From Pseudooceanicola sp. HF7 (GTDB lineage: Bacteria > Pseudomonadota > Alphaproteobacteria > Rhodobacterales > Rhodobacteraceae), in contig NZ_JAATOW010000008.1 of assembly GCF_011806405.1 (NCBI RefSeq), forward strand, positions 1-64,000: a DNA stretch of 64,000 nucleotides, written 5' to 3'. The notes beneath the pieces were generated by a model that saw nothing but the letters and a program-made list of their open reading frames with translations, had not been told where the DNA came from and made no database searches. Position numbers and translations under genes: made by a program. Shown here piece by piece: positions 1-64,000 of this stretch. The first letter of the stretch is position 1. Each line of letters opens with the position of its first letter.

Positions 1-315
1 AGCCTCTGCCCCGGAATGGATCGGAAAGACCGCGTCCATCCTCGTGAGCCGGAACACCTTGTCCACGTTGGGGCGCAGCGTGGCCAGCTCAAGCTGCGCA
101 CCGCTTTCCAGCTGTTTCATCGCCGCGACGATCGCACCCAGCCCGCTGGAATCGATGAAATCGACCTGCGCAAGATCCAGCACGATCCGCCCGCTCAGCC
201 CGCGCGTGATCTCTCGCATGAGGTCCTTGAACTGGATCGCCACCGCGGCGTCGATCCGCAGGGCATTGACCGTGACGATTGTCACGCCGTCCGTGGTGGT
301 GGTCGTCAGATCCAT
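1..315 (-). CDS. STAS-domain anti-sigma factor antagonist (C-terminus cut by window edge)
   Basis: 105 codons read leftward from an ATG at 315 to the window edge, so the C-terminal end is missing. The protein is a single STAS domain of the SpoIIAA/RsbV type: a VTIVTV strand near residues 11-16, then the motif DFIDSSGLGAI at about 52-62, where Ser56 or Ser57 is the usual phosphorylation site for a partner kinase. Such proteins bind anti-sigma factors or partner-switch kinases in the cytoplasm. The start has a good ribosome-binding site (GGAAGG, spacing about 7). It is divergent from the methionine sulfoxide reductase gene. Its partner would lie beyond the window, so the pathway cannot be named. 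Confidence 0.85.
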   Translation of the reverse strand, partial: MDLTTTTTDGVTIVTVNALRIDAAVAIQFKDLMREITRGLSGRIVLDLAQVDFIDSSGLGAIVAAMKQLESGAQLELATLRPNVDKVFRLTRMDAVFPIHSGAEA

Positions 316-411
316 CGCGGCACCTTCCGGTTTCTGGTCCTTGCTGGACAGGCTAGGGGGCATTCCTTACCAATCCGTGGACATGAGCCTGTGACCGGAC
401 CGGAGACCCAG

Positions 412-882
412 ATGAGCCCCCAGACCCTGAAAGTGGATTACCGCGAACTTGCCGCCGCCATCGCCTCCCTCACGGAGGGGGAAACCGATGAGGTCGCGCT
501 GATGGCGACCCTGGCTTGCGAAATCCACCACTCCGACCAGCGCTTTGACTGGACAGGCTTTTACCGGGTGACCGAACCGGGGCTGCTCAAGATCGGGCCC
601 TACCAGGGCGGCCACGGCTGCCTGGTGATCCCGTTTTCACGCGGGGTCTGCGGCGCGGCAGCCCGGAACGGGGAAACCCAGCTTGTCCCGGATGTAGAGG
701 CCTTCCCCGGCCATATCGCCTGCGCCAGCTCCACCCGGTCCGAACTGGTGATTCCCGTGCGCAACAAGGCCGGGCAGGTCATCGCGGTGCTGGATATCGA
801 CAGTGACCAGCCCGATGCCTTCACCGCAGAGGACGACCGCCAGCTTTCGGCCATCCTGGCCTCTGTCTTCGGGCGGCTGTGA
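412..882 (+). CDS. msrC: Free methionine-(R)-sulfoxide reductase (GAF domain)
   Basis: 156 aa, one GAF domain. Members reduce free L-methionine-(R)-sulfoxide with thioredoxin as electron donor, in the cytosol. The three family cysteines are present: Cys70 (HGC), Cys80 (RGVCGAAAR) and Cys104 (HIACAS). Their 10- and 24-residue spacings equal those of E. coli Cys84/94/118. ATG at 412 is chosen because GGAGA precedes it by 5 nt and because the protein then begins where the family begins; the reading frame stays open further upstream, but that part overlaps the divergent STAS gene. The stop overlaps the next gene's start (TGATG), so the two are probably co-translated. The Met-SO role is inferred from the intact cysteine pattern. 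Confidence 0.93.
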   Translation: MSPQTLKVDYRELAAAIASLTEGETDEVALMATLACEIHHSDQRFDWTGFYRVTEPGLLKIGPYQGGHGCLVIPFSRGVCGAAARNGETQLVPDVEAFPGHIACASSTRSELVIPVRNKAGQVIAVLDIDSDQPDAFTAEDDRQLSAILASVFGRL

Positions 883-1259
883 TGCTGCGCGGCTCCTGCC
901 TGTGCGGGGCGGTCCACTGGGAAAGCGGCGCCCCGGCGCGGGCGTCCCATGCCTGCCATTGCAGCCAGTGCCGCAAGACCTCGGGCCATTATTGGTCCGC
1001 CACCGCCGTGCCGACCGCAAGCCTGACCATCACCGGATCGCAGGCGCTGCGCTGGTACGCCAGTTCCGCCCAGGGGCGTCGCGGTTTCTGCGCCACCTGC
1101 GGATCCTCGCTGTTCTGGCAGATCGAGGGGCAGGACATGACCTCCATCGCCTCGGGCTCCATCGATGGTCCCTCCGGTCTGATCACGGAACGTCACATCC
1201 ACTGCGGCTCAAAGGGCGATTACTACGAGATCGAGCCCGGACCGCAGCAAATCCCCTGA
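882..1259 (+). CDS. GFA/CENP-V family zinc protein
   Basis: 125 aa. The zinc-ligand pattern of the glutathione-dependent formaldehyde-activating (Gfa) family is clear: SCLCGAV at residues 5-11, CHCSQCRK near 26-33 and FCATCGSSL near 68-76. The founding member was proposed to speed condensation of formaldehyde with glutathione, but most homologues are uncharacterised. It is translationally coupled to the methionine sulfoxide reductase gene by a 1-nt stop/start overlap. It sits close to glyoxalase and aldehyde dehydrogenase genes, which would fit electrophile handling, although that link is inference. Family call is firm, substrate unknown. Confidence 0.88.
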   Translation: MLRGSCLCGAVHWESGAPARASHACHCSQCRKTSGHYWSATAVPTASLTITGSQALRWYASSAQGRRGFCATCGSSLFWQIEGQDMTSIASGSIDGPSGLITERHIHCGSKGDYYEIEPGPQQIP

Positions 1260-1307
1260 CTCACCTCCTCCATGGACCTCGGTCGCGCCAGGACGTAGAG
1301 GTTTGCC

Positions 1308-1955
1308 ATGTCAGACAGCTACAACCCGCCCGATACCCCGCTTTCCGTCCTGCACGAGGATCACGAGATCCTGGTCGTCGACAAGCCCAGCGGCCTGCTT
1401 TCCGTGCCGGGCCGGGGCGAACACCTGGCCGATTGCCTGATCCGCCGCGTGCAGGCGGCCTTTCCCACGGCGCTGCTGGTGCACCGGCTGGACCGGGATA
1501 CCTCCGGCGTCATGGTCTTTGGCCTGACGCCCCATGCGCAGCGCCACTTGGGCCTGCAATTCGAACACCGCCGCACCAAGAAGATCTACGTCGCCCGCGT
1601 CTGGGGCAAGCTCGAACCGAAGACCGGAGAAGTCGACCTGCCGCTTTGCGTCGACTGGCCCAACCGCCCGCGCCAGATGGTCGATCATGAAAACGGCAAG
1701 CCGGCGCAGACCGAATGGAAAGTGGTCAAGACCTCTGACAGCGAAAGCCGCGTGCGGCTGTTCCCCAGGACCGGGCGCTCTCACCAATTGCGCGTGCACA
1801 TGCTGGCCCTGGGCCACCCGATCCTGGGCGATCCCTTCTATGCAGAGGGTGCGGCGCGGGACTTTCCCCGCCTGATGCTGCATTCGGAAGAACTGCGCCT
1901 GCTGCATCCCGATGGTGGCGAAGGCATGCGGTTCCGGGCCAAGGCCCCGTTCTGA
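1308..1955 (+). CDS. rluA: RluA-family rRNA/tRNA pseudouridine synthase
   Basis: 215 aa with no N-terminal S4 domain, matching the length of E. coli RluA (about 219 aa), which modifies 23S rRNA U746 and tRNA U32. The RluA catalytic motif HRLDRDTSG lies at residues 59-67 with Asp62 as the nucleophile. Further family blocks include GRSHQLRVHM near 156-165 and GHPILGDPFY near 169-178. It is read alone, converging on the kinase-like gene with only 18 nt between the two stops. Short RluA-type proteins of unknown target also exist, so the exact target is inferred from size and motif. Confidence 0.85.
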   Translation: MSDSYNPPDTPLSVLHEDHEILVVDKPSGLLSVPGRGEHLADCLIRRVQAAFPTALLVHRLDRDTSGVMVFGLTPHAQRHLGLQFEHRRTKKIYVARVWGKLEPKTGEVDLPLCVDWPNRPRQMVDHENGKPAQTEWKVVKTSDSESRVRLFPRTGRSHQLRVHMLALGHPILGDPFYAEGAARDFPRLMLHSEELRLLHPDGGEGMRFRAKAPF

Positions 1956-1973
1956 AAGGCCCGTTCCAGGCCC

Positions 1974-3029
1974 TCACTTGCGCAGGATGCGATCCGTCAG
2001 GTTCTGCCGCCCGGCAATCACCGGGGCCAGGGTCTCTGCCAGGGCCGGATCGCGCGCTTGCAGCAGCTCCAGCTCATCCAGGCGATTGGCGGCGACCAGC
2101 GCCAGCACATCGACCCGGGCCGCGCCGCCGGCGTCCCGGGGCAGGGCGGTGACGGCCTGGACCTTTTCCGAAAGGGCCTCGGGCAGCAGGGCGCGCAGGG
2201 CCCCCTGGGACAGGTCGGTTTCCGCGAAGGTGTAGATCCCCACGCCCTTGCCGGGCTGAGCATAGGTGGCCAGCGCATGGGCGCGGATGCGCCCGTCCGC
2301 CTCCAGAAGGCGGGCGATCTGATCGCCGTCGCGCTCGATCCGGTCTTCGGTGCCCTCGCCATCGGACCAGTCCAGCAGGCGGCGGGTGACGAAATTGTAG
2401 AGCTTCTTGGCGGTGGCCATCCAGATCCGGCTGGGCAGGGCCTTGCGGTTCAGCATCGCATGTTCGGACGGGGTCAGAAGATCCGGCGCATAGGCGCGCT
2501 TCTGCTTCAGCAGGTGGCGCAGATCCTCGCGGGCCATGGTCCGGAACAGCGGGCCACGCAGCCGGTGGACAGAGGCCAGCTGGAAATCGATCACCGCCGC
2601 GCCGCCATCCGGGCGCTGCAACCAGTTCTGCGGCTTGGCGATATCGTTATGGGTGAAGAAAAGGCGCATCATCTCGCGCAGCAGGCGCTGGGCGTCGCGG
2701 GAAAAGGCAGCAAAGGAAGGAGAGGAAAGGGGCAAGGGCGTGCCCTCTGAACAGTCGCGAAGGATGCCCTCGCGGTCATAGCGGATCAGCTCCGGGCAGC
2801 CCTCGATCCCCTTCACGGCGCGCAACCCGCGCACCTCGCGCCGGGCCAGGTAGCGCGCGACGGGCCAGGACCACCAGGGCAGCTCATCCAGCTTGCGCAG
2901 CGCAAGCTTTCGCTCCGGCGCATCCGACAGGTGGCCTGTCACGGTCTCCGAGAAGGGATCGCGTTTCAGGACCGTGACGGGAATGAACTGTGGCTCGGAC
3001 AATGGCTTTTCCTGCGGCTTTCCCAGCAT
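1974..3029 (-). CDS. Protein-kinase-fold protein with uncharacterised C-terminal region
   Basis: 351 aa. The first 190 residues carry a compact kinase-like (RIO/LPS-kinase-like) core: a Lys/Arg-rich strand (KLALRKL, 41-47), a likely helix-C glutamate (RREVRG, 63-68), a catalytic-loop motif FTHNDIAKPQNWL with His127-Asn128-Asp129, and a metal-binding VIDFQLAS motif with Asp148. The catalytic Asp, loop Asn and metal Asp are retained, so phosphotransfer is possible. Residues 200-351 are mostly helical and end in leucine/alanine-rich segments I cannot assign. There are no transmembrane segments. It is divergent from glyoxalase I and convergent with rluA, so context gives no function. Kinase fold moderately sure, substrate unknown. 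Confidence 0.7.
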   Translation of the reverse strand: MLGKPQEKPLSEPQFIPVTVLKRDPFSETVTGHLSDAPERKLALRKLDELPWWSWPVARYLARREVRGLRAVKGIEGCPELIRYDREGILRDCSEGTPLPLSSPSFAAFSRDAQRLLREMMRLFFTHNDIAKPQNWLQRPDGGAAVIDFQLASVHRLRGPLFRTMAREDLRHLLKQKRAYAPDLLTPSEHAMLNRKALPSRIWMATAKKLYNFVTRRLLDWSDGEGTEDRIERDGDQIARLLEADGRIRAHALATYAQPGKGVGIYTFAETDLSQGALRALLPEALSEKVQAVTALPRDAGGAARVDVLALVAANRLDELELLQARDPALAETLAPVIAGRQNLTDRILRK

Positions 3030-3125
3030 CTAGCGCGCCCGGCCCCCCCGGAGCAAGCCCGGCCCCTTCCCCTTGCCCGCGCCGCGCCCTAGACCTTGCA
3101 ACATATCAAAGGAAAAGGACCCGCC

Positions 3126-3521
3126 ATGGCCAAGATGATCCACTCCATGATCCGCGTGACGGATGAAGCCGCCTCGCTTGATTTCTACCGCCGGGCCTTC
3201 GGGCTGGAAATCGCGGAGAAGCTCGATTTCGAGAATTTCGCGCTGATCTACCTCTCCAATGCCGAAACAGATTTCGAACTTGAGCTAACCGTCAACAAGG
3301 GCCAGCAGGAGGCCTACGATCTGGGCAATGGCTATGGCCACCTGGCCGTCTCCGTCGCGGATCTGGATGCGGAACACGCCCGCTTCCTCAAGGAAGGCCT
3401 TGCGCCGCGCGACATCGTCGCCTTCGCGCCCGAAGGCACTCTGATCGGCCGCTTCTTCTTCGTGAAGGATCCCGACGGATACGAGATCGAAGTGCTGGAG
3501 CGCAGCTGCCGCTTCGCCTGA
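3126..3521 (+). CDS. gloA: Lactoylglutathione lyase (glyoxalase I)
   Basis: 131 aa, one vicinal-oxygen-chelate domain pair. The enzyme isomerises the methylglyoxal-glutathione hemithioacetal to S-lactoylglutathione in the cytosol. Expected metal ligands are present: His6 (MIHSMIRV), Glu53 (FELELT), His72 (GYGHLAVSV) and Glu122 (DGYEIEVLE), close to His5/Glu56/His74/Glu122 of E. coli GloA. ATG at 3126 gives the family N-terminus and follows AAAGGAAAAGGA. It is followed by a hairpin-rich intergenic stretch. Assignment is confident from motif, length and ligand set. Confidence 0.94.
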   Translation: MAKMIHSMIRVTDEAASLDFYRRAFGLEIAEKLDFENFALIYLSNAETDFELELTVNKGQQEAYDLGNGYGHLAVSVADLDAEHARFLKEGLAPRDIVAFAPEGTLIGRFFFVKDPDGYEIEVLERSCRFA

Positions 3522-3557
3522 CGCCCCCTTTCTTCTTGCCAGGAAACTCTGGGGGGA

Positions 3558-3611
3558 ACGTTTGCCGGCCCCCGCGGAGGGGGCCGGCAAACGTGGGGGG
3601 CAAAGCCCCCC
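3558..3611. repeat. Strong inverted repeat plus second hairpin in an intergenic gap
   Basis: A perfect 16-bp inverted repeat (arms 3558-3573 and 3579-3594, loop GCGGA) is followed at once by a 7-bp hairpin, GGGGGGC-AAA-GCCCCCC (3595-3611). There is no downstream T tract, so it does not look like a simple terminator for gloA. It may be a REP-like palindromic element or a bidirectional RNA-stabilising structure. Confidence 0.7.
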
Positions 3612-3655
3612 GGCGCCATCGAAGACCGGGACACCCGGATGACATCAGGCCCGGG

Positions 3656-3696
3656 GCAAAAATATGGGCCCCGCGCGATCCGCACGGGGCCCATTC
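3656..3696 (-). terminator. Rho-independent terminator for the aldehyde dehydrogenase gene
   Basis: On the minus strand, an inverted repeat with ATGGGCCCCG / CGGGGCCCAT arms is followed by a T-rich run (ATATTTTT). It starts about 20 nt after the aldehyde dehydrogenase stop codon, which is the expected position for an intrinsic terminator. Confidence 0.8.
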
Positions 3697-3716
3697 CTGC
3701 TGTCTGTCAGGCCCGG

Positions 3717-5168
3717 TCAGGCCGGTTCGACATCGCTGTCCCAGCCAGAGACGGCCTTCACTTCCATGAAGTCCTCAAGCCCCCAGACGCCACCTTCACG
3801 ACCCAGGCCAGAGGCCTTCATGCCGCCAAAGGGCGACCCGGCGCCGCGGGACTTGCCGTTCATCTCCACCATGCCCGAGCGCAGCGCGCGGGCCATGCGG
3901 TTGCGGCGCGCGCCATCGGTGGACTGGACGTAGTTTGTCAGCCCGTAGGGAGTGTCATTGGCGATCTCGATCGCCTCTTCCTCGGTGTCGAAGGGCATGA
4001 TCGTCAGCACCGGGCCAAAGATCTCTTCCCGCGCGATGGTCATCTGGTTGTTGGCATCCGCAAAGACAGTCGGGCGCACGAAGTAGCCTCGGTTGAAGCC
4101 CTCGGGGCGACCCGGACCACCGGCGACAAGGCGCGCGCCTTCGTCGATGCCCTTCTGGATCAGGCCCTGGATCTTGTCGAACTGGGCGGCATTGACCACC
4201 GGGCCGATATGCTTGCCCTCGTCATGGGCCGAGCCGACGGTGACTGCATTGGCGACCGCTGCGGCCTCTTCCACCGCGGCATCGTAGATCTCGCGCTGGA
4301 CCAGCATCCGCGAGGGCGCGTTGCAGCTCTGGCCGGTGTTGTTCATCATGTGCAGCACGCCGCGCTTCACAGCCTTGTCGTCGGCATCGGCGAAGATCAC
4401 GTTGGCGCCCTTGCCGCCCAGCTCAAGGTGAACCTTCTTGAGCGTCTTGGCGGCATTCTGGGCAATCGCGGTGCCGGCGCGGGTGGAGCCGGTGAAGCTG
4501 ACCATGTCCACGTCCTCGTGGCCTGTCAGCGCGGTGCCGGTCGTGGCGCCATCGCCGTTCACCAGGTTGAAGACACCCTTGGGCAGGCCGGCGGCATCGA
4601 TGACCTCGGCAAAGATCATGGCGTTCAGCGGGCTCTCTTCAGAGGGCTTCAGCACCATCGTGCAGCCCGCGATCAGCCCGGCGATCACCTTCAGCGTGAT
4701 TTGGTTCAGCGGCCAGTTCCAGGGCGTGATCATGGCGCAGACGCCGAAGCCCTCGTAGACGATCCGGTCATCGGGGGCATGATCGCCCAGCGGGCGGGTG
4801 AACTTGAACTCCTTGGCGGCATTCAGGAAGTTGGTCGTATGGGCGAAGCCCGCGCCCCACTGGCTGTTGCGGGCCAGGTCGATCGGCGCGCCCATCTCGG
4901 TAGAGACCGCCTGCGCGATGTCCTCGCGCCGCTCGGCGTAGATCTCCAGGATCTTTTCCACATAAGCGATGCGCTCTTCCGGCGGGGTCGCCATCCAGTC
5001 GGGGAAGGCGGCCTTAGCGGCGGCCACGGCGTCATTCACGTCTGCCTCACCGGCGACGGAAATGACCGCGCAGGGCTCTTCCGTGGAGGGGTCGATCACC
5101 TGGTGGTCGCGCGGCTGCGCCGGGTCCACCCAGGCACCATTGATGTAGAACTGGCGTTTCTCGATCAT
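3717..5168 (-). CDS. NAD(P)-dependent aldehyde dehydrogenase family protein
   Basis: 483 aa, full ALDH superfamily length. Members oxidise aldehydes to carboxylates in the cytosol. Visible signatures: MITPWNWPLNQ near 146-156 (cofactor region), VSFTGSTRAG near 223-232, the general base Glu249 in LELGGKGAN, and catalytic Cys282 in GQSCNAPSR. ATG at 5168 is chosen because AGGAGATCACG lies directly upstream. It is divergent from the peroxiredoxin gene and followed by a good intrinsic terminator, so it is monocistronic. The aldehyde cannot be told from sequence; neighbours suggest general electrophile or oxidant defence (inference). Confidence 0.92.
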   Translation of the reverse strand: MIEKRQFYINGAWVDPAQPRDHQVIDPSTEEPCAVISVAGEADVNDAVAAAKAAFPDWMATPPEERIAYVEKILEIYAERREDIAQAVSTEMGAPIDLARNSQWGAGFAHTTNFLNAAKEFKFTRPLGDHAPDDRIVYEGFGVCAMITPWNWPLNQITLKVIAGLIAGCTMVLKPSEESPLNAMIFAEVIDAAGLPKGVFNLVNGDGATTGTALTGHEDVDMVSFTGSTRAGTAIAQNAAKTLKKVHLELGGKGANVIFADADDKAVKRGVLHMMNNTGQSCNAPSRMLVQREIYDAAVEEAAAVANAVTVGSAHDEGKHIGPVVNAAQFDKIQGLIQKGIDEGARLVAGGPGRPEGFNRGYFVRPTVFADANNQMTIAREEIFGPVLTIMPFDTEEEAIEIANDTPYGLTNYVQSTDGARRNRMARALRSGMVEMNGKSRGAGSPFGGMKASGLGREGGVWGLEDFMEVKAVSGWDSDVEPA

Positions 5169-5488
5169 CGTGATCTCCTGACTTGCGCGGGACGGTGCCC
5201 CGGTCATTCGGGCCTGTATTTCCGCAATGCGGACCATTCTTTCACAGGCTTCCCAGCCACTCTGGCACCGCCATGCAAAAGGCGCAATCCCCCCGTAGCG
5301 GCATCCAGTCGCGGCACCGTGAGGCCTGTCCGCAGCGCCCCGGCAAGGCCGCCGCGCGGGTGGGGCGCACCGGCCTCACATGGCACTCAGGTGACAGGTG
5401 TGCATCTGACGCAGGTCTCAGGGGGTGCAATCGGCACGCAGCGCACCTAGGTTCTGTGCCAACGCAACCTGTGAACCGGAGGACACGC
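5169..5488. other. 320-nt divergent intergenic region (aldehyde dehydrogenase / peroxiredoxin)
   Basis: No gene is supported here. It contains the AGGAG site of the leftward aldehyde dehydrogenase gene (5169-5179) and the CCGGAGGA site of the rightward peroxiredoxin gene (about 5476-5483). It must hold both promoters. I could not find a convincing sigma-70 pair or a clear peroxide-regulator operator by eye. Confidence 0.6.
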
Positions 5489-6142
5489 ATGTCTCTGCGT
5501 ATCAATGATACCGTACCCGATTTCACCGCCCAGACCGACCAGGGAGAGATCTCTTTCCACGACTGGATCGGTGACAGCTGGGCCATTCTCTTTTCCCACC
5601 CCAAGGACTTCACGCCCGTCTGCACGACAGAGTTCGGCGCCGTGGCGCAGCTGGCGGCGGAATGGGAAAAACGCGGCACCAAGGTCATCGGCGTTTCCGT
5701 CGATGGCGTGGAAGAACACCAGAAATGGAAAGGCGATATCCAAAGCGTCGCCGGCGCGCCCGCGTCCTTCCCGATCATCGCCGATGGCGATCTGAAGGTC
5801 TCCAAGGCCTTCGACATGCTCCCGGCAGAAGCCTACCTGCCCGATGGCCGCACCCCGGCAGACAGCGCCACCGTGCGCTCCGTCTTCATCATCTCGCCGG
5901 ACAAGAAGCTGCAGCTGACCATGACCTACCCGATGTCCGTGGGCCGCAACTTTGCCGAAGTGCTGCGCGCGCTGGACGGGCTGCAGGCCACCTTCGGCAC
6001 GCCGATCGCCACGCCCGCCAACTGGGAAGTGGGCCAGGACGTGATCGTGGCCCTGTCCCTGGATGACGCGGCCGCGGAAGAGAAATACGGCACGCTCGAC
6101 AAGAAGCTGCCCTATCTGCGCTTCGCCAAGTCGCCGCTCTGA
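5489..6142 (+). CDS. Peroxiredoxin, 1-Cys (Prx6) type
   Basis: 217 aa, the usual length for the Prx6/1-Cys subfamily. It reduces peroxides in the cytosol using a peroxidatic cysteine. The active-site motif PKDFTPVCTTE has Cys45 within the PxxxTxxC pattern. The long C-terminal dimerisation region (residues 160-217) with conserved TPANWEVGQDVIV follows the subfamily. ATG at 5489 has a strong GGAGGA ribosome-binding site. It stands alone, divergent from the aldehyde dehydrogenase gene and followed by a GC hairpin. The resolving thiol or reductant is not visible. Confidence 0.93.
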   Translation: MSLRINDTVPDFTAQTDQGEISFHDWIGDSWAILFSHPKDFTPVCTTEFGAVAQLAAEWEKRGTKVIGVSVDGVEEHQKWKGDIQSVAGAPASFPIIADGDLKVSKAFDMLPAEAYLPDGRTPADSATVRSVFIISPDKKLQLTMTYPMSVGRNFAEVLRALDGLQATFGTPIATPANWEVGQDVIVALSLDDAAAEEKYGTLDKKLPYLRFAKSPL

Positions 6143-6149
6143 CGGTGCG

Positions 6150-6174
6150 GGCCGGCCCCTTCGCGGGGCCGGCC
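6150..6174 (+). terminator. GC hairpin after the peroxiredoxin gene
   Basis: A perfect 10-bp stem (GGCCGGCCCC, loop TTCGC, GGGGCCGGCC) starts 7 nt past the peroxiredoxin stop. No T tract follows, only ACCCCC and then the next gene's ATG 7 nt after the stem. It could act as a terminator, an RNA 3' stabiliser, or a block to translation of the next gene. Confidence 0.55.
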
Positions 6175-6181
6175 ACCCCCC

Positions 6182-6580
6182 ATGCTGGGTTTCCTTTTCG
6201 GTCGCAAATCGCCCTTCGTGCCCCCCGAACGCTGGCAGGAGCTGCCGGCGGGCGATGAGAGCCTGCGCATCAACCGCGCGCTCGAGGACTGGGAAGAACG
6301 GTTCGATTTCGGCGTGCTCTGCCGCGTGACCCTGCCCCGGCCCGGCAGTGATCCGGGCATCGTGGAAGACCGCCTGCGCACCCTTGGCGCGGGCAGGGGG
6401 CGCGCGGTGCTGGCCGTGGTGAAGGCCACGCCCCGGGAGGTGACCTACCTGGCCTACGCGGCCTCGCTGCATGAGGCCGGCGCGCTGCGCAAGGCGCTGC
6501 TGGCGGAGCATCCCGCGCTTGCCTTTACGGTGGAGCGGGACAATTTCTGGCAGGTCTACAGGGAGCTGCTGCCCCTATGA
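6182..6580 (+). CDS. Hypothetical protein
   Basis: 132 aa, soluble, no signal peptide or membrane segment. The start MLGFLFGRKSPF is followed by an acidic/aromatic segment (ALEDWEERFDFG, 33-44), a beta-rich middle (GRAVLAVVKATPREVTYLAYA) and FWQVYRELLPL at the end. I do not recognise a family. The ATG follows a strong hairpin by 7 nt and has no Shine-Dalgarno-like sequence, which is unusual here, so translation may be weak or regulated. It converges on the fucosyltransferase gene and overlaps its stop region by 6 nt (6575-6580). Coding is supported by intact length and codon pattern. Confidence 0.65.
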   Translation: MLGFLFGRKSPFVPPERWQELPAGDESLRINRALEDWEERFDFGVLCRVTLPRPGSDPGIVEDRLRTLGAGRGRAVLAVVKATPREVTYLAYAASLHEAGALRKALLAEHPALAFTVERDNFWQVYRELLPL

Positions 6581-7429
6581 ACCCGCCGGCACCGCGATCT
6601 TCTGCCAGCCGTCCGGAATGATATCGGGGTTGGAAAGCTCTGCCTTGCCGAACCAGCGCGACGGGGCCATGACCCGCTTGCCGGGGGTGGCATTCAGCCA
6701 GGCGCCCCACCAACTGAAGGAGCTGTTGGCGATCACGTTGTGCCGGCACAGCGACATCAGCCGCATGTCCTCGTAATCCGCGTCTGCCCCGTTGTGATCC
6801 ACGAAGACGGGCGTGCCCGGCAGCTTGAGGTTCTCCCGCGCCCAGTCGGGTTCATCGGAAAAGACATAGATGACCGGCTCGCCGTCCAGCTGCGGCAGAA
6901 GCTCGGCCAGGGCCGCATCGTAGTAGGCCTGCCCGCAGATCACGTGGGAGGCATTACTGACGTAATCCCCCCGCCGCAGGTGCAGGGAAACCGAAAGCCC
7001 GCCCGCGATCTGCTCTGCCAGTTCCGCATTGCGACCCTCTGGCGGCGGAAAGGCGAAATCGGCGCGGATTTGTTCGGCGGCATCGGCGAAGTACTTCTCC
7101 GATTGCCAGTAGCCGTGCAGGTAGGACTCGTCCGGGGCCGCCAGGACCGCCGGGTCAAAGCCCAGGCCCTTTTCGCGCCAGTACTTCGGCTTGCTGCCGA
7201 AATGCCGCCACAGGGTATAGGCCAACGGGCGGTCATGCTTGGAAGGGGGCATGCGCGCGGGCTCTGAGCGGTGCAGATCGAAGATCCGGCTCAGGCTCTT
7301 TTCGCCCCGCGCCAGGGCCAGCCGGTCATCCACCACCAGGCCGACGCCGCGCCGCTTCGCCAGCGCCCGCCCCACGGCATATTGGAACATCTGGTTGCCG
7401 GTACGTCCGTGAAACCGCGTGTAGATCAT
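6575..7429 (-). CDS. Alpha-1,2-fucosyltransferase-like glycosyltransferase (GT11)
   Basis: 284 aa, typical length for bacterial GT11. Members transfer L-fucose from GDP-fucose onto galactose of surface polysaccharides. The N-terminus has the family GRTGNQMFQYAVGRALA block (8-24). The nucleotide-sugar motif HLRRGDYV starts at His150 and includes Arg152/Arg153. A C-terminal NSSFSWWGAWL block (near 241-251) is also a GT11 hallmark. The start ATG overlaps the preceding gene's TGA (ATGA), so the two glycosyltransferases form an operon, probably for LPS or capsule decoration. Fold and family are clear; acceptor and linkage are inferred. Confidence 0.85.
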   Translation of the reverse strand: MIYTRFHGRTGNQMFQYAVGRALAKRRGVGLVVDDRLALARGEKSLSRIFDLHRSEPARMPPSKHDRPLAYTLWRHFGSKPKYWREKGLGFDPAVLAAPDESYLHGYWQSEKYFADAAEQIRADFAFPPPEGRNAELAEQIAGGLSVSLHLRRGDYVSNASHVICGQAYYDAALAELLPQLDGEPVIYVFSDEPDWARENLKLPGTPVFVDHNGADADYEDMRLMSLCRHNVIANSSFSWWGAWLNATPGKRVMAPSRWFGKAELSNPDIIPDGWQKIAVPAGS

Positions 7430-8139
7430 GCCTCGCGCGACCTCCGGGCAATGGCCGCCCGGTAGCGGCCGCGTTTCCAGGTGCGCGCGATCTCTGACCA
7501 GAGGGTCTTCTTGCGCTGGATGGTGGAGCCGCCGTGATCCTCGGCCGCGCTGCGGATATGCGCGGGCCAGAGCGTCAGGCTGTCCACCCCGGTCTCCCAC
7601 CGCATCTGCAGCCAGGTGTCCACGGGCCTGTCGAAGGTGCTCGAGGCCTCAAGCAGCCTGGCCGCGGCATCGCTGCCCAGCAGGTAAAGCGCCGCCGTCA
7701 GGCCGATCACCTTGGGGCGGAACAGCTTGACGCCGCCCGCCTCTGCAATGACTTTGCCCGGCTCTTCGCGCGGCGACATCGGAAAACGGATCAGGCTGTC
7801 CGGCCCGCCGTGCGCCATGGCCAACTCAAGCGCCTTGGGGAAATCCGCGCCCAGCACCACGTCATCCTCGGCCACCAGGCCGAAGGGCGCGCCGGAATCG
7901 CGGATCCGCTCCCAGGCGGCGCGATGGGACAGGAAACAGCCGATTTCAGAGGGCATCAGGCCGAAGGGATACTTTGGCTTGAGGCGGGCGCGGGTGATCT
8001 CGGCCACGGCCTCATGGCTCATGGCCCGCCCGTTGACCGCCGGCACGACATGCAGATCGGGCAGCCCCTCTGCCAGGGCGTCCACAAGGGGCTCCCGCGC
8101 GGTGCTGCTATCAAGGTGAATGACATAGGACTGGACCAT
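7426..8139 (-). CDS. Glycosyltransferase family 25 protein
   Basis: 237 aa. GT25 enzymes (LPS sugar transferases of the LgtB/LpsA type) add galactose or glucose to lipooligosaccharide. The family opening YVIHLDSSTAR is at 5-15, followed by MPSEIGCFLSHRAAW near 62-76 and the metal-binding triad Glu91-Asp92-Asp93 in GLVAEDDVVLG. The C-terminal 35 residues are basic (RKKTLWSEIARTWKRGR), which fits peripheral membrane attachment. It is the first gene of a two-gene operon with the GT11 gene, joined by a 4-nt overlap. Sugar specificity cannot be read from sequence. Confidence 0.85.
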   Translation of the reverse strand: MVQSYVIHLDSSTAREPLVDALAEGLPDLHVVPAVNGRAMSHEAVAEITRARLKPKYPFGLMPSEIGCFLSHRAAWERIRDSGAPFGLVAEDDVVLGADFPKALELAMAHGGPDSLIRFPMSPREEPGKVIAEAGGVKLFRPKVIGLTAALYLLGSDAAARLLEASSTFDRPVDTWLQMRWETGVDSLTLWPAHIRSAAEDHGGSTIQRKKTLWSEIARTWKRGRYRAAIARRSREA

Positions 8140-8214
8140 CTCGCCTGCTTAGGCGTGAATCCCGCGTCGGTCCAGCCCCGCCGCACGCGCCGCCGGCGGA
8201 TCCGTGCACGGGCT

Positions 8215-8260
8215 CGACCCCCGTAAGGGGGGCTCGCCCGTTGTCGGCTGGCGCCTCCCG
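8215..8260. repeat. Dispersed intergenic repeat, copy 1
   Basis: A short CCCCC/GGGGG hairpin is followed by CGCCCGTTGTCGGC and GCGCCTCCCG. Nearly the same 46-47 bp recurs at 18883-18929, and a diverged copy is at 31251-31300. All three are intergenic. See the findings. Confidence 0.7.
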
Positions 8261-8374
8261 GACAAGCCGTTCCCGTCGGCGCCTAGGCGGCGGGCCCTGC
8301 CCCTGCGGAACCATCCCCATTTGACTTGCGGCGCGGCAGGCCTACACTCTTTCCATCCCGAAGGAGTGATGCAC

Positions 8375-8644
8375 ATGGCCGGTGGATGGTCCCGTGACGG
8401 CGCAGTCAGCGAACAGATCGAAGCCTCGATCAACGACGAACTCAACCGCCTGAAGGCGCGGCCGGCGCCGCAGGGCGAAAGCCTGACCCATTGCGCCGAA
8501 TGCGAAGAGGAAATCCCCGAGGCGCGGCGCCTGGCCCGCCCCGGCGTGAAGCTTTGCATCGATTGCCAGACCGAACGCGACAGCCGTTTCCAGGCGCGCG
8601 GCGGCATCAACCGGCGCGGCTCCAAGGACAGCCAGCTCAAGTAG
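8375..8644 (+). CDS. ybiI: DksA/TraR-type C4 zinc-finger protein (YbiI-like)
   Basis: 89 aa. It resembles E. coli YbiI along its whole length: GGWSRDGAVSEQI at the start, a C4 zinc finger CAEC...CIDC (near 40-66) and the conserved end NRRGSKDSQLK. The family is DksA/TraR-like but lacks the long coiled coil of DksA, so a role at the RNA polymerase secondary channel is only presumed. ATG at 8375 is preferred over 8369 because AAGGAG (8361-8366) is then 8 nt away rather than 2. It is followed by an intrinsic terminator. Confidence 0.9.
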   Translation: MAGGWSRDGAVSEQIEASINDELNRLKARPAPQGESLTHCAECEEEIPEARRLARPGVKLCIDCQTERDSRFQARGGINRRGSKDSQLK

Positions 8645-8652
8645 CCCAAAAG

Positions 8653-8680
8653 AAAAGGCCCCGCTTTCGCAGGGCCTTTC
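8653..8680 (+). terminator. Intrinsic terminator after ybiI, possibly bidirectional
   Basis: AAAAGGCCC (8653-8661) pairs with GGGCCTTT (8672-8679) around a CGCTTTCGCA loop. A-rich and T-rich flanks on the two sides suggest it could also terminate the leftward pnp transcript, whose stop is at 8704. Confidence 0.75.
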
Positions 8681-8703
8681 CGATATCCGCAGAGGGCGCG
8701 GGC

Positions 8704-10836
8704 TTATTCAGCCGCGTCTTCCTTTGCAGCTTCTTCACCGGTCTCCTGGTCCACGACCTTCATGGACAGGCGCACCTTGCCGCGATCATCGAAGCCGACC
8801 AGCTTGACCCAGACTTCCTGGCCCTCTTTGAGGACGTCGGAGGGGTGGTTCAGGCGGCGGTTCTCGATCTGGGAGACGTGCACCAGGCCGTCACGCTTGC
8901 CGAAGAAGTTCACGAAGGCGCCGAAATCGACCAGCTTCACGACCTTGCCCTTGTAGATCTTGCCTTCTTCCGGCTCTGCCACGATCGAATAGATCATGTC
9001 GTAGGCCTTCTGGATGGCTTCACCGTCGGACGAGGCGATCTTGATGATGCCGTCGTCGTTGATGTCGACCTTGGCGCCGGAGGTTTCCACGATCTCGCGG
9101 ATGACCTTGCCGCCGGACCCGATCACTTCACGGATCTTGTCGGTCGGGATCTGCATGGTCTCGATGCGCGGCGCATGGGCAGAGAATTCCGCGGCACCCG
9201 AAAGCGCCTTGTTCATCTCGCCAAGGATGTGCATCCGGCCTTCCTTGGCCTGGGCCAGGGCGGTCTTCATGATCTCGGGCGTGATGCCCTGGACCTTGAT
9301 GTCCATCTGCAGGGAGGTGATGCCCTCGGACGTACCGGCAACCTTGAAGTCCATGTCGCCCAGGTGGTCTTCGTCACCCAGGATGTCGGTCAGGATCGCG
9401 TAGTCGCCATCGTCTTCCAGCACCAGGCCCATGGCCACACCGGCAACGGCGGCCTTCAGCGGAACGCCTGCATCCATCATGGACAGCGAGCCACCGCAGA
9501 CGGACGCCATGGAGGACGAGCCGTTGGATTCGGTGATCTCGGACACGATGCGGATCGTGTAGGGGAAATCGGTGGCGGCGGGCAGGACAGCCTGCAGGGC
9601 GCGCCATGCCAGCTTGCCGTGGCCGATTTCACGACGACCCGGGCCGCTGACGCGACCGACTTCACCGACCGAGTAGGGGGGGAAGTTGTAGTGCAGCAGG
9701 AAGTTCGACTTGAAGTTGCCGTGCAGCGCGTCGATGAACTGTTCGTCATCGCCGGTGCCCAGCGTGGTCACGACCAGGCCCTGGGTTTCACCACGGGTGA
9801 ACAGGGCGGAACCGTGGGTCCGCGGCAGGATGCCGGTCTCGGCCACGATCGGGCGCACTTCGTTGGTGGCACGGCCATCGATGCGGCGGCCGTTCTTGAC
9901 GACATCGCCACGCAGAACGCCGGATTCCAGCTTCTTCAGCGCAGAGCCCAAGTTGTCATCGGCCAGCTGCTCTTCGGTCAGGGAAGCCTTGATCTCTTCC
10001 TTGGCGGCGGCAACGGCGGTGGTGCGCTCCTGCTTGTCGGTGATCGCGTAGGCGGCGCGCATCTTCTCTTCACCGGCGGCCTTCACGGCTGCGAACAGGT
10101 CGGAGTAATCCGGCGGCGTGAAGTCGAAGGGCTCTTTCGCGGTCTCTTCGGCCAGGTCGATGATCAGGTCCACGACGGGCTGGATCTGCTCATGGGCGAA
10201 GGTCACGGCGCCAAGCATCTCTTCCTCGGTCAGCTCGTAGGCTTCCGATTCGACCATCATGACGGCGTCCTTGGTGCCGGCCACAACCAGGTCGAGACGC
10301 TGCTCGGGGTTGTTGCGCAGGCCCTGCATGTCGTCGACAGAGGGGTTCAACACGTAGTTGCCTTCGGAGTAGCCCACGCGGCAGCCGGCGATCGGGCCCA
10401 TGAAGGGCGCGCCAGAGATCGTCAGCGCGGCAGAGGCGGCGATCATGGCAACGACGTCGGGGTCGTTTTCCAGGTCGTGGCTCAGCACGGTGCACATCAC
10501 CAAGACTTCGTTCTTGAAGCCGGGCACGAAGAGCGGGCGGATCGGACGGTCGATCAGACGCGCGGTCAGGGTTTCTTTCTCGGTGGGGCGGGCCTCACGC
10601 TTGAAGAAACCGCCGGGGATCTTGCCCGCGGCGTAGTATTTTTCCTGGTAATGAACGGTCAGCGGGAAGAAGTCCTGGCCTTCTTTCTGCTTCTTGGCAA
10701 ACGTCACGTTGGCCATGACGGAGGTCTCGCCCAGAGTGGCGATGACGGAGCCGTCGGCCTGACGGGCAACCTTGCCCGTTTCCAGCGTGAGCGTTTCGTC
10801 GCCCCACTGCATCGATTTCGTTGTCACGTTGAACAT
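8704..10836 (-). CDS. pnp: Polyribonucleotide nucleotidyltransferase (PNPase)
   Basis: 710 aa, full length. PNPase degrades RNA 3' to 5' by phosphorolysis, as a trimer and usually within the degradosome. Two RNase PH domains (about 1-210 and 310-540) are joined by the helical linker; the second carries the catalytic region with FTRGETQ and DGGSxSMA-like blocks. A KH domain follows ([11 protein letters not shown] near 560) and then an S1 domain ([20 protein letters not shown]). ATG at 10836 follows AAGGATACACC. The leader is highly structured. In this group pnp normally follows rpsO directly; here a receiver-domain gene lies between. Confidence 0.97.
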
Positions 10837-11154
10837 CGGTGTATCCTTACGGGGAGCACTCCCGGGCCTTCCCGGGTCTCCCGTTTGCATGGCGGCCCCA
10901 TTGCCGCCGACCCCATCATCCTTTGCTTCACGGCGCGGGGGTCTGCGCGCCACGTCTCAGATGGGCGGGCCATACAGGAAAACAGGCTCCGAGGGAAGGG
11001 TATTCACATCCGCCACCCGCCGCAGGGCGCGCAACCTTCGGCTGAAATCTGCCCCGGGGTCCGCGCAACCGCAGCCTGAAAGGGCGCGCGGGACCAGTCG
11101 CTGGCCCTCCCGGCGCCGGCCCCTTGCGTGCAAGGGCTTACGGGGTACTGCGGA
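10837..11154. other. 318-nt gap upstream of pnp
   Basis: No gene is supported. The pnp-proximal third holds the structured pnp leader (separate entry). A short palindrome, CCCTTGC-GT-GCAAGGG (11121-11136), lies just downstream of the receiver gene's stop and may be its transcript end, but no T tract follows. A leftward pnp promoter is expected here, yet I cannot point to one. Confidence 0.6.
10851..10908 (-). promoter_or_regulatory. Structured 5' leader of pnp
   Basis: Read leftward, the leader has a hairpin with GGCGGC/GCCGCC arms (10891-10908). It is followed by a nested hairpin whose inner arms are CCCGGG/CCCGGG (10861-10876) and whose outer arms are GGGAG/CTCCC (10852-10882). It ends about 15 nt before the pnp start codon. 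In E. coli, pnp mRNA is autoregulated through an RNase III-cleaved leader hairpin; a similar role here is inference. Confidence 0.5.
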
Positions 11155-11595
11155 TCACTCCGCGTCGGCGTCTTCCAGGCTGGCCAGGTCCCTTTCCAGC
11201 GCCTCGCGGAAGGTCTCATGGGGGAAGGGCTTGAGCAGGGTCCGCCCCACGCTCATCCCGCGCCCCTCTGCCATCATGCGTGCGCCGATCGCATGGGCAT
11301 TTCCGCCATCGCTCATGAAGCGGATCCGCAGGGGGCCTTCATGCTGGCTGAGCGGGCCGATCAACTCCGATCCGTCGCCCTCTTCCAGGTGGATGTCGAT
11401 ATAGGCCAGAACCGGCCCTTCAAGACCCGCAAGGGTTGCAAGCAGGCCGGGCATGTCCGGGCAGGAATGCACGTGAAACCCTTCGGCCAGGCCCGTGTCG
11501 GCCAGGACTTCCCTCAGCAGTGGCTGGTCCTGCAGGATCAGGACGTGGCAGGGCCGCGGTCTGTCAGTCAAAACGTTTGTCTTTCCCTCAAACAT
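11155..11595 (-). CDS. Single-domain response-regulator receiver protein
   Basis: 146 aa, one CheY-like receiver fold with no output domain. An opening HVLILQDQPLLREVL replaces the usual DD pair with QD. The probable phospho-acceptor Asp lies in LAYIDIHLEEGDG, and the conserved Lys is in LLKPFP near the end. It has enough residues to be phosphorylated but is diverged. ATG at 11595 is chosen; an upstream TTG could add 13 residues but has no better site. It lies in the rpsO-pnp gap, in the same direction as both, and its kinase is not in the window. Confidence 0.75.
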   Translation of the reverse strand: MFEGKTNVLTDRPRPCHVLILQDQPLLREVLADTGLAEGFHVHSCPDMPGLLATLAGLEGPVLAYIDIHLEEGDGSELIGPLSQHEGPLRIRFMSDGGNAHAIGARMMAEGRGMSVGRTLLKPFPHETFREALERDLASLEDADAE

Positions 11596-11928
11596 CGCAG
11601 GGGCAGGTGTTTCGGGCCCCTCGTGTCTGTCCAAAGACTAGGCCCGCGCCCTTTTGCCTGCAAGCAGGGATTGCATTTTCGGAAGGTTTCGCCACGTCGG
11701 CGCGAGTCAAAATGAAGCGGCTGCACTCGGTCGCGGCTGGTCGAATCGGCCCCGCTTGCCCGCTGCCCCTGTCGGTGGGCGGGCTCTGCCTGCGATTGCA
11801 GGGATCACTGACCCGGCGGCGCAAAGACTGCCTTGAGGCACCTGCAAAGGCCCCCATGAAACCGCCCCCACAACGCAAAACGCCCGCCTCCTTTCGGAGA
11901 CGGGCGTTCCAACCGGCGGTCTGCGATA
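11596..11928. other. 333-nt gap between rpsO and the receiver gene
   Basis: No gene is supported. It holds the rpsO terminator (separate entry) at its right end. The rest is GC-rich and carries no motif I recognise; the promoter of the leftward receiver gene is presumably here. Confidence 0.55.
11872..11909 (-). terminator. Intrinsic terminator of rpsO
   Basis: Leftward hairpin with AACGCCCG/CGGGCGTT arms and an inner CTCC/GGAG stem, followed by TTTTGCGTTGT on the minus strand. It begins about 20 nt after the rpsO stop. Its presence argues that rpsO and pnp are not simply read through here. Confidence 0.8.
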
Positions 11929-12198
11929 TCAGCGACGCAGGCCGAGGCGCTTGATGAGGTCCTGGTAACGGCCCTCGTCCTTGCCTTTGAGGTAGTCGAG
12001 CAGCTTACGACGCTGGGCAACCATCATCAGCAGGCCGCGACGGCCGTGGTTGTCTTTCTTGTGCGTCTTGAAGTGCTCGGTCAGCGTCGCGATGCGCGAG
12101 CTGAGGATGGCAACCTGGACTTCGGGCGAACCGGTGTCGCCTTCCTTGGTGCCGTATTCCTTGATGAGGCGTTGTTTTTCTTCAACGGTGATCGACAT
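11929..12198 (-). CDS. rpsO: 30S ribosomal protein S15
   Basis: 89 aa, the universal S15 length. It binds 16S rRNA helices 20-22 early in small-subunit assembly. Signature residues are present: [11 protein letters not shown] (20-30), [18 protein letters not shown] (40-57) and the C-terminus LGLRR. It has a good GGAG ribosome-binding site. It is followed by its own intrinsic terminator and then by the receiver gene and pnp. Confidence 0.99.
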
Positions 12199-12395
12199 CG
12201 GGATCTCCTGTGTTCAGAGGGTTGGGGCGCAAGCCGGGATGTCGTCCAGCAAGGTCCATGGATGTCCACCGCCCCGGCAGGACCGGTTCGGAAGATTGCG
12301 CGCTGATAAGGGATTCGGCGCGGCTTGGGAAGCGGAAACTTCAAGGTTTCATGGGGCACAGCCTGCCGATCGTCCCCTTCGGCCTGCGCGATCCG

Positions 12396-12833
12396 TCAGG
12401 CCGGCCTGCCGCGCCTAAACTCCTCCCGTCGAATCTCCCCGCGCCGGATCTCTGGCTCTCGGGTCAGGCGGATGTCGGTCTGCTCCAGGGCGGCTGGGCC
12501 GCTCAGCACCGCGATGCAGGAGCCGTCGGCAAAGATGCGGGTCAGGCCGGCCGCATCATCGGGGCGGATTTCGATGACGGGCATGGGCGCGCCCTCGGGG
12601 TAGCTCAGCTCCAGCCGGTCGACACTGCCGGCAAGCCGCGCGATTCGGGTGACCGAGCCTGCCCCCACGGGGTGATCGCCAAGCCGGATCACGGCCCGGC
12701 ACCGGGCACGTTCCTGCGTCTCGATCGCGTGCCGGATCGCGCCGATCCGCGCCAGAAGCGTATCCCGCCCCGGCATCGCCCGACCCTGACGTGTCATGCT
12801 GATCCTTCCCCGGAAGCGCTCCGTGTTGCCCAT
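12396..12833 (-). CDS. Hypothetical protein
   Basis: 145 aa, soluble, Arg-rich at both ends (last 25 residues include RRGEIRREEFRRGRPA). The middle has alternating hydrophobic strands (VTRIARLAGSVDRLELSY; MPVIEIRPDDAAGL). I recognise no family. ATG at 12833 is chosen because a strong AAGGAGG lies 6 nt upstream; a second ATG at 12797 also has an AAGGA site, so a shorter form of 133 aa is possible. It sits upstream of rpsO in the same direction, separated by 197 nt in which I see nothing else. Confidence 0.6.
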   Translation of the reverse strand: MGNTERFRGRISMTRQGRAMPGRDTLLARIGAIRHAIETQERARCRAVIRLGDHPVGAGSVTRIARLAGSVDRLELSYPEGAPMPVIEIRPDDAAGLTRIFADGSCIAVLSGPAALEQTDIRLTREPEIRRGEIRREEFRRGRPA

Positions 12834-13103
12834 GTCACCCCTCCTTCTTCGCAGGGTTTGTCGCATGTCGGGGGCGGGCAAGTCATAGTTAAACTGCTGT
12901 AAAGGTGAAGCTTTGGTTAACGCCCGCGTCCGGCGGACCCACCCGTCGCGGCAAGGTTCCGCTGCGCGGCTGGGGGTGGCCTTAGGTAACGGAGACGGGA
13001 ATTGACCTTCCCGACACCCCGGCGGTAAGGCTGCGCCGTGAGCGGAAACCGCGGTTCACAATTGAAGACACGTCATGATCGGGGCGGACCGGCTTGGAAT
13101 ATC

Positions 13104-13121
13104 GAAACCTTGCAAGGTTTC
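13104..13121. promoter_or_regulatory. Perfect 18-bp palindrome before the PACE transporter gene
   Basis: GAAACCTTGCAAGGTTTC is perfectly self-complementary over 18 bases. Its right end touches the CAGGAG ribosome-binding site (13121-13126) of the gene starting at 13133. This is typical of a dimeric repressor operator; an RNA hairpin is less likely because the palindrome has no loop. No regulator gene is adjacent. Confidence 0.65.
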
Positions 13122-13132
13122 AGGAGCCCCGA

Positions 13133-13600
13133 ATGTTTGTCCTCAGTCCGCGCGCGCGGCGTCTCACCTATGTCATCACCTTCGAATTCTTCGGCCTGCT
13201 CCTCTCGACCGTCTTGCTGACGATCCTGAGCGGCGGACCCGCGACCGATTCCCTTCCCGTTGCCGCCGCGGTCTCGGTCATGGCGCTGGTTTGGAACTAC
13301 GCTTTCAACACCCTGTTCGAGCTTTGGGAGCGCAAGTCCGGCGTCATGCTGCGCTCGCTGAAACTGCGGCTGATCCACGCCGGCAGTTTCGAGCTTGGGC
13401 TCTTCTTGCTCACGCTGCCGCTGTACATGGTGTGGTATCACGTCGGCTTCCTTGAGGCCGTGCTGATGGAAAGCGCCGTCCTTTTGTTCTTCCTGGTCTA
13501 CACCTTCGTGTTCACCTACCTCTTCGACATGCTCCTGGTGCTTCCGCAGCATCAGGGCCAGCAAAAGGGGCGTGGAGCAAGGCAGGACATGCCCGCCTGA
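13133..13600 (+). CDS. PACE-family efflux transporter (AceI-like)
   Basis: 155 aa with four predicted membrane helices arranged as two bacterial transmembrane pairs. The family marks are visible: RRLTYVITFEFFGLLLS at 8-24, WNYAFNTLFELWE near 53-65, and a second repeat RLIHAGSFELGLFLLTLPLYMVW. AceI in Acinetobacter exports chlorhexidine; many homologues export short-chain diamines or biocides. AceI itself is induced through a LysR regulator. ATG at 13133 has CAGGAG 6 nt upstream, overlapped by a perfect palindrome that may be an operator. It stands alone in its direction. Confidence 0.88.
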   Translation: MFVLSPRARRLTYVITFEFFGLLLSTVLLTILSGGPATDSLPVAAAVSVMALVWNYAFNTLFELWERKSGVMLRSLKLRLIHAGSFELGLFLLTLPLYMVWYHVGFLEAVLMESAVLLFFLVYTFVFTYLFDMLLVLPQHQGQQKGRGARQDMPA

Positions 13601-13654
13601 CGGGACGGTGCAAAGCGGTCCCTCAGCCCTGACGGCCAGTCGTGACCGGCGGAT

Positions 13655-14176
13655 TCACCCCACCCAGGCCTCGGGCCGGACGGCATAGGGCCGGTAAAGC
13701 GGATGCCGCGGATGCCCGTCCTTCGTCAGCCCCAGGTGCGCCAGCGGGCGGCCCGTGTCGCGCAGCAGCGCCAGCACCTCGGCGTCGCGGCCCAGGTGGT
13801 TGCCGTGCACGCCCCAGGCGCACAGCAGCAGACCCCCATCCCCGACCCAGGCGGCACTGTCGCGCAGCACCGCGTCATTCTCCGGCCCCACCGGCGCGGC
13901 GGCCTTTTTCAGCAGGGCGGGCGAGGTCTCGCGCCAGGCAAACAGGTTGCAGACCCGGAAACCCCCGAAGCCAAGTGCGCGTGCGCGGCGTTCGCAGCGC
14001 TCCACCGTGGGGTCGTTCTGCGCTTCCGTCGCGGTGGAGGGGTTGAGCATTACGTAAAGCATCCGCGCCCCCGGCCCCCAGGTGCGGGTCAGGGCATAGC
14101 GGTAGCCGTCACAGGCGGAATAAAGCGCCTGGCTTTCCGCATCCCCCTTCAGGAAGCTGCGGGTGATCAGGCTCAC
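13655..14176 (-). CDS. DUF1643 family protein
   Basis: 173 aa counting the GTG start. The DUF1643 block is clear: [23 protein letters not shown] near residues 39-61 and [11 protein letters not shown] near 72-82. No member's biochemical function is known to me. The GTG start at 14176 overlaps the truB stop (GTGA), so it is translationally coupled to a tRNA modification gene, which could hint at an RNA-related role (inference). It ends 54 nt from the PACE gene, convergently. Confidence 0.85.
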
Positions 14177-15078
14177 AGGTTGAAGACCCGGCTCGGATGC
14201 AGTTCACCGCCACGGTAGCTGCCCACGGCCACAGGCTGGCCCTGGTGGCTGGCCCAGCAGGTCTCTCCGTAGTCCACGCCGCTGGCGATCACCATGCCGG
14301 GGTTGCCGTGGCGCAGACGCGCTGCGCCCTCGGCGGTGGCGGTGACCTGGGGCAGATCGCTCAGGCCCAGCTCAAGCGGCAGCAGGTGGCTGTCCAGCTC
14401 CGGCGTGCGCGCCAGCTCCTGGATGGTGTCGAAGCTCAGGCCCTTGTCGGCCTCGAAGGGACCGGACCAGACCCGGCGCAGATGCGCCACGTGGCCATGG
14501 CAGCCCAGCACCTTGCCCAGGTCGCGCGCGATGGAGCGCACGTAGCCGCCCTTGCCGCAGACCATCTCCAGCGTGACGTGATCGGCATCCTTGCGGTCCA
14601 GCAGGATCAGGCTTTCCACGAAAAGGGGGCGGGCCGCGATCTCCATTTCCTCGCCGTCGCGGGCGCGCTTGTAGGCGCGTTCCCCGTCGATCTTCACGGC
14701 GCTGAACTGCGGCGGCACCTGCTCGATATCGCCCACGAACTGCTGCAGGGCTTCCTTGATCTCTTCATCCGTCGGGCGCTGGTCGCTTTGCGCGATCACC
14801 TCGCCCTCTGCGTCGTCGGTATTGGTGGCCTGGCCCAGCCGCACGTCAAAGACATAGGCCTTGAGCGCATCTGTCACGAAGGGCACGGTCTTCGTCGCCT
14901 CGCCAAGCGCCACGGCCAGCACGCCGGTCGCTTCGGGATCCAGCGTGCCCGCGTGGCCGGCCTTGTTCGCCTCGAAGGCCCAGCGAACCTTGTTCACCAC
15001 GGCGTTGGAAGAGATCCCCGCAGGCTTGTCCACCACCAGCCAGCCGGAGATATCGCGTCCCTTGCGTTTACGTCCCAT
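14173..15078 (-). CDS. truB: tRNA pseudouridine-55 synthase
   Basis: 301 aa, full length. TruB makes the T-loop pseudouridine 55 in tRNA. The catalytic motif [14 protein letters not shown] has Asp47 as nucleophile; [12 protein letters not shown] (13-24) and the thumb-loop/KxYxF-type block around AYVFDVRLG follow. A C-terminal PUA-like part covers about 230-301. It is followed by DUF1643 through a 4-nt overlap. The expected rbfA-truB-rpsO-pnp order is kept but with accessory genes inserted between members. Confidence 0.97.
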
Positions 15079-15297
15079 GGTGTCCCTGTCCTGCTGTCAG
15101 CGGCCGGTCGGGCCCGGCTTGGATGTCTTGGCCCGAAAGTGCGGGCCGGATGTCTTGGAAGGCCCGCGACGTAACGCTCGCGCGGGCATCCGTCAAGCGG
15201 GGCAGGGCGCCAGCGGGCCGGGGAAGGGCGCGGGGGTGACGCAAGACAGGGAACATGCGGGGCCCCTGCGGGGTTCATCCTGAACAGGAGGTGTTCC

Positions 15298-15630
15298 ATG
15301 AAGCTCAAACCCCGCGATATCTTCGACCTGCCCGCCAAGATGCCGCCCTCCCGCCGGGAGCGCCTTGCGCCGGTGGTCTATGCCGGCGGCATGCTGGCCA
15401 TCGGGGCGGCGCTGCTGATCGCCAAGCCCCGGCTTGGCCAGGTGCCGCAATCCCGCCTGTCGGCAGATCTGCCCACCCGCCCGCGCTGGCGCCGTGCGAT
15501 GCGCAAGGGGCGCGACGGGGCGGATACCTTTGCCCCCTCTAATGTCACCGATTCCATCGGGCGCTCCCTGCTGATCGGCGGCGCGGCCCTGCTGATCACC
15601 CGCGTGCTCGACGAGGTCTCGGGCGACTAA
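15298..15630 (+). CDS. Small membrane protein of unknown function
   Basis: 110 aa with two hydrophobic segments: about 24-43 (APVVYAGGMLAIGAALLIAK) and 90-105 (SLLIGGAALLITRVLD), joined by an Arg-rich loop. AACAGGAGG lies 6 nt before the ATG. It is divergent from truB across 219 nt. No family recognised; it is likely an inner-membrane protein with the positive loop in the cytoplasm. Confidence 0.7.
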   Translation: MKLKPRDIFDLPAKMPPSRRERLAPVVYAGGMLAIGAALLIAKPRLGQVPQSRLSADLPTRPRWRRAMRKGRDGADTFAPSNVTDSIGRSLLIGGAALLITRVLDEVSGD

Positions 15631-15782
15631 CGCCCCCAAAGCGACCCGCCGGACCCTGACCCGCTGGACAATCCCGCCCCACCGGGGCAGGAGAGCGCCC
15701 GTCTGCCCCCTGCAACCGGGCGGCGTCACGGGTCTTGCAAGCGGGCTTTCCAAACGGGCCTGGCAAACGGAAGAGGCATTCC

Positions 15783-16268
15783 TTGGCACGGGAAATCGAA
15801 CGCAAGTTCCTGATCGCAAGCGACAGCTGGCGCGCCGGGGTCAGCAAATCGGTCCGGCTGCGCGACGGGCTGGTCGCCCAGACGCAGGGGCGCAAGGTCC
15901 GCGTCCGCTTCTACGACGATGACGCCACCCTGACGATCAAGGGCCCCTGCATGGGCCGGGGATTCACCCGGGACGAGTTCGAATACCCGATCCCGGCCGA
16001 GGATGCCCAAACCCTGCTGTCAGAGCATTGCAGCGACGATGTCGTTGAAAAGACCCGCCATCACGTGCCCTTCGCGGGCTTTGAATGGTGCGTGGATGAA
16101 TATGACGGGCTGCTCGCCGGCGTCCTGATCGCAGAGGTGGAGCTGCCCTCGGAAGAGGCAGAGCCGCCGCTGCCCGACTGGGCCGGGGCGGAAGTTACCG
16201 GCGATCCCGCCTATCGCAAGATCAACATGCTGGAAGCCCGCCGCAAGGCACAGCGCGCCACGGCCTGA
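15783..16268 (+). CDS. CYTH-domain protein (inorganic triphosphatase-like)
   Basis: 161 aa from a TTG start. The CYTH signature EIERKFLI (ExExK) begins four residues in, and paired charged strands line the tunnel (KVRVRFYDDDATLTIKG; GFTRDEFEYPIP; LIAEVELPSE). Short CYTH proteins hydrolyse inorganic triphosphate or related triphosphate substrates using divalent metal. TTG at 15783 is chosen because GGAAGAGG lies 6 nt upstream and the motif then sits at the normal N-terminal position. It converges on the glycosidase-like gene. Substrate uncertain. Confidence 0.88.
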   Translation: MAREIERKFLIASDSWRAGVSKSVRLRDGLVAQTQGRKVRVRFYDDDATLTIKGPCMGRGFTRDEFEYPIPAEDAQTLLSEHCSDDVVEKTRHHVPFAGFEWCVDEYDGLLAGVLIAEVELPSEEAEPPLPDWAGAEVTGDPAYRKINMLEARRKAQRATA

Positions 16269-16289
16269 CAGGGGCGTTGCAAGAGGCGC

Positions 16290-17108
16290 TCAGCCGTCCT
16301 CGCCCGGCTTGTCCACGACAACGCCCACGATCGGCCCCATGGCGCGGCCCCAGTCGGACCGCCCCAGTTCAGGCGCGTAGAGGCGAGAGATGTTGCCGTC
16401 GAAGTACAGCGCCTGGTTCAGCTTCAGCCCGTCGCGGAAGAACTTGGCGAAATCGTAAAAGCTGACGGAATTGCGCGAGATCACGAAGGTCGCGGTCTTG
16501 CCGTCGTCAGAGGTGCCCACCCCGTTGCGGATGTAGCGCGAGGTGCTGTCGGGCAGGAAGCGCGGATGCAGCTCTCCGTCGATGACCAGCATCGGGCCGG
16601 ACTGCGTGGCATAGCGGCACTTGGGCGCGGCTTCCTCGTAGGCCAGGGTCTCATAGACGCGGGCTTGCCCCTCGCCCATGCAGAGCACGCCGTTGGGCAG
16701 CAGGCCGAAGTTGCCCGGCCCCTCGTTGGGGATCACGCGCATCAGCTCTTTGCCGTCCTCGACGTAGTGGCCGACGGGGGCGCGATCCTCGTGGTACATG
16801 CCCGCGTTCATCCCGAAGGCCAGCGCCTTGCCTTCCCCGGCCAGGCGCGAATCGACGGCAGAGAAATCGCCGTAGGGCGCGCCGCCCGGATCATAAAGGA
16901 ACAGGCGCAGCTCCTCGCGGGTCACGTCGACCTCGCAGACGGAATAGCGGTTGCCCTCGAAATCGGTATTGCGGCAGTTCACCGCCCCGGCCACGGCCGG
17001 CGACAGGAAGGACAGCAGCCCAAGACCGGCCGCCAGCGCCAGCAGCACCGGGCGGGGGTGGAAGGGGCGCAGCAGGACGGGCCGCAGCTTTCGGGGGCGC
17101 AGCCGCAT
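16290..17108 (-). CDS. Secreted phosphodiester glycosidase-domain protein
   Basis: 272 aa. A basic N-terminus and a hydrophobic run at about 22-40 (LALAAGLGLLSFLSPAVA) with AGA after it indicate export. The mature part matches the phosphodiester glycosidase family (NAGPA / YigE-like): FGMNAGMYHEDRAPVG near 97-112, GNFGLLPNGVL, a GPMLVIDGELHPRF block and a late FDGNISRLY motif. Animal members remove GlcNAc from phosphodiesters, while bacterial members are poorly characterised and may act on wall or teichoic-like sugars. It begins 3 nt after rbfA ends, so it is probably co-transcribed with rbfA. Confidence 0.83.
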   Translation of the reverse strand: MRLRPRKLRPVLLRPFHPRPVLLALAAGLGLLSFLSPAVAGAVNCRNTDFEGNRYSVCEVDVTREELRLFLYDPGGAPYGDFSAVDSRLAGEGKALAFGMNAGMYHEDRAPVGHYVEDGKELMRVIPNEGPGNFGLLPNGVLCMGEGQARVYETLAYEEAAPKCRYATQSGPMLVIDGELHPRFLPDSTSRYIRNGVGTSDDGKTATFVISRNSVSFYDFAKFFRDGLKLNQALYFDGNISRLYAPELGRSDWGRAMGPIVGVVVDKPGEDG

Positions 17109-17111
17109 GGC

Positions 17112-17546
17112 TCAGCCCTCGTCCTCGTCCGGCTCCGCCTTGCCGGCGGCGATGTCCCGGCGCACGGTTTCATCGGAGAACAGCCGCCGCGTCTCGTCCA
17201 GCCGGTCGAAGGTATCGTCCGGGCGGAAGCGCAGATCGGGGGTGAACTTCAGTTTGAGCTTGCGGCCGATGATCCGGCGCAGCTCGTACTTGTTCTTGGC
17301 CAGCAAGGCGATCGCGTCATCCACGTTGTCCCCGCCAAGCGGCATGACAAAGGCCGTGGCGATCCGCAGATCGGGGGTCGTGCGGACCTCTCCCACGGTG
17401 ACGGACATGCGGTTCAGCTCCGGGTCGTGGATATCGCCCCGGGCCAGCACTTCGGATAGGGCACGGCGGATCGTCTCGCCCACGCGCAGCTGGCGTTGCG
17501 AGGGGCCGTCCCCGTCATGGAATTTGTTCCTGCTCATATCCCGCAT
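17112..17546 (-). CDS. rbfA: 30S ribosome-binding factor A
   Basis: 144 aa. RbfA binds the small subunit during late 16S rRNA maturation and cold adaptation. The family layout is visible: [20 protein letters not shown] (18-37), the KH-like core [15 protein letters not shown] (58-72) and [19 protein letters not shown] (89-107). ATG at 17546 has GGAAGGA 6 nt upstream; a second ATG at 17537 is possible. It is divergent from dapB over 108 nt and followed immediately by the glycosidase-like gene. Confidence 0.95.
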
Positions 17547-17654
17547 CTAATCCTTCCTTCGGCTTTTGCCAAGCAAAGCCCGCGTGAGCAGGTCTTTGCA
17601 TGTGCGAAGCCGCGCGGTAAGGAGGGCGGCACGGCTCTTGAGCAGGAGAAGACG

Positions 17655-18482
17655 ATGGCTGAAAATGGGACGCAACTGCCGGGTATCGTGGTGACCGGGG
17701 CCTCCGGGCGCATGGGCCAGATGCTGATCCGCACGGTGCTGGAAAGCCCGCAGGCGAAACTGGTGGGGGCGGTGGAACGCGCCGGCACTCCCTGGATCGG
17801 CCGGGATCTGGGCGAAGCCATGGGCGGTGCGCCCCTTGGCGTGACCGTCACAGATGACCCGCTGGAAGCCTTCTCCAAGGCCCAGGCCGTGATCGATTTC
17901 ACCAGCCCCGCCGCCACGGTGGAGTTTGCCGCGCTGGCCGCTCAGGCCCGCGCCGTCCACGTGATCGGCACCACCGGCCTGGCCCCCGAGGACCTGGAAA
18001 AGATCGCTGCCGCCGCCCGCCACGCAACCGTGGTCCGTGCCGGCAACATGAGCCTGGGCGTGAACCTTCTGACCATGCTGGCCAAGAAGGTCGCCGCCGC
18101 CCTGGACGAGGATTTCGATATCGAGGTCGTGGAATACCACCACAACCGCAAGGTCGATGCCCCCTCCGGCACCGCCCTGATGCTGGGCGAGGCCGCCGCC
18201 GAAGGGCGCGGCGTGTCGCTTGAGGACGTGGCCGACCGGGGCCGCGATGGAATCACCGGCGCCCGCGAACGCGGGCATATCGGCTTTTCCGCCGTGCGCG
18301 CGGGCGGGATCGTGGGCGAACACGACGTGCTCTTTGCCTCGCAAAGCGAACGCGTGATCCTGCGCCACGTGGCAGAGGATCGCACCGTCTTTGCCAAGGG
18401 CGCGCTCAAGGCCGCGCTCTGGGGGCAGGGCAAGGCGCCCGGCGAATACGACATGCTGGACGTGCTGGGCCTGAACGAGTGA
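17655..18482 (+). CDS. dapB: 4-hydroxy-tetrahydrodipicolinate reductase
   Basis: 275 aa. DapB makes tetrahydrodipicolinate in the lysine/diaminopimelate pathway, using NAD(P)H. The nucleotide-binding GASGRMGQ is at 16-23, IGTTGL near 102-107, and the catalytic and substrate motif [15 protein letters not shown] is near 158-172. ATG at 17655 follows CAGGAG by 6 nt. A small secreted-protein gene follows 31 nt later and may be co-transcribed. Confidence 0.96.
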
Positions 18483-18513
18483 TCCACCCCGCCGGGTGAT
18501 GCGTAGGAAGGGC

Positions 18514-18870
18514 ATGACCCTTCGCGCGCTTTGCCTCTCTGCCTGCCTTCTGCTGGCCCTGCCGCTTGCCGCCCAGGACGCGGCGCGCATCAGCTCCCGG
18601 TCCGGCTTCATGGCGCTTGTCCAGGGCAGGGGGCTGCATCGCCTTGGCGTGCAGCTGACCGTGCACCCCGACGGGCAGATCACCGGCCGCGCCTTCGGGC
18701 GCGAAGTCACGGGGAGCTGGTCCTGGAAAGAGGGCTACTTCTGCCGGGTGCTTTACTGGGGATCGCGTGAATTCCCCTGGAACTGCCAGATGGTCACGCG
18801 GCGCGGTGAAGAGCTGCGCTTCAGATCGGACCGCGGCACCGGGGAATGGGCCGACCTGCGCCTGCGCTAG
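18514..18870 (+). CDS. Small exported protein of unknown function
   Basis: 118 aa. MTLRALCLSACLLLALPLAAQ is a good signal peptide with cleavage after ALPLAA or nearby. The mature part is about 97 aa, rich in Gly/Arg/Trp with paired cysteines (YFCRVLYWG and PWNCQM), a possible disulfide, and short beta strands. ATG at 18514 follows AGGAAG; an earlier ATG at 18499 would spoil the signal peptide. It lies 31 nt after dapB and may share its transcript. No family recognised. Confidence 0.68.
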   Translation: MTLRALCLSACLLLALPLAAQDAARISSRSGFMALVQGRGLHRLGVQLTVHPDGQITGRAFGREVTGSWSWKEGYFCRVLYWGSREFPWNCQMVTRRGEELRFRSDRGTGEWADLRLR

Positions 18871-18882
18871 GGGGAACGGCCC

Positions 18883-18929
18883 CGACCCCCATCGAGGGGG
18901 CCGCGCCCGTTGTCGGCCTGCGCCTCCCG
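18883..18929. repeat. Dispersed intergenic repeat, copy 2
   Basis: CGACCCCC, a GGGGG arm and then CGCCCGTTGTCGGC and GCGCCTCCCG. It is nearly identical to 8215-8260 and also intergenic. A second short hairpin, GCCCCG-TT-CGGGGC, lies downstream at about 19085-19098, next to the DUF1674 stop. Confidence 0.7.
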
Positions 18930-19098
18930 ACCCGGTCGACAGGTCGTGCGCTGTCCCGGCTGTTGAGCAGGCTGCGCTGGGCGCTGTACCCTTTCGGAAA
19001 GCCTAACATCGCGCGCGGAGCGCACCGACGTGATACCGACGCAAAACAGATGCGGTACCGACGCGGTTTTCAGGCCCCGATCCGGCCCCGTTCGGGGC

Positions 19099-19287
19099 TC
19101 AGAAATCGATCGCCAGGCCCTTCTTCTCCCAATCGCCGTAGCGGGCGGGATCGGGGCCGTCGCGGCCCCCGTATTCCTTGGGTTGCGCCTGGGCTTCGGC
19201 CTCTGCCTTCGCGCGGCGCTCGGCGGCTTCTGCCAGCGCGCGCTGGGCAGCGGGGGGCAGGTCCTTGCGGGTCTCGTCCTGTGGCAT
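19099..19287 (-). CDS. DUF1674 / succinate dehydrogenase assembly factor 4-like protein
   Basis: 62 aa. The C-terminal DUF1674 signature EYGGRDGPDPARYGDWEKKG ends the protein before AIDF; the N-terminal half is an Ala/Glu/Arg-rich helix. Eukaryotic SDHAF4 binds the flavinylated succinate dehydrogenase subunit and protects it from oxidation; bacterial members are widespread in alphaproteobacteria. ATG at 19287 is chosen over 19290 because AAGGA is then 6 nt upstream. It is divergent from the rsmB-like gene with only 66 nt between starts. No sdh gene is in the window. Confidence 0.87.
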   Translation of the reverse strand: MPQDETRKDLPPAAQRALAEAAERRAKAEAEAQAQPKEYGGRDGPDPARYGDWEKKGLAIDF

Positions 19288-19353
19288 CATGCTTCCTTTC
19301 GGCTCTGCCCATGTTATACGCCCGCCCTGAGCACCGGCAAGGAGTCCGCCGCC

Positions 19354-20712
19354 ATGCAGAAGCCCCGTTCCCCGAAACCCGGCCAGAACCGTGGTAAGGG
19401 CAAAGGCCCTCAAGGGGGCAAGCCTTTGAATGCAAAGCCGAAACCGCCGCTGTCCGCGCGCGGTGCGGCGCTGCGCATGCTGGGCGATGTCCTTGGGGAA
19501 GAGCCGCGCCTGCTGGCGGACCTGCGCGATGCGCCCTGGCTGGGGCCGATGGCGCCTGCCGATCGCGCCCGCGCCCTGCGCCTTGCCACGGAGACCCTGC
19601 GCGGCCTTGAGCGCTGCGACCGGCTTTTGTCCAACCATCTCAAGAAGATGCCCCCGCTTGAGGTGCAGAATATCCTGCGCCTTGGCACCTGTGAGCTGGC
19701 CCATGGCGCCGCTGCCCACGGCGTGGTCAATGACCTGGTCCAGGCCACCGGCAGGCTGCCCCGGCAGGGGCACATGAAGGGCCTGGTCAATGCCGTTCTG
19801 CGCAAGATGGCGGAAGAAGCCCCCACACAATGGAGCCGCCTGCGCGCCCCGCGCCTGCCCGACTGGCTGCGCGGTCCGCTGGCGGAAGCCTATGGAAAAG
19901 AACGGATTCTCGGCTTCGAGGCGGCACACGCCCAGGGCGCGCCGCTGGACCTGACCCCGCGCGATCCGGCCCGCGCCGCCGAATGGGCGGAGCGTCTGAA
20001 CGGCAAGCTGCTGCCCACCGGCTCCATCCGGCTTGAGGCCGGACAGCAGGTCTCTGCGCTTGAGGGATTCGCGGAAGGCGCCTGGTGGATTCAGGATGCC
20101 GCCGCCGCCATGCCGGTGCGGATCCTTGCCCCGAAACCGGGCGAAAAAATCCTTGATCTCTGCGCCGCTCCGGGGGGCAAGACCCTTCAGCTGGCCGCCG
20201 CCGGGGCCGAGGTCACCGCGCTGGACCTCTCTGCCAACCGCCTGAAGCGGCTGGAAGAAAATCTGCAGCGCACCGGATTGTCCGCCCAGGTTCTGGCCGG
20301 CGACGCGCTGGAACATGAAGGGCTTTACGACGCCATCGTGCTGGATGCGCCCTGTTCCGCCACGGGCACGATCCGGCGCCACCCGGACCTGCCGCTGGTG
20401 CGCGACGGGGCGGAGATCGGCGATCTGATCGGCCTGCAAGAGGCCATGCTGGGCCATGCGCTGTCGCTTCTGAAGCCGGGCGGGCGGCTGGTCTTCTGCA
20501 CCTGCTCGCTGATTCCCGACGAGGGAGAATGCCATGTGGATGAAGCCCTTGCGCTGAACCAGGAGCTGGTCGTGGACCGCGCCGCGCTGGATCTGCCCGG
20601 TGTCGATCCCGCCTGGATCACGGAAGAAGGCGGCCTGCGCCTGACCCCCGATCTCTGGCCGCAGGACGGTGGGATGGACGGTTTCTACATGGCCTGCCTG
20701 CGTAAGGGGTAA
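19354..20712 (+). CDS. rsmB: 16S rRNA cytosine-C5 methyltransferase, RsmB-like
   Basis: 452 aa. An N-terminal Lys/Pro-rich tail (1-28) precedes a NusB-like helical domain (about 30-160) and then a SAM-dependent RNA m5C methyltransferase domain. Motif I is LDLCAAPGGKTLQLAA (near 268-283). The two active-site cysteines are Cys334 in LDAPCSATG and Cys384 in the TCS motif of FCTCSLIPDEGE. RsmB methylates C967 of E. coli 16S rRNA. GGCAAGGAG lies upstream of the ATG. It begins a rightward run with the heparinase-like gene and purH, an order common in Rhodobacteraceae. Confidence 0.92.
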   Translation: MQKPRSPKPGQNRGKGKGPQGGKPLNAKPKPPLSARGAALRMLGDVLGEEPRLLADLRDAPWLGPMAPADRARALRLATETLRGLERCDRLLSNHLKKMPPLEVQNILRLGTCELAHGAAAHGVVNDLVQATGRLPRQGHMKGLVNAVLRKMAEEAPTQWSRLRAPRLPDWLRGPLAEAYGKERILGFEAAHAQGAPLDLTPRDPARAAEWAERLNGKLLPTGSIRLEAGQQVSALEGFAEGAWWIQDAAAAMPVRILAPKPGEKILDLCAAPGGKTLQLAAAGAEVTALDLSANRLKRLEENLQRTGLSAQVLAGDALEHEGLYDAIVLDAPCSATGTIRRHPDLPLVRDGAEIGDLIGLQEAMLGHALSLLKPGGRLVFCTCSLIPDEGECHVDEALALNQELVVDRAALDLPGVDPAWITEEGGLRLTPDLWPQDGGMDGFYMACLRKG

Positions 20713-20815
20713 GCCCCGGAAAGACCGTGGTTATTCGCCCATGACAGGGCGGGCTGCCTTCGCTACTGTGGCGCCAGTGAACCGGGGCCGGTCCCCGCAA
20801 ACCCAGGGGCAGCCA

Positions 20816-22558
20816 ATGGCGTCTACCGATCCCCGCCCCACCGGCGGGGTGGGCTTTCTCAATCGTCTAAATGCCCGGATCGCCACCCGCGCCCGGTCCC
20901 GTACCTCTTTCCGGTATTACCCAGAGCCTCGCGGTTTCGGGCAGATGGAGGCCGGCAAGCGTCTGTTATCCGGTGATTTCCTCTTTGCCGGGTCAGAGGT
21001 CTCTGCCCCCGGAAAGACACCCTGGCAGATCGAGATCCCGGATGCGGGTTTCAGCGCAGAGCTGCAGTCATTCGCCTGGCTCGAGGCGCTCGCGGCCCTT
21101 GGCGACAAGCACGCCCGCGCGGCGGCGCAGGAGTGGACCCTGGCCTGGATCGCCCGTTTCGGACGCGGCGGCGGGCCCGGCTGGACGCCCCGCATCGCCG
21201 GGCTGCGGGTGCTGCGCCTGTGCAATCACGCCGAATTTGTGATGCGCGACCTTGAAGCGGGCGATGCCCGGAAGATCACGCAAAGCCTTGGCCGGCATGT
21301 GATTTTCCTCTCCCGTCGCTGGCAGGGGGCACCCGGAGGCCTGCCGCGGTTGCAGGCCCTCGCGGGGCTCATCGCCGGGGCCTCTGCCCTGCGCGACATG
21401 GCGCGGTTCAGCTCCCCCGCGCAGGAGGCCTTGCAGGGCGAAATCGCCGCCACCCTGCAGGAAGACGGCGCCATCGCCAGCCGCAACCCCGAGGAATTGC
21501 TGGAGGTTTCCACCCTGCTGACATGGTCCGCCATGGCGCTTGAGGAAGCGGGCGGAGAGGTCCCCGCCGCCCATGTCGCCGCGATCCGCAGGATCGCCCC
21601 GGTGTTGCGTACCCTGCGCCACGCGGACGGGACGCTGGCGCGGTTCCAGGGCGGGGGGCGCGGCCCGGAGGGACGGCTGGACCGGATGCTCGCGGCTTCC
21701 GGCGTGACCACGGCCAGCCCGCAGGGCCGGGCCATGGGCTATGCGCGGCTTTCGGCGGGACGGACCTCTGTCATCCTGGATGCCAGCCCGCCGCAGAAGG
21801 GCAGGGACAGCCATGGCGCCCATGCCTCGACCCTGGCGTTCGAGCTGACCTCGGGCCGCAGGCCTGTCGTGGTGAGCTGCGGATCGGGTCATGGCAAGGG
21901 AAGCGAATGGCGACGCGCGGGGCGCTCGACCCCCAGCCATTCGGTGCTGGTGGTGGGTGGAACGCCCTCTTCCGCCTTTGCGGGCAAGGGCGATACGCTG
22001 GTCCGCGTGCCCGAGCAGGTGCCGGTGGAAATGGAATTCACCCCCGATGGCAGCCGTTTCCAGGGCGGTCATGATGGATACGTGAAAGAATTCGGCCTGA
22101 CTCATGCCCGGATGCTGGACCTGACCTTCGATGGCCGCGCCATGGCGGGCGAAGACATGCTTCTGGCGGTGGAGGACAAGGCCAGGAGGCGCTTTGACCG
22201 GGCGCTTGAAAAGCGCGGAAGCCTCGGGATTCCCTACAAGATCCGCTTCCACCTGCACCCTGACGTCGAGGTGGCGCAGGATGTCGCGGACGGGGCCATC
22301 CGGATCGCCCTGCCCAACGGAGAGGCCTGGCATTTCCGCTTCGACGGGCAGGTCAGCCCCGAGGTAGAGGCCTCGGTCTACCTGGAAAAAGACCGGATCC
22401 GCCCAAGAAGTACCAAACAGCTGGTTCTCTCTGGCCGCGCGATGGGATATGCGACCCGCATTCGCTGGTCCTTTGCCAAGACACGGGAAACGCCGGTCGC
22501 CATACGCGACCTTGCCGGGATAGAGGAAGAGGATCCGCTGATGAGCGATATGACCTGA
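20816..22558 (+). CDS. Heparinase II/III-like family protein
   Basis: 580 aa. The N-terminal half is alpha-helical, like the toroid of polysaccharide lyases, and includes [19 protein letters not shown] (near 122-140). The C-terminal half is beta-rich and carries the heparinase II/III block [23 protein letters not shown] near 339-361. No signal peptide is visible, which is odd for a lyase; it may be a cytoplasmic or late-exported protein linked to cell-envelope glycan. ATG at 20816 has CAGGGG about 7 nt upstream. It stands between rsmB and purH. Family is clear, activity not established. Confidence 0.85.
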
Positions 22559-22578
22559 CCGGACTGGATGGCCCTGAA

Positions 22579-24177
22579 ATGACCGAGACCCTCGCGCTTC
22601 AACCGCTGCGCCGCGCCCTTATTTCCGTTTCCGACAAGACCGGCCTCGTCGAGCTGGCCAGTGAGCTGGTGCGCCGCGGCGTGGAGCTGCTGTCCACCGG
22701 CGGCAGTGCCAAGATGCTGCGCGAGGCAGGGCTTGAGGTGAAGGACGTGGCAGAGGTCACCGGCTTTCCCGAGATGATGGACGGCCGGGTGAAGACGCTG
22801 CACCCCATGGTGCACGGCGGCCTGCTGGCGCTGCGCGATGACGCGGGCCACGTGGCGGCGATGAACGAACACGGCATCGGCCCGATCGACCTGCTGGTGG
22901 TCAACCTCTACCCGTTCGAGGAAACCGTGGCCAAGGGCGCGGATTACGACACCTGCATCGAGAACATCGATATCGGTGGCCCGGCGATGATCCGCGCGGC
23001 CTCCAAGAACCACAAGTTCGTCGCCACCGTGACGGATACCGAAGATTACGCCGCCCTGCTGGCAGAGCTGGACGATCATGACGGCAGCACCTCCTACGCC
23101 TTCCGCCAGAAGTTGGCGCTGACCGCCTATGCGCGCACCGGTGCCTATGACGCCGCTGTCTCCGCCTGGATGGCGGGCGCCCTGGAAGAGGCCGCACCGC
23201 GCCGCCGTGTCTTCGGCGGTGAACTGGCACAGACCCTGCGCTACGGTGAGAACCCGCATCAGAAGGCTGGCTTCTACCTGGATGGCTCTGCCCGCCCCGG
23301 CGTGGCGACGGCCACCCAGGTTCAGGGCAAGGAACTGTCTTACAACAACATCAACGATACCGACGCCGCCTTTGAGCTGGTGTCGGAATTCCTGCCCGCC
23401 AACGGCCCGGCCTGTGCGATCATCAAGCACGCCAACCCCTGCGGCGTGGCGCGCGGCACCACCCTGCGCGAAGCCTACATGAACGCCTTCGACTGCGACC
23501 GCACCAGCGCCTTCGGCGGCATCATTGCCCTGAACCAGCCGCTGGACGGTGAAACCGCCGAGGAGATCTCCCAGATCTTCACCGAGGTGATCATCGCGCC
23601 CGGCGCCGATGCCAAGGCCAAGGAAATCCTGTCGAAGAAGAAGAACGTGCGCCTGCTGCTGACCGAAGGCCTGGCCGATCCCCGCGCCGCCGGCCTGATG
23701 ATCAAGCAGGTCTCTGGCGGGTTCCTGGTACAGGACAAGGATTCGGGCCACATCGACATGGACGACCTGAAGGTGGTGACCAAGCGCGCGCCTTCGGACA
23801 AGGAAATGGCCGACATGCTCTTTGCCTGGAAGGTCGCCAAGCATGTGAAATCCAACGCCATCGTCTACGTCAAGGACGGCGCGACCGTGGGCGTTGGCGC
23901 TGGCCAGATGTCCCGCGTGGACAGCTGCCGTATCGCGGCGCGCAAGGCGCAGGACATGGCAGAGGCGCTTGGCCTCTCCGATCCGCTGACGACGGGCTCC
24001 GTCGTGGCCTCCGATGCCTTCTTCCCCTTCGCGGACGGCCTGCTGACCGCGGCAGAGGCGGGCGCAACGGCTGTCATCCAGCCCGGCGGCTCCATGCGGG
24101 ACCAGGAAGTGATCGACGCGGCGGATGAAGCAGGCCTGGCCATGGTGATGACCGGCATGCGCCACTTCCGCCACTGA
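22579..24177 (+). CDS. purH: Bifunctional AICAR formyltransferase / IMP cyclohydrolase
   Basis: 532 aa, the normal size. It catalyses the last two steps of de novo purine synthesis. The N-terminal cyclohydrolase domain (about 1-200) has [18 protein letters not shown] and [14 protein letters not shown]. The C-terminal transformylase domain carries [13 protein letters not shown], the Lys-His pair in [11 protein letters not shown] and [25 protein letters not shown]. Its TGA overlaps the lspA ATG by one base. Assignment is certain. Confidence 0.98.
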
Positions 24178-24650
24178 TGGCCATGCGTGTTGTCTTCTGG
24201 ACCGGGTTCTGGGTCTTCCTGGCCGATCAGCTGAGCAAGTTCCTGGTGGTTCACGTGCTGAACCTCCGCTCGCTCATGGAGATCGACGTGATCCCCGGAT
24301 TCATCGCCTTCCACATGGCCTGGAACGACGGGATCAACTTCGGCCTGTTCTCCCAGGACGGCGACTACGGGCGCTGGATCCTGATCGGCATCGCCCTGCT
24401 GATCTCCGCCGGTGTGCTCTGGTGGGTGCAGCGTGAGCAGCCCCGCCGGATCGGGCTGATCGCCGCCGGCCTGCTGGTGGGGGGCGCGCTTGGAAATGTC
24501 GTGGACCGCTTGCTTTACGGGGCCGTGGCGGATTTCATGAACGTGACGTGTTGCGGGATCCACAATCCCTATGCCTTCAACGTCGCGGATATCGCGATCT
24601 TCCTGGGCGCGGTGATGCTGGTCTTCCTGCCGGCAGAGAAAGAGACGTGA
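24177..24650 (+). CDS. lspA: Lipoprotein signal peptidase (signal peptidase II)
   Basis: 157 aa with four membrane helices (about 7-27, 65-85, 94-112 and 133-152). It cleaves diacylglyceryl-prolipoproteins before the lipidated cysteine. The two catalytic aspartates are Asp110 in NVVDRLLYG and Asp138 in AFNVADIAI. Start ATG overlaps the purH stop. It is directly followed by a lipoprotein gene, a plausible substrate. Confidence 0.96.
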
Positions 24651-24704
24651 CCTTGACCCGCTGATCGGGTAGGTCTCGGCCAAAGAGAGAAAGAAGGGGT
24701 CGCC

Positions 24705-25232
24705 ATGAAGATGGCACGGGCACGGAACCTTGTGATTGGCTGCATGACGCTTGGGCTGCTTGCGGCCTGCGGCAGCGATGAACGCCTGCGCAGCTTCCGA
24801 AACACCAGCCCAGGCCCCGAGGAATTCAACGTCTCGCCCACGAAGCCGCTGGAAGCGCCGACCAACATCGCGTCGCTGCCGGTGCCCACGCCGGGCGGCG
24901 CCAACCGGGTCGATCAGAATCCCAAGGCCGATGCGGTTGCCGCCCTTGGTGGCAGCGCAGCAGCCCTGTCCCGGACCGGCGTGCCGGCGTCCGATACCGC
25001 GCTGGTGAGCTACGCGGGCCGTGCGGGCCTTGATCCCAGTATCCGCCCGGTTCTGGCCGCGGAAGATGCCGAATTCCGCCGGCGCGAGGCCTCTTGGACG
25101 GCGCTCAACCCGTTCAACATCGACCGCTACTACCGGGCCTACAAGGATCAGGCGATCGAACCGCGCGAAGTGGCCGATGCCTTCCGCCGCGCCGGGGTCA
25201 AGACCCCCGCCTATCCGCCGGAATACGACTAG
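24705..25232 (+). CDS. DUF3035 lipoprotein
   Basis: 175 aa. A lipobox LLAAC with Cys22 follows a basic N-terminus, so the protein should be lipidated and sit in the envelope. The mature part matches DUF3035 of Rhodobacterales (beta-barrel-assembly-associated type, [18 protein letters not shown] near 35-52) and ends Tyr/Pro-rich. It lies downstream of lspA and upstream of two M16 peptidases in one direction. Function not established. Confidence 0.85.
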
Positions 25233-25443
25233 GCCCCATTGCCTTTCGGCCGTGCTGCCCAACGGCTCTCCAACGTTGATTTAACGCTTTCTTAGCCATG
25301 ATCTTTCAAGGCTTGGGGGCAGTGACACGCGCTGCGCGGGGCTCATCACCTGTCACATGGTGGTGAAAAACCTGTCAGGCGGTTGCGGCAGCGGGGCTGC
25401 GCCGTATGTTCGCTGCATGAGTGATCGGCCGAAAGGACCTCTG

Positions 25444-26805
25444 ATGCTGAGACGGCTCGCTGCCGGGGCGATGACCCTGGCGACCCTGAGCACCGCCCTT
25501 GCCACACCTGCCCTTGCGCAGGAGACCAGCAAGGACCTGGTGACGGATTTTACCCTGGATAACGGAATGCAGGTCGTTGTGATCGAGGATCACCGCGCCC
25601 CGGTCGTCGTCCAGATGGTCTGGTACAAGGCGGGCTCCGCCGATGAGCAGCCGGGCGTTTCCGGCATCGCGCATTTCCTGGAACACCTGATGTTCAAGGC
25701 GACGGACAAGCTGGAGTCCGGCGAATTCTCTGCCACGGTGGCCGAGAACGGCGGCACGGACAACGCTTTCACCTCCTACGACGCCACGGCCTACCACCAG
25801 CGGGTCGCAGCGGATCGCCTGCCGATCATGATGGAGATGGAGGCGGACCGCATGGTCAACCTCAACCTCACCGAAGACGTCGTGAAGACGGAGCGTGACG
25901 TGATCCTGGAAGAACGCAACATGCGGATCGACAGTGATCCCGGCGCGCTGTTCCAGGAGCAGATGCGGGCGAGCCAGTACCTGAACCACCACTACGGCAT
26001 CCCCGTGATCGGCTGGCGGCACGAGATGGAAGAGCTGGATCTTCAGGATGCCAAGGACTTCTACCAGACCTATTACGCCCCCAACGATGCCATCCTGATC
26101 GTCGCCGGGGACGTCACCCCGGATGAGGTCAAGACGCTGGCAGAGACCTACTACGGACCGATCCCCGCCAATCCCGACCTGCCGGAGCGTGTGCGCCCGC
26201 AGGAGCCGCCGCAGCGCGCCGAACGCCGTCTGGTCTTTTCCGATCCGCGGATCGCCCAGCCCTATGTGACCCGCACCTACCTGGCGCCGGAACGGGATCC
26301 CGGCGATCAGACCAAGGCCGCGGCACTTGTGATGCTGGCGCAGTTGCTTGGGGGCGGCCAGACCGGCTACCTGACCGAAAAGCTGGTGCTGGACGAACAG
26401 AAGGCGGTCTATACCTCGGCCTATTACAACGGCACCTCGCTGGATGACACGGTCTTCGGCACCTACATCGTGCCGGCCCCGGGCGTTTCGCTGGAAGAGG
26501 CCGAAGCCGCCATGGACGCCGCGCTGGCGGGCTTCGTGGAAGAGGGCGTCAACGAAGAGGACCTGGAGCGGATCAAGCTGCAGATCCGGGCCCAGGACAT
26601 TTACGACCGCGACGACGTGGCCGGGCTGGCCCGGATGTACGGCACGGGCCTGACCCGTGGCCTGACGATCCAGGATATCCAGGACTGGCCAGAGATCCTT
26701 CAGGCCGTCACCCCGGAAGATATCATCGCCGCCGCGCAGGAGGTGCTGAACCGCGACCGCGCCGTGACCGGCTTTGTCATGAGCGATGAGGAGATCACCC
26801 AATGA
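25444..26805 (+). CDS. Secreted M16 zinc peptidase, active subunit
   Basis: 453 aa. A signal peptide (about 1-25, ending ATPALAQ) is followed by an M16 domain pair. The inverted zinc motif HFLEH is intact (His77, Glu80, His81), with the distal glutamate expected in the ENGGTDNAFTSYDATAYH / EMEADRMVNL segment. Members degrade peptides or process proteins in the periplasm. ATG at 25444 follows AAAGGACCTCTG. It overlaps the next, inactive M16 gene by 4 nt; such active/inactive pairs form heterodimers like mitochondrial processing peptidase. The 211 nt upstream holds no gene. Confidence 0.93.
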   Translation: MLRRLAAGAMTLATLSTALATPALAQETSKDLVTDFTLDNGMQVVVIEDHRAPVVVQMVWYKAGSADEQPGVSGIAHFLEHLMFKATDKLESGEFSATVAENGGTDNAFTSYDATAYHQRVAADRLPIMMEMEADRMVNLNLTEDVVKTERDVILEERNMRIDSDPGALFQEQMRASQYLNHHYGIPVIGWRHEMEELDLQDAKDFYQTYYAPNDAILIVAGDVTPDEVKTLAETYYGPIPANPDLPERVRPQEPPQRAERRLVFSDPRIAQPYVTRTYLAPERDPGDQTKAAALVMLAQLLGGGQTGYLTEKLVLDEQKAVYTSAYYNGTSLDDTVFGTYIVPAPGVSLEEAEAAMDAALAGFVEEGVNEEDLERIKLQIRAQDIYDRDDVAGLARMYGTGLTRGLTIQDIQDWPEILQAVTPEDIIAAAQEVLNRDRAVTGFVMSDEEITQ

Positions 26806-28112
26806 TGCGTTTCGTCCTTCCCCTCGTGGCCACGCTCGTAGCCTTTCCGGCCCTGGCAGAGACAGAGATCCAGCCGGTCACCAGCCCCGGTGGCATCGAC
26901 GCCTGGCTGGTAGAGGAGCACTCCATACCCTTCGTTGCGCTCGAATTGCGCTTTGCCGGCGGCGCTTCGCTGGATGAAGAGGGCAAGCGCGGGGCGACCT
27001 ACCTGATGACCGGGCTGCTTGAAGAGGGCTCCGGCGAGATGGATTCCCGCGCCTTTGCCAAGGCGACGGACGCGCTGGCAGCCAGCTTCAGCTACGATGT
27101 CTCCGATGACAGCGTCTCCATCTCTGCGCGCTTCCTGACGGAGAATCGCGACCAAGCAGTGGACCTGCTGCGCCAGAGCCTTGTGGACACGACCTTCCCC
27201 GAGGATGCCATTGCACGGGTGCAGGGGCAGATCGTCTCCTCCCTGCGGTCGGATGAGCAGGATCCCCAGACCATCGCCGCGCGGGCTTTCAACGCGCAGG
27301 CCTTTGCCGATCATCCCTATGCCACCCCCAAGGAAGGTACCATCGAAGGGGTCGAGACGCTGACGCAGGAGGACATGTTCACCGCGCGCGACAACGTTCT
27401 GGTGAAGGATCGTGTCAGCGTGGCGGCCGTCGGGGATATTACCCCCGAAGAACTGGGCGCGCTGCTGGATCGCCTGCTGGGCGATCTGCCCACGGGCGGC
27501 GCGCCGCTGCCGGCCATGGCGGATATCCAGATTCAGCCGGGGGTCAGCATTCTGCCCTTCGATACGCCCCAGGCCCAGGTGATCTGGGGGCAGGAGGGGC
27601 TGGACCTGGAAGATCCCGATTTCTTCCCGGCCTACATCCTGAACACGATCCTTGGCGGCGGCGGCTTTGAAAGCCGGCTGATGCACGAGGTGCGTGAAAA
27701 GCGCGGCCTGACCTATGGTGTCTATTCCTGGCTCGCGGATCGTGACTACGCCGATCTCTGGCAGGGGGCCGTGGCGTCCTCCAATGATCGCGTGGCCGAG
27801 GCGATCGACGTCATCCGCTCCGAATGGGCGCGCATCGCCGAAGATGGCGTGACCGAGGAAGAGCTTGAAGCGGCGCAGAAATACATGACCGGGGAATACC
27901 CGCTGCGCTTTGACGGCAATGGTCCCATCGCCTCCATCCTGGTGGGGATGCAGCATGACGGGATGTCCATCGACTACCCCGAAAGCCGCAATGACCGGGT
28001 GAACGCCGTGACCCTGGAAGAGATCAACCGCGTTGCGCGCGAACGACTGGACCCGGACAAGCTGCGCTTCGTCGTGGTGGGGCAGCCGGAAGGGCTGGAA
28101 GAGGTCAACTGA
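26802..28112 (+). CDS. Secreted M16 peptidase-like protein lacking the zinc site
   Basis: 436 aa with a signal peptide (1-19, FPALA). The fold follows M16 (GGGGFESRLMHEVREKRGLTYGVYS near 284-308 is the substrate-binding block), but the zinc motif is replaced by ATYLMTGLLEEGSG, so it is not catalytic alone. It is co-translated with the active subunit (ATGA overlap) and probably forms a heterodimer with it, supplying the substrate-binding half. An intrinsic terminator follows. Confidence 0.92.
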   Translation: MMRFVLPLVATLVAFPALAETEIQPVTSPGGIDAWLVEEHSIPFVALELRFAGGASLDEEGKRGATYLMTGLLEEGSGEMDSRAFAKATDALAASFSYDVSDDSVSISARFLTENRDQAVDLLRQSLVDTTFPEDAIARVQGQIVSSLRSDEQDPQTIAARAFNAQAFADHPYATPKEGTIEGVETLTQEDMFTARDNVLVKDRVSVAAVGDITPEELGALLDRLLGDLPTGGAPLPAMADIQIQPGVSILPFDTPQAQVIWGQEGLDLEDPDFFPAYILNTILGGGGFESRLMHEVREKRGLTYGVYSWLADRDYADLWQGAVASSNDRVAEAIDVIRSEWARIAEDGVTEEELEAAQKYMTGEYPLRFDGNGPIASILVGMQHDGMSIDYPESRNDRVNAVTLEEINRVARERLDPDKLRFVVVGQPEGLEEVN

Positions 28113-28135
28113 CCAACGCCAAAGCGCCAAGATCG

Positions 28136-28162
28136 GAGAGGGGGCAAAACGCCCCCTCTTTC
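28136..28162 (+). terminator. Intrinsic terminator of the M16 peptidase pair
   Basis: AGAGGGGGC pairs with GCCCCCTCT around loop AAAAC, followed by TTTCG. It lies 24 nt after the stop of the second peptidase gene and faces the convergent asparaginase gene. Confidence 0.8.
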
Positions 28163-28166
28163 GCGT

Positions 28167-29195
28167 TCAGGTGGGAAAGCCGGGCGCCGGGCGGATGATC
28201 CCGGTATCGAGTCCGCGGCGGTTCAGCAGCGGCACGTTCATGCGCTGTCGGGTGGCCGGGTGTTCCGGATCCAGCACGCCAAGCTCGCAGAGGATCGCCG
28301 CGATGGCGCATTCCGCACCACGGGTCCCGCCGTCGATGACCTTGAGCGCAACGCCCAGGCCAAGCTCTGGAATGATGGCGACAAAGACGGCCTCAGCCCC
28401 GGTCTTGATCGCCACCTTGTGGTCCATGGCGCGCATCAGCTCCGTGCAGGCGCGCGTTTCGCCGGCGACCATCTCGGGGAAGGTGGCCATGGCAGCGGTC
28501 AGGCGCGCCGCGGCCTTGTCGCGGACAGAGCTGCCCTTGTGCGCATTGGCGAAGAAGGCCATCGCACGGGCCAGCCCGGTGACGGAGGTGGCGAAGTTCG
28601 GGGCAGAGCAGCCGTCGATGGCATAGCCGGGGCTGTCCATGCCGGTGGTTTCCTCGAAGGCGGCGCGCACGGCCTTCTGGACCGGGTGATCGGCTTCCAC
28701 GTATTCCGTCCCGCCGCCGATGTGGCGGTTCAGGGTCAGGAAGCCTGTGTGCTTGCCCGAGCAGTTGTTGTGGATCTGGCAGGGCGTTTCACCCGCGCGG
28801 ATCATCGCGTCACGGGCCGGGATATCCGCCGGCTCCTGCGAGCCGCAGCGCAGGTCGCTTTCGCTCATGCCCATGTCGGAAAGCCAGGCGGTGACCGCTT
28901 CCGAGTGGATCGCCGCCCCATTGTGAGAGGCGCAGGCCAGGGCAAGCTGGCGATCGCTGAGGCCGGCGGCATCCGCGGCGCCGCTTTCCATCAGCGGCAG
29001 GGCCTGCAGCATCTTGCAGGAGGAGCGCGGCAGGATGATCGTTTCCGGATCTCCCCAGGCACGGACCAGCTGGCCGCTGGCATCGACGATGGCGGCATGC
29101 CCGAAGTGCATGGATTCCAGGATCGGGCCGCGCCAGACCTCGACCAGTTTGGTGGCGCCGGTGTCCACTGCGTTCTCTGTTCCCTTGATCCCCAT
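28167..29195 (-). CDS. L-asparaginase II-type protein (Rhizobium AnsA-like family)
   Basis: 342 aa. It belongs to the asparaginase family first described for the thermolabile rhizobial enzyme, unrelated to the E. coli AnsA/AnsB fold. Family blocks seen: WRGPILESMHFGHAAIVDA (21-39), PRSSCKMLQALPL (56-68), CASHNGA, HNNCSGKHTGFL (142-153) with Cys/Lys residues of the beta-lactamase-like active site, and DGCSAPNFA. It hydrolyses L-asparagine to aspartate and ammonia. ATG at 29195 is the only start matching the family N-terminus. It is divergent from the IalB-like gene. Confidence 0.9.
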   Translation of the reverse strand: MGIKGTENAVDTGATKLVEVWRGPILESMHFGHAAIVDASGQLVRAWGDPETIILPRSSCKMLQALPLMESGAADAAGLSDRQLALACASHNGAAIHSEAVTAWLSDMGMSESDLRCGSQEPADIPARDAMIRAGETPCQIHNNCSGKHTGFLTLNRHIGGGTEYVEADHPVQKAVRAAFEETTGMDSPGYAIDGCSAPNFATSVTGLARAMAFFANAHKGSSVRDKAAARLTAAMATFPEMVAGETRACTELMRAMDHKVAIKTGAEAVFVAIIPELGLGVALKVIDGGTRGAECAIAAILCELGVLDPEHPATRQRMNVPLLNRRGLDTGIIRPAPGFPT

Positions 29196-29354
29196 GGCCT
29201 GCCTCTCGAAGATGTGCGGTTTTCTGCCCAATCGGACTTTCGTATGTGGCAGCTTTGCGTCTATTATTGCAATGTCGAGTACGCAGAAAGCCCCGCAGAC
29301 GAAGCCAATTCGCAGGGGCACAAATGAGGCAAGTACAGCTTGGAGGCTGGACAG

Positions 29355-29879
29355 ATGACATCTCGGATCTTTGGGGTAGCGCTCGCCATTCTGGCAGCCA
29401 CCGGCGGTCAGGCCATGGCGCAGAGCGTCAGTGAAAATCAGGTTGCGGTCATGACCGACTGGAGCGTTTTCGAGGAAAGCGATCCGAAGGAGTGCTGGGC
29501 GGTGTCCCAGCCGAAGGAAACGGTCAATACGCGCAACGGCCAGGTCGTTTCGGTGCGGCGCAGCGAAATCCGCCTGATGGCCTTCTTCCGGCCCGGCGCG
29601 GACCTGAGCGGCCAGATCGCCTTTACCGGCGGCTATCCCTTTGCGGACGGGTCCACCGTCAGCCTGAACGTGGATGGCAGCTCTTTCGAACTTTACACGC
29701 AGGGCGAATGGGCCTGGCCGGCAAACACCGGCGATGACGGCAAGATCCTTGCCGCGCTCAAGGGCGGATCGGAAGCCACGCTCACCGGCCGCTCCGGCCG
29801 GGGTACTGTGACCAAGGATACGTTCTCCCTCATGGGGTTCACCGCCGCGGTCGAGGACAGCGCCGGCCGCTGCAAGTAA
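29355..29879 (+). CDS. Invasion-associated locus B (IalB)-like exported protein
   Basis: 174 aa. A signal peptide (about 1-25, ending GGQAMAQ) is followed by the IalB pattern: an early DWSVF, a cysteine in KECWAVSQPKE, central RRSEIRLMAFF, and a late FSLMGFTAAVEDSAGRC with a second cysteine that may pair with the first. IalB of Bartonella affects erythrocyte entry, but homologues are common in free-living alphaproteobacteria with unknown role. ATG at 29355 has TTGGAGG 8 nt upstream. Monocistronic, with a probable terminator after it. Confidence 0.82.
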   Translation: MTSRIFGVALAILAATGGQAMAQSVSENQVAVMTDWSVFEESDPKECWAVSQPKETVNTRNGQVVSVRRSEIRLMAFFRPGADLSGQIAFTGGYPFADGSTVSLNVDGSSFELYTQGEWAWPANTGDDGKILAALKGGSEATLTGRSGRGTVTKDTFSLMGFTAAVEDSAGRCK

Positions 29880-29905
29880 GCCCCCACGCAGGGCGCAGGG
29901 AATGG

Positions 29906-29939
29906 AAGGGGGCGGGCCTTTGGCACGCGCCCTCCTTTT
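29906..29939 (+). terminator. Probable intrinsic terminator of the IalB-like gene
   Basis: AAGGGGGCG pairs imperfectly (one G-U pair, one bulge) with CGCCCTCCTT, followed by TTTTC. It lies about 27 nt after the stop. Confidence 0.55.
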
Positions 29940-30004
29940 CATGTGGAAAAGAATCCGCTATAGGCCCAGTCTTTCCCTGAACGGTTTTCCAGCAGGAGCC
30001 AGAT

Positions 30005-31204
30005 ATGAGCCAGGCCGACGGCGCGGGCGCCAATGCCCCGATCACGCAGGATGTCATGACGATCCCCCGGAAGGTTCCGGCGGGACCGGTGAACCTTGTC
30101 GGTCTGACACGCCCCGCCCTGCGCGAGGCGCTGCTGGAAATCGGCACGCCTGAGAAGCAGGCCAAGATGCGGGTCAACCAGCTGTGGCAGTGGATCTATC
30201 ACTGGGGCGTGCGCGACTTTGACAAGATGACCAACCTTGCCAAGGACTTCCGCGCCAAGCTGGCAGAGAACTTCGTGATCGACCTGCCAGAGATCGTGTC
30301 CAAGAACGTCTCTGCCGATGGCACGCGGAAATATCTGGTGCGGATCGCTGGCGGTCACGAGGTCGAGGTGGTCTATATCCCCGAAACCGATCGTGGCACG
30401 CTCTGCATCTCTTCGCAGGTGGGCTGCACGCTGACCTGTTCCTTCTGCCACACCGGCACCCAGAAACTGGTGCGCAACCTGACCGCCGGTGAAATCGTCG
30501 GCCAGATCATGCTGGCGCGCGACGATCTGGACGAATGGCCCGAGCCCGGCACGGGCACCGGAGAGAACGGCCCCCGTCTGCTGAGCAACATCGTGCTGAT
30601 GGGCATGGGCGAGCCGCTCTACAACTTCGACAACGTGCGCGACGCGATGAAGATCGCCATGGACGGAGAGGGCATCGCCCTGTCCCGCCGCCGCATCACG
30701 CTGTCCACCTCTGGCGTCGTGCCGGAGATCGCCAAGACGGCCGAGGAAATCGGCTGCCTGCTTGCGGTTTCCTTCCATGCCACCACGGACGAGGTGCGCG
30801 ACAAGCTGGTGCCGATCAACAAGCGCTGGAACATCGAGACGCTGCTTGCGGCGCTCAAGGAATACCCGCGCCTGTCCAACTCCGAACGGATCACCTTTGA
30901 ATACGTGATGCTGAAGGACGTGAACGATTCCGATGCCGATGCCCGCCGCCTGGTGAAGCTGATTTCCGGCATTCCGGCGAAGATCAACCTGATCCCCTTC
31001 AACGAATGGCCCGGCGCGCCCTACCAGCGGTCCGACTGGTCCCGGATCGAGGCCTTCGCGGATATCGTCTACAAGGCGGGCTATGCCTCGCCCATCCGGA
31101 CCCCCCGTGGTGAAGATATCATGGCCGCCTGCGGTCAGCTCAAGTCCGCCACGGAGCGCGCCCGGAAATCCCGCGCGCAGATCGCCGCGGAATCCGGGCT
31201 CTGA
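30005..31204 (+). CDS. rlmN: Dual-specificity 23S rRNA/tRNA C2-adenosine methyltransferase
   Basis: 399 aa. RlmN is a radical-SAM enzyme that methylates A2503 of 23S rRNA and A37 of some tRNAs. The iron-sulfur motif is Cys141-xxx-Cys145-xx-Cys148 in [12 protein letters not shown] further conserved cysteine lies near the C-terminus in IMAACGQLK, used for the methyl-carrying intermediate together with a mid-protein block TLSTSGVVP. The N-terminal accessory helical domain (30-100) is present. AGCAGGAGCC precedes the ATG. The gene stands alone. Confidence 0.96.
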
Positions 31205-31250
31205 TCAGCGGCCCTTTTGGTGTCATGACAGCCTGAGAGAGCGGCGCGTT

Positions 31251-31300
31251 CCTGGGGGCAGGCCCCCCGTGCTGCGCCGCTTGTCGCTGGCGCTCCCGGA
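31251..31300. repeat. Dispersed intergenic repeat, diverged copy 3
   Basis: A GGGGG/CCCCC hairpin (31254-31268) is followed by CGCCGCTTGTCGCTGGCG and CTCCCGGA, the same arrangement as copies 1 and 2 with small deletions. It lies between rlmN and the convergent acr3 stop. Confidence 0.55.
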
Positions 31301-31305
31301 GGGCG

Positions 31306-32313
31306 TCAGCCGAAGCGCGTCCTTGTGCGGTTGGCGAAAGCCACGAGCGACAGCATCACAGGCACTTCCACCAGCACGCCCACCACGGTGGCAAGAGCCG
31401 CGCCCGATTGCAGGCCGAACAGGCTGATCGCGACGGCCACGGCCAGTTCGAAGAAGTTCGACGTGCCGATCATCGCGCAGGGGGCGGCGATCCGGTGCGG
31501 CACGCCCCAGGCCCAGGCAGCGCCATAGGCCAGGGCAAAGATCCCGTAGCTTTGCAGAAGGATCGGCACCGCGATCATCACGATGACCGCCGGGTTCGCC
31601 AGGATCACGCCTCCTTGCAGGCCAAAGAGGATCCCCACAGTCACCACCAGCCCGAAGACGGAGAAGGGTTTGACCTTCTGCTGGAAGCGTTCGATCGCCG
31701 CTTCGGAGCCAAGTTGCCGGCGTGTGACAAGGCCCGCGACAAGCGGAAGGGCCACGAATAGCAGCACCGAGAGCAGCAGCGTCTCCCAGGGCACGGCGAT
31801 ATCCGTGACCCCCAGCAGGAAGGCCACGATAGGCGCGAAGGCCACCACCAGCACCAAGTCGTTCACCGTGACCTGCACCAGGGTATAGGCCTCGTCCCCT
31901 TTGGTGAGGTGGGACCAGACGAAGACCATCGCGGTGCAGGGGGCTGCCCCCAGCAGGATCAGCCCGGCGGTGTATTGCGCCGCATCCTCCGGTGCAATCC
32001 AGGGGGCAAAGACGTATTCGAAGAAGAGCACGGCCATCAGCGCCATGGTGAAGGGCTTGATCAGCCAGTTCACCACCAGCGTGATCACCAGCCCCTTGGG
32101 CTGCTTCATCACGCCGCCCATGGACTGCGGATCAACGCCGACCATCATCGGGTAGACCATTGCCCAGATCAGCACCGCCACCACGATGTTGACCCGCGCG
32201 ATCTCTGCCGCCGCGATCAGCTGGAAAAGGCCGGGCAGCAGGGTGCCAAGCGCCAGGCCCGCCAGGATGGCAAGCCCGACCCAGACCGTGAGGTAACGTT
32301 CGAAAATGCTCAT
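31306..32313 (-). CDS. acr3: ACR3-family arsenite efflux permease
   Basis: 335 aa with about ten membrane helices. ACR3 exports arsenite across the inner membrane. Family marks are present: [21 protein letters not shown] near 41-61, the essential cysteine region [20 protein letters not shown] near 115-134, and [17 protein letters not shown] near 273-289. It is the last gene of the leftward arsenic operon; its ATG overlaps the arsJ stop by 4 nt. Confidence 0.95.
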
Positions 32314-33578
32314 GCGAGGACCGGATCCTTTCGGTCTAGTTTCCCCGCGCCGAAGCGGCTTATCACCAGCAGCAGCGCGGCGGTACCAAGGCAGGCGGGC
32401 AGCCCGCCCACCTGATAGCTGAGCCCCGATAGCAGCGTGCCCAGAAGCCGCCCGGCCGCATTGGCCATGTAGTAAAAGCCCACGTCCATGGTTACCCGCT
32501 CCCCGCTGGTGAAGGCGAGGATCAGGTAGGAATGAAGAGAGGAATTGACCGCGAAGATGGCGCCAAACGCCAGCAATCCCAGCACCAGGGCCGTGGTAAG
32601 CCAGGGGGAGGGGCCGTCGCTGAGCAGGACCAGGAGGGCCAGCGCCGCGGGCAGGGCGATCAAGGCGCCGGTCCAGGCCTTGGCGGCGGCGACGATCCGG
32701 GCCTGGGGGCGGGTTGCGGCCTTCAGCAGCTTGGGGGCGGCGGCCTGGACTGCGCCATAAAGGATCGTCCAGACCGCCATGAAGCTGCCGATGGCAAAGA
32801 AGGCCGCACGGTTGCCGGCCTCGGTTCCGTCCGACAGCACGGCGTAGAAGTAGATCGGGATGCCGACCACGAACCAGACATCCCGCGCGCCGAATAGGAA
32901 GACGCGCGCGAAGCTCAGCCAGTTGACGTTCGGGTCCTTGGAGAAAACCTCTGAGAACTTCGCATCCTTGCGTCCTGTCGGCAGGCCCGGCGGCATCGTC
33001 AGGGCCACGCCGGCCAGGATCGCGGCCAGCACGACGGCCATGCTCAGCACCGATGGCACGAAGCCCAGGATCCCCAGAAGGGCGGCGCCCAGCAGGAAGC
33101 CCAGCCCCTTGACCGCGTTCTTCGACCCGGTGAGCGCCGCCACCCATCTGAACAGGCCGCCCTGTCCCGTCGGCGCCAGCAGCTTGACCGCCGATTTCGA
33201 CGACATCTTGGCCAGGTCCTTCGCCACGCCCGAAGCGCCCTGCACCGCCATGACGAAGATGACGGAGGTGGTGACGCTCCACTCCGTTGACAGGCAGGCC
33301 AGTGCCAGCAGGGCCAACACCTGGATGCCCAGCCCGGCATAGAGCGTCTTCGTCAGCCCGAAGCGCGCGGCGATCCAGCCGGCGGAGAGATTGGTGAGGA
33401 TCCCCGCGACCTCGTAGAGCAGGAACAGGTACGCCAGCTGCACAGGGCTGAAGCCGAGGCCGTGGAAATGCAGCAGCACCAGCATCCGCAGCGCCCCGTC
33501 GGTCAGCATGAAGGCCCAGTAGGCCGCAGTGACAGAGATATAGGCCGTCAGGCCCTCGGGCCGTGCGGCAGAGGTCAC
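32310..33578 (-). CDS. arsJ: ArsJ organoarsenical efflux MFS transporter
   Basis: 422 aa, about twelve membrane helices. ArsJ exports 1-arseno-3-phosphoglycerate, the unstable product made by a co-encoded glyceraldehyde-3-phosphate dehydrogenase from arsenate. Matching features: [22 protein letters not shown] at the N-terminus, [16 protein letters not shown] in the middle, and adjacency to a dedicated gap gene. The GTG start at 33578 overlaps the GAPDH stop (GTGA) and gives the family N-terminus; an upstream ATG would run inside the GAPDH gene. It is followed by acr3 with another 4-nt overlap. Confidence 0.93.
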
Positions 33579-34573
33579 AGGCTGTTCCCCACCATCCGGG
33601 CCACGTCCACCAGCCGGTGCGCATAGCCCCATTCGTTATCGTACCAGGCGTAGATCTTCACCTGGGTGCCGTTCACCACCATGGTCGAAGGCGCATCCAC
33701 GATCGAGCTTCGGTCATCGTTGGTGTAATCGGTGGAGACCAGCGGGCGGGTTTCATACCCCAGGATGCCCTTGAGCGGACCATTGGCGGCGGCTTCAAAG
33801 AGCGCGTTCACCTCTTCGGCTGTCGTCTCGCGCTCCACTTCGAAGACGCAATCGGTGAGCGAGGCATTCAGCAGCGGGACCCGCACGGCATGGCCGTTCA
33901 GCCGGCCCGTGAGCTCCGGATAGATCAGCGTGATCGCGGTGGCCGATCCCGTGGTCGTCGGGATCAGCGAATTCAGTGCCGATCGCGCCCGCCGCAGATC
34001 CTTGTGCGGCCGGTCCACGATGGTCTGCGTATTGGTCACGTCATGGATCGTGGTCATTGAGCCATGGCGGATCCCCAGCCCCTCGTGGATGACCTTCACG
34101 ACGGGGGCCAGGCAGTTGGTGGTACAGCTTGCCGCCGTGACGATCTGGTGCGCCGCAGGGTCGTAGCTGTCGTGGTTCACGCCCATGACGATATTGGCAG
34201 TGGGCCCGTCCTTGACCGGGGCGGAAACGACGACCTTCTTAACGCCGGCCTTGAAATAGGGGGCCAGGGCGGCCTCTGACTTGAATTTCCCGGTGCAGTC
34301 GATGACCACGTCCACGCCCTCCAGTGGCAGGCTGGACAGATCCCCGGTGCCTATGAAGGGCAGGCGGGTGCCATCGATCAGCACGGCATCGTCGTCATGG
34401 CCAAAGCTGGCGGGCCAGCGGCCGTGGACCGTGTCGAACTCCAGCAAGTGTGCGTGATCCGCGGCGCTGCCTGCGGCATCATTGATCCAGGCGATATCGG
34501 CACCAGAGGCAAGCAGAGGCCGCAGGGCCAGCTTTCCGATCCTGCCAAGGCCGTTGAGAGCGTAGGTGGTCAT
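33575..34573 (-). CDS. gapdh: ArsJ-associated glyceraldehyde-3-phosphate dehydrogenase
   Basis: 332 aa, full GAPDH. NAD-binding [14 protein letters not shown] (7-20), catalytic Cys150 in [12 protein letters not shown] with the following His region, and the C-terminal [14 protein letters not shown] block are intact. In arsenic islands this enzyme uses arsenate in place of phosphate to form 1-arseno-3-phosphoglycerate, which ArsJ exports. The position between arsR-arsC and arsJ, with 4-nt overlaps on both sides, supports that role over central glycolysis. Confidence 0.93.
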
Positions 34574-35415
34574 GCGTTTTCGGTACCGTGTGAGAGGGCG
34601 ATTTCATCGACGCGCGCCTGCAGCGAAGCGCGGTCAAGCTGGTCGAAGGGCAGGGCGGCGAAGGCGGTGATGCGGTTCTTCAGGGCCCCGTAGGCCTGCT
34701 GGAACGCAAGCATTCTTTCCGCGTCGCTGCCGGTGGCCTTGGACGGATCGGGCTGACCCCAATGGGCGCTGACCGGCTGGCCGGGCCAGGCCGGGCATTC
34801 CTCGTTCGCGGCGCTGTCGCAGACGGTAAAGACGAAATCCATCACCGGGGCATCGGGGCCCGAGAATTCCTCTACCGATTTCGAGCGCAGGCCAGAGGTG
34901 TCGTGCCCCTTCGCGCGCAGCATCTCAAGGGCGGTGGGGTTCGGGGCCGTGGCCGGGGCGGTTCCGGCGGAGTACACGTTGAAGATCCCACCGCTTAGCT
35001 GGGTCAGCAGCGCCTCGGCAAAGATGGAGCGCGCGGAATTGGCCGTGCAGATGAACAGCACGTTATAGGGGGGCTTGCGGACCACGGGCGAGGAGGCCGC
35101 CTGGGCCAGGTCCGGTCTGAAACAGAGCTCCGGCCGGCTGCGGCAGCAATCGGCAAAGAGGTAGGTCAGCATCGTGCTGGCGGATGTGACATTCGCCCTG
35201 TACCGCAGGGAGGTCCCCATGCGGTGTTGCTCCACCAGTCCCACCTTGCGCAGGGCCGACAGATATACCGACAGGGTAGAGGCCTTGAGCCCCGTGGCCT
35301 CGGCGATTTCACCGGCGGGCATTTCGTCCGGGTAGCGGCGCATCAACATGCGCCAGACCATCAGGCGCTGCGGGTGACCTAGCACGGCAAGCTGGGTATG
35401 AGTCTCTATTTCCAT
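34570..35415 (-). CDS. ArsR repressor - ArsC arsenate reductase fusion
   Basis: 281 aa. Residues 1-100 are an ArsR-type winged helix ([37 protein letters not shown]) ending in a Cys-rich segment with Cys90, Cys91 and Cys98, likely the arsenite sensor. Residues 115-270 are a low-molecular-weight-phosphatase-type arsenate reductase: P-loop [10 protein letters not shown] with Cys123, then Cys199 and Cys207 in [17 protein letters not shown], the relay cysteines. It is the first gene of the operon. No clear ribosome-binding site precedes the ATG at 35415. Confidence 0.92.
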
Positions 35416-35426
35416 ATTTCATGAAG
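35416..35426 (-). promoter_or_regulatory. Candidate ArsR operator
   Basis: The 8-bp palindrome TTCATGAA (35418-35425) sits 2-3 nt upstream of the arsR-arsC start codon within an A/T-rich patch in otherwise GC-rich DNA. ArsR operators are A/T-rich inverted repeats near the promoter. A TTGACT hexamer further upstream (about 35469-35474, minus strand) could be a -35 box, but I see no good -10. Confidence 0.35.
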
Positions 35427-35473
35427 TAGAGGGCGCCCGCAGACCCGGCAAGTGAAAGTTTTGTGGCAGTCAA

Positions 35474-35505
35474 GGTTGGCAGGGCCCGGGTGGGGCCTGC
35501 CAACC
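35474..35505 (-). terminator. Hairpin at the end of the rpoE-chrR transcript
   Basis: GGTTGGCAGG (35474-35483) and CCTGCCAACC (35496-35505) form a perfect 10-bp stem 11 nt past the chrR stop. There is only a weak T content afterwards on the minus strand, so termination is probable but not certain. Confidence 0.6.
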
Positions 35506-35515
35506 GCCCCAAGCG

Positions 35516-36151
35516 TCAGATCCGCAGGAAGGGTTGCGCCAACCGGGGCAGCAGTGACTTGAACCGCAGGCGGGCATCGGTGGCGGCCAGGCAGATGCAG
35601 GCGGCGCCGTGATCCGCGATGGGTGTATGTTCCAGGCTTTCGTCGGCCACTTCCACGTCGCCGGGACCGAACTGCCCGGTTTCATCATGGAAGGCCCCTT
35701 GCAGGACCATCGTCAACTCCGTGCCGTTGTGGCCGTGATCGGGCACGGCCATGCCGCCTGGAATGTAGAGCAGCCGGGCAGAGCTGCGTCCATCCTCGTG
35801 CAGGATCATCTGGCGCACGCCGCCGCCCGCCGCCCGCCAGCGGGGCGCCTTGCCGCCCATGGCGGCCGCCACGGGGCCGGGATAAATATCCACACGGCGG
35901 TTTTCGGGCTCAGGCTGCGGGGCTTCATCCAGGCGTGCCAGGACGTTTTCAAGCGCATCGGCACTGATCTCTTCCGCGCCGGCGCTGTCTTCCAGAAGGG
36001 CGCCGCCCAGTACCTGGTGGGCCTCCATCGCCGCGCGGCATTCATCACACATGGAGATATGCGCAGCCACGACGATCTCGAAAGCATGGGGCAGGCGACC
36101 GGCGGCATAGCCTGCCAGCATTGAGTCGGGAATATGATGGGTCATGCTCAT
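35516..36151 (-). CDS. chrR: ChrR zinc anti-sigma factor
   Basis: 211 aa. The N-terminal zinc anti-sigma domain has His6, His31, Cys35 and Cys38 in AAHISMCDEC, the same numbering as R. sphaeroides ChrR when translation starts at 36151; this supports that ATG, which also overlaps the rpoE stop (ATGA). The C-terminal cupin domain (about 95-200) includes PDHGHNGTELTMVLQGAF. ChrR holds RpoE inactive and releases it under singlet oxygen. The arrangement rpoE-chrR is the standard one. Confidence 0.94.
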   Translation of the reverse strand: MSMTHHIPDSMLAGYAAGRLPHAFEIVVAAHISMCDECRAAMEAHQVLGGALLEDSAGAEEISADALENVLARLDEAPQPEPENRRVDIYPGPVAAAMGGKAPRWRAAGGGVRQMILHEDGRSSARLLYIPGGMAVPDHGHNGTELTMVLQGAFHDETGQFGPGDVEVADESLEHTPIADHGAACICLAATDARLRFKSLLPRLAQPFLRI

Positions 36152-36813
36152 GACCTCAGGTCCTTCAATTCGTGACGGAGACGTTCCAGACCAAGGCGAA
36201 TGCGCGACTTGATCGTGCCCATGGGCAGGCCGGTTTCGGCCTGGATCTCTCCGTGTGTCAGATCCCCCAGGTAGGCGCGGGCGATGACATCTCTTTGTTC
36301 CGGTTTGAGACGGGCGAGGGCCGCGCGCAGCTCTGCCCCCTCCTGCGCCACGCCAAGGATCTGGCCCGGATCTTCTTCCGGCGGCGTCTCTGTCTCTATC
36401 TCTTCGGGCAGCGGGCGGTTGGCCTTGCGGGCCAGGTCCACCTGCCGGTTTCGTGCGATCCTGTAGACCCAGGCGGAGACCGGCGCGCGGGCCGGGTCGA
36501 ACTGGCCGGCCTTGTGCCAGACGGACAGCATCACGTCCTGCACAACATCCTCTGCCGCCGCGGCGGACATGCCCGAGCGCATCAACATTCCCTTGATGCG
36601 GGGCGCGAAGAAGCCGAAGAGCCGGGCAAAGGCCGCGCGATCGCGCTTGTCCCGCACGGCCAGCATCCACTCGGTCTGTTCAGATCGTTCTATCCTGAGC
36701 CTCCCGCCCACTTTGGGGCTGGCTGTCAATTCACGGGCCTTTCGCTGCCACCCCGGCAGAGGCGGAGCAGGCCGTTCCATCACTGTCGCAGGCATCGTGT
36801 CTGTGTTCAACAT
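36148..36813 (-). CDS. rpoE: ECF sigma factor RpoE (singlet-oxygen response)
   Basis: 221 aa from the first ATG. Sigma region 2 is RDKRDRAAFARLFGFFAPRIKGMLMRSG with VVQDVMLSVWHKAGQFDPARAPVSAWVYRIARN; region 4 is LKPEQRDVIARAYLGDLTHGEIQAETGLPMGTIKSRIRLGLERLRHEL. It closely resembles R. sphaeroides RpoE but has about 40 extra N-terminal residues, so an internal start is possible. A candidate RpoE promoter ends so near ATG 36813 that the transcript could be leaderless or start translation downstream. It is coupled to chrR by a 4-nt overlap. Confidence 0.93.
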   Translation of the reverse strand: MLNTDTMPATVMERPAPPLPGWQRKARELTASPKVGGRLRIERSEQTEWMLAVRDKRDRAAFARLFGFFAPRIKGMLMRSGMSAAAAEDVVQDVMLSVWHKAGQFDPARAPVSAWVYRIARNRQVDLARKANRPLPEEIETETPPEEDPGQILGVAQEGAELRAALARLKPEQRDVIARAYLGDLTHGEIQAETGLPMGTIKSRIRLGLERLRHELKDLRS

Positions 36814-36817
36814 AGCC

Positions 36818-36847
36818 GGATTACGCCGCCAGCTCCGCGGCGGATCA
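36818..36847 (-). promoter_or_regulatory. Candidate RpoE-dependent promoter of rpoE
   Basis: On the minus strand, TGATCC (36847-36842), exactly 18 nt, then TAATCC (36823-36818). The R. sphaeroides RpoE consensus, as I recall it, is TGATCC with an 18-nt spacer and a TAAGA-like -10. Autoregulation of rpoE is known in that organism. Confidence 0.65.
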
Positions 36848-36867
36848 AAAAGAGTTTCCGATGCATG

Positions 36868-36897
36868 TGAACCATTTGCGCGTTCCCGCCGTATCTA
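36868..36897 (+). promoter_or_regulatory. Candidate RpoE-dependent promoter of the lipid-modification operon
   Basis: On the plus strand, TGAACC (36868-36873), 18 nt, then TATCTA (36892-36897), 27 nt before the ATG at 36925. It matches the RpoE pattern with one change in each box and mirrors the promoter facing rpoE. Confidence 0.5.
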
Positions 36898-36924
36898 TCA
36901 CATGTAACCCCGACAGGAGAGCCC

Positions 36925-38211
36925 ATGTCCTTCGATGCCCTATCCTTCCGACCGCAGCGGATCGCCATCGTCGGCGGTGGCATCTCCGGGTTGGCGGCTG
37001 CCTACCTGCTGGCGCCGCACCACCGCGTCACCCTGCTTGAGGCCGCGCCGCGGCTGGGCGGGCACGCACGCACAGTCACGGCGGGTCTGCGGGGTGATCA
37101 GCCCGTGGATACGGGGTTTATCGTCTTCAACTACGCAAACTATCCGCATCTCACGTCGATGTTCCGGGAACTCGATGTGCCGGTCACGCGCAGCGACATG
37201 AGCTTCGGGGCGACCATCGATGACGGCCGGGTGGAATACGGTCTGCGGGATCTGTCGGCGCTGATCGCGCAGCGGCGCAACCTGCTGCGCCCCGGTTTCG
37301 CGGGGATGGTGCGGGATATCCTGCGCTTTAACGCGCGGGCAGAAGCCGCTGCCAGCTCTGACGACGTAACTATCGGCGAGCTGATGAAAGAGCTGCGCCT
37401 GGGCCGCTGGTTCCGCGATTACTACCTGCGCCCGATCTGCGGCGCGATCTGGTCGACACCGCCTGAGGGGATCTCCAGCTTTCCGGCGCGGTCTCTCGTG
37501 CAGTTCTTCCGCAACCACGCGCTTCTTTCGGCCTCTGGCCAGCACCAGTGGTGGACGGTCAAGGGCGGTTCCGTCGAATACCTGCGGCGGCTGGAAGCCC
37601 GGTTGCGCACCTTGGGCGCGGACATCCGCACCGGGGCAGAGATCACCGGGCTGCATCGCGACGGCCCGCTGCCGCGCCTGACCTTCCGCGACGCCGAGCC
37701 GGAGAGCTTCGACCAGGTGATCCTGGCCTGCCATTCCGACCAGGCCCTTCGCCTGCTTGCCCAGCCGACAGAGGCCGAGCGCGCGGCGCTTTCCGCGGTC
37801 GGCTACCAGGACAACCTGGCGGTCTTGCACCGGGACACGCGGCAGATGCCCAGGCGCCGGGCTGCCTGGTCGTCCTGGGTCTACCGCGCGGACGAGACGG
37901 GCGGCGGCATCGGCGTGACCTACTGGATGAACCGGCTGCAGAACATTGACGAAGGCGATCCGCTTTTCGTGTCTCTGAACCCGCGCGACGGAGCCATCGA
38001 CCCTGCCAAGACCTATGACACCAAGACGTTCCGCCACCCTGTCTTCGACGGACCCGCGCTGAAGGCGCAAGGCCAGATCGCCGCGCTTCAGGGGCAGAAC
38101 GCGACCTGGTACGCCGGTGCCTGGCTGCGCCATGGTTTCCACGAGGACGGCTTTGCCAGCGCGGTGCGCGTGGCGCGGCAGCTGGACCCGCAGCTGGCGG
38201 GCGTGGCCTGA
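36925..38211 (+). CDS. FAD/NAD(P)-binding oxidoreductase (amine oxidase/phytoene desaturase-like)
   Basis: 428 aa. The N-terminal Rossmann motif IAIVGGGISGLAAAYLL (13-29) and the following LLEAAPRLGGHA are typical of FAD flavoprotein desaturases and oxidases. Central blocks GAIWSTPPEGISSFPARSL and HQWWTVKGGS are shared with the conserved trio of this protein, DUF1365 and a cyclopropane-synthase-like enzyme. It acts on lipids in that trio. In R. sphaeroides, RpoE-controlled genes of this kind take part in furan fatty acid synthesis (UfaM, UfaD, UfaO); I infer a desaturase-like role but cannot map the exact orthologue. It overlaps the next gene by one base. Confidence 0.85.
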   Translation: MSFDALSFRPQRIAIVGGGISGLAAAYLLAPHHRVTLLEAAPRLGGHARTVTAGLRGDQPVDTGFIVFNYANYPHLTSMFRELDVPVTRSDMSFGATIDDGRVEYGLRDLSALIAQRRNLLRPGFAGMVRDILRFNARAEAAASSDDVTIGELMKELRLGRWFRDYYLRPICGAIWSTPPEGISSFPARSLVQFFRNHALLSASGQHQWWTVKGGSVEYLRRLEARLRTLGADIRTGAEITGLHRDGPLPRLTFRDAEPESFDQVILACHSDQALRLLAQPTEAERAALSAVGYQDNLAVLHRDTRQMPRRRAAWSSWVYRADETGGGIGVTYWMNRLQNIDEGDPLFVSLNPRDGAIDPAKTYDTKTFRHPVFDGPALKAQGQIAALQGQNATWYAGAWLRHGFHEDGFASAVRVARQLDPQLAGVA

Positions 38212-38969
38212 TGCTTGCCCGGCCAGAACATATCCGTGGGCAGACAGTTCATGCCCGTCAGGGCAAGATCGGCCACAAGTTTCGCTACAGCGTGGATTAT
38301 GTCCTGATCGATCCCGAAAGCTCTGAGACCCCTTTGCTTTTCTCGCGCAAGGGCGCGAACCTTGCGACCGTCCATGACCGCAATCACGGCGGTACGCGCG
38401 GGGCAGGGCGCGGATCTGCCTGGTTCCGTGAGGTCCTTGCTGCCAAGGGACTGCCTGCGGCACGGATCACCCAGGTCCTCCTGCTGACCCAGCCCGGCTT
38501 CCTGGGCGCGGTCTTCAACCCGGTGTCCTTCTGGCTTGCCTATGAGGAAGACGACCTGATCGCGGTCATTGCCGAGGTGAACAATACCTTCGGTGACCGC
38601 CATTGCTACCTTTGTGCCCATCCCGGTTTCACGCCGATCGCGCCAAGCCAGACGCTGGAATCGGAGAAACTGATGCATGTTTCTCCCTTCCGGGAGGTCT
38701 CTGGCACCTATCGGTTCCGCTTCTCGATCACGCAGAAGCATGTCGCGATCCTGATCGACCACAAGGACGGCAACGAAGGGCTGCATGCCACGCTTACGGG
38801 GCCGCGTGCACCCATGACCAGTGCGGGACTTTTCCACGCGGCCTTGGTGCGCCGCCCGCTGGGAGCGCTTCGCACCTTGATCCTTATTTACTGGCAGGCC
38901 ATCGTTCTGCGATCCAAGGGCGCTATCTATCGCCGCAGACCTGCTCCGCCATCCAAGGAACTGTCCTGA
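38211..38969 (+). CDS. DUF1365 family protein
   Basis: 252 aa. The DUF1365 pattern is clear: HKFRYSVDYVLID near 22-34, HDRNHGGTRG, GFLGAVFNPVSFWLAYEED near 96-114 with the FNPVSFW core, VNNTFGDRHCYL and HVSPFREVSGTYRF. It has no signal peptide or clear membrane helix apart from a hydrophobic LILIYWQAIVL near the end. Function is not settled; it always travels with the FAD oxidoreductase and the CFA-synthase-like gene, suggesting a step on phospholipid acyl chains. One-base overlaps join it to both. Confidence 0.88.
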   Translation: MLARPEHIRGQTVHARQGKIGHKFRYSVDYVLIDPESSETPLLFSRKGANLATVHDRNHGGTRGAGRGSAWFREVLAAKGLPAARITQVLLLTQPGFLGAVFNPVSFWLAYEEDDLIAVIAEVNNTFGDRHCYLCAHPGFTPIAPSQTLESEKLMHVSPFREVSGTYRFRFSITQKHVAILIDHKDGNEGLHATLTGPRAPMTSAGLFHAALVRRPLGALRTLILIYWQAIVLRSKGAIYRRRPAPPSKELS

Positions 38970-40126
38970 TGTCCTACCTTTCCGACCGCGTCCAGAAAGA
39001 CTTCATTGCCAGCTGCGAAGCGATAGAGACCGGCCGCCTGCGCCTGATCACACCGGAAGGGGTGGTGCATGACTTTGGCAGCTCCGGGACCGAGGTGGAG
39101 CTGAAAATCAACGATTGGCAGGCAATCACCGCCGCCTTGGCCCGTGGCGATGTCGGCTTCGGAGAGGCATATGTTGCCGGCCTCTGGGATACGAACTCCA
39201 TCGAGGAGCTGACGAAGCTGGCCTTGCTGAACCTGCGCCAGTTCGAAAAGTTCGCCTATGCGGGCTACTGGCAAAGCCTCAAGTTCCGGCTGGTGGACCG
39301 GCTGCTGCGCGCCAATTCCCGCAAGGGGGCCGGGCGCAACATCCGCGCGCATTACGATACCGGGAACGAGTTCTTCCAGCTCTGGCTGGACCCGTCGATG
39401 ACCTATTCCTCGGCCCTGTTCGCGCCGGATGACGATGATCTTGGGCGCGCCCAGATGCGCAAGTACGACCGGATCCTGGACCGCGTCGGCAAAGGCGAGC
39501 GCCTGCTTGAGATCGGGTGCGGCTGGGGCGGGTTTGCCGAACGCGCGGCCGGGCAGGGGCGTGACGTGACCGCGCTCACGATTTCTCCTTCGCAGAAGGC
39601 CTATGCCGATGCGCGGCTGGATGGCCGGGCAGAGATCCGATTGCAGGACTACCGTGACGCGGACGGCCGGTTCGACAGCATCGTCTCCATCGAGATGATC
39701 GAGGCCGTGGGTGAGCGCTATTGGCCCACCTATTTCCAGACCCTGCGCGACCGTCTGACAGAGGGTGGCCGGGCGGTGGTTCAGGCCATCACCGTGCCGG
39801 ACAGCTACTTCCCGACCTATCGCAGCGGTTCCGATTTCATCCGCCAGCATGCGTTCCCCGGGGGGCAGCTGCTGTGTGACAGTGAAATTTCCAAGGCTGC
39901 GCGCGCATCCGGCCTCAAGGTTGCGGGCAACTTTGCCTTTGGCCAGGATTATGCGCGGACCTGCCGGACCTGGCTGGACCGTATGGATGCAGAGAAGACG
40001 CGCATCGCTCGGCTAGGCCATGATTCCGCCTTTCTGCGGAGTTGGCAGTACTACCTGGGCATCTGCGCGGCGTCCTTTTCCGTTGGCCAGACGGATGTGG
40101 TTCAGGTTGAACTTGTCCGCGCTTGA
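38969..40126 (+). CDS. Cyclopropane-fatty-acyl-phospholipid synthase-like SAM methyltransferase
   Basis: 385 aa. An N-terminal lipid-binding domain (about 1-110) is followed by the SAM methyltransferase domain: RAHYDTGNEFFQLWLDPSMTYSSALF near 124-149, motif I RLLEIGCGWGGFAERAA near 174-190 and IEMIEAVGERYWPTYFQ. Members add a methylene or methyl group from SAM to unsaturated chains of membrane phospholipids. UfaM of R. sphaeroides, the methylase of furan fatty acid synthesis, belongs to this family and is RpoE-controlled. The position opposite rpoE-chrR fits that role better than general cyclopropanation (inference). Confidence 0.88.
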   Translation: MSYLSDRVQKDFIASCEAIETGRLRLITPEGVVHDFGSSGTEVELKINDWQAITAALARGDVGFGEAYVAGLWDTNSIEELTKLALLNLRQFEKFAYAGYWQSLKFRLVDRLLRANSRKGAGRNIRAHYDTGNEFFQLWLDPSMTYSSALFAPDDDDLGRAQMRKYDRILDRVGKGERLLEIGCGWGGFAERAAGQGRDVTALTISPSQKAYADARLDGRAEIRLQDYRDADGRFDSIVSIEMIEAVGERYWPTYFQTLRDRLTEGGRAVVQAITVPDSYFPTYRSGSDFIRQHAFPGGQLLCDSEISKAARASGLKVAGNFAFGQDYARTCRTWLDRMDAEKTRIARLGHDSAFLRSWQYYLGICAASFSVGQTDVVQVELVRA

Positions 40127-40140
40127 CGCAGTTCGGTCCT

Positions 40141-40244
40141 TGCGTAAGCCCGCTTACGCAGAACGACGCGCAACATATTGAAATCCTCAGGCGAAAACTC
40201 GCCCATTAGGCGAGTTCGTCCAGTGTCGTATTGAGAAAATCTCA
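40141..40244. other. Three consecutive short hairpins in a 223-nt intergenic region
   Basis: Perfect stems at 40141-40160 (TGCGTAAG/CTTACGCA), 40196-40216 (AACTCGCC/GGCGAGTT) and 40230-40244 (TTGAGA/TCTCAA). The first may end the upstream operon. An A/T-rich segment with a run of T follows at 40272-40287, and then a leader of about 60 nt to the SDR start. No protein gene is supported here. Confidence 0.5.
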
Positions 40245-40349
40245 ACTATGACGAAACTTCCTAGACTTTCTTTTGTATTTTTTTAAGCAAGGGTCTCAAG
40301 GCTGGGGCCGTATTTTGATTTTCGGATTTTTCGTCTGAAGGAGCCCCGC

Positions 40350-41093
40350 ATGTCGCCCAGAAACCTCGAAGGCAAGACCTACTGGATCATCGGAGCCAGT
40401 GAAGGTCTTGGCCGCTCAGTCGCCCGTGAGATGTCGCGCCTGGGCGCTCGTCTGATCCTGTCAGCGCGCAGCAGCGACAGGCTAGAAGAACTGGCACGTG
40501 ATCTTGGCGGCGCCGAAGTCCTGCCGATGGATGTCTGTGATCTTGCCTCTGTTTCCGCCGCACTGGAAACGGGCCGCAAGGCCGACGGGCTGATCTATTG
40601 CGCCGGCATGTACGAGCCGATGACCGCGTCCGAATGGGACCCCGAGAAAGCCGAAGAGATCGTCGAGGCGAACTTCATGGGGGCCATGCGGGTTCTTGGG
40701 CGGACGGTACCGGGCTGGGTCGAACGCGGTTTCGGACATATCGTGCTGATCGGTTCCCTGGCAGGTTTCAAGGGGCTTCCCGGCGCGATCGGCTACGGGG
40801 CCAGCAAGGCGGCGCTGCGCCACCTTGCGGAAGACCTCTTTATTGATCTGAAGGGGACGGGGGTGGATGTGCAGGTTGCCAATCCTGGTTTCATCAAGAC
40901 GCGCCTGACGGAAAAGAACACTTTCGACATGCCGCAGCTGATGGATGTCGACAAGGCCGTCTACCACGTGATGTGCTTGATCCGGAATCCGGAGTCCCGG
41001 CAGGTGAACTTCCCGGCGCCGTTCTCTTGGGTCTTCACCGTCCTGGGGCGGTGCCTGCCATTCCGGCTATACGTGCGGCTTGTGGGCGGCTGA
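40350..41093 (+). CDS. Short-chain dehydrogenase/reductase
   Basis: 247 aa, classical SDR. Cofactor loop GASEGLG at 15-21, structural YCAGMYEP region near 84, catalytic Ser in IGSLAGFKG and YGASK near 149-153. The C-terminal helix with FSWVFTVLGRCLPFRLYVRLV suggests membrane association, as in lipid-acting SDRs. It follows the lipid operon after 223 nt, so it has its own promoter or is an extension of it. An SDR gene also belongs to the RpoE regulon cluster of R. sphaeroides. Substrate unknown. GAAGGAGCCCC precedes the ATG. Confidence 0.88.
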   Translation: MSPRNLEGKTYWIIGASEGLGRSVAREMSRLGARLILSARSSDRLEELARDLGGAEVLPMDVCDLASVSAALETGRKADGLIYCAGMYEPMTASEWDPEKAEEIVEANFMGAMRVLGRTVPGWVERGFGHIVLIGSLAGFKGLPGAIGYGASKAALRHLAEDLFIDLKGTGVDVQVANPGFIKTRLTEKNTFDMPQLMDVDKAVYHVMCLIRNPESRQVNFPAPFSWVFTVLGRCLPFRLYVRLVGG

Positions 41094-41109
41094 GCCACCT
41101 GGTGGCTCA
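41091..41109 (+). terminator. Hairpin overlapping the SDR stop codon
   Basis: TGAGCCACC-T-GGTGGCTCA includes the TGA stop. It lies between convergent SDR and hutC genes. No T tract follows, so termination is uncertain. Confidence 0.45.
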
Positions 41110-41126
41110 GCAAGAGCACTGCCACC

Positions 41127-41828
41127 CTAGAGGCTCATGCGCATCCGGTATCCCGGCGCATGGGTCATCCGCGCCAGTGTGATCGGTGCCTGATCATTCC
41201 AGGTTGAGCGTTCGACCGTAAACAGTGCAGCCCCCGGCGCGACATCGAAGCAGCGTGCCAGGTCTTCCGTCGCGGTGATCGCGAAAAAGGCCATGTCCCC
41301 GCCGGTGAAGGGCGCGTTCTGCACTAGCCATTCATTGGCGCTGATCTGCGCGAAATCCTGTTCTTCCAGTCCCGGCACGGCCGCGAAATGGGTGTAGCGC
41401 TCTTCGTGGATGTAGGGGCGGTCGTTCTCGTAATGCATGGTGACGGTGTAAAGGACCTGCGTGCCCTCCGGCAGGTGGAAGGCTCCGCCCAGATGCGCGG
41501 GCAGCAGGCGGGTATCCCGATGCAGGATCGCGTGGCGATAGCTGGCGCCACGAGCTTCGACGTCCTCCCGAATGATCGGAATCGTCAGCGTGGCCTTGTG
41601 CGGCGGGTTGATCGAGACCCGCGTGCCAGCGCGACGGCGCCGCGTGATCAGCCCAGCCTCTGCCAGTTCCCGGAGCGCCCGGTTGACGGTGGTGCGGGCG
41701 CAGCCGAATTCCTCAGCCAGCTCGACTTCTCCGGGGATCAGCGCGCCCGGCTCCCAGACGCGTTCACGCACCCGGCGCAGCAATTCGTCCCGGATTTGCA
41801 GCCAGCTGGTCGTTTCCCGCGATGTCAC
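41127..41828 (-). CDS. hutC: Histidine-utilisation repressor HutC (GntR family)
   Basis: 233 aa. A GntR winged helix (LIPGEVELAEEFGCARTTVNRALRELAEAGLITRRRRAGTRV) is at residues 30-70, followed by a UTRA ligand-binding domain (about 90-230). HutC represses hut genes and is released by urocanate. The GTG start at 41828 overlaps the hutF stop (GTGA), so hutF-hutC form a leftward operon that would be autoregulated through the hutF/hutI divergent region. Confidence 0.93.
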   Translation of the reverse strand: MTSRETTSWLQIRDELLRRVRERVWEPGALIPGEVELAEEFGCARTTVNRALRELAEAGLITRRRRAGTRVSINPPHKATLTIPIIREDVEARGASYRHAILHRDTRLLPAHLGGAFHLPEGTQVLYTVTMHYENDRPYIHEERYTHFAAVPGLEEQDFAQISANEWLVQNAPFTGGDMAFFAITATEDLARCFDVAPGAALFTVERSTWNDQAPITLARMTHAPGYRMRMSL

Positions 41829-43225
41829 AGTTTCTGCCTCAGCTTTCGCATGGTCTGGCGGTAGCCTTCGCGCACCGCGTCCCCCTTGATGTGGCGGCCA
41901 TCCCGCACGATGTGGCGGCCTGCGGACCAGAGGTCGGTGACCATGGCATCGCTGCCGGCAAAGATCCAGCTATCCAGAAGCGCGTCGCCGTCGCGCCCTT
42001 CCAGGTCCAGGGCTGTGCCGTCCAGGGCAAGCACATCGGCCCATTGACCCACTTCGATACTGCCGGAGCTGCGCCGGGCGGCCTGCGCGCCGCCCGCGAC
42101 ACTGGCATCGAAAAGGACACGCCCGGTCGAGCGATCCTGCGTGGCGACGCTGGCGCGGCAGAGATCCCGCAGGCGCTGGCTGTATTCCAGCGTGCGCAGC
42201 TCTTCGGACAGCGAGATGCGGATGTTGGAGTCAGAGCCAAGGCCGATCCGCCCGGCGGCCTCAAGGTACGTAACCCCGTTGAAGATCCCGTCCCCAAGGC
42301 TCGATTCCGTGATCGGGCACAGGCCTGCAACAGCGCCAGTTGCGGCCAGAGCCCTAGTTTCCCGGTCCGTCATCTGGGTGCAATGGATCAGGCACCACCG
42401 CGGGCCGACCTCATGCTGCGCCAGAAGATAATCCACCGGGCGTTGGCCGTAGGCCGCTTCGACCTCTGTCACCTCTGCCACCTGTTCGGCCAGGTGCATG
42501 TGGATCGGGCTCTGCCCGGCAAGGGATACGGCAGCCCGAAGCCCCTCAGGTGTGACCGCGCGCAGGGAATGCGGCGCGACGCCCAGCCGCGCATCCTCTG
42601 GCAGCCCTGAAAGCGCCTGCCCTGCGGCCTCGTGCAGCCGCAAGAAACGGTCCGGGTCATTGCCGAAGCGGATCTGCCCGGCGCCCAGGGGCCTGCCATC
42701 GCAGCCGCCCTGGCTGTAGAGCACCGGCAGGAGGGTCAGCCCAAGCCCGGTCTCCTGCGCAGCCGCGACGATCCGTTCGGACATTTCGCCAAGCGCATCA
42801 TAGGGCGTGCCGCCCGGCTGGTGGTGCAGGTAGTGGAACTCTCCCACGCAGGCATAGCCGGCCTCTGCCATTTCGACCTGGACCAGGGCGGCGATGGCTT
42901 GCACGTCTTCCGGTGTCAGAACATCCAGGAAGCGGAACATGATTTGCCGCCAGGTCCAGAAGGTATCGCGTTTCTCGGGCCCGCGGCGTTCGCTCATCCC
43001 GGCCATGGCGCGCTGGAAGGCATGGGAATGCAGGTTCGTCGGGGCAGGCAGCAGGATGGGGCGGCGGGTCCCTTCGGCCTTGGCGTTCGGGGTGACCTCG
43101 GTAATCCGTCCGGCGGCATCGACGCGGATCAAGACATCCTGCGCCCAGCCCGTGGGCAGCAATGCCTGTTCGGCGAACAGGATTTGACCAGCTTCGGCGC
43201 TGTTTCGGGCGGATCCGGAAGTCAT
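41825..43225 (-). CDS. hutF: Formimidoylglutamate deiminase
   Basis: 466 aa, amidohydrolase superfamily. HutF converts N-formimino-L-glutamate to N-formyl-L-glutamate and ammonia, the first half of the five-step histidine route. Metal ligands are in PTNLHSHAFQRA (near 63-74), HMHLAEQ near 243, and the later HCTQMT and GLGSDSN segments. ATG at 43225 gives the family N-terminus. It is divergent from hutI and coupled to hutC. Confidence 0.94.
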   Translation of the reverse strand: MTSGSARNSAEAGQILFAEQALLPTGWAQDVLIRVDAAGRITEVTPNAKAEGTRRPILLPAPTNLHSHAFQRAMAGMSERRGPEKRDTFWTWRQIMFRFLDVLTPEDVQAIAALVQVEMAEAGYACVGEFHYLHHQPGGTPYDALGEMSERIVAAAQETGLGLTLLPVLYSQGGCDGRPLGAGQIRFGNDPDRFLRLHEAAGQALSGLPEDARLGVAPHSLRAVTPEGLRAAVSLAGQSPIHMHLAEQVAEVTEVEAAYGQRPVDYLLAQHEVGPRWCLIHCTQMTDRETRALAATGAVAGLCPITESSLGDGIFNGVTYLEAAGRIGLGSDSNIRISLSEELRTLEYSQRLRDLCRASVATQDRSTGRVLFDASVAGGAQAARRSSGSIEVGQWADVLALDGTALDLEGRDGDALLDSWIFAGSDAMVTDLWSAGRHIVRDGRHIKGDAVREGYRQTMRKLRQKL

Positions 43226-43238
43226 GGCGCGAACCTCG

Positions 43239-43266
43239 TTGACAGGTAAATATGTCTGGTCATAAT
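43239..43266 (+). promoter_or_regulatory. Sigma-70-like promoter of hutI with a possible HutC site between its boxes
   Basis: TTGACA (43239-43244), 16 nt, then CATAAT (43261-43266). Between and over the boxes lies TATGTCTGGTCATA (43251-43264), with 4-bp inverted ends. This is where a GntR-type repressor such as HutC would bind, but the symmetry is weak. Confidence 0.5.
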
Positions 43267-43317
43267 CTCAATTAACGCGACTTATTCAAGTCCCAAGGTT
43301 TTCAAATCGAGGTTTTC

Positions 43318-44520
43318 GTGCCGATCCGCATCCTGACCAATGCAACTCTGGCGACGATGGAGGCAGGTGCTGGCTCTTACGGGTTGCTGTCCTGTGGCGC
43401 CCTGGCGATGGAGGATGACAAGATCCTCTGGTGCGGTCCGGCCTCTGAACTGCCCGCTTACGACGATGCCGAGGTCGAGGATCTGGGTGGCCGCCTGGTG
43501 ACGCCCGGTTTCATTGATTGCCACACACATGTCGTCTTCGGCGGGAACCGCGCGCGTGAATTCGAGCTTCGGCTGGAAGGGGCGTCTTATGAAGAAGTGG
43601 CGCGGGCCGGCGGCGGGATCGTTTCAACCGTGCGTGCCACGCGGGAGGCCAGCGAAGAGGCGCTGCTTGCCGATGCTCTGCGGCGCGTGGACGCCCAGCT
43701 GGCCGAAGGGGTCACAACGCTTGAGGTGAAATCGGGCTACGGTCTGGACATAGAGACAGAGCTGCGAATGCTGCGTGTTGCGCGTCGCATCGCGGCCATG
43801 CGCGATGTGACCATACGCACCAGCTTCCTTGGCGCTCATGCGATCCCGCCGGAATATGCGGACCGCGCGGATGCCTACCTGGAAGAGGCCTGTCTGCCTG
43901 CTCTGCGGGCGGCGCATGCAGAGAGGCTGGTTGATGCGGTGGATGGCTTCTGCGAAGGGATCGCCTTTCTGCCGGAACAGATCGAACGGGTCTTTGCAGA
44001 GGCAAAGGCGCTTGGCCTGCCCGTAAAGCTGCACGCAGAGCAATTGTCGAACCTCGGCGGCGCGGTTTTGGCCGCCCGGCATGGCGCGCTGTCGGCAGAT
44101 CACATCGAATACCTGGATGCAGAGGGTGTCTCTGCCATGGCCGCGGCTGGAACCGTCGCGGTTCTGCTGCCCGGCGCCTTCTATACGTTGAGAGAGACAC
44201 AGGTGCCCCCCGTCGCCCTGTTGCGTGAGTCGGGTGTGCCGATTGCCCTGGCCACGGATTGCAACCCCGGGTCCTCTCCGCTCACATCGCTGCTGCTGAC
44301 GCTCAACATGGGCTGCACGCTGTTCCGCCTGACGCCGGAAGAGGCGCTGGCCGGGGTGACGCGCAACGCGGCACAGGCCCTGGGCCTGACGGATCGCGGC
44401 GTGCTGCGCGCCGGTGCGCGTGCGGACTTGGGCATCTGGAACGTCGCTGAACCCGCAGAGCTTGCCTATCGGATCGGTTTCAACCCGCTCCATCGCCGTA
44501 TCATCGGAGGACATGCATGA
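43318..44520 (+). CDS. hutI: Imidazolonepropionase
   Basis: 400 aa. It opens the imidazolone ring to give N-formimino-L-glutamate. Amidohydrolase ligands: [14 protein letters not shown] near 65-78, [10 protein letters not shown] near 177, [12 protein letters not shown] near 238 and [10 protein letters not shown] near 313. The GTG start at 43318 follows a CGAGG site; no ATG matches the family start. It overlaps hutH by 4 nt and opens the hutIHGU operon. Confidence 0.96.
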
Positions 44521-46052
44521 CCGATCTCATTCCTGGCGCGACCACGCTTTCACAGCTTGAGGCGCTTTACCGCAGCGAGGGTCCGGTGCGTATTGATCGG
44601 GCCGCCAAGCCCGCCGTGGAAGCCGCAACTGAGGCGGTGCGCAAGGCCGCCCAGGGCGAAGAGGCCGTCTACGGCGTCAACACTGGCTTCGGAAAGCTGG
44701 CTTCTGTCAAGATCGCCCCGGAAGACACGGCGACGCTGCAACGCAACCTGATCCTGTCCCATTGCTCCGGTGTCGGAGAACCCACGCCGGCCCCGGTGAC
44801 GCGTCTGATGATGACGCTCAAACTGCTATCGCTGTCACGCGGGGCATCCGGTGTCCGCTGGGAGGTCATGGAGCTGATCGAGGGGATGCTGGCGGCGAAC
44901 CTCGTGCCTGTCGTGCCTGCCCAGGGCTCTGTCGGGGCATCCGGGGATCTTGCGCCGCTGGCCCATATGACCGCCGTGATGATCGGCGAAGGCGAGGCCG
45001 TGTTTGACGGCGCGCGGATGCCCGGTGCGAAGGCTTTGGAAAAAGCGGGGCTGTCGCCTGTGGTGCTGGGGCCGAAGGAAGGGCTTGGGCTGATCAACGG
45101 CACGCAATTCTCGACCGCTCATGCCCTGGCCGGATTGTTCGAGGCCTGGCGCATGGCAGAGGCCTGCCTGGTCACCGCCAGCCTGTCGACCGATGCGATC
45201 ATGGGCTCCACCGCGCCGCTGTTGGCTGAAATCCACGCCCTGCGCGGACATCGCGGTCAGATCGAGGTTGCCGCTGCCATGCGCGACCTGATGGAGGGTT
45301 CCGAAATCCGCGAGAGCCACCGCGAAGGCGACAGCCGCGTTCAGGATCCCTACTGCATTCGCTGCCAACCCCAGGTCGTAGGCGCCTGTGTCGACCTGTT
45401 GCGCATGGCCGCCACCACGCTCGAGATCGAGGCCAATGCGGCCACCGACAACCCGCTGGTCCTGACCGAGGCCGGGCGCATCGTTTCGGGCGGAAATTTC
45501 CACGCAGAGCCGGTGGCCTTTGCCGCCGATCAGATCGCGCTGGCGGTGGCCGAGATCGGGGCAATTGCGCAACGCCGCGTGGCGCTGATGGTGGACCCGA
45601 CGCTCAGCTTCGATCTGCCGCCTTTCCTTGCGATGGATCCCGGCCTGAACTCCGGCTTCATGATTGCCGAGGTCACCACCGCCGCGCTGATGAGCGAGAA
45701 CAAACACCTCGCCAATCCCTGTTCGACAGACAGCACGCCGACCTCTGCGAACCAAGAGGACCACGTCTCCATGGCCGCCCATGGCGCGCGGCGGCTGTCG
45801 CGCATGGTCGAGAACCTGTCGAACATCCTGGGGGTCGAGCTGCTGTGCGGGGCGCTTGGGATCGAATGCCGCGCGCCGCTCAAGACCAGCGCGACCTTGC
45901 AGGCCGCCATAGCGAAACTGCGCGAAACGGTCCCGCCACTTGATCAGGACCGCTACCTTGCGCCGGAGATCGAGACCGCCGCGCAGCTTGTCGCCTCAGG
46001 CGCGTTGGTGGCTTCCGTATCCGGCACGCCCCTCATGACACTCGGAGACTGA
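44517..46052 (+). CDS. hutH: Histidine ammonia-lyase
   Basis: 511 aa. It deaminates L-histidine to urocanate. The MIO prosthetic group forms from Ala141-Ser142-Gly143 in [14 protein letters not shown]. Also visible: [11 protein letters not shown] (52-62), [12 protein letters not shown] near 278 and [20 protein letters not shown]-like C-terminal active-site residues. It begins inside the hutI stop (ATGA) and ends one nt before hutG starts. Confidence 0.97.
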
Positions 46053-46053
46053 T

Positions 46054-46872
46054 ATGGAGCCCGTGAGCGTCTTTCCCGGCGACAGCCCCGTCATCCTTGG
46101 GATGCCCCATGTCGGCACCTATGTGCCCGAGGATATCTTCAACCGCCTGAACGAGACCGGCAAGGCGCTGGCCGATACTGATTGGCACATTCATCTGCTT
46201 TACGACGGTGTGCTGGACGGTGCGAGCGTGGTGCAGGCAAACTTCCATCGCTACGTGATCGACGCCAACCGCGATCCCTCCGGGCAAAGCCTTTATCCCG
46301 GGCAGAACACCACCGGCCTTTGCCCGCTGACGGATTTTGAAGGCCATGCGCTTTACCTGCCGGGGCAGGAGCCCGATGCCGCAGAGGTAGAGGCACGGCG
46401 CCAAGCCTGGCATGCGCCCTATCACGCCGCCATGCAGCGCATGATCGACCAGACGCTGGAAAGGCACGGGGTCGCGATCCTGTTCGATTGCCACTCGATC
46501 CGGTCAGAGATCGCCTTCCTGTTCGACGGCATCCTGCCCGATCTCAACATCGGTACGAACGACGGCAAGAGCTGTGCGCCGGTGCTGGAAACGGACGTCG
46601 CCTCAATCGCCGCGCAGCATGCGGACAGCTACAGCTGGGTGCTGAACGGCCGCTTCAAGGGCGGCTGGACCACGCGCCACTATGGTCAGCCGGACAAACA
46701 TGTGCACGCGATCCAGCTGGAGCTGGCCCAGAAGACCCACCTGCGCAGCGAAAGCGCGCCCTTCGACTTCGATGAAGCCCGGGCAGAGCGCCTGCGCAAC
46801 ACGCTGAAACCCATGCTTGGCACCCTTGATGCCTTGGCCCCATACCTTCCGGGAGGAAAGAAACATGGCTGA
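46054..46872 (+). CDS. hutG: N-formylglutamate deformylase
   Basis: 272 aa. It hydrolyses N-formyl-L-glutamate to glutamate and formate, the last step of the five-step route, pairing with HutF. Family blocks: [10 protein letters not shown] near 16-25, [25 protein letters not shown] and [10 protein letters not shown] near 147-156 with zinc-binding His/Asp residues. It belongs to the N-formylglutamate amidohydrolase family, not the ureohydrolase family that carries the same gene symbol in Gram-positives. It overlaps hutU by 8 nt. Confidence 0.94.
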
Positions 46873-48544
46873 CCGCCGCCACAACCTGCGCGATGTCTAC
46901 CCGCCGACCGGCACGGAGCTGAACGCGAAATCCTGGCTCACCGAGGCGCCCCTGCGGATGCTGATGAACAACCTGCATCCCGACGTGGCAGAGAACCCGC
47001 ATGAGCTGGTGGTCTACGGCGGCATCGGTCGCGCGGCCCGCACCTGGGAAGACTTCGACCGCATCTGTGCCGCCCTGAAGGACCTGTCCGAGACGGAGAC
47101 CCTTCTGGTGCAATCGGGAAAGCCCGTCGGCGTCTTCCAGACCCACAAGGACGCGCCGCGCGTGCTGATCGCGAACTCGAACCTCGTGCCGCACTGGGCC
47201 AATTGGGACCATTTCAACGAGCTCGATAAGAAGGGTCTGGCGATGTACGGCCAGATGACCGCCGGGTCCTGGATCTACATCGGTACGCAGGGCATCGTCC
47301 AGGGCACCTACGAGACCTTCGCCGAAGCCGGCCGTCAGCATTATGACGGCGACCTGACCGGCAAGTGGATCCTGACGGGCGGCCTTGGTGGCATGGGTGG
47401 CGCTCAGCCGCTGGCCGCCGTCATGGCGGGCGCCTGCTGCCTGGCCGTGGAATGCGACGAAACCCGGATCGATTTCCGCCTGCGCACCCGCTACGTGGAC
47501 GAAAAGGCATCCACCTTGGACGAGGCGCTTGAGATGATCGAGCGCTGGACCAAGGCGGGGGAAGCAAAATCCGTGGGGCTGGTCGGCAACGCGGCCGATA
47601 TCTTCCCTGAGCTTGTGCGCCGCGGCGTGCGCCCGGACATCGTGACCGATCAGACCTCGGCCCATGATCCTGTGAACGGCTATCTGCCCAAGGGCTGGAC
47701 CGTGGCCGAGTGGCGCGAAAAGCGCGAGAGCGATCCGAAGGCGGTAGAGAAGGCCGCGCGTGCCTCCATGCGCGAACATGTCGAGGCGATGGTGGCGTTC
47801 TGGAACGCAGGTGTGCCCACGCTCGATTACGGCAATAACATCCGGCAGGTGGCGCTGGACGAAGGTTTCGAGAACGCCTTTGCTTTCCCCGGCTTCGTGC
47901 CTGCCTATATCCGCCCGCTCTTCTGCCGCGGTGTCGGGCCCTTCCGCTGGTGTGCGCTGTCCGGCGATCCGGAGGATATCTACAAGACCGACCAGAAGGT
48001 GAAGGAGCTGATCCCCGACGATCCGCACCTGCACAAGTGGCTGGACATGGCGCGCGAGCGGATCTCCTTCCAGGGGCTGCCGGCGCGGATCTGCTGGGTC
48101 GGCCTTGGCCAGCGTCACCGCCTGGGCCTGGCCTTCAACGAGATGGTCCGCACCGGAGAGCTGAAGGCCCCGGTGGTCATCGGGCGCGATCACCTTGATT
48201 CGGGCTCGGTCGCTTCGCCGAACCGCGAGACCGAGGCGATGAAGGACGGCTCCGACGCCGTGTCCGACTGGCCGCTGCTGAATGCCCTGCTGAACACCGC
48301 TTCGGGCGCGACATGGGTGTCGCTGCATCATGGCGGTGGGGTCGGAATGGGTTTCTCCCAGCACTCCGGCATGGTCATCTGCGCCGACGGTAGCGAGGAC
48401 GCGGATGCGCGGCTTGCCCGTGTGCTCTGGAATGACCCGGCAACCGGCGTTATGCGACATGCAGATGCGGGCTATGACATCGCTCTGGACTGCGCGCGCG
48501 AACATCAACTCAAACTTCCCGGGATACTCGGGTCCGCCGACTAA
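46865..48544 (+). CDS. hutU: Urocanate hydratase
   Basis: 559 aa, full length. Urocanase adds water to urocanate using a tightly bound NAD, giving imidazolonepropionate. Family blocks: [23 protein letters not shown] near 15-37, [33 protein letters not shown] (NAD site) and [10 protein letters not shown]. The start overlaps the end of hutG. It closes the enzyme part of the hut operon; the transporter genes follow after 68 nt. Confidence 0.97.
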
Positions 48545-48612
48545 CAACTCGGGAAGGGCGGATCCAAACAAAAACAAGACCCTCCCCCAATCCAACAGAT
48601 GGAGAACCGAAC

Positions 48613-49425
48613 ATGAAGAAGACTCTGCTGGGAATGCTGACCGTCGCCGGGCTTGGCCTGGCCGGTGCGGCGCAGGCCGACGTGCTTTCCGACATCATGG
48701 AAGAAGGCAAGATCACTGTCGCGACAGAGATGCACTACGCACCTTTCGACATCCTGCAAGATGGCAAATACGTGGGCATCGACGCGGATATCTTCGCCAT
48801 CATGGGCGAGAAGATGGGCGTCGAAGTCGAATACATGGACCTGCCCTGGAATTCGATCCTGCCCGGCCTGGAAGCCGGCAAGTTCGATTTCGTCATCGCG
48901 CCCGTCACCATGACTGCCGAACGGATGGAGCGTTACAACTTCACCCTGCCGATCGGCAATGCCACCGTTGCCCTGGCCAAGAAGGCCGGCGATGACAGCA
49001 TCTCGGTCCCTGAGGACATCGCGGGTCAACCTGTCGGCACCCAGAAGGGCACGGCGCAGCTGGCACAACTTCAGGCCTTCTCTGCCACCCTGGAGCCCGA
49101 AGCGGAGATCCGCGAATACGGCAACATCGACGAGGCGCTGGCGGATCTGGCCGCGGGCCGTCTGAAGGCGGTTGCGAACTCCCTGCCGCTGATGGGCTAT
49201 GCCGCTGTCCAGCGTCCGGGCCTGTTCGAGCTGGTGATGCCGCCCTTCGGTGATCCCAAGTACTTCGGCTGGGTCGCCGCCGGTGGCGAGGAAAGCGAAA
49301 GCCTGATCGCCAAGGTGAACGAGATCCTGCTGGAAATGCACGAAGACGGCTCCCTTGATGCGATCAACGAGAAATGGCTGGGCGCGGCACCTGAGCTGCC
49401 CACGACCATGCCGGAAGTGAAGTAA
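48613..49425 (+). CDS. Polar amino-acid ABC transporter, periplasmic binding protein
   Basis: 270 aa. A signal peptide (1-22, ending GAAQA) precedes a type II periplasmic-binding fold of SBP family 3: TVATEMHYAPFDIL near 35-48, GIDADIFAIMGEKM, and DFVIAPVTMTAERMERYNFTLPI near 92-114. Its place after hutU and before two permeases and an ATPase suggests it binds histidine or urocanate (inference). Its own GGAGAACC ribosome-binding site suggests high expression, as usual for binding proteins. Confidence 0.9.
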   Translation: MKKTLLGMLTVAGLGLAGAAQADVLSDIMEEGKITVATEMHYAPFDILQDGKYVGIDADIFAIMGEKMGVEVEYMDLPWNSILPGLEAGKFDFVIAPVTMTAERMERYNFTLPIGNATVALAKKAGDDSISVPEDIAGQPVGTQKGTAQLAQLQAFSATLEPEAEIREYGNIDEALADLAAGRLKAVANSLPLMGYAAVQRPGLFELVMPPFGDPKYFGWVAAGGEESESLIAKVNEILLEMHEDGSLDAINEKWLGAAPELPTTMPEVK

Positions 49426-49497
49426 GACCATGCCGGCGGGTCACTGCGATCCGCCGGTTTCCCCTTTGGCCTGTTCCGCCAGAAGGATGCATGCTCC

Positions 49498-50151
49498 GTG
49501 AATTTCTCGTTCGAGACGATCTGGCACAACCTGCCCTACCTGCTGGCGGCGGCGCGCTGGACGCTGATCATTTCCCTGGCCGGCATGGCGATTTCGGTGA
49601 TCTGGGGCATCTGCATCTGTGCCGCGCGTATCTCTTCTTCGCGCCTGCTGTCGGGAATTGCCGCGCTCTACATCTCGTTTTTCCGCGGGGTGCCCTTGCT
49701 GGTGCAGATCCTCGTGTTCTTCTACATCCTGCCCTATGTGGGTCTGGATCTGCCTGCCATTGCCGCGGCCATCGCGGCCGTCGGCCTGTGTTCGGCGGCC
49801 TATTCGGCAGAGATCCTGCGCGGCTCCCTGCAGGCGATCCCGGCCGGTCAGACTGAGGCCGCTCATGCCCTTGGGATGCCGCCCATGTCGCTCTGGCGGC
49901 GCATTCTCGTCCCACAGGCGATCCGCATCGGGCTGCCCTCTCTGATCAACGAATTGATCCTGCTGGTGAAGGTGTCTTCCCTTGCGTCGGTCGTCGGCAT
50001 CGGTGAGCTGACCCGCGTTGCGCAGAACATCACGGGCCAGACCTACCGCCCGCTGGAGATCTACATAACCGCTGCCGTGCTCTACTTCCTGATCAACCTC
50101 GTCATCTCCCGCGCCGGGCTGCTGGCTGAGAAGCGTCTGAAGGTGTCCTGA
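49498..50151 (+). CDS. Polar amino-acid ABC transporter permease 1
   Basis: 217 aa from a GTG start, about five membrane helices. The His/Glu/Gln/Arg/opine permease block SFFRGVPLLVQILVFFYILPY is near 61-81, and the EAA loop EAAHALGMPPMSLWRRILVPQA near 120-141 contacts the ATPase. AAGGATG precedes the start by about 10 nt. It overlaps permease 2 by one base. Confidence 0.9.
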   Translation: MNFSFETIWHNLPYLLAAARWTLIISLAGMAISVIWGICICAARISSSRLLSGIAALYISFFRGVPLLVQILVFFYILPYVGLDLPAIAAAIAAVGLCSAAYSAEILRGSLQAIPAGQTEAAHALGMPPMSLWRRILVPQAIRIGLPSLINELILLVKVSSLASVVGIGELTRVAQNITGQTYRPLEIYITAAVLYFLINLVISRAGLLAEKRLKVS

Positions 50152-50810
50152 TGGAACTGGATCTTTTCCTTCGCTACGGGCCCGCGCTTCTGGAGGGCTT
50201 CGGCGTCACGGTCCTGTGCTGGATCGTCGGCTCGCTGGGCGGCGTCGTGCTGGGCTTCATCCTGGCCTGTCTTTATCGCTGGGGCCCCGCGCCGCTTCGC
50301 TGGGTGATCTACGCCTATGTCGAGGTCATCCGCGGCACGCCCTTCATGATCCAGCTCTTCCTGCTCTATTATGGCGGGCCCTACATGGGTCTTGTCCTGA
50401 CGCCGATCCAGGCGGGTATCCTCAGCTTCATCGTCTACGGCTCCCCCTATTTCGCAGAGATCTTCCGGTCCGGCTTCAACGCCATCCCGCTGGGCCAGAT
50501 TGAGGCCGCCCGCTGCCTTGGCATCCCGGAATGGCGCATCGTGCTGCGCATCACCCTGCCGCAGATGTTGGTGCCGATCACCGCGCCGCTGACCAACTTC
50601 TTCATCATCCTGACCAAGGAAACCGCGATCCTTGCCACCGTCACGGTGCCGGAGCTTCTGTTCCAGGTGCAATCGATGATGGCAGAGACCTTCACCTACG
50701 TCGAACCGCTGCTGGCGCTGTCGCTCTTCTACTGGTTCATGGTCACCCTCACAGCCCGCTTCGGCGCCTGGGTGGAAACCCGCGTCACACGGCACCTGAG
50801 CCGCGCCTGA
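50151..50810 (+). CDS. Polar amino-acid ABC transporter permease 2
   Basis: 219 aa, about five membrane helices. Family blocks [21 protein letters not shown] (57-77) and [21 protein letters not shown] (near 119-139, EAA loop). It should pair with permease 1 in the inner membrane. The ATG overlaps the previous stop by one base; the ATPase gene follows 13 nt later. Confidence 0.92.
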
Positions 50811-50823
50811 AAGGAACACCCCC

Positions 50824-51609
50824 ATGTCCGAACCGATCCTGACCGTCCGTGGCCTGTCCAAGCGTTTCGGAGATTTCGAGGCGCTGCGGCACATCGACCT
50901 GGACGTGAACCAAAACGAGGTTCTCTGCCTGATCGGGCCGTCCGGGTCCGGCAAATCAACGCTGCTTCGCTGTCTCAACTTCCTTGAGGCCTATGACGAT
51001 GGCGAAGTGCGTCTGGAAGGGGAGCTGATCGGCTGGCGTGAAGGCGGGGCCTCTCCGCGGCGTGCCCTGGCGTCGGGCGCCCTGCGCAAGCAGCGGCAGG
51101 GGATCGGAATGGTCTTCCAGCAATTCAACCTCTGGCCCCACATGACAGCGCTTGGCAACGTGACCGAGGCGCTGATGCAGGTGAAGGGCCTGTCCCGCAA
51201 GCAGGCTGAGGAAAAGGCGCAGGCTGCGCTTGAAAAGGTCGGGCTGTCTGACAAGGCGGGTAACCACCCGGCCAACCTGTCGGGCGGGCAGCAGCAGCGC
51301 GTGGCCATCGCCCGCGCCGTCGCGATGGAACCCCGGCTGATGCTCTTCGATGAGCCGACCTCGGCACTTGATCCCGAACTGGTCGGAGAGGTGCTTGCCG
51401 CCATGAAGCAGATGGCGGCAGAGGGCATGACCATGGTTGTCGTGACCCATGAAATGGGCTTTGCCGCCCATGTGGCGGATCGCGTGGCCTTTCTTGACGG
51501 CGGTCGGCTGGTCGGTGTCACCCCCCCGTCAGAGATCTTCGGCAAGGAGCCGGAAGATCCCCGTATCCAGCGCTTCCTGCAAACCTACCGTGAGCGCAAC
51601 GTCGTCTGA
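50824..51609 (+). CDS. Polar amino-acid ABC transporter ATPase
   Basis: 261 aa. Walker [10 protein letters not shown] (39-47), Q-loop QQFNLWPH near 99, signature LSGGQQQR near 154-161, Walker [13 protein letters not shown] near 175-186 and H-switch VTHEM near 207. It is longer than typical HisP-like proteins by an insert around 62-88 ([22 protein letters not shown] region). It completes the transporter attached to the hut operon. Confidence 0.94.
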
Positions 51610-51787
51610 TCCCGTTTGATTCGCGCCCTCTCTAGGGGGACTTTTGCCGCTTGGGTGACCAAAGGCTGAGCATTCCGCGCGTGCTCGGGGTCAAAAAGCG
51701 ATCAAAATCGGTCCGTTTCGGCCCACAGGTCATGTGAGGCAAGACAGGTGCCCTGCCGGGGTTAACACTTCTGTCATGAGCCGATGG

Positions 51788-51843
51788 CCGGGGACGACCC
51801 CGGATTTGCCCTGAGCGCCCATCCTGACAAAGGGGACGACCCC
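51788..51843 (+). promoter_or_regulatory. Guanidine-II (mini-ykkC) riboswitch candidate
   Basis: Hairpin P1 is CCGGGG-ACGA-CCCCGG (51788-51803); hairpin P2 is GGGG-ACGA-CCCC (51832-51843). The 12-nt cores are identical and both loops are ACGA, matching the ACGR tetraloops of the mini-ykkC motif; the linker of 28 nt is within the range I recall for that class. P2 ends 13 nt before an AAGGGAG ribosome-binding site (51857-51863) and 30 nt before the GTG start, as expected for a translational switch in which guanidine stabilises loop-loop contact and frees the site. No covariance test was possible here. Confidence 0.85.
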
Positions 51844-51873
51844 ACGACCAAAGCTTAAGGGAGCCGAAGGATC

Positions 51874-52983
51874 GTGACCCGTGATTTGAAGGAAAAGGCA
51901 GAAGTTGCGCGTGTAATCGCAGATGATCAGATGGCGCTCACGATAGATGACGCCACCTTGCCCGTCGTGGATCTCGGGCCGCTGATGACCGGCACGCAGG
52001 CCGACAGGACCCGAGTGGCCGCTGCGCTTGGCAAGGCCGCGCGGGAGTCGGGCTTCTTCTACATCATCAACCACGGCATCCCGCAGGAACAGGTCGAGGC
52101 GACCTTCGCTGCGTCGAAGCAATTTCACGAGATGACCCGTTCCGAGAAGATGAAGTACTGGTGCGGGTTCACCACCCACCATCGCGGGTTCGTCCCTTAC
52201 GAGGAAAACGGCTGGGATTTCCCCAAGACCATCAACTTCAACGAGGCCTGGGACATGTCCTACGAGGCCCCGGCGGATCACCCCGATTACCTGGCCGGCT
52301 GGCGCATGACCGGCCCCAACGTCTGGCCCGACCTGCCGGGCTGGAAAGAGACCGTATCTGGCTATTACGACGCGGTCTTCGCCCTTGGTTTGAAACTGCT
52401 CGACACGCTGGCGCTTGAGCTTCAGGTCGACCCGGCGGAGCTGCGCCAGCACATCAACGTCCCGTGCTCTCAACTGCGCCTGCTGCATTACGTCGCCAAC
52501 GACATGCCAGCCACGAAAGAGATGATGGGCATCGGCGCGCATTCCGATTTCGAGTGTTTCACCATCCTCGCCACCGGCGGTCCCGGGCTACAGGTGATGA
52601 ATGCCGATGACGTCTGGATAGAGGCCCCGCCAATTCCGGGCACCTTCGTTGTTAACATCGGGGATATCTTCGAAACCTGGTCGGGCGGGCAGTTCAAATC
52701 CACCCAGCACCGGGTGATCAACTCAGGCAGGGAGCGCTATTCCATGCCGCTCTTCTTCGGCTTCGACTACCATGCCGTGGTGGAACCGCTGGAGAAGTTC
52801 CGCACGCCGGAGGCCGTGGCAAGGTACCCGCCCATGGCGGCCGGAGAGCACCTGATGCGGATGACCACGAAGGGGTTCCGCTACATGTCCGACGCCCGGG
52901 ACAAGGGGGTCTTCATCCCCGACTACGAAATCCCGGACGAGAACCCCTTCAAACGCGAGGCGAAACAGCCCGCGCAAGGATGA
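51874..52983 (+). CDS. Isopenicillin-N-synthase-like Fe(II)/2-oxoglutarate dioxygenase
   Basis: 369 aa from a GTG start. The DIOX_N region (LPVVDLGPLM, 29-38; SGFFYIINHGIP, 59-70) precedes the jelly-roll oxygenase domain. The iron triad is His223 and Asp225 (GAHSDFECFT) with His279 (QHRVIN); the 2-oxoglutarate-binding Arg288-Tyr-Ser290 follows. Such enzymes hydroxylate or desaturate small molecules; plant relatives hydroxylate homoarginine at C6 and so release guanidine. It is the first gene after the guanidine-II-type leader and is followed by an ABC transporter. Substrate is inferred to be a guanidino compound, not shown. Confidence 0.9.
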   Translation: MTRDLKEKAEVARVIADDQMALTIDDATLPVVDLGPLMTGTQADRTRVAAALGKAARESGFFYIINHGIPQEQVEATFAASKQFHEMTRSEKMKYWCGFTTHHRGFVPYEENGWDFPKTINFNEAWDMSYEAPADHPDYLAGWRMTGPNVWPDLPGWKETVSGYYDAVFALGLKLLDTLALELQVDPAELRQHINVPCSQLRLLHYVANDMPATKEMMGIGAHSDFECFTILATGGPGLQVMNADDVWIEAPPIPGTFVVNIGDIFETWSGGQFKSTQHRVINSGRERYSMPLFFGFDYHAVVEPLEKFRTPEAVARYPPMAAGEHLMRMTTKGFRYMSDARDKGVFIPDYEIPDENPFKREAKQPAQG

Positions 52984-53114
52984 AGCCGGCGTCCCGGCAA
53001 GACGATCGTCCCGGTCCATGGCGGATGCGCCTTGGGCCGCCCGGTTAGATCTGGCCAAGCGCCAGCCATGAAAAAACAGGCCAAGGGCCGCAAAAGCAAC
53101 AGGGAATTCACACT

Positions 53115-54194
53115 ATGACGATCAAGACAAACCTGACCCGCCGAAGCTTCCTTCAGACCAGTGCAGCCGCTGCCGCGGCCTCCGGCCTTGCCGCGCCCCT
53201 GATCGCCCAGGACCGGGTGCTGAAGATCGGCTCCTACGGCGGCTATTTCGAGGACAGCTTCAAGCAATACGTCTATCCCGGTTTCACCGAGGCGACTGGC
53301 ATCACCGTGGAGAGCGTGACCCAGCCCAACTCTGCCGACTGGCTGATCACCATGCAGCAAGCGGCCATGGCGGGGACCGTGCCTGCGGACCTGTCGCTTT
53401 ACGCCCGTGACACGCTGATCAAGGCCAGCCGGGAGGAAGGGCTTCTTGCGCCGCTCGACATGTCCAAGGTGCCGGCCGCCAGCCAGCTTGATCCGTACTT
53501 CGTCTTCGAAGACAGCCCCGGGGTCTTGGGCGTGGGGGCGATGTCCTGGTTCTCTTCCATGGTGATCAACCCTGATGAGATCGACGCGCCGGCAAGCTGG
53601 GCCGATTTCTGGAACACGGAGATCTTCGAAGCCTCCCTTGGGATCGCGCGGCGCTACAATGCCGGTTTCATGGATGTCATCGCCGCGACCTTCTTCGACG
53701 GGGAAGAAACCTTTGCCACGAACGAAGGCATCATCGCCATCACCGAGAAGGCCGCAGAGCTGAAGCCCAACGTTGCGCTCTGGTGGTCGGCAGAAAGCCA
53801 GATGGAACAGGCGATGAAGAACCTCGATGTGGTGGCGGGCACCTACTACCACGATGTCGCGGGGATCATGGCTGCCGATGGCTTCCCGATCCTGTCGATG
53901 TTCCCGAAAGAGGGCTGCGTGCAGGATTACGGGTCCTGGTGCCTGTCCGGCCTGTCGGAGAAAGGCGCGGAGGCCGCTGAGTTCGTGAACTATTCCTCCA
54001 CGCCGGAAGTGCAGGCCATCATGTCCCGCATGATCGGCACCGCGCCGCTGCTGCCCCAGGAGGCGACCGACCTAACGGACGAGGAATTCGCCGCCGTTTC
54101 CGGCTCCCCTTCCATCCGCCCGGCCTACGGCGCTTACCTGGATAACGAGACCTTCATTCAGGAAACCTGGGACGCGATGCTGGCCGAGGGCTGA
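53115..54194 (+). CDS. Tat-exported ABC transporter substrate-binding protein (PotD-like)
   Basis: 359 aa. The N-terminus TRRSFLQTSAAAAAASGLA is a twin-arginine signal (RRSFLQ at 9-14) with cleavage near ALIAQ-like residues at about 31. The mature protein follows the spermidine/putrescine-type binding fold: KIGSYGGYFEDSFKQYVYPGFTEATGI and the middle WFSSMVINPDEI. Ligands of this group are cationic (polyamines, opines), so a guanidino compound is plausible. It begins the transporter part of the operon; a short basic open frame of 16 codons overlaps its start. Confidence 0.88.
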   Translation: MTIKTNLTRRSFLQTSAAAAAASGLAAPLIAQDRVLKIGSYGGYFEDSFKQYVYPGFTEATGITVESVTQPNSADWLITMQQAAMAGTVPADLSLYARDTLIKASREEGLLAPLDMSKVPAASQLDPYFVFEDSPGVLGVGAMSWFSSMVINPDEIDAPASWADFWNTEIFEASLGIARRYNAGFMDVIAATFFDGEETFATNEGIIAITEKAAELKPNVALWWSAESQMEQAMKNLDVVAGTYYHDVAGIMAADGFPILSMFPKEGCVQDYGSWCLSGLSEKGAEAAEFVNYSSTPEVQAIMSRMIGTAPLLPQEATDLTDEEFAAVSGSPSIRPAYGAYLDNETFIQETWDAMLAEG

Positions 54195-54197
54195 TCC

Positions 54198-55271
54198 ATG
54201 GCCGATCTCGTCATGAAAGCCATCCGGAAGGATTTTGGGTCCTTCCGGGCGGTGGACAACATCAACCTGACCTTTGCGCATGGCAAGCTGACGGCGCTTC
54301 TGGGCCCGTCAGGATGCGGCAAGACTACCCTTTTGCGGATGATCGCGGGGCTGGAGACCCCCACCCGGGGGCAGCTCATGCTGGGCGATCAGGAGATCAC
54401 GGCCAAGCCTGCTCATCAGCGCAAGTTCGGCATGGTCTTCCAGAACTTCGCCCTGTTTCCGCACCTAAGCGTGGCAGAGAACATCGCCTATTCGCTCGCG
54501 ATTGAAGGGGTGGCAAAGGCCAGGCGCCGGGCGCGGGCAGATGAGCTGCTGGAGCTGGTTCAACTTGTTGGCTACGGCGATCGCCGCATCGGAGAGCTCT
54601 CCGGCGGGCAGCGCCAGCGGGTGGCCATTGCCCGGGCCCTTGCGCAGGAACCTTCCGTCTTCCTGCTTGATGAACCGATGTCGGCGCTTGATGCAAAGCT
54701 GCGCGAAGACATGCAGGTAGAGTTGCGCCTGCTTCAGCAGCGCGTCGGCATCACCACCATCGTCGTGACCCATGATCAGCGCGAGGCGATGACCATGGCC
54801 GACCAGATCGTGGTCATGTCCAAGGGTCGCGCCGAACAGGTCGGCACCCCGCAAGAGATCTACTCCAGGCCGGCCAACAGTTTCGTTGCCTCTTTCATCG
54901 GCAAGGCGAACTTCCTGGCGGGTGAAGCGCAGGGTGGCAGGTTCCGGGTGGGTGACTACCTTCTGCAGGCCCCGGAAAGCCGTCAGTTCACCAACAATTC
55001 ACCGGTGACCATTGCAGTGCGTCCCGAGAACGCCGTGATCGCAGAGACGGAAAACGCGGCCCTTGGCAACAACATCCCGGCAGAGATCACCTTCATCCGT
55101 GATGTGGGCTCTACCCGCGACATCTACCTGAAGACACCGGTGGGCGAGATGATCGTGGAATACGGCGCCGGTGAGACCCTGCGCCCCCTTTCCGTGGGTG
55201 AAAAGGTGCCGCTTCATCTGCCGCCCGAGAAACTTCATGTCTTCCCCCGCGACGTGGAGGCGGCGGGATGA
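54198..55271 (+). CDS. PotA-type ABC transporter ATPase
   Basis: 357 aa. Walker A GPSGCGKTT near 36-44, signature LSGGQRQR near 134-141, Walker B VFLLDEPMSALD near 154-165, H-switch VTHDQ near 191, and a C-terminal TOBE/OB regulatory domain (about 240-350). The domain arrangement is that of polyamine/iron/2-aminoethylphosphonate importers. It starts 3 nt after the binding-protein stop and overlaps permease 1 by 4 nt. Confidence 0.93.
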   Translation: MADLVMKAIRKDFGSFRAVDNINLTFAHGKLTALLGPSGCGKTTLLRMIAGLETPTRGQLMLGDQEITAKPAHQRKFGMVFQNFALFPHLSVAENIAYSLAIEGVAKARRRARADELLELVQLVGYGDRRIGELSGGQRQRVAIARALAQEPSVFLLDEPMSALDAKLREDMQVELRLLQQRVGITTIVVTHDQREAMTMADQIVVMSKGRAEQVGTPQEIYSRPANSFVASFIGKANFLAGEAQGGRFRVGDYLLQAPESRQFTNNSPVTIAVRPENAVIAETENAALGNNIPAEITFIRDVGSTRDIYLKTPVGEMIVEYGAGETLRPLSVGEKVPLHLPPEKLHVFPRDVEAAG

Positions 55272-56239
55272 GCCTGAGCACCGCAGAGGATCTGCCTACA
55301 CCGGCCCCCATCGTGGTCCGCGAACCCTCTCTCTGGTTCAAGCTGGGGCTGGTCGCCTTGCTGGCCCTTCTGTGTCTCGTGCCATTCCTCTTCGTGCTTA
55401 CCATTTCATTCGGTCACAAGATCGAAGGGGCGGGATGGGCGTTCGGCTTTGAGTTCAGCCATTACAAGCGCTTCTTCCTTGGCGCGACATGGCCGGAGAC
55501 GTTCCAGTCGCTCTACATCCAGCGGCTTGGCTATTCTCTGTTTTTCGCGGCGATCGGTGCCGTGATCGCCGTCGCGCTGGCCTTTCCCTTCACCTATTTC
55601 CTGACCCGGATGAGCCGGCGGGCACAGACGGTCTGGCTGGTGGTGCTGCTCTCATCCCTGTCCCTGTCAGAGGTCTTCATCGTCATGGGCTGGGATATCC
55701 TGCTGTCCGCACGCTCCGGATTGCCCGCGCTGCTCGACGGGATCGGGTTCACCGACCTGATGAAAGACCTGGGCTGGTTCCAGTGGTTCAGGGATGTCGG
55801 CCTGGCCTCACCCCGTGCCTTCAAGTTCAAGACATCGGGCTTCGCGACGGTGCTCTGCATGGCCTACCTGGTCTGGCCCTATGCGGTGATCCTGCTTTAC
55901 CCGGCGCTGTCACGTCTGGACCCGGCGCTGGTCGAGGCCGCGCGCACCATGGGCGCCCGGCCCGGGCAGGTCGTCAGGACGGTCGTTCTGCCCTCTGTTC
56001 GGCTGCCTCTTTTCGGCTCCACCCTGCTGCTCTTCGTCTTCCTGCTGGGCACCTATGTCACGATTTCCGTCTTTGCCGATCCGTCGCAGCACACGCTGGC
56101 GGTTTCCATCTACGATTCCGTACGCGGCTCGACCCTTAACGCCCCCTTCGGCGCGGCCCAGTCGGTCATCCTTCTGATCACGGCGGGGCTATTCCTGATT
56201 GCGGGACAGAAGCTTTCCAAAGCCGGAGGCACGGCATGA
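55268..56239 (+). CDS. ABC transporter permease (PotB-like)
   Basis: 323 aa with about six helices and a long first cytoplasmic tail. The EAA loop VEAARTMGARPGQVVRTVVLPSVRLPLFGS is near 222-251. An unusual insert of about 40 residues, GLPALLDGIGFTDLMKDLGWFQWFRDVGLASPR-like, lies between helices 3 and 4. It overlaps the ATPase and next permease by 4 nt each, so all are co-translated. Confidence 0.91.
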   Translation: MSLSTAEDLPTPAPIVVREPSLWFKLGLVALLALLCLVPFLFVLTISFGHKIEGAGWAFGFEFSHYKRFFLGATWPETFQSLYIQRLGYSLFFAAIGAVIAVALAFPFTYFLTRMSRRAQTVWLVVLLSSLSLSEVFIVMGWDILLSARSGLPALLDGIGFTDLMKDLGWFQWFRDVGLASPRAFKFKTSGFATVLCMAYLVWPYAVILLYPALSRLDPALVEAARTMGARPGQVVRTVVLPSVRLPLFGSTLLLFVFLLGTYVTISVFADPSQHTLAVSIYDSVRGSTLNAPFGAAQSVILLITAGLFLIAGQKLSKAGGTA

Positions 56240-57039
56240 GGATTTCTCTTTTCGGGCGGCTGTTCATGGGGCTGAGCGCGGTGATGCTGATGCTGCCGAT
56301 CCTGGTGGTTGCGGCCTCTGCGCTGAACGGCGGGCGATCCATGCTGTTCCCGCCGCAGGACCCGACACTGACCCGGTTTTCAGAGTTCTTCATCTCTGAA
56401 CCGATCTGGCGCACGGCGCTTGGCAACTCGGTGATCGTGGCGCTCAGTTCCGCGGCGATCGCGGTGCTCTTCGCCTGGCCCGCGGCTTATTTTCTGTGGA
56501 AAAGGGCGACCGGGCTGTCAAAGGCCATCGCCGGGCTGATGGCCTTGCCCTTTGCCGTTCCGCCCATCGTCTTTGGCGTCGGGCTTGGCTTCATGTGGTC
56601 CTTTCTCGGTGGCTTGGGCTCCCTCTGGGCCGGGATCCTGTCCCATGGGGCGTTGTTCGCCGCGCTGCCGCTGGTCACCATCTCCATCGGGTTGCAAAGC
56701 ATCGATCGTGCCCACCTAGACGCCGCCGCAACCATGGGCGCGACCGAGGGCGTGACCTTCCGCACGATCATCCTGCCACAGACCATCCCCTACACCATCT
56801 CGGGCTTCTTCTTTGCCATGGTGCTCAGCTTCAACGAGTTCATCGTGATGTTCTTCGTCTCCAGCTCCTCCTACGCGACGGTGACGCTGCAGATCTTCAA
56901 TTCACTGCGCAACGGCTTCACGCCCACGATGGCCGTTGGCGCGATCACCTTCATCTTCGTCTCCGTCGCCGCCTTTTCCCTGGTCGCGCGCTACGGCGAT
57001 CTGCCGCGCCTGATGGGTGCCGATCAATCCCGCAACTGA
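56236..57039 (+). CDS. ABC transporter permease (PotC-like)
   Basis: 267 aa, about six helices. The EAA loop LDAAATMGATEGVTFRTIILPQTIPYTISG is near 161-190, and FNEFIVMFFVSSSSYATVTLQIFNSLRNGFTPT near 200-232 is the conserved PotC C-terminal region. It pairs with the previous permease. The isochorismatase-like gene begins 10 nt later. Confidence 0.92.
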   Translation: MRISLFGRLFMGLSAVMLMLPILVVAASALNGGRSMLFPPQDPTLTRFSEFFISEPIWRTALGNSVIVALSSAAIAVLFAWPAAYFLWKRATGLSKAIAGLMALPFAVPPIVFGVGLGFMWSFLGGLGSLWAGILSHGALFAALPLVTISIGLQSIDRAHLDAAATMGATEGVTFRTIILPQTIPYTISGFFFAMVLSFNEFIVMFFVSSSSYATVTLQIFNSLRNGFTPTMAVGAITFIFVSVAAFSLVARYGDLPRLMGADQSRN

Positions 57040-57049
57040 AGGAACTGCC

Positions 57050-57661
57050 ATGCCCCGCCAACCTACAATCGTCGGAAACGCCGTCCTGCTGGTCATCGAC
57101 ATCCAGGCCTCTGCCTTCATGGATGTGAAAGAGGGCATCCCGATGATGCCCGAATACAAGGACAACATGGCCCGGGCCCTCAAGGTCATCGAGGCCGCGC
57201 GCGAAGCTGGTTTGCCCACTGTCTACGTACAGGAAATCCACCGCAAGGACATGGTCGACTACGGTCGCGAACTGGATGGCTCTGAGGGAATCCACTGCCG
57301 TGAGGACCACCCTGGAACGCGCTTGCCGGCAGAGATCACCGGCCAGCGGCCAGAGGATTACTTTGTCCCCAAGCGCCGCTACTCTGCCTTCTTCGGAACG
57401 GATCTTGAGATCCTGCTGAAGGGGCTCAAGGCGCAAACCCTGATCCTGATCGGCGGCATGACGGATGTCTGCGTGCATTACACCTTCGTCGATGGGCACC
57501 AGCATGACTACTACTGCCGGGTCGTTTCCGACTCTGTCGGGGGAACCTCGCCCGAAGCGCACCAGGCCTCCCTCAACGCGATGGAATACCTTCAGGAAGG
57601 TGCCGTGATCAAAACGGAAGACGCCATTGCCAAGATCCTGTCCCTCAGCGCCGCTGCATGA
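57050..57661 (+). CDS. Isochorismatase-like cysteine hydrolase
   Basis: 203 aa. The catalytic triad is intact: Asp17 (LLVIDIQ), Lys108 (PKRRYSAFFGTDL) and Cys141 (GMTDVCVHYT), with a cis-peptide GGMTDV just before the cysteine. Family members are mainly C-N hydrolases of carbamoyl/ureido/amide groups (biuret hydrolase, carbamoylsarcosine amidase, nicotinamidase). ATG at 57050 has GAAGGAAC upstream. Within this operon it could hydrolyse a carbamoyl- or guanidino-derived amide (inference). It overlaps the next gene by 4 nt. Confidence 0.91.
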   Translation: MPRQPTIVGNAVLLVIDIQASAFMDVKEGIPMMPEYKDNMARALKVIEAAREAGLPTVYVQEIHRKDMVDYGRELDGSEGIHCREDHPGTRLPAEITGQRPEDYFVPKRRYSAFFGTDLEILLKGLKAQTLILIGGMTDVCVHYTFVDGHQHDYYCRVVSDSVGGTSPEAHQASLNAMEYLQEGAVIKTEDAIAKILSLSAAA

Positions 57662-58395
57662 GCGAAATGCGCATCGGCGGGCACTGGCAGCGTGAAAGCA
57701 TCACTGCACCGGGCATGGAGGATCGCACGACCCGTGTTCACTGGTTGCAGGCGGAGGAAGGGTTTTGCGACATCCGCATCCCGCTGACCCGGCCCGATAC
57801 AGAGGGTGCAGGCGCGCTTTGCGAACTGGGGGCCGACGCGCTGCTGGAGCTCATGAACGGCTTCGGCTTTGCAGGCACGACCCAGCTAAAGGGGGACCGC
57901 TGCACCTGGCATCGCCAGATCGCATTTCACGGGACACCCGAGGGCGCGGCGGCGGATGTCGGCACCCTGCGTCGCGGCCCCGGGGGGCGCATTATCGAAG
58001 ACGGTGCCGAAGGCGCTTACAGAGAGGTCTGGACGCGCCTGGCCCATGCGCCTTGTGACCATGCCACGTGGAGGCTGGAAGATCGCGTGTTGCATCTTGC
58101 CTGGACGCGATCGACCTTCCTGCTGGCAACCGGGGTTCCGGATGCGCCGGACAGCCTTTCCCTGCGCCAGGCCCTGGAAAAAGGGGAGCGCCCGGAGGCG
58201 GCACTGGCCGATTTCTTCACCGCCGAATACACGCTTGGCCATTGGGATAGAGATCGTGGTGTTGCGCGCCTTTCAACGGACCCGCTGCGCGAGGGGCAGG
58301 TCATCCTTTCTCTTGCCGGGCTTGAAGATGCCCGGTTGCACCTTTTCCGAACGGATTACTTCGGCACGCTTCGGGAAGAGGTCTGGCACCGCTGA
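57658..58395 (+). CDS. Hypothetical protein, operon-end
   Basis: 245 aa, soluble, no signal. Trp/His/Asp-rich, beta-rich sequence: GGHWQRESITAPGMEDRTTRVHWLQAE-like opening (7-33), CTWHRQIAFHG near 82-92, HATWRLEDRVLHLAWTRSTFLLATGVP near 131-157 and a GVARLSTDPLREG segment. I recognise no family; the layout of antiparallel strands with a polar interior recalls a ligand-binding beta-barrel (lipocalin-like) but this is only an impression. Co-translated with the isochorismatase-like enzyme (ATGA overlap), so it probably serves the same pathway. Confidence 0.7.
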   Translation: MSEMRIGGHWQRESITAPGMEDRTTRVHWLQAEEGFCDIRIPLTRPDTEGAGALCELGADALLELMNGFGFAGTTQLKGDRCTWHRQIAFHGTPEGAAADVGTLRRGPGGRIIEDGAEGAYREVWTRLAHAPCDHATWRLEDRVLHLAWTRSTFLLATGVPDAPDSLSLRQALEKGERPEAALADFFTAEYTLGHWDRDRGVARLSTDPLREGQVILSLAGLEDARLHLFRTDYFGTLREEVWHR

Positions 58396-58445
58396 CGCGG
58401 CAGTTTCCCCGCCCTGTCAGTGGCGGGGGCTGTCCCCCGGGCGTT

Positions 58446-59243
58446 TCAGATCAGCCCCTTGCCTTCCCAAAGGGAAAGATATTCGTCGCAGATCTCCTGC
58501 ATCCTGGCGTGGCCAAAGGCGGTATCGTGACCACCATGGACGATTTGCACCGGTAGCTCGCGGATCTTGCGAAGGGTCTCTGCATAGGCAGGCACATCAT
58601 AGTCCGGGCCATCCCATAACAGGGGGCCGTCATAGATCGCGTCGGCGCTGAAAAGCGTGCCGGTCTCTTCCTGCCACAGCCCGATCTGGCCCGGAGAATG
58701 ACCGGGAAGGTGGATGACCTCTGCCTTCCAGCCGCCAAGATCGATGACATCCCCTTCGGTCACCGTGCCGGTGGCAGGGGCACCGGGAAACCGATAACTG
58801 CGGGGGTCGTAGCCCTCATGGGGCAGCGCGTCGATCAGCATCGGCCAGAGCGGAGCATAGCCTGCTGCCTCGAACGCCTCGACAAGCGATTGCGGCAGGG
58901 TCGAGGCATCCAGGGAATAGGCCGGCGGCGTCGCCAGTTCGCCGGCTTCCAGGGGATGGACCAGGCGCGTGTCGAATTCCTGTACCGCGCCGAAATGGTC
59001 AACATGCGTGTGCGTGGTGAGGCAAATCATGGGCTTGGAGGGATCGGGTCGCAGCGCATCGACAAAGGGCCTGAGCGGCGCAACGCCCATCCCGGTGTCG
59101 ATGATCATTTCCAGGTCTTCTCCTTCAACCAGATACATGTTGGCTGAGAAGATCGGATGCACATGGGGCTCTGTAATCAGCGTCAGGCCGGGGGAAGGGG
59201 ATGCGGAGCGATACCAGGCTTTGGCGACGGGCAAGGCGCTCAT
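58446..59243 (-). CDS. Metallo-beta-lactamase-fold hydrolase
   Basis: 265 aa. The MBL metal motif THTHVDHFGA (His78, His80, Asp82, His83), then HLPGHSPGQIGL with a third-position His near 200 and a later HGGHDTAFGH. Members cover lactonases, glyoxalase II and quinone/aryl hydrolases, so substrate is open. ATG at 59243 is chosen as the family start; a longer frame has no ribosome-binding site. It is convergent with the guanidine-type operon and divergent from the glycan cluster; no clear partner. Confidence 0.87.
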   Translation of the reverse strand: MSALPVAKAWYRSASPSPGLTLITEPHVHPIFSANMYLVEGEDLEMIIDTGMGVAPLRPFVDALRPDPSKPMICLTTHTHVDHFGAVQEFDTRLVHPLEAGELATPPAYSLDASTLPQSLVEAFEAAGYAPLWPMLIDALPHEGYDPRSYRFPGAPATGTVTEGDVIDLGGWKAEVIHLPGHSPGQIGLWQEETGTLFSADAIYDGPLLWDGPDYDVPAYAETLRKIRELPVQIVHGGHDTAFGHARMQEICDEYLSLWEGKGLI

Positions 59244-59456
59244 GGTGTCTCTTGCCCCAATGGCTTGTCCTCGAATGTCATCTCGTCTCGTCCCCTCGCA
59301 TCGCGTAAAATGCAACTCCAGGTTAACAATTTGGACCGCGAGGTGAATACTGGCGTTCCTTCCCCAAACGTGTGGCAGGCGAGATACCGCCCCTGAACTT
59401 AAACACGGCGGGAAAAGGCCTGCAAAAACGGCGCGATTGGGGAAGATCCGGGCAGC

Positions 59457-59470
59457 TTAAACATTCTTAA
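59457..59470 (+). promoter_or_regulatory. TTAA-N6-TTAA motif upstream of the glycan genes
   Basis: TTAA ACATTC TTAA lies 46 nt before the ATG of the aminotransferase fusion. The alphaproteobacterial CtrA site is TTAA-N7-TTAAC, so spacing is one short. It lies in an A/T-rich patch that also must hold the promoter. The rest of the 272-nt gap (59244-59515) holds no gene I can support. Confidence 0.2.
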
Positions 59471-59515
59471 AGATTATCCGCGTCCGATAGCGCCGGAACG
59501 GCAGGAACGGACAGA

Positions 59516-61714
59516 ATGAGTTTCCTCAGGAACAGGCTGCGCAGAAGCGCGGACCGGCAGAAGGTCATCGGCACTCAGGTGTGCCCGGCTATTGTGGGGG
59601 GTGGCACGGATGCAAGGAACGGTTTCCGCGCGATGCCGGAACTGTCAGGCCCACAACCCGGCTTCAAGGAGATCCTCTCGCGCCTGAAGACGGGGCATGA
59701 TTTCACCTTCTGCAAATTGAACCATGGCTTCTGGGAGCGCCTAGCGCGTCTTGAACGGCTCGGCGTCCCCCGCGAGCAGATCACGGGGCGGTCGGGGGAG
59801 GAACTTGATCGCCTTCTGGGTATTCCCGGCACCCATTTCGCCGAAGGCGGCTTGCTCGCTGAATTGCTAAGCAGTTTGCAAGGCTTACCGCCACCAGATG
59901 ACCGCCTATTCGTTGTGCCCAGCCTGTCGCCCTGGCCGCTCTCTGACCGGGTAGAGGGAACGCCGCTCGAAAGCCGCGACCAATGTGAAGAGCTGATTGC
60001 CTGGGCCGTGCCGGAAACCCATCTTGCACGCATCCAAGCCCTGGGCTTCACCGGGCACGAATTGAAGGCAGCCGTGATCACTGGCGATATCGCGCTGCTG
60101 GGGCAGGCGCTGAAGGGGCGCCACCTGATCTACATCGGGCCGGCCGCAAACCGATCCTGGCTGGAGGGTCTTGCCGCGGCGCATCTGGAAGAGGTGCCGG
60201 TCCATCCAACCCAAGCGCGGTCGGACAGGTTCAGCATTCGTGACAACCTTTGCGCGGCGATCGAACGGTCGAACCGGGCAGGTCATCGGCCCGTGGTCAT
60301 CGCCAGCGCCGGAGGCGCCATGACGACTTGGCTGGGGATCCATGCCAGTGCCACCTTCGGGCACCTGCAATTCATCGATTTCGGGGGGGCTCTTGCCGCT
60401 TTCGATCCGCAGGCCGCAGCCCGGATGAACTGGACCAGAGCCTGGCAGCGGCAGCTGACCAGAACGCTGCCGGCAGTCGCGCCGTTCGAACAGAACAGCC
60501 CGACGCATGTGGGGATCAGGGACCCCGGTCTAATCGCCCTTGCGCAAGAAGCTGGCGTGCCCGGTCCGGCCTCGGCGGATGAGTTGCCGGGCCTCATGCC
60601 GCGAAGGCCGCTGCCCTTCATAGAGAACAAGATCTACGACCACCGGCGGATGACAGAGCTGCTTTCACTCTCTGTCGCTGCCAATCACCACGCCAACGGC
60701 GGCCCCGTCACGGCCCTGCTTGAGCGCGCGGTGGAGCGGGTCGCGGGCCTTCCGCACCACCGTCGCGTGGTCGCGGTCAGCAGCGGAACGGCTGCACTTC
60801 ACCTGGCCTGCGGAATGCGCGCTCGGGAAGGCACGGAAGCGCGCGGCCTGCGGTGGGTCGCCAGCGCAATGAACTTCTTTTCCTGCGCAATTGGCCCTCT
60901 TGCCGGCACGCGCATTCTGGATTGCGCTCCGAACGGGCGCTTTGATCTGGAGGCGCTGCGTGCACTCCCGCTCTCTGCCTATGACGGCGTGATCTACACC
61001 AATGTCTTCGGCCAGCAATCCGATTGGGACGCGGTCGCCGATTTCTGTCGCAGCAACGGAAAGCACTTCGTCGTCGACAATGCGACGGGCCTTCTGGATC
61101 GTCCGGCCTCTGCCCAGGTGGCGGGGCGGGCCCCGCTGGAGGCGATTTCGGCCCATCATACCAAGCCCTGGGGCGTGGGGGAGGGCGGCTTTGTCATCTG
61201 CGACCGGGCGGAAGAGGGATGCATCCGGGATCTGGCGAACTTCGCAGCACGCCTGCACCCCTCGGCCAATCCTCAGGCGGGGAACTACAAGATGAGCGAT
61301 CTGGCGGCCGCTGCGATCCTGGATCGGCTGGAAAGGATGTTCTATTGGGCCCGTTTCTACCGCTGGCAGGAGCGGAGGATGAAGTCCTTGGTGATCGACG
61401 CGGGCCTGAACGTGACCCCGTTTCCCGGAGTGGCGCAGGTCAGGTCCCCGCGCGCTCATACGGCCTTCCTTGCCGCTCACGCGGTGGATCCCGCATTTGC
61501 GCCGGGACCCCTGACAATCCGAAAATACTATCGCCCACTTCGCGGCGGGCAGGCAGAACAGGCGCCAACCCCGAATGCAGAGCAACTTTACAGCCGTATC
61601 TTCTGTCTCTCGAACGCGCCGGAGATGCGGTTGGTGGAAAATCAGGAAATCATAAGCCAGATCAGAGATTTGGTCCGCAATGGGACGTCTGAAGGTGAGG
61701 GAGGGCGCGCGTGA
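59516..61714 (+). CDS. Fusion protein: N-terminal GT-D-like domain + DegT/DnrJ/EryC1/StrS aminotransferase
   Basis: 732 aa. Residues about 365-730 are a PLP-dependent sugar aminotransferase: VSSGTAALHLACGMR near 421-435, IYTNVFGQQSDW, VVDNATGL and the catalytic Lys550 in AHHTKPWGVGEGGF. Residues about 45-345 are a separate alpha/beta domain (HDFTFCKLNHGFWERL, RHLIYIGPAANRSWLEGL, GHLQFIDFGGALAAF) that resembles GT-D-fold glycosyltransferases, but the usual GDGE motif is not evident, so I mark that part tentative. It heads a cassette with a sulfotransferase and WbqC, joined by 4-nt overlaps. Confidence 0.82.
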   Translation: MSFLRNRLRRSADRQKVIGTQVCPAIVGGGTDARNGFRAMPELSGPQPGFKEILSRLKTGHDFTFCKLNHGFWERLARLERLGVPREQITGRSGEELDRLLGIPGTHFAEGGLLAELLSSLQGLPPPDDRLFVVPSLSPWPLSDRVEGTPLESRDQCEELIAWAVPETHLARIQALGFTGHELKAAVITGDIALLGQALKGRHLIYIGPAANRSWLEGLAAAHLEEVPVHPTQARSDRFSIRDNLCAAIERSNRAGHRPVVIASAGGAMTTWLGIHASATFGHLQFIDFGGALAAFDPQAAARMNWTRAWQRQLTRTLPAVAPFEQNSPTHVGIRDPGLIALAQEAGVPGPASADELPGLMPRRPLPFIENKIYDHRRMTELLSLSVAANHHANGGPVTALLERAVERVAGLPHHRRVVAVSSGTAALHLACGMRAREGTEARGLRWVASAMNFFSCAIGPLAGTRILDCAPNGRFDLEALRALPLSAYDGVIYTNVFGQQSDWDAVADFCRSNGKHFVVDNATGLLDRPASAQVAGRAPLEAISAHHTKPWGVGEGGFVICDRAEEGCIRDLANFAARLHPSANPQAGNYKMSDLAAAAILDRLERMFYWARFYRWQERRMKSLVIDAGLNVTPFPGVAQVRSPRAHTAFLAAHAVDPAFAPGPLTIRKYYRPLRGGQAEQAPTPNAEQLYSRIFCLSNAPEMRLVENQEIISQIRDLVRNGTSEGEGGRA

Positions 61715-62757
61715 CAGTGGTACTGGACGAACCCATTGTGCTCTTCTGTTCTGAGCGCTCCGGCAGCAACCTGATCGCCAAGATCCTGGATGCCCATCCA
61801 GAAGTCTGCGCCCCAGGCGCGGCACATCTTTTCCGGGTTCTGGATCAATGCGCCGCACGGTACCCGCCGGGTAGTGCAGCGCTGCGCCAGGCTGCGCTGG
61901 CGCTCTTTCGGGCAAAGGTCAGCGCCTGGAAGATCGATTGCTGGAGCGACGCGCGGCTGATGGCGCTGCTCAAGCGACAGGAGAGCGCCAGTGAGATGGC
62001 CGCGGCGCTCTACGCCGCAGAGGCGCGACACAGCGGCAAGCCGCATGTGCTCCTGAAAGAGAACTCCGCCCATGAATTTCTGCCCGCGATCCTGAGGCAG
62101 GCGCGGGCGCCTCGGCTGCTGTGGATGGTTCGGGACCCGCGTGACATGGCGCTGTCCTGGATCAACGGACCGGTCATGCGCGGTGGGGCCATACGCGCTG
62201 CGGAGCGCTGGCAAAGGGATCAGCAGGGCTATCTATCCGCCACGGCGGAACGGGCCGGGCGGGTGCCCGTGGCTTTCCTGCGCTATGAGGATCTGCTTGC
62301 AAAACCCGAGGCGGAGTTGCGCCGTATTTGCCGTGCGCTCCGGCTCGATTTCTTTCCTGTGATGCTGCGGTTCTTTGAGGTAAGCGACTCCGCCAAGGCC
62401 GATGCCGCGCGCAGCGCCATGTGGGCCAACCTGGGCGCGCCGCTCCTGTCCGATAACGCGGGCAAATTCCGGAACGGGTTGGATGACGATCAGATTGCCT
62501 ATGTGGAGGCCTTGGCCGGCCCCTACATGCGGGCGCTTGGCTATGAAAGCGTGCGGGACGGTCGCCCACCTTTCGGCCGGTATCATGACCTGGCCAGCCT
62601 GCGAGAGCGGCTGCAGGCGCAGGAACTGGATGAAAAGCCATCCTACCAGGCCCTGCCGAGGCAAGAGCGTGACAGGTTTGAAAACTGGTCGCGCGTGCAT
62701 GCCAGGTTAACCGGTCAGGAAGAGGCCGCACCGCAGGCCTCCAAGAGGCGTGCATGA
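61711..62757 (+). CDS. PAPS-dependent sulfotransferase family protein
   Basis: 348 aa from a GTG start that overlaps the previous stop (GTGA). The 5'-phosphosulfate loop is LFCSERSGSNLIAKIL near 11-26, and the 3'-phosphate site is MVRDPRDMALSW near 141-152. A basic C-terminus follows. It would transfer sulfate from PAPS to a glycan hydroxyl or amine, in the cytosol. The neighbours suggest sulfated surface sugar synthesis. Substrate unknown. Confidence 0.88.
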   Translation: MTVVLDEPIVLFCSERSGSNLIAKILDAHPEVCAPGAAHLFRVLDQCAARYPPGSAALRQAALALFRAKVSAWKIDCWSDARLMALLKRQESASEMAAALYAAEARHSGKPHVLLKENSAHEFLPAILRQARAPRLLWMVRDPRDMALSWINGPVMRGGAIRAAERWQRDQQGYLSATAERAGRVPVAFLRYEDLLAKPEAELRRICRALRLDFFPVMLRFFEVSDSAKADAARSAMWANLGAPLLSDNAGKFRNGLDDDQIAYVEALAGPYMRALGYESVRDGRPPFGRYHDLASLRERLQAQELDEKPSYQALPRQERDRFENWSRVHARLTGQEEAAPQASKRRA

Positions 62758-63503
62758 CCTCCCGGCGGATTGCCATCATGCAGCCCTACCTGTTTCCCTA
62801 CCTCGGCTACTTCCAACTGGCCCAAGCGGTTGATGAGTTCTGGCTTCTCGACACCGTGCAATTCATCCGCAACGGCTGGATGAACCGAAATGCCTTGGGT
62901 GTGGCCGGACAGCGCAGCCTATTCACCCTGCCGGTCCGTCGCGCGTCCCACGACACGTTGATCCGTGGCATGCGGTACGATCCACGTGTACGCCATGTGC
63001 TTGGAAAACTGGAGAAAACGCTTTTGCAGGCCTATGCTGGCAGGCCGGGGGTGACAAGGGCCCAGGCGCTGCTTCAGTCGCTCGGAGCGTATTTGGATCG
63101 GGCGGAAGAGGCTCCGGATTTCACGGCAGCTACGGAACATGCGTTGAGGGCGACCTTTCAGTCGCTCGGTATCGAAACGCCGGTGCGCCGCGCATCAAGC
63201 CTGAATGTGCCGGAAGACCTGCGCGGGCAAGCGCGGGTGATTGCCATCTGCAAAGAGGCTGGGGCCACGGACTATGTGAACATGGCCGGCGGGCGCGCGC
63301 TATATGATGCCGCAGAGTTCGAGGCAGCGGGGCTGACCCTCTGGCTGCTTTCGCCCAGCCTGCCGCCCTACGATCAGGGAGGGCCGCCTTTCCTGCCAGG
63401 GCTCAGCATATTGGACCCGATTGCGCATCTGCGGCAGGGCGCTTTGCGCCCGATGCTGCGACAGGGACAGACCGTTCGAGCCTTGGCTCAGGGCGTGAGC
63501 TGA
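62754..63503 (+). CDS. WbqC-like family protein
   Basis: 249 aa. The opening IAIMQPYLFPYLGYFQLAQAVDEFWLLDTVQF (7-38) is the WbqC hallmark, followed by NGWMNRN and LFTLPVRRASHDTLI. WbqC proteins occur in O-antigen clusters near aminotransferases and are thought to modify amino sugars, perhaps by N-acylation; the reaction is not settled. Its ATG overlaps the sulfotransferase stop by 4 nt. It ends the glycan cassette. Confidence 0.88.
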   Translation: MTSRRIAIMQPYLFPYLGYFQLAQAVDEFWLLDTVQFIRNGWMNRNALGVAGQRSLFTLPVRRASHDTLIRGMRYDPRVRHVLGKLEKTLLQAYAGRPGVTRAQALLQSLGAYLDRAEEAPDFTAATEHALRATFQSLGIETPVRRASSLNVPEDLRGQARVIAICKEAGATDYVNMAGGRALYDAAEFEAAGLTLWLLSPSLPPYDQGGPPFLPGLSILDPIAHLRQGALRPMLRQGQTVRALAQGVS

Positions 63504-63612
63504 GGTCCCACGTCGGCCTCGCCCACCATCTGCGGAACTTTCCCAAGCGAAGTGCCGTGCTACCATGCAAGTGTGGTCGCACAGCCGATACAGCTTGAAA
63601 GGGATTCTCATC

Positions 63613-64000
63613 ATGGACAGCCTCGCCACACGCAGCACCTCGGGTCGCGGCAAGCTTTATGACAGCGTCGTCGATACCATCGGGAATACGCCGGTCATCC
63701 GGCTCAATCACTTGGCACCCGACGGCGTCGAGATCTACGTCAAGGCGGAGTTCTTCAACCCCGCGGCCTCGGTCAAGGATCGCCTGGCGCTGAACATCAT
63801 CGAACATGCGGAAAAGACCGGGGCCTTGAAGCCGGGTCAGACCGTGGTCGAGGCGACCTCTGGCAACACCGGCATCGGCCTGGCCATGGTCTGTGCGCAG
63901 AAGGGCTATCCGCTGGTCATCACCATGGCTGAAAGTTTTTCGATCGAGCGGCGCCGACTGATGCGTATGCTCGGGGCGAAGGTCGTTCTGACGCCGCGTG
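63613..64000 (+). CDS. cysK: Cysteine synthase A (5' part, cut by window edge)
   Basis: 129 codons visible from ATG 63613 to the window end. It matches O-acetylserine sulfhydrylase: LYDSVVDTIGNTPVIRLN near 16-33, the PLP lysine in AASVKDRLALNII, and VEATSGNTGIGLAMVCA (phosphate-binding loop) near 84-100. It adds sulfide to O-acetylserine to make cysteine. AAGGG lies about 10 nt before the start. The 109 nt upstream hold no other gene. Truncation is due to the window, not the gene. Confidence 0.93.
   Translation, partial: MDSLATRSTSGRGKLYDSVVDTIGNTPVIRLNHLAPDGVEIYVKAEFFNPAASVKDRLALNIIEHAEKTGALKPGQTVVEATSGNTGIGLAMVCAQKGYPLVITMAESFSIERRRLMRMLGAKVVLTPR

Follow-up and report, generated by a model that had tools for sequence, protein, structure and literature searches.

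A probable guanidine-II riboswitch before an oxygenase and importer operon of Pseudooceanicola sp. HF7 that may release guanidine from a guanidino compound

Two identical hairpin cores in front of an oxygenase gene of Pseudooceanicola sp. HF7 raise the question of whether this leader is a guanidine-II riboswitch and, if so, what the genes below it have to do with guanidine. The locus lies within the first 64,000 nucleotides of contig NZ_JAATOW010000008.1 (forward strand), a stretch referred to here as the window. The original prediction had described two ACGA-loop hairpins 28 nt apart that end 13 nt before a Shine-Dalgarno sequence, and this description was confirmed. On the forward strand, P1 (CCGGGG-ACGA-CCCCGG, 51788-51803) has a 6-bp stem and P2 (GGGG-ACGA-CCCC, 51832-51843) a 4-bp stem, the two being separated by positions 51804-51831, and positions 51844-51856 lead to the Shine-Dalgarno sequence AAGGGAG (51857-51863), which as read in the sequence stands 10 nt before the GTG start at 51874 of the oxygenase gene, hereafter OXY. 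Taken as a whole, it appears quite probable that a guanidine-II-controlled operon of seven genes, together with a convergent hydrolase gene, imports a guanidino compound, strips guanidine from it and is induced by guanidine, with methylguanidine or a related compound as the most likely imported substrate. The sequence basis of this reading comprises the riboswitch match, the conservation of three leaders, the gene families, the catalytic residues and the co-occurrence with guanidine-I riboswitches.

The prediction had further held that such a pair is unlikely to arise by chance. The 12-base core GGGG-ACGA-CCCC occurs exactly twice in the window, both times in the OXY leader; with up to one mismatch it has three matches against 0.80 expected, and since five of 100 shuffles also reach three, the core counts alone are a weak control. 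A stricter scan for tandem hairpins (stem of at least 4 bp, ACGR loop, starts 18-70 nt apart) returned a single pair on both strands of the window, that of the OXY leader, and three pairs in 24 related loci (752,046 strand-bases), one of which is the orthologous leader in Pseudoruegeria sp. HB172150 (L009).

In a comparison with Rfam, the guanidine-II model RF01068 matches the window at 51786-51844 with 30.8 bits (E 2.7e-4), over the full model (1-48) and with 11 inserted linker bases; it is the sole Rfam match in 51500-52100 at E<=10 under relaxed thresholds, although it stays under the gathering cut-off of 32 bits, and no Rfam family reaches its gathering score anywhere in the window. The 11-nt linker insertion may explain the shortfall. 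In the genome as a whole, the OXY leader is the best RF01068 match, the next one scoring 19.9 bits (about 11 bits lower), and among the 39 matches listed in a survey of 198 genomes of the family its 59 nt make it the longest, followed by one of 53 nt. The leader element is very probably a member of the known guanidine-II class with a long and perhaps folded linker, a membership graded as very probable rather than proven because the score falls below the cut-off.

The pair is also kept before the same gene in two relatives, namely L126 (same genus, oxygenase 88% identical, RF01068 29.6 bits) and L009 (oxygenase 82%, 27.9 bits), both likewise below the cut-off. In a 24-kb search with all Rfam families, the three leaders obtained E values of 0.011, 0.02 and 0.052, each marginal alone, and the stems and loops of the aptamer do not differ among them. 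Of the comparative expectations attached to the prediction, conservation in orthologous leaders was found in part: these three co-directional operons keep the pair, and the remaining orthologs that were examined do not have it ahead of their oxygenase gene. No covariation in P1, P2 or the outer stem was scorable among the three leaders, and it cannot be argued because their stems do not vary. A chance match as the reading of the hairpins was rejected on account of the conserved leaders and an independent guanidine context, described below, and for the same two reasons a false positive is unlikely; with RF01068, they support the riboswitch reading of the original prediction.

The 28-nt linker falls inside the 7-40 nt reported for guanidine-II RNAs in the available text of PMC7544219. 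A possible accessory stem enclosing P1 (51783-51823, forward strand) would be formed by GAUGG (51783-51787) and CCAUC (51819-51823). All five of its pairs are shared without change by the window, L126 and L009, whose linkers otherwise differ over much of their length, and the pairing leaves 8 nt to P2 (9 nt in L009). The stem is drawn in the predicted folds of window 51780-51880 and of L126, and is absent from a longer fold of the window and from the fold of L009; since some predicted folds do without it, the support for it is conservation, not energy.

Further downstream, the minimum-energy fold of the window leader contains a predicted expression platform (51843-51876, forward strand), in which CACGACC (51843-51849) pairs with GG plus UCGUG (51869-51876). 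The GUG start codon is part of this stem, the Shine-Dalgarno sequence lies between its two arms, and the first base of CACGACC is the last base of P2, which is out of register in the same fold. The computed pair probabilities for the three leaders, which apply to the ligand-free RNA and use energy parameters that ignore loop-loop contacts, are 0.15-0.33 for in-register P2 and 0.92-1.00 for the P1 core. A similar start-site stem is present in the L126 fold and none in that of L009, the complement ACG/CGU is possible in all three leaders and the next A-U pair in two of them, and the stem is compatible with a correctly folded P2 at the cost of one pair. By energy, the leader fold does not stand out from shuffled sequences (z -0.57, with 50 of 200 at least as stable). 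Ligand binding, which needs the ACGA tetraloop on P2, should oppose the platform-stem state. A short AUCCU/AGGAU complement, noticed by eye in the window, looks poorly kept in L126 and L009.

The original prediction of an oxygenase/transporter operon was right, and it can be refined to a probable guanidine-releasing pathway that is related to MgdH/MgdL and has its own importer. OXY (51874-52983, forward strand, as are the six genes after it) encodes a 2-oxoglutarate/Fe(II) oxygenase of 369 aa with PF14226 and PF03171 over cut-off. It is followed by the genes of an ABC importer, consisting of a substrate-binding protein (SBP) with a Tat signal (53115-54194; PF13416, PF10518), only weakly PotD-like with 37 bits to the PotD model, far below its cut-off, an ATPase (54198-55271; PF00005, PF08402) and two permeases (55268-56239 and 56236-57039; both PF00528). 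The remaining genes encode ISO, an isochorismatase-family cysteine hydrolase of 204 aa (57047-57661; PF00857), and U245, a candidate MgdL-family lyase of 245 aa (57658-58395), while the convergent gene on the reverse strand encodes MBL, a metallo-beta-lactamase-fold hydrolase (58446-59315; PF00753). Directly upstream, at 44517-51609, lies a histidine-utilisation-like cluster (hutH, hutG and hutU by eye) with an amino-acid ABC importer; as this cluster is kept in the genome G588 and was not found in L009, the riboswitch operon is probably a separate unit.

In Vreelandella boliviensis, MgdH is described as a methylguanidine hydroxylase and MgdL as an N-(hydroxymethyl)guanidine lyase that needs D49 and R51, with the published gene order gca, mgdH, mgdL (PMC12508155, in the part available). 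The same order, gca, oxygenase and an ORF of 225 aa, was found in the same-phylum locus L116, where the oxygenase directly follows a urea/guanidine carboxylase gene (TIGR02712, 1781 bits) and gca, UAAP1, UAAP2 and the TIGR03427 importer SBP all score over their NCBIfam cut-offs. Unlike the published operon, L116 carries other ABC-transporter genes before the next amidase-like ORF (by eye). OXY is 43% identical to the L116 oxygenase over 341 aa. It keeps H223, D225, H279, R288 and S290, all conserved, which make up the 2-oxoglutarate/Fe(II) facial triad and the 2-oxoglutarate-binding R-x-S.

The identification of OXY as MgdH itself was rejected, given that it falls outside the clade of guanidine-operon oxygenases in both trees. 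A 51-row tree places it among further oxygenases from the same family (97/94, with a long-branch warning), and a 29-row subset gave the same grouping (98/94). Constraining OXY to the guanidine-linked rows costs 8.9 log units with p-AU 0.059, so that this placement is almost rejected, though not at 0.05, with three of the nine rows called guanidine-linked (L085, L089, L091) assigned by their place in the first tree and not by their neighbours. Of the eight oxygenases it groups with, L114, L117 and L118 were read with their flanks, where the queries for guanidine importer and guanidinase matched no gene. OXY is therefore named MgdH-like by context, and its separate clade means that its substrate may well differ from methylguanidine. 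At L111 (G127:C1:656500-675500), two guanidine-I riboswitches about 14 kb apart flank a second oxygenase, which shares 43% identity with OXY and 54% with that of L116. The window's own genome encodes two further oxygenase paralogs (L115:4626-6793, G000:C37), 27% and 36% identical to OXY, at a distance of about 11 kb from guanidine-I; their neighbours are ABC importer genes and a gene that looks amidohydrolase-like by eye.

U245 has no Pfam or NCBIfam match at E<=0.001, and its assignment depends on the 225-aa ORF of L116, which overlaps the 3' end of the oxygenase gene and has D at 49 and R at 51. MgdL homology was accordingly judged via this MgdL-like ORF and not via the published MgdL sequence. 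In a single comparison, the two proteins are 35% identical over 130 aa (E 7e-17), and D38 and R40 of U245 align with D49 and R51, being invariant in all rows of a 31-row alignment (at most 28 of them distinct, as L121, L122 and L125 are apparently duplicates of L013, L017 and L018) and also in the 20 rows of a second alignment. The predicted structure is beta-rich (pLDDT 93), its best solved match being yeast YLR301w (TM 0.56), followed by weak lipocalin-like matches. Among 38 loci of more distant oxygenase homologs, MgdL relatives occur within 1.5 kb of the oxygenase in five (L081, L084, L088, L090, L097; L084 is the same as L116), and farther from one in L113. On its sequence, U245 can be regarded as a relative of the lyase MgdL that retains the catalytic Asp/Arg pair, and as a candidate lyase.

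Regarding the two hydrolases, a 38% homolog of MBL adjoins an oxygenase homolog in L112, a guanidine operon region of the same phylum in which oxygenase, MgdL-like and MBL homologs are found together (L112:4626-9634). This region also carries a type III glutamine-synthetase gene and a gene of the creatininase family, the latter scoring under the creatininase cut-off, and the combination hints that methylguanidine may be connected with creatinine. The best NCBIfam matches of ISO are BiuH (58 bits) and RutB (56 bits), both far below cut-off, and its homologs of about 58-60% identity stand in transporter operons that show no obvious guanidine genes in the two plasmid regions read. A guanylurea hydrolase belongs to the same superfamily (PMC9800807, as far as its available text goes). 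This reading of ISO was rejected on account of the distant biuret hydrolase and RutB models and the two ordinary transporter neighbourhoods; the only support for it comes from ISO homologs 3' of guanidine-II in L038 and L054. These copies (about 60% identical) lie at L038:1902-2534 and L054:1903-2559, the latter directly after an SMR-like gene.

Independent of the leader, genomes with OXY are associated with the guanidine-I riboswitch (RF00442). In the survey of 198 family genomes, 32 carry it, including seven of the eight with an OXY ortholog (70% identity or more) versus 25 of the 190 without one (Fisher p 1.1e-5). Among all 19 OXY genomes, it was found in 18, in 17 of them over cut-off, with the remaining 11 OXY genomes and G083 tested under laxer filters than in the survey. 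G083 yielded no guanidine-I, though a guanidinase operon adjoins its cluster (L123). In eight of the 19 genomes, the riboswitch shares a contig with OXY at a distance of no more than 13 kb, and it was present in six of the 17 named loci, out of 24, that were searched with Rfam, some of these loci representing organisms that are also among the sampled genomes. In L121 and L122, guanidine-I is followed by genes for an importer SBP, permease and ATPase and by a guanidinase-like gene. Guanidine importer and guanidinase genes adjoin the cluster in L121, L122 and L123; an SBP ORF follows guanidine-I in L010, L013 and L020, and L019 has a guanidinase-like ORF.

The window's genome has its own guanidine-I riboswitch (G000:C37), followed by genes for an SBP (TIGR03427, 509.8 bits) and a permease and by a guanidinase-like ORF. 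NCBIfam places this ORF in the agmatinase family, under its curated cut-offs, and it carries the motif GTGWPEPGG. It is called a guanidinase because of the preceding riboswitch and because the tryptophan of this motif was matched by eye to the specificity tryptophan named in the available part of PMC11410670. Urease alpha is also encoded (981 bits). Since both this locus and urease lie on contigs other than that of the window, they indicate co-presence in the genome, not linkage.

The distribution of the cluster is scattered. OXY matches at E<=1e-150 were found in 18 of 394 sampled genomes of the family, and at E<=1e-100 in two of 22 genomes of the genus. A scan of the genome contigs with OXY yielded 24 loci, of which L021 and L029 are cut by contig ends. 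According to tblastn, the SBP gene is beside OXY in all 24, all four importer genes are present in 23, ISO and U245 in 22 and MBL in 21. Among these loci, the gene order of the window is shared by L009 alone, OXY being divergent from the rest in the other 23 (L010-L032), and in these 23 a search of both strands over the 700 nt upstream of OXY found no tandem ACGR pair. Likewise, the pair is present in the 450 nt upstream of OXY in just two of the 19 OXY genomes, the window's and G588, and missing from the other 17; the nearest sister without the leader element, G682, has an 80% identical OXY in the divergent order. The simplest history would be that the riboswitch and the operon rearrangement arrived together in one lineage. 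Apart from the window's genome, RF01068 matches at E<=0.01 occur in five of the 18 OXY genomes, in G588 at OXY and in G719, G767, G116 and G780 elsewhere. One contig of G767 (C110) carries OXY (347-1411), guanidine-I (7996-8104) and a strong guanidine-II (10841-10889, 43.7 bits), the last about 9 kb from OXY and beyond guanidine-I.

Based on these observations, a pathway can be proposed for which we infer the ligand response, the direction of control, the order of reactions, the substrate and the roles of ISO and MBL. The importer would take up a guanidino substrate, OXY would hydroxylate the carbon adjoining a guanidino nitrogen, and U245, as a member of the MgdL family, would cleave the resulting hemiaminal, giving guanidine plus an aldehyde, which would be formaldehyde in the case of methylguanidine. 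Hydrolysis of the guanidine would then fall to the guanidinase whose gene lies elsewhere in the genome, under guanidine-I, with urease completing the breakdown. In the leader, which would control translation of the operon, guanidine or methylguanidine would lock the P1 and P2 loops together and favour an exposed start site, so that the product or the substrate would induce uptake and breakdown of the precursor. The guanidine-II RNA of V. boliviensis is reported to bind guanidine and methylguanidine with similar KD (PMC12508155, in part). The original claim that guanidine turns the operon on would follow from the riboswitch class.

The identity of the substrate is the point at which the strongest competitor arises, and a reading with the same logic and a larger guanidino substrate is somewhat doubtful though far from negligible. 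Derivatives of arginine or homoarginine and guanidino-acids are examples of such a substrate, with hydroxylation at the position adjoining the guanidino nitrogen. U245 would then be a wider N-(1-hydroxyalkyl)guanidine lyase, and ISO would prepare or finish the substrate. Such a reading would suit the separate clade of OXY, the extra hydrolase ISO and an importer that is weakly PotABCD-like, unlike the TIGR03427 importer of guanidine operons; plant clade-23 enzymes and the ethylene-forming enzyme release guanidine in like manner, as stated in PMC12508155. The same paper describes MgdL as narrow for N-(hydroxymethyl)guanidine and inactive on dimethyl species, which speaks against a larger substrate given that U245 retains its catalytic pair.

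Two further readings question the purpose of the operon. An operon unrelated to guanidine, serving polyamine or amide catabolism behind chance hairpins or a decayed riboswitch, would fit the sub-threshold RF01068 score, the orthologs beyond the three leaders that have no pair, and the generic families of ISO and the importer genes; it is highly improbable in view of the invariant aptamer in three leaders, the MgdL-family partner and guanidine-I in nearly all OXY genomes, which are separate lines of evidence. The riboswitch might instead sense guanidine as a burden, released as a by-product when another part of the substrate is detoxified or used, and not serve as a switch for nitrogen use. In the family, guanidine-II does mostly precede exporter genes: 30 loci (L033-L062) were considered, of which L038, L050, L057 and L061 gave no protein to the downstream scan, and the 28 downstream proteins include 16 BTP (chlorhexidine efflux transporter), 7 SMR, 2 DUF1989 and 1 isochorismatase. 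The BTP efflux genes are presumably PACE-type. The present operon has an importer and no exporter, and a guanidinase-like gene and urease are encoded in the same genome, which makes a burden sensor unlikely. The preferred reading is that of a guanidine-releasing operon. Its gene set is a variation on the MgdH/MgdL route already published, equipped with a separate importer and probably feeding guanidinase.

A broader proposal can be put forward tentatively. The scattered pathway would N-dealkylate a guanidino compound that is new as a source of guanidine, drawing on a dedicated importer, an oxygenase of separate lineage and a lyase of the MgdL family, and in one lineage it would have been rearranged into a single operon, gaining a guanidine-II riboswitch with a folded linker. 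If true, this would constitute a product-induced loop, with guanidine switching on its own supply and guanidine-I switching on its use. The natural source of guanidine is named as a major gap in the available part of a 2025 review (PMC12186494), and the cluster is a candidate guanidine-releasing route and one possible natural source of free guanidine, tied to guanidine-I by co-occurrence and to its own riboswitch in one lineage, with named genes and a directly testable substrate. In the searches of CC-licensed PubMed Central, this arrangement of genes and riboswitch was not found in print.

In comparison with known systems, the leader resembles guanidine-II RNAs (RF01068) in its two GC-rich ACGA-loop hairpins just before the Shine-Dalgarno sequence. 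It differs from them in that, with the GAUGG/CCAUC stem, as little as 8-9 nt of linker may stay free, and the predicted start-site stem lies 3' of P2, whereas the anti-Shine-Dalgarno of the published model sits in the linker according to the text available from PMC9094411. With the mgdH/mgdL-extended carboxylase operon of V. boliviensis, as far as the partial text of PMC12508155 describes it, the window operon shares a 2-oxoglutarate/Fe(II) oxygenase, an MgdL relative with the Asp/Arg pair, an ABC importer and a guanidine riboswitch. Unlike that operon, it is without carboxylase-pathway genes, has another importer type as well as ISO and MBL, and carries an OXY of another clade, and the guanidine is presumably used by guanidinase and urease in this organism. 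Guanidine-I/guanidinase (GdmH) operons, described in the accessible parts of PMC12186494 and PMC11410670, are represented by a locus in the window's genome and stand beside the cluster in some relatives; these operons handle guanidine itself, whereas the window operon would handle its precursor.
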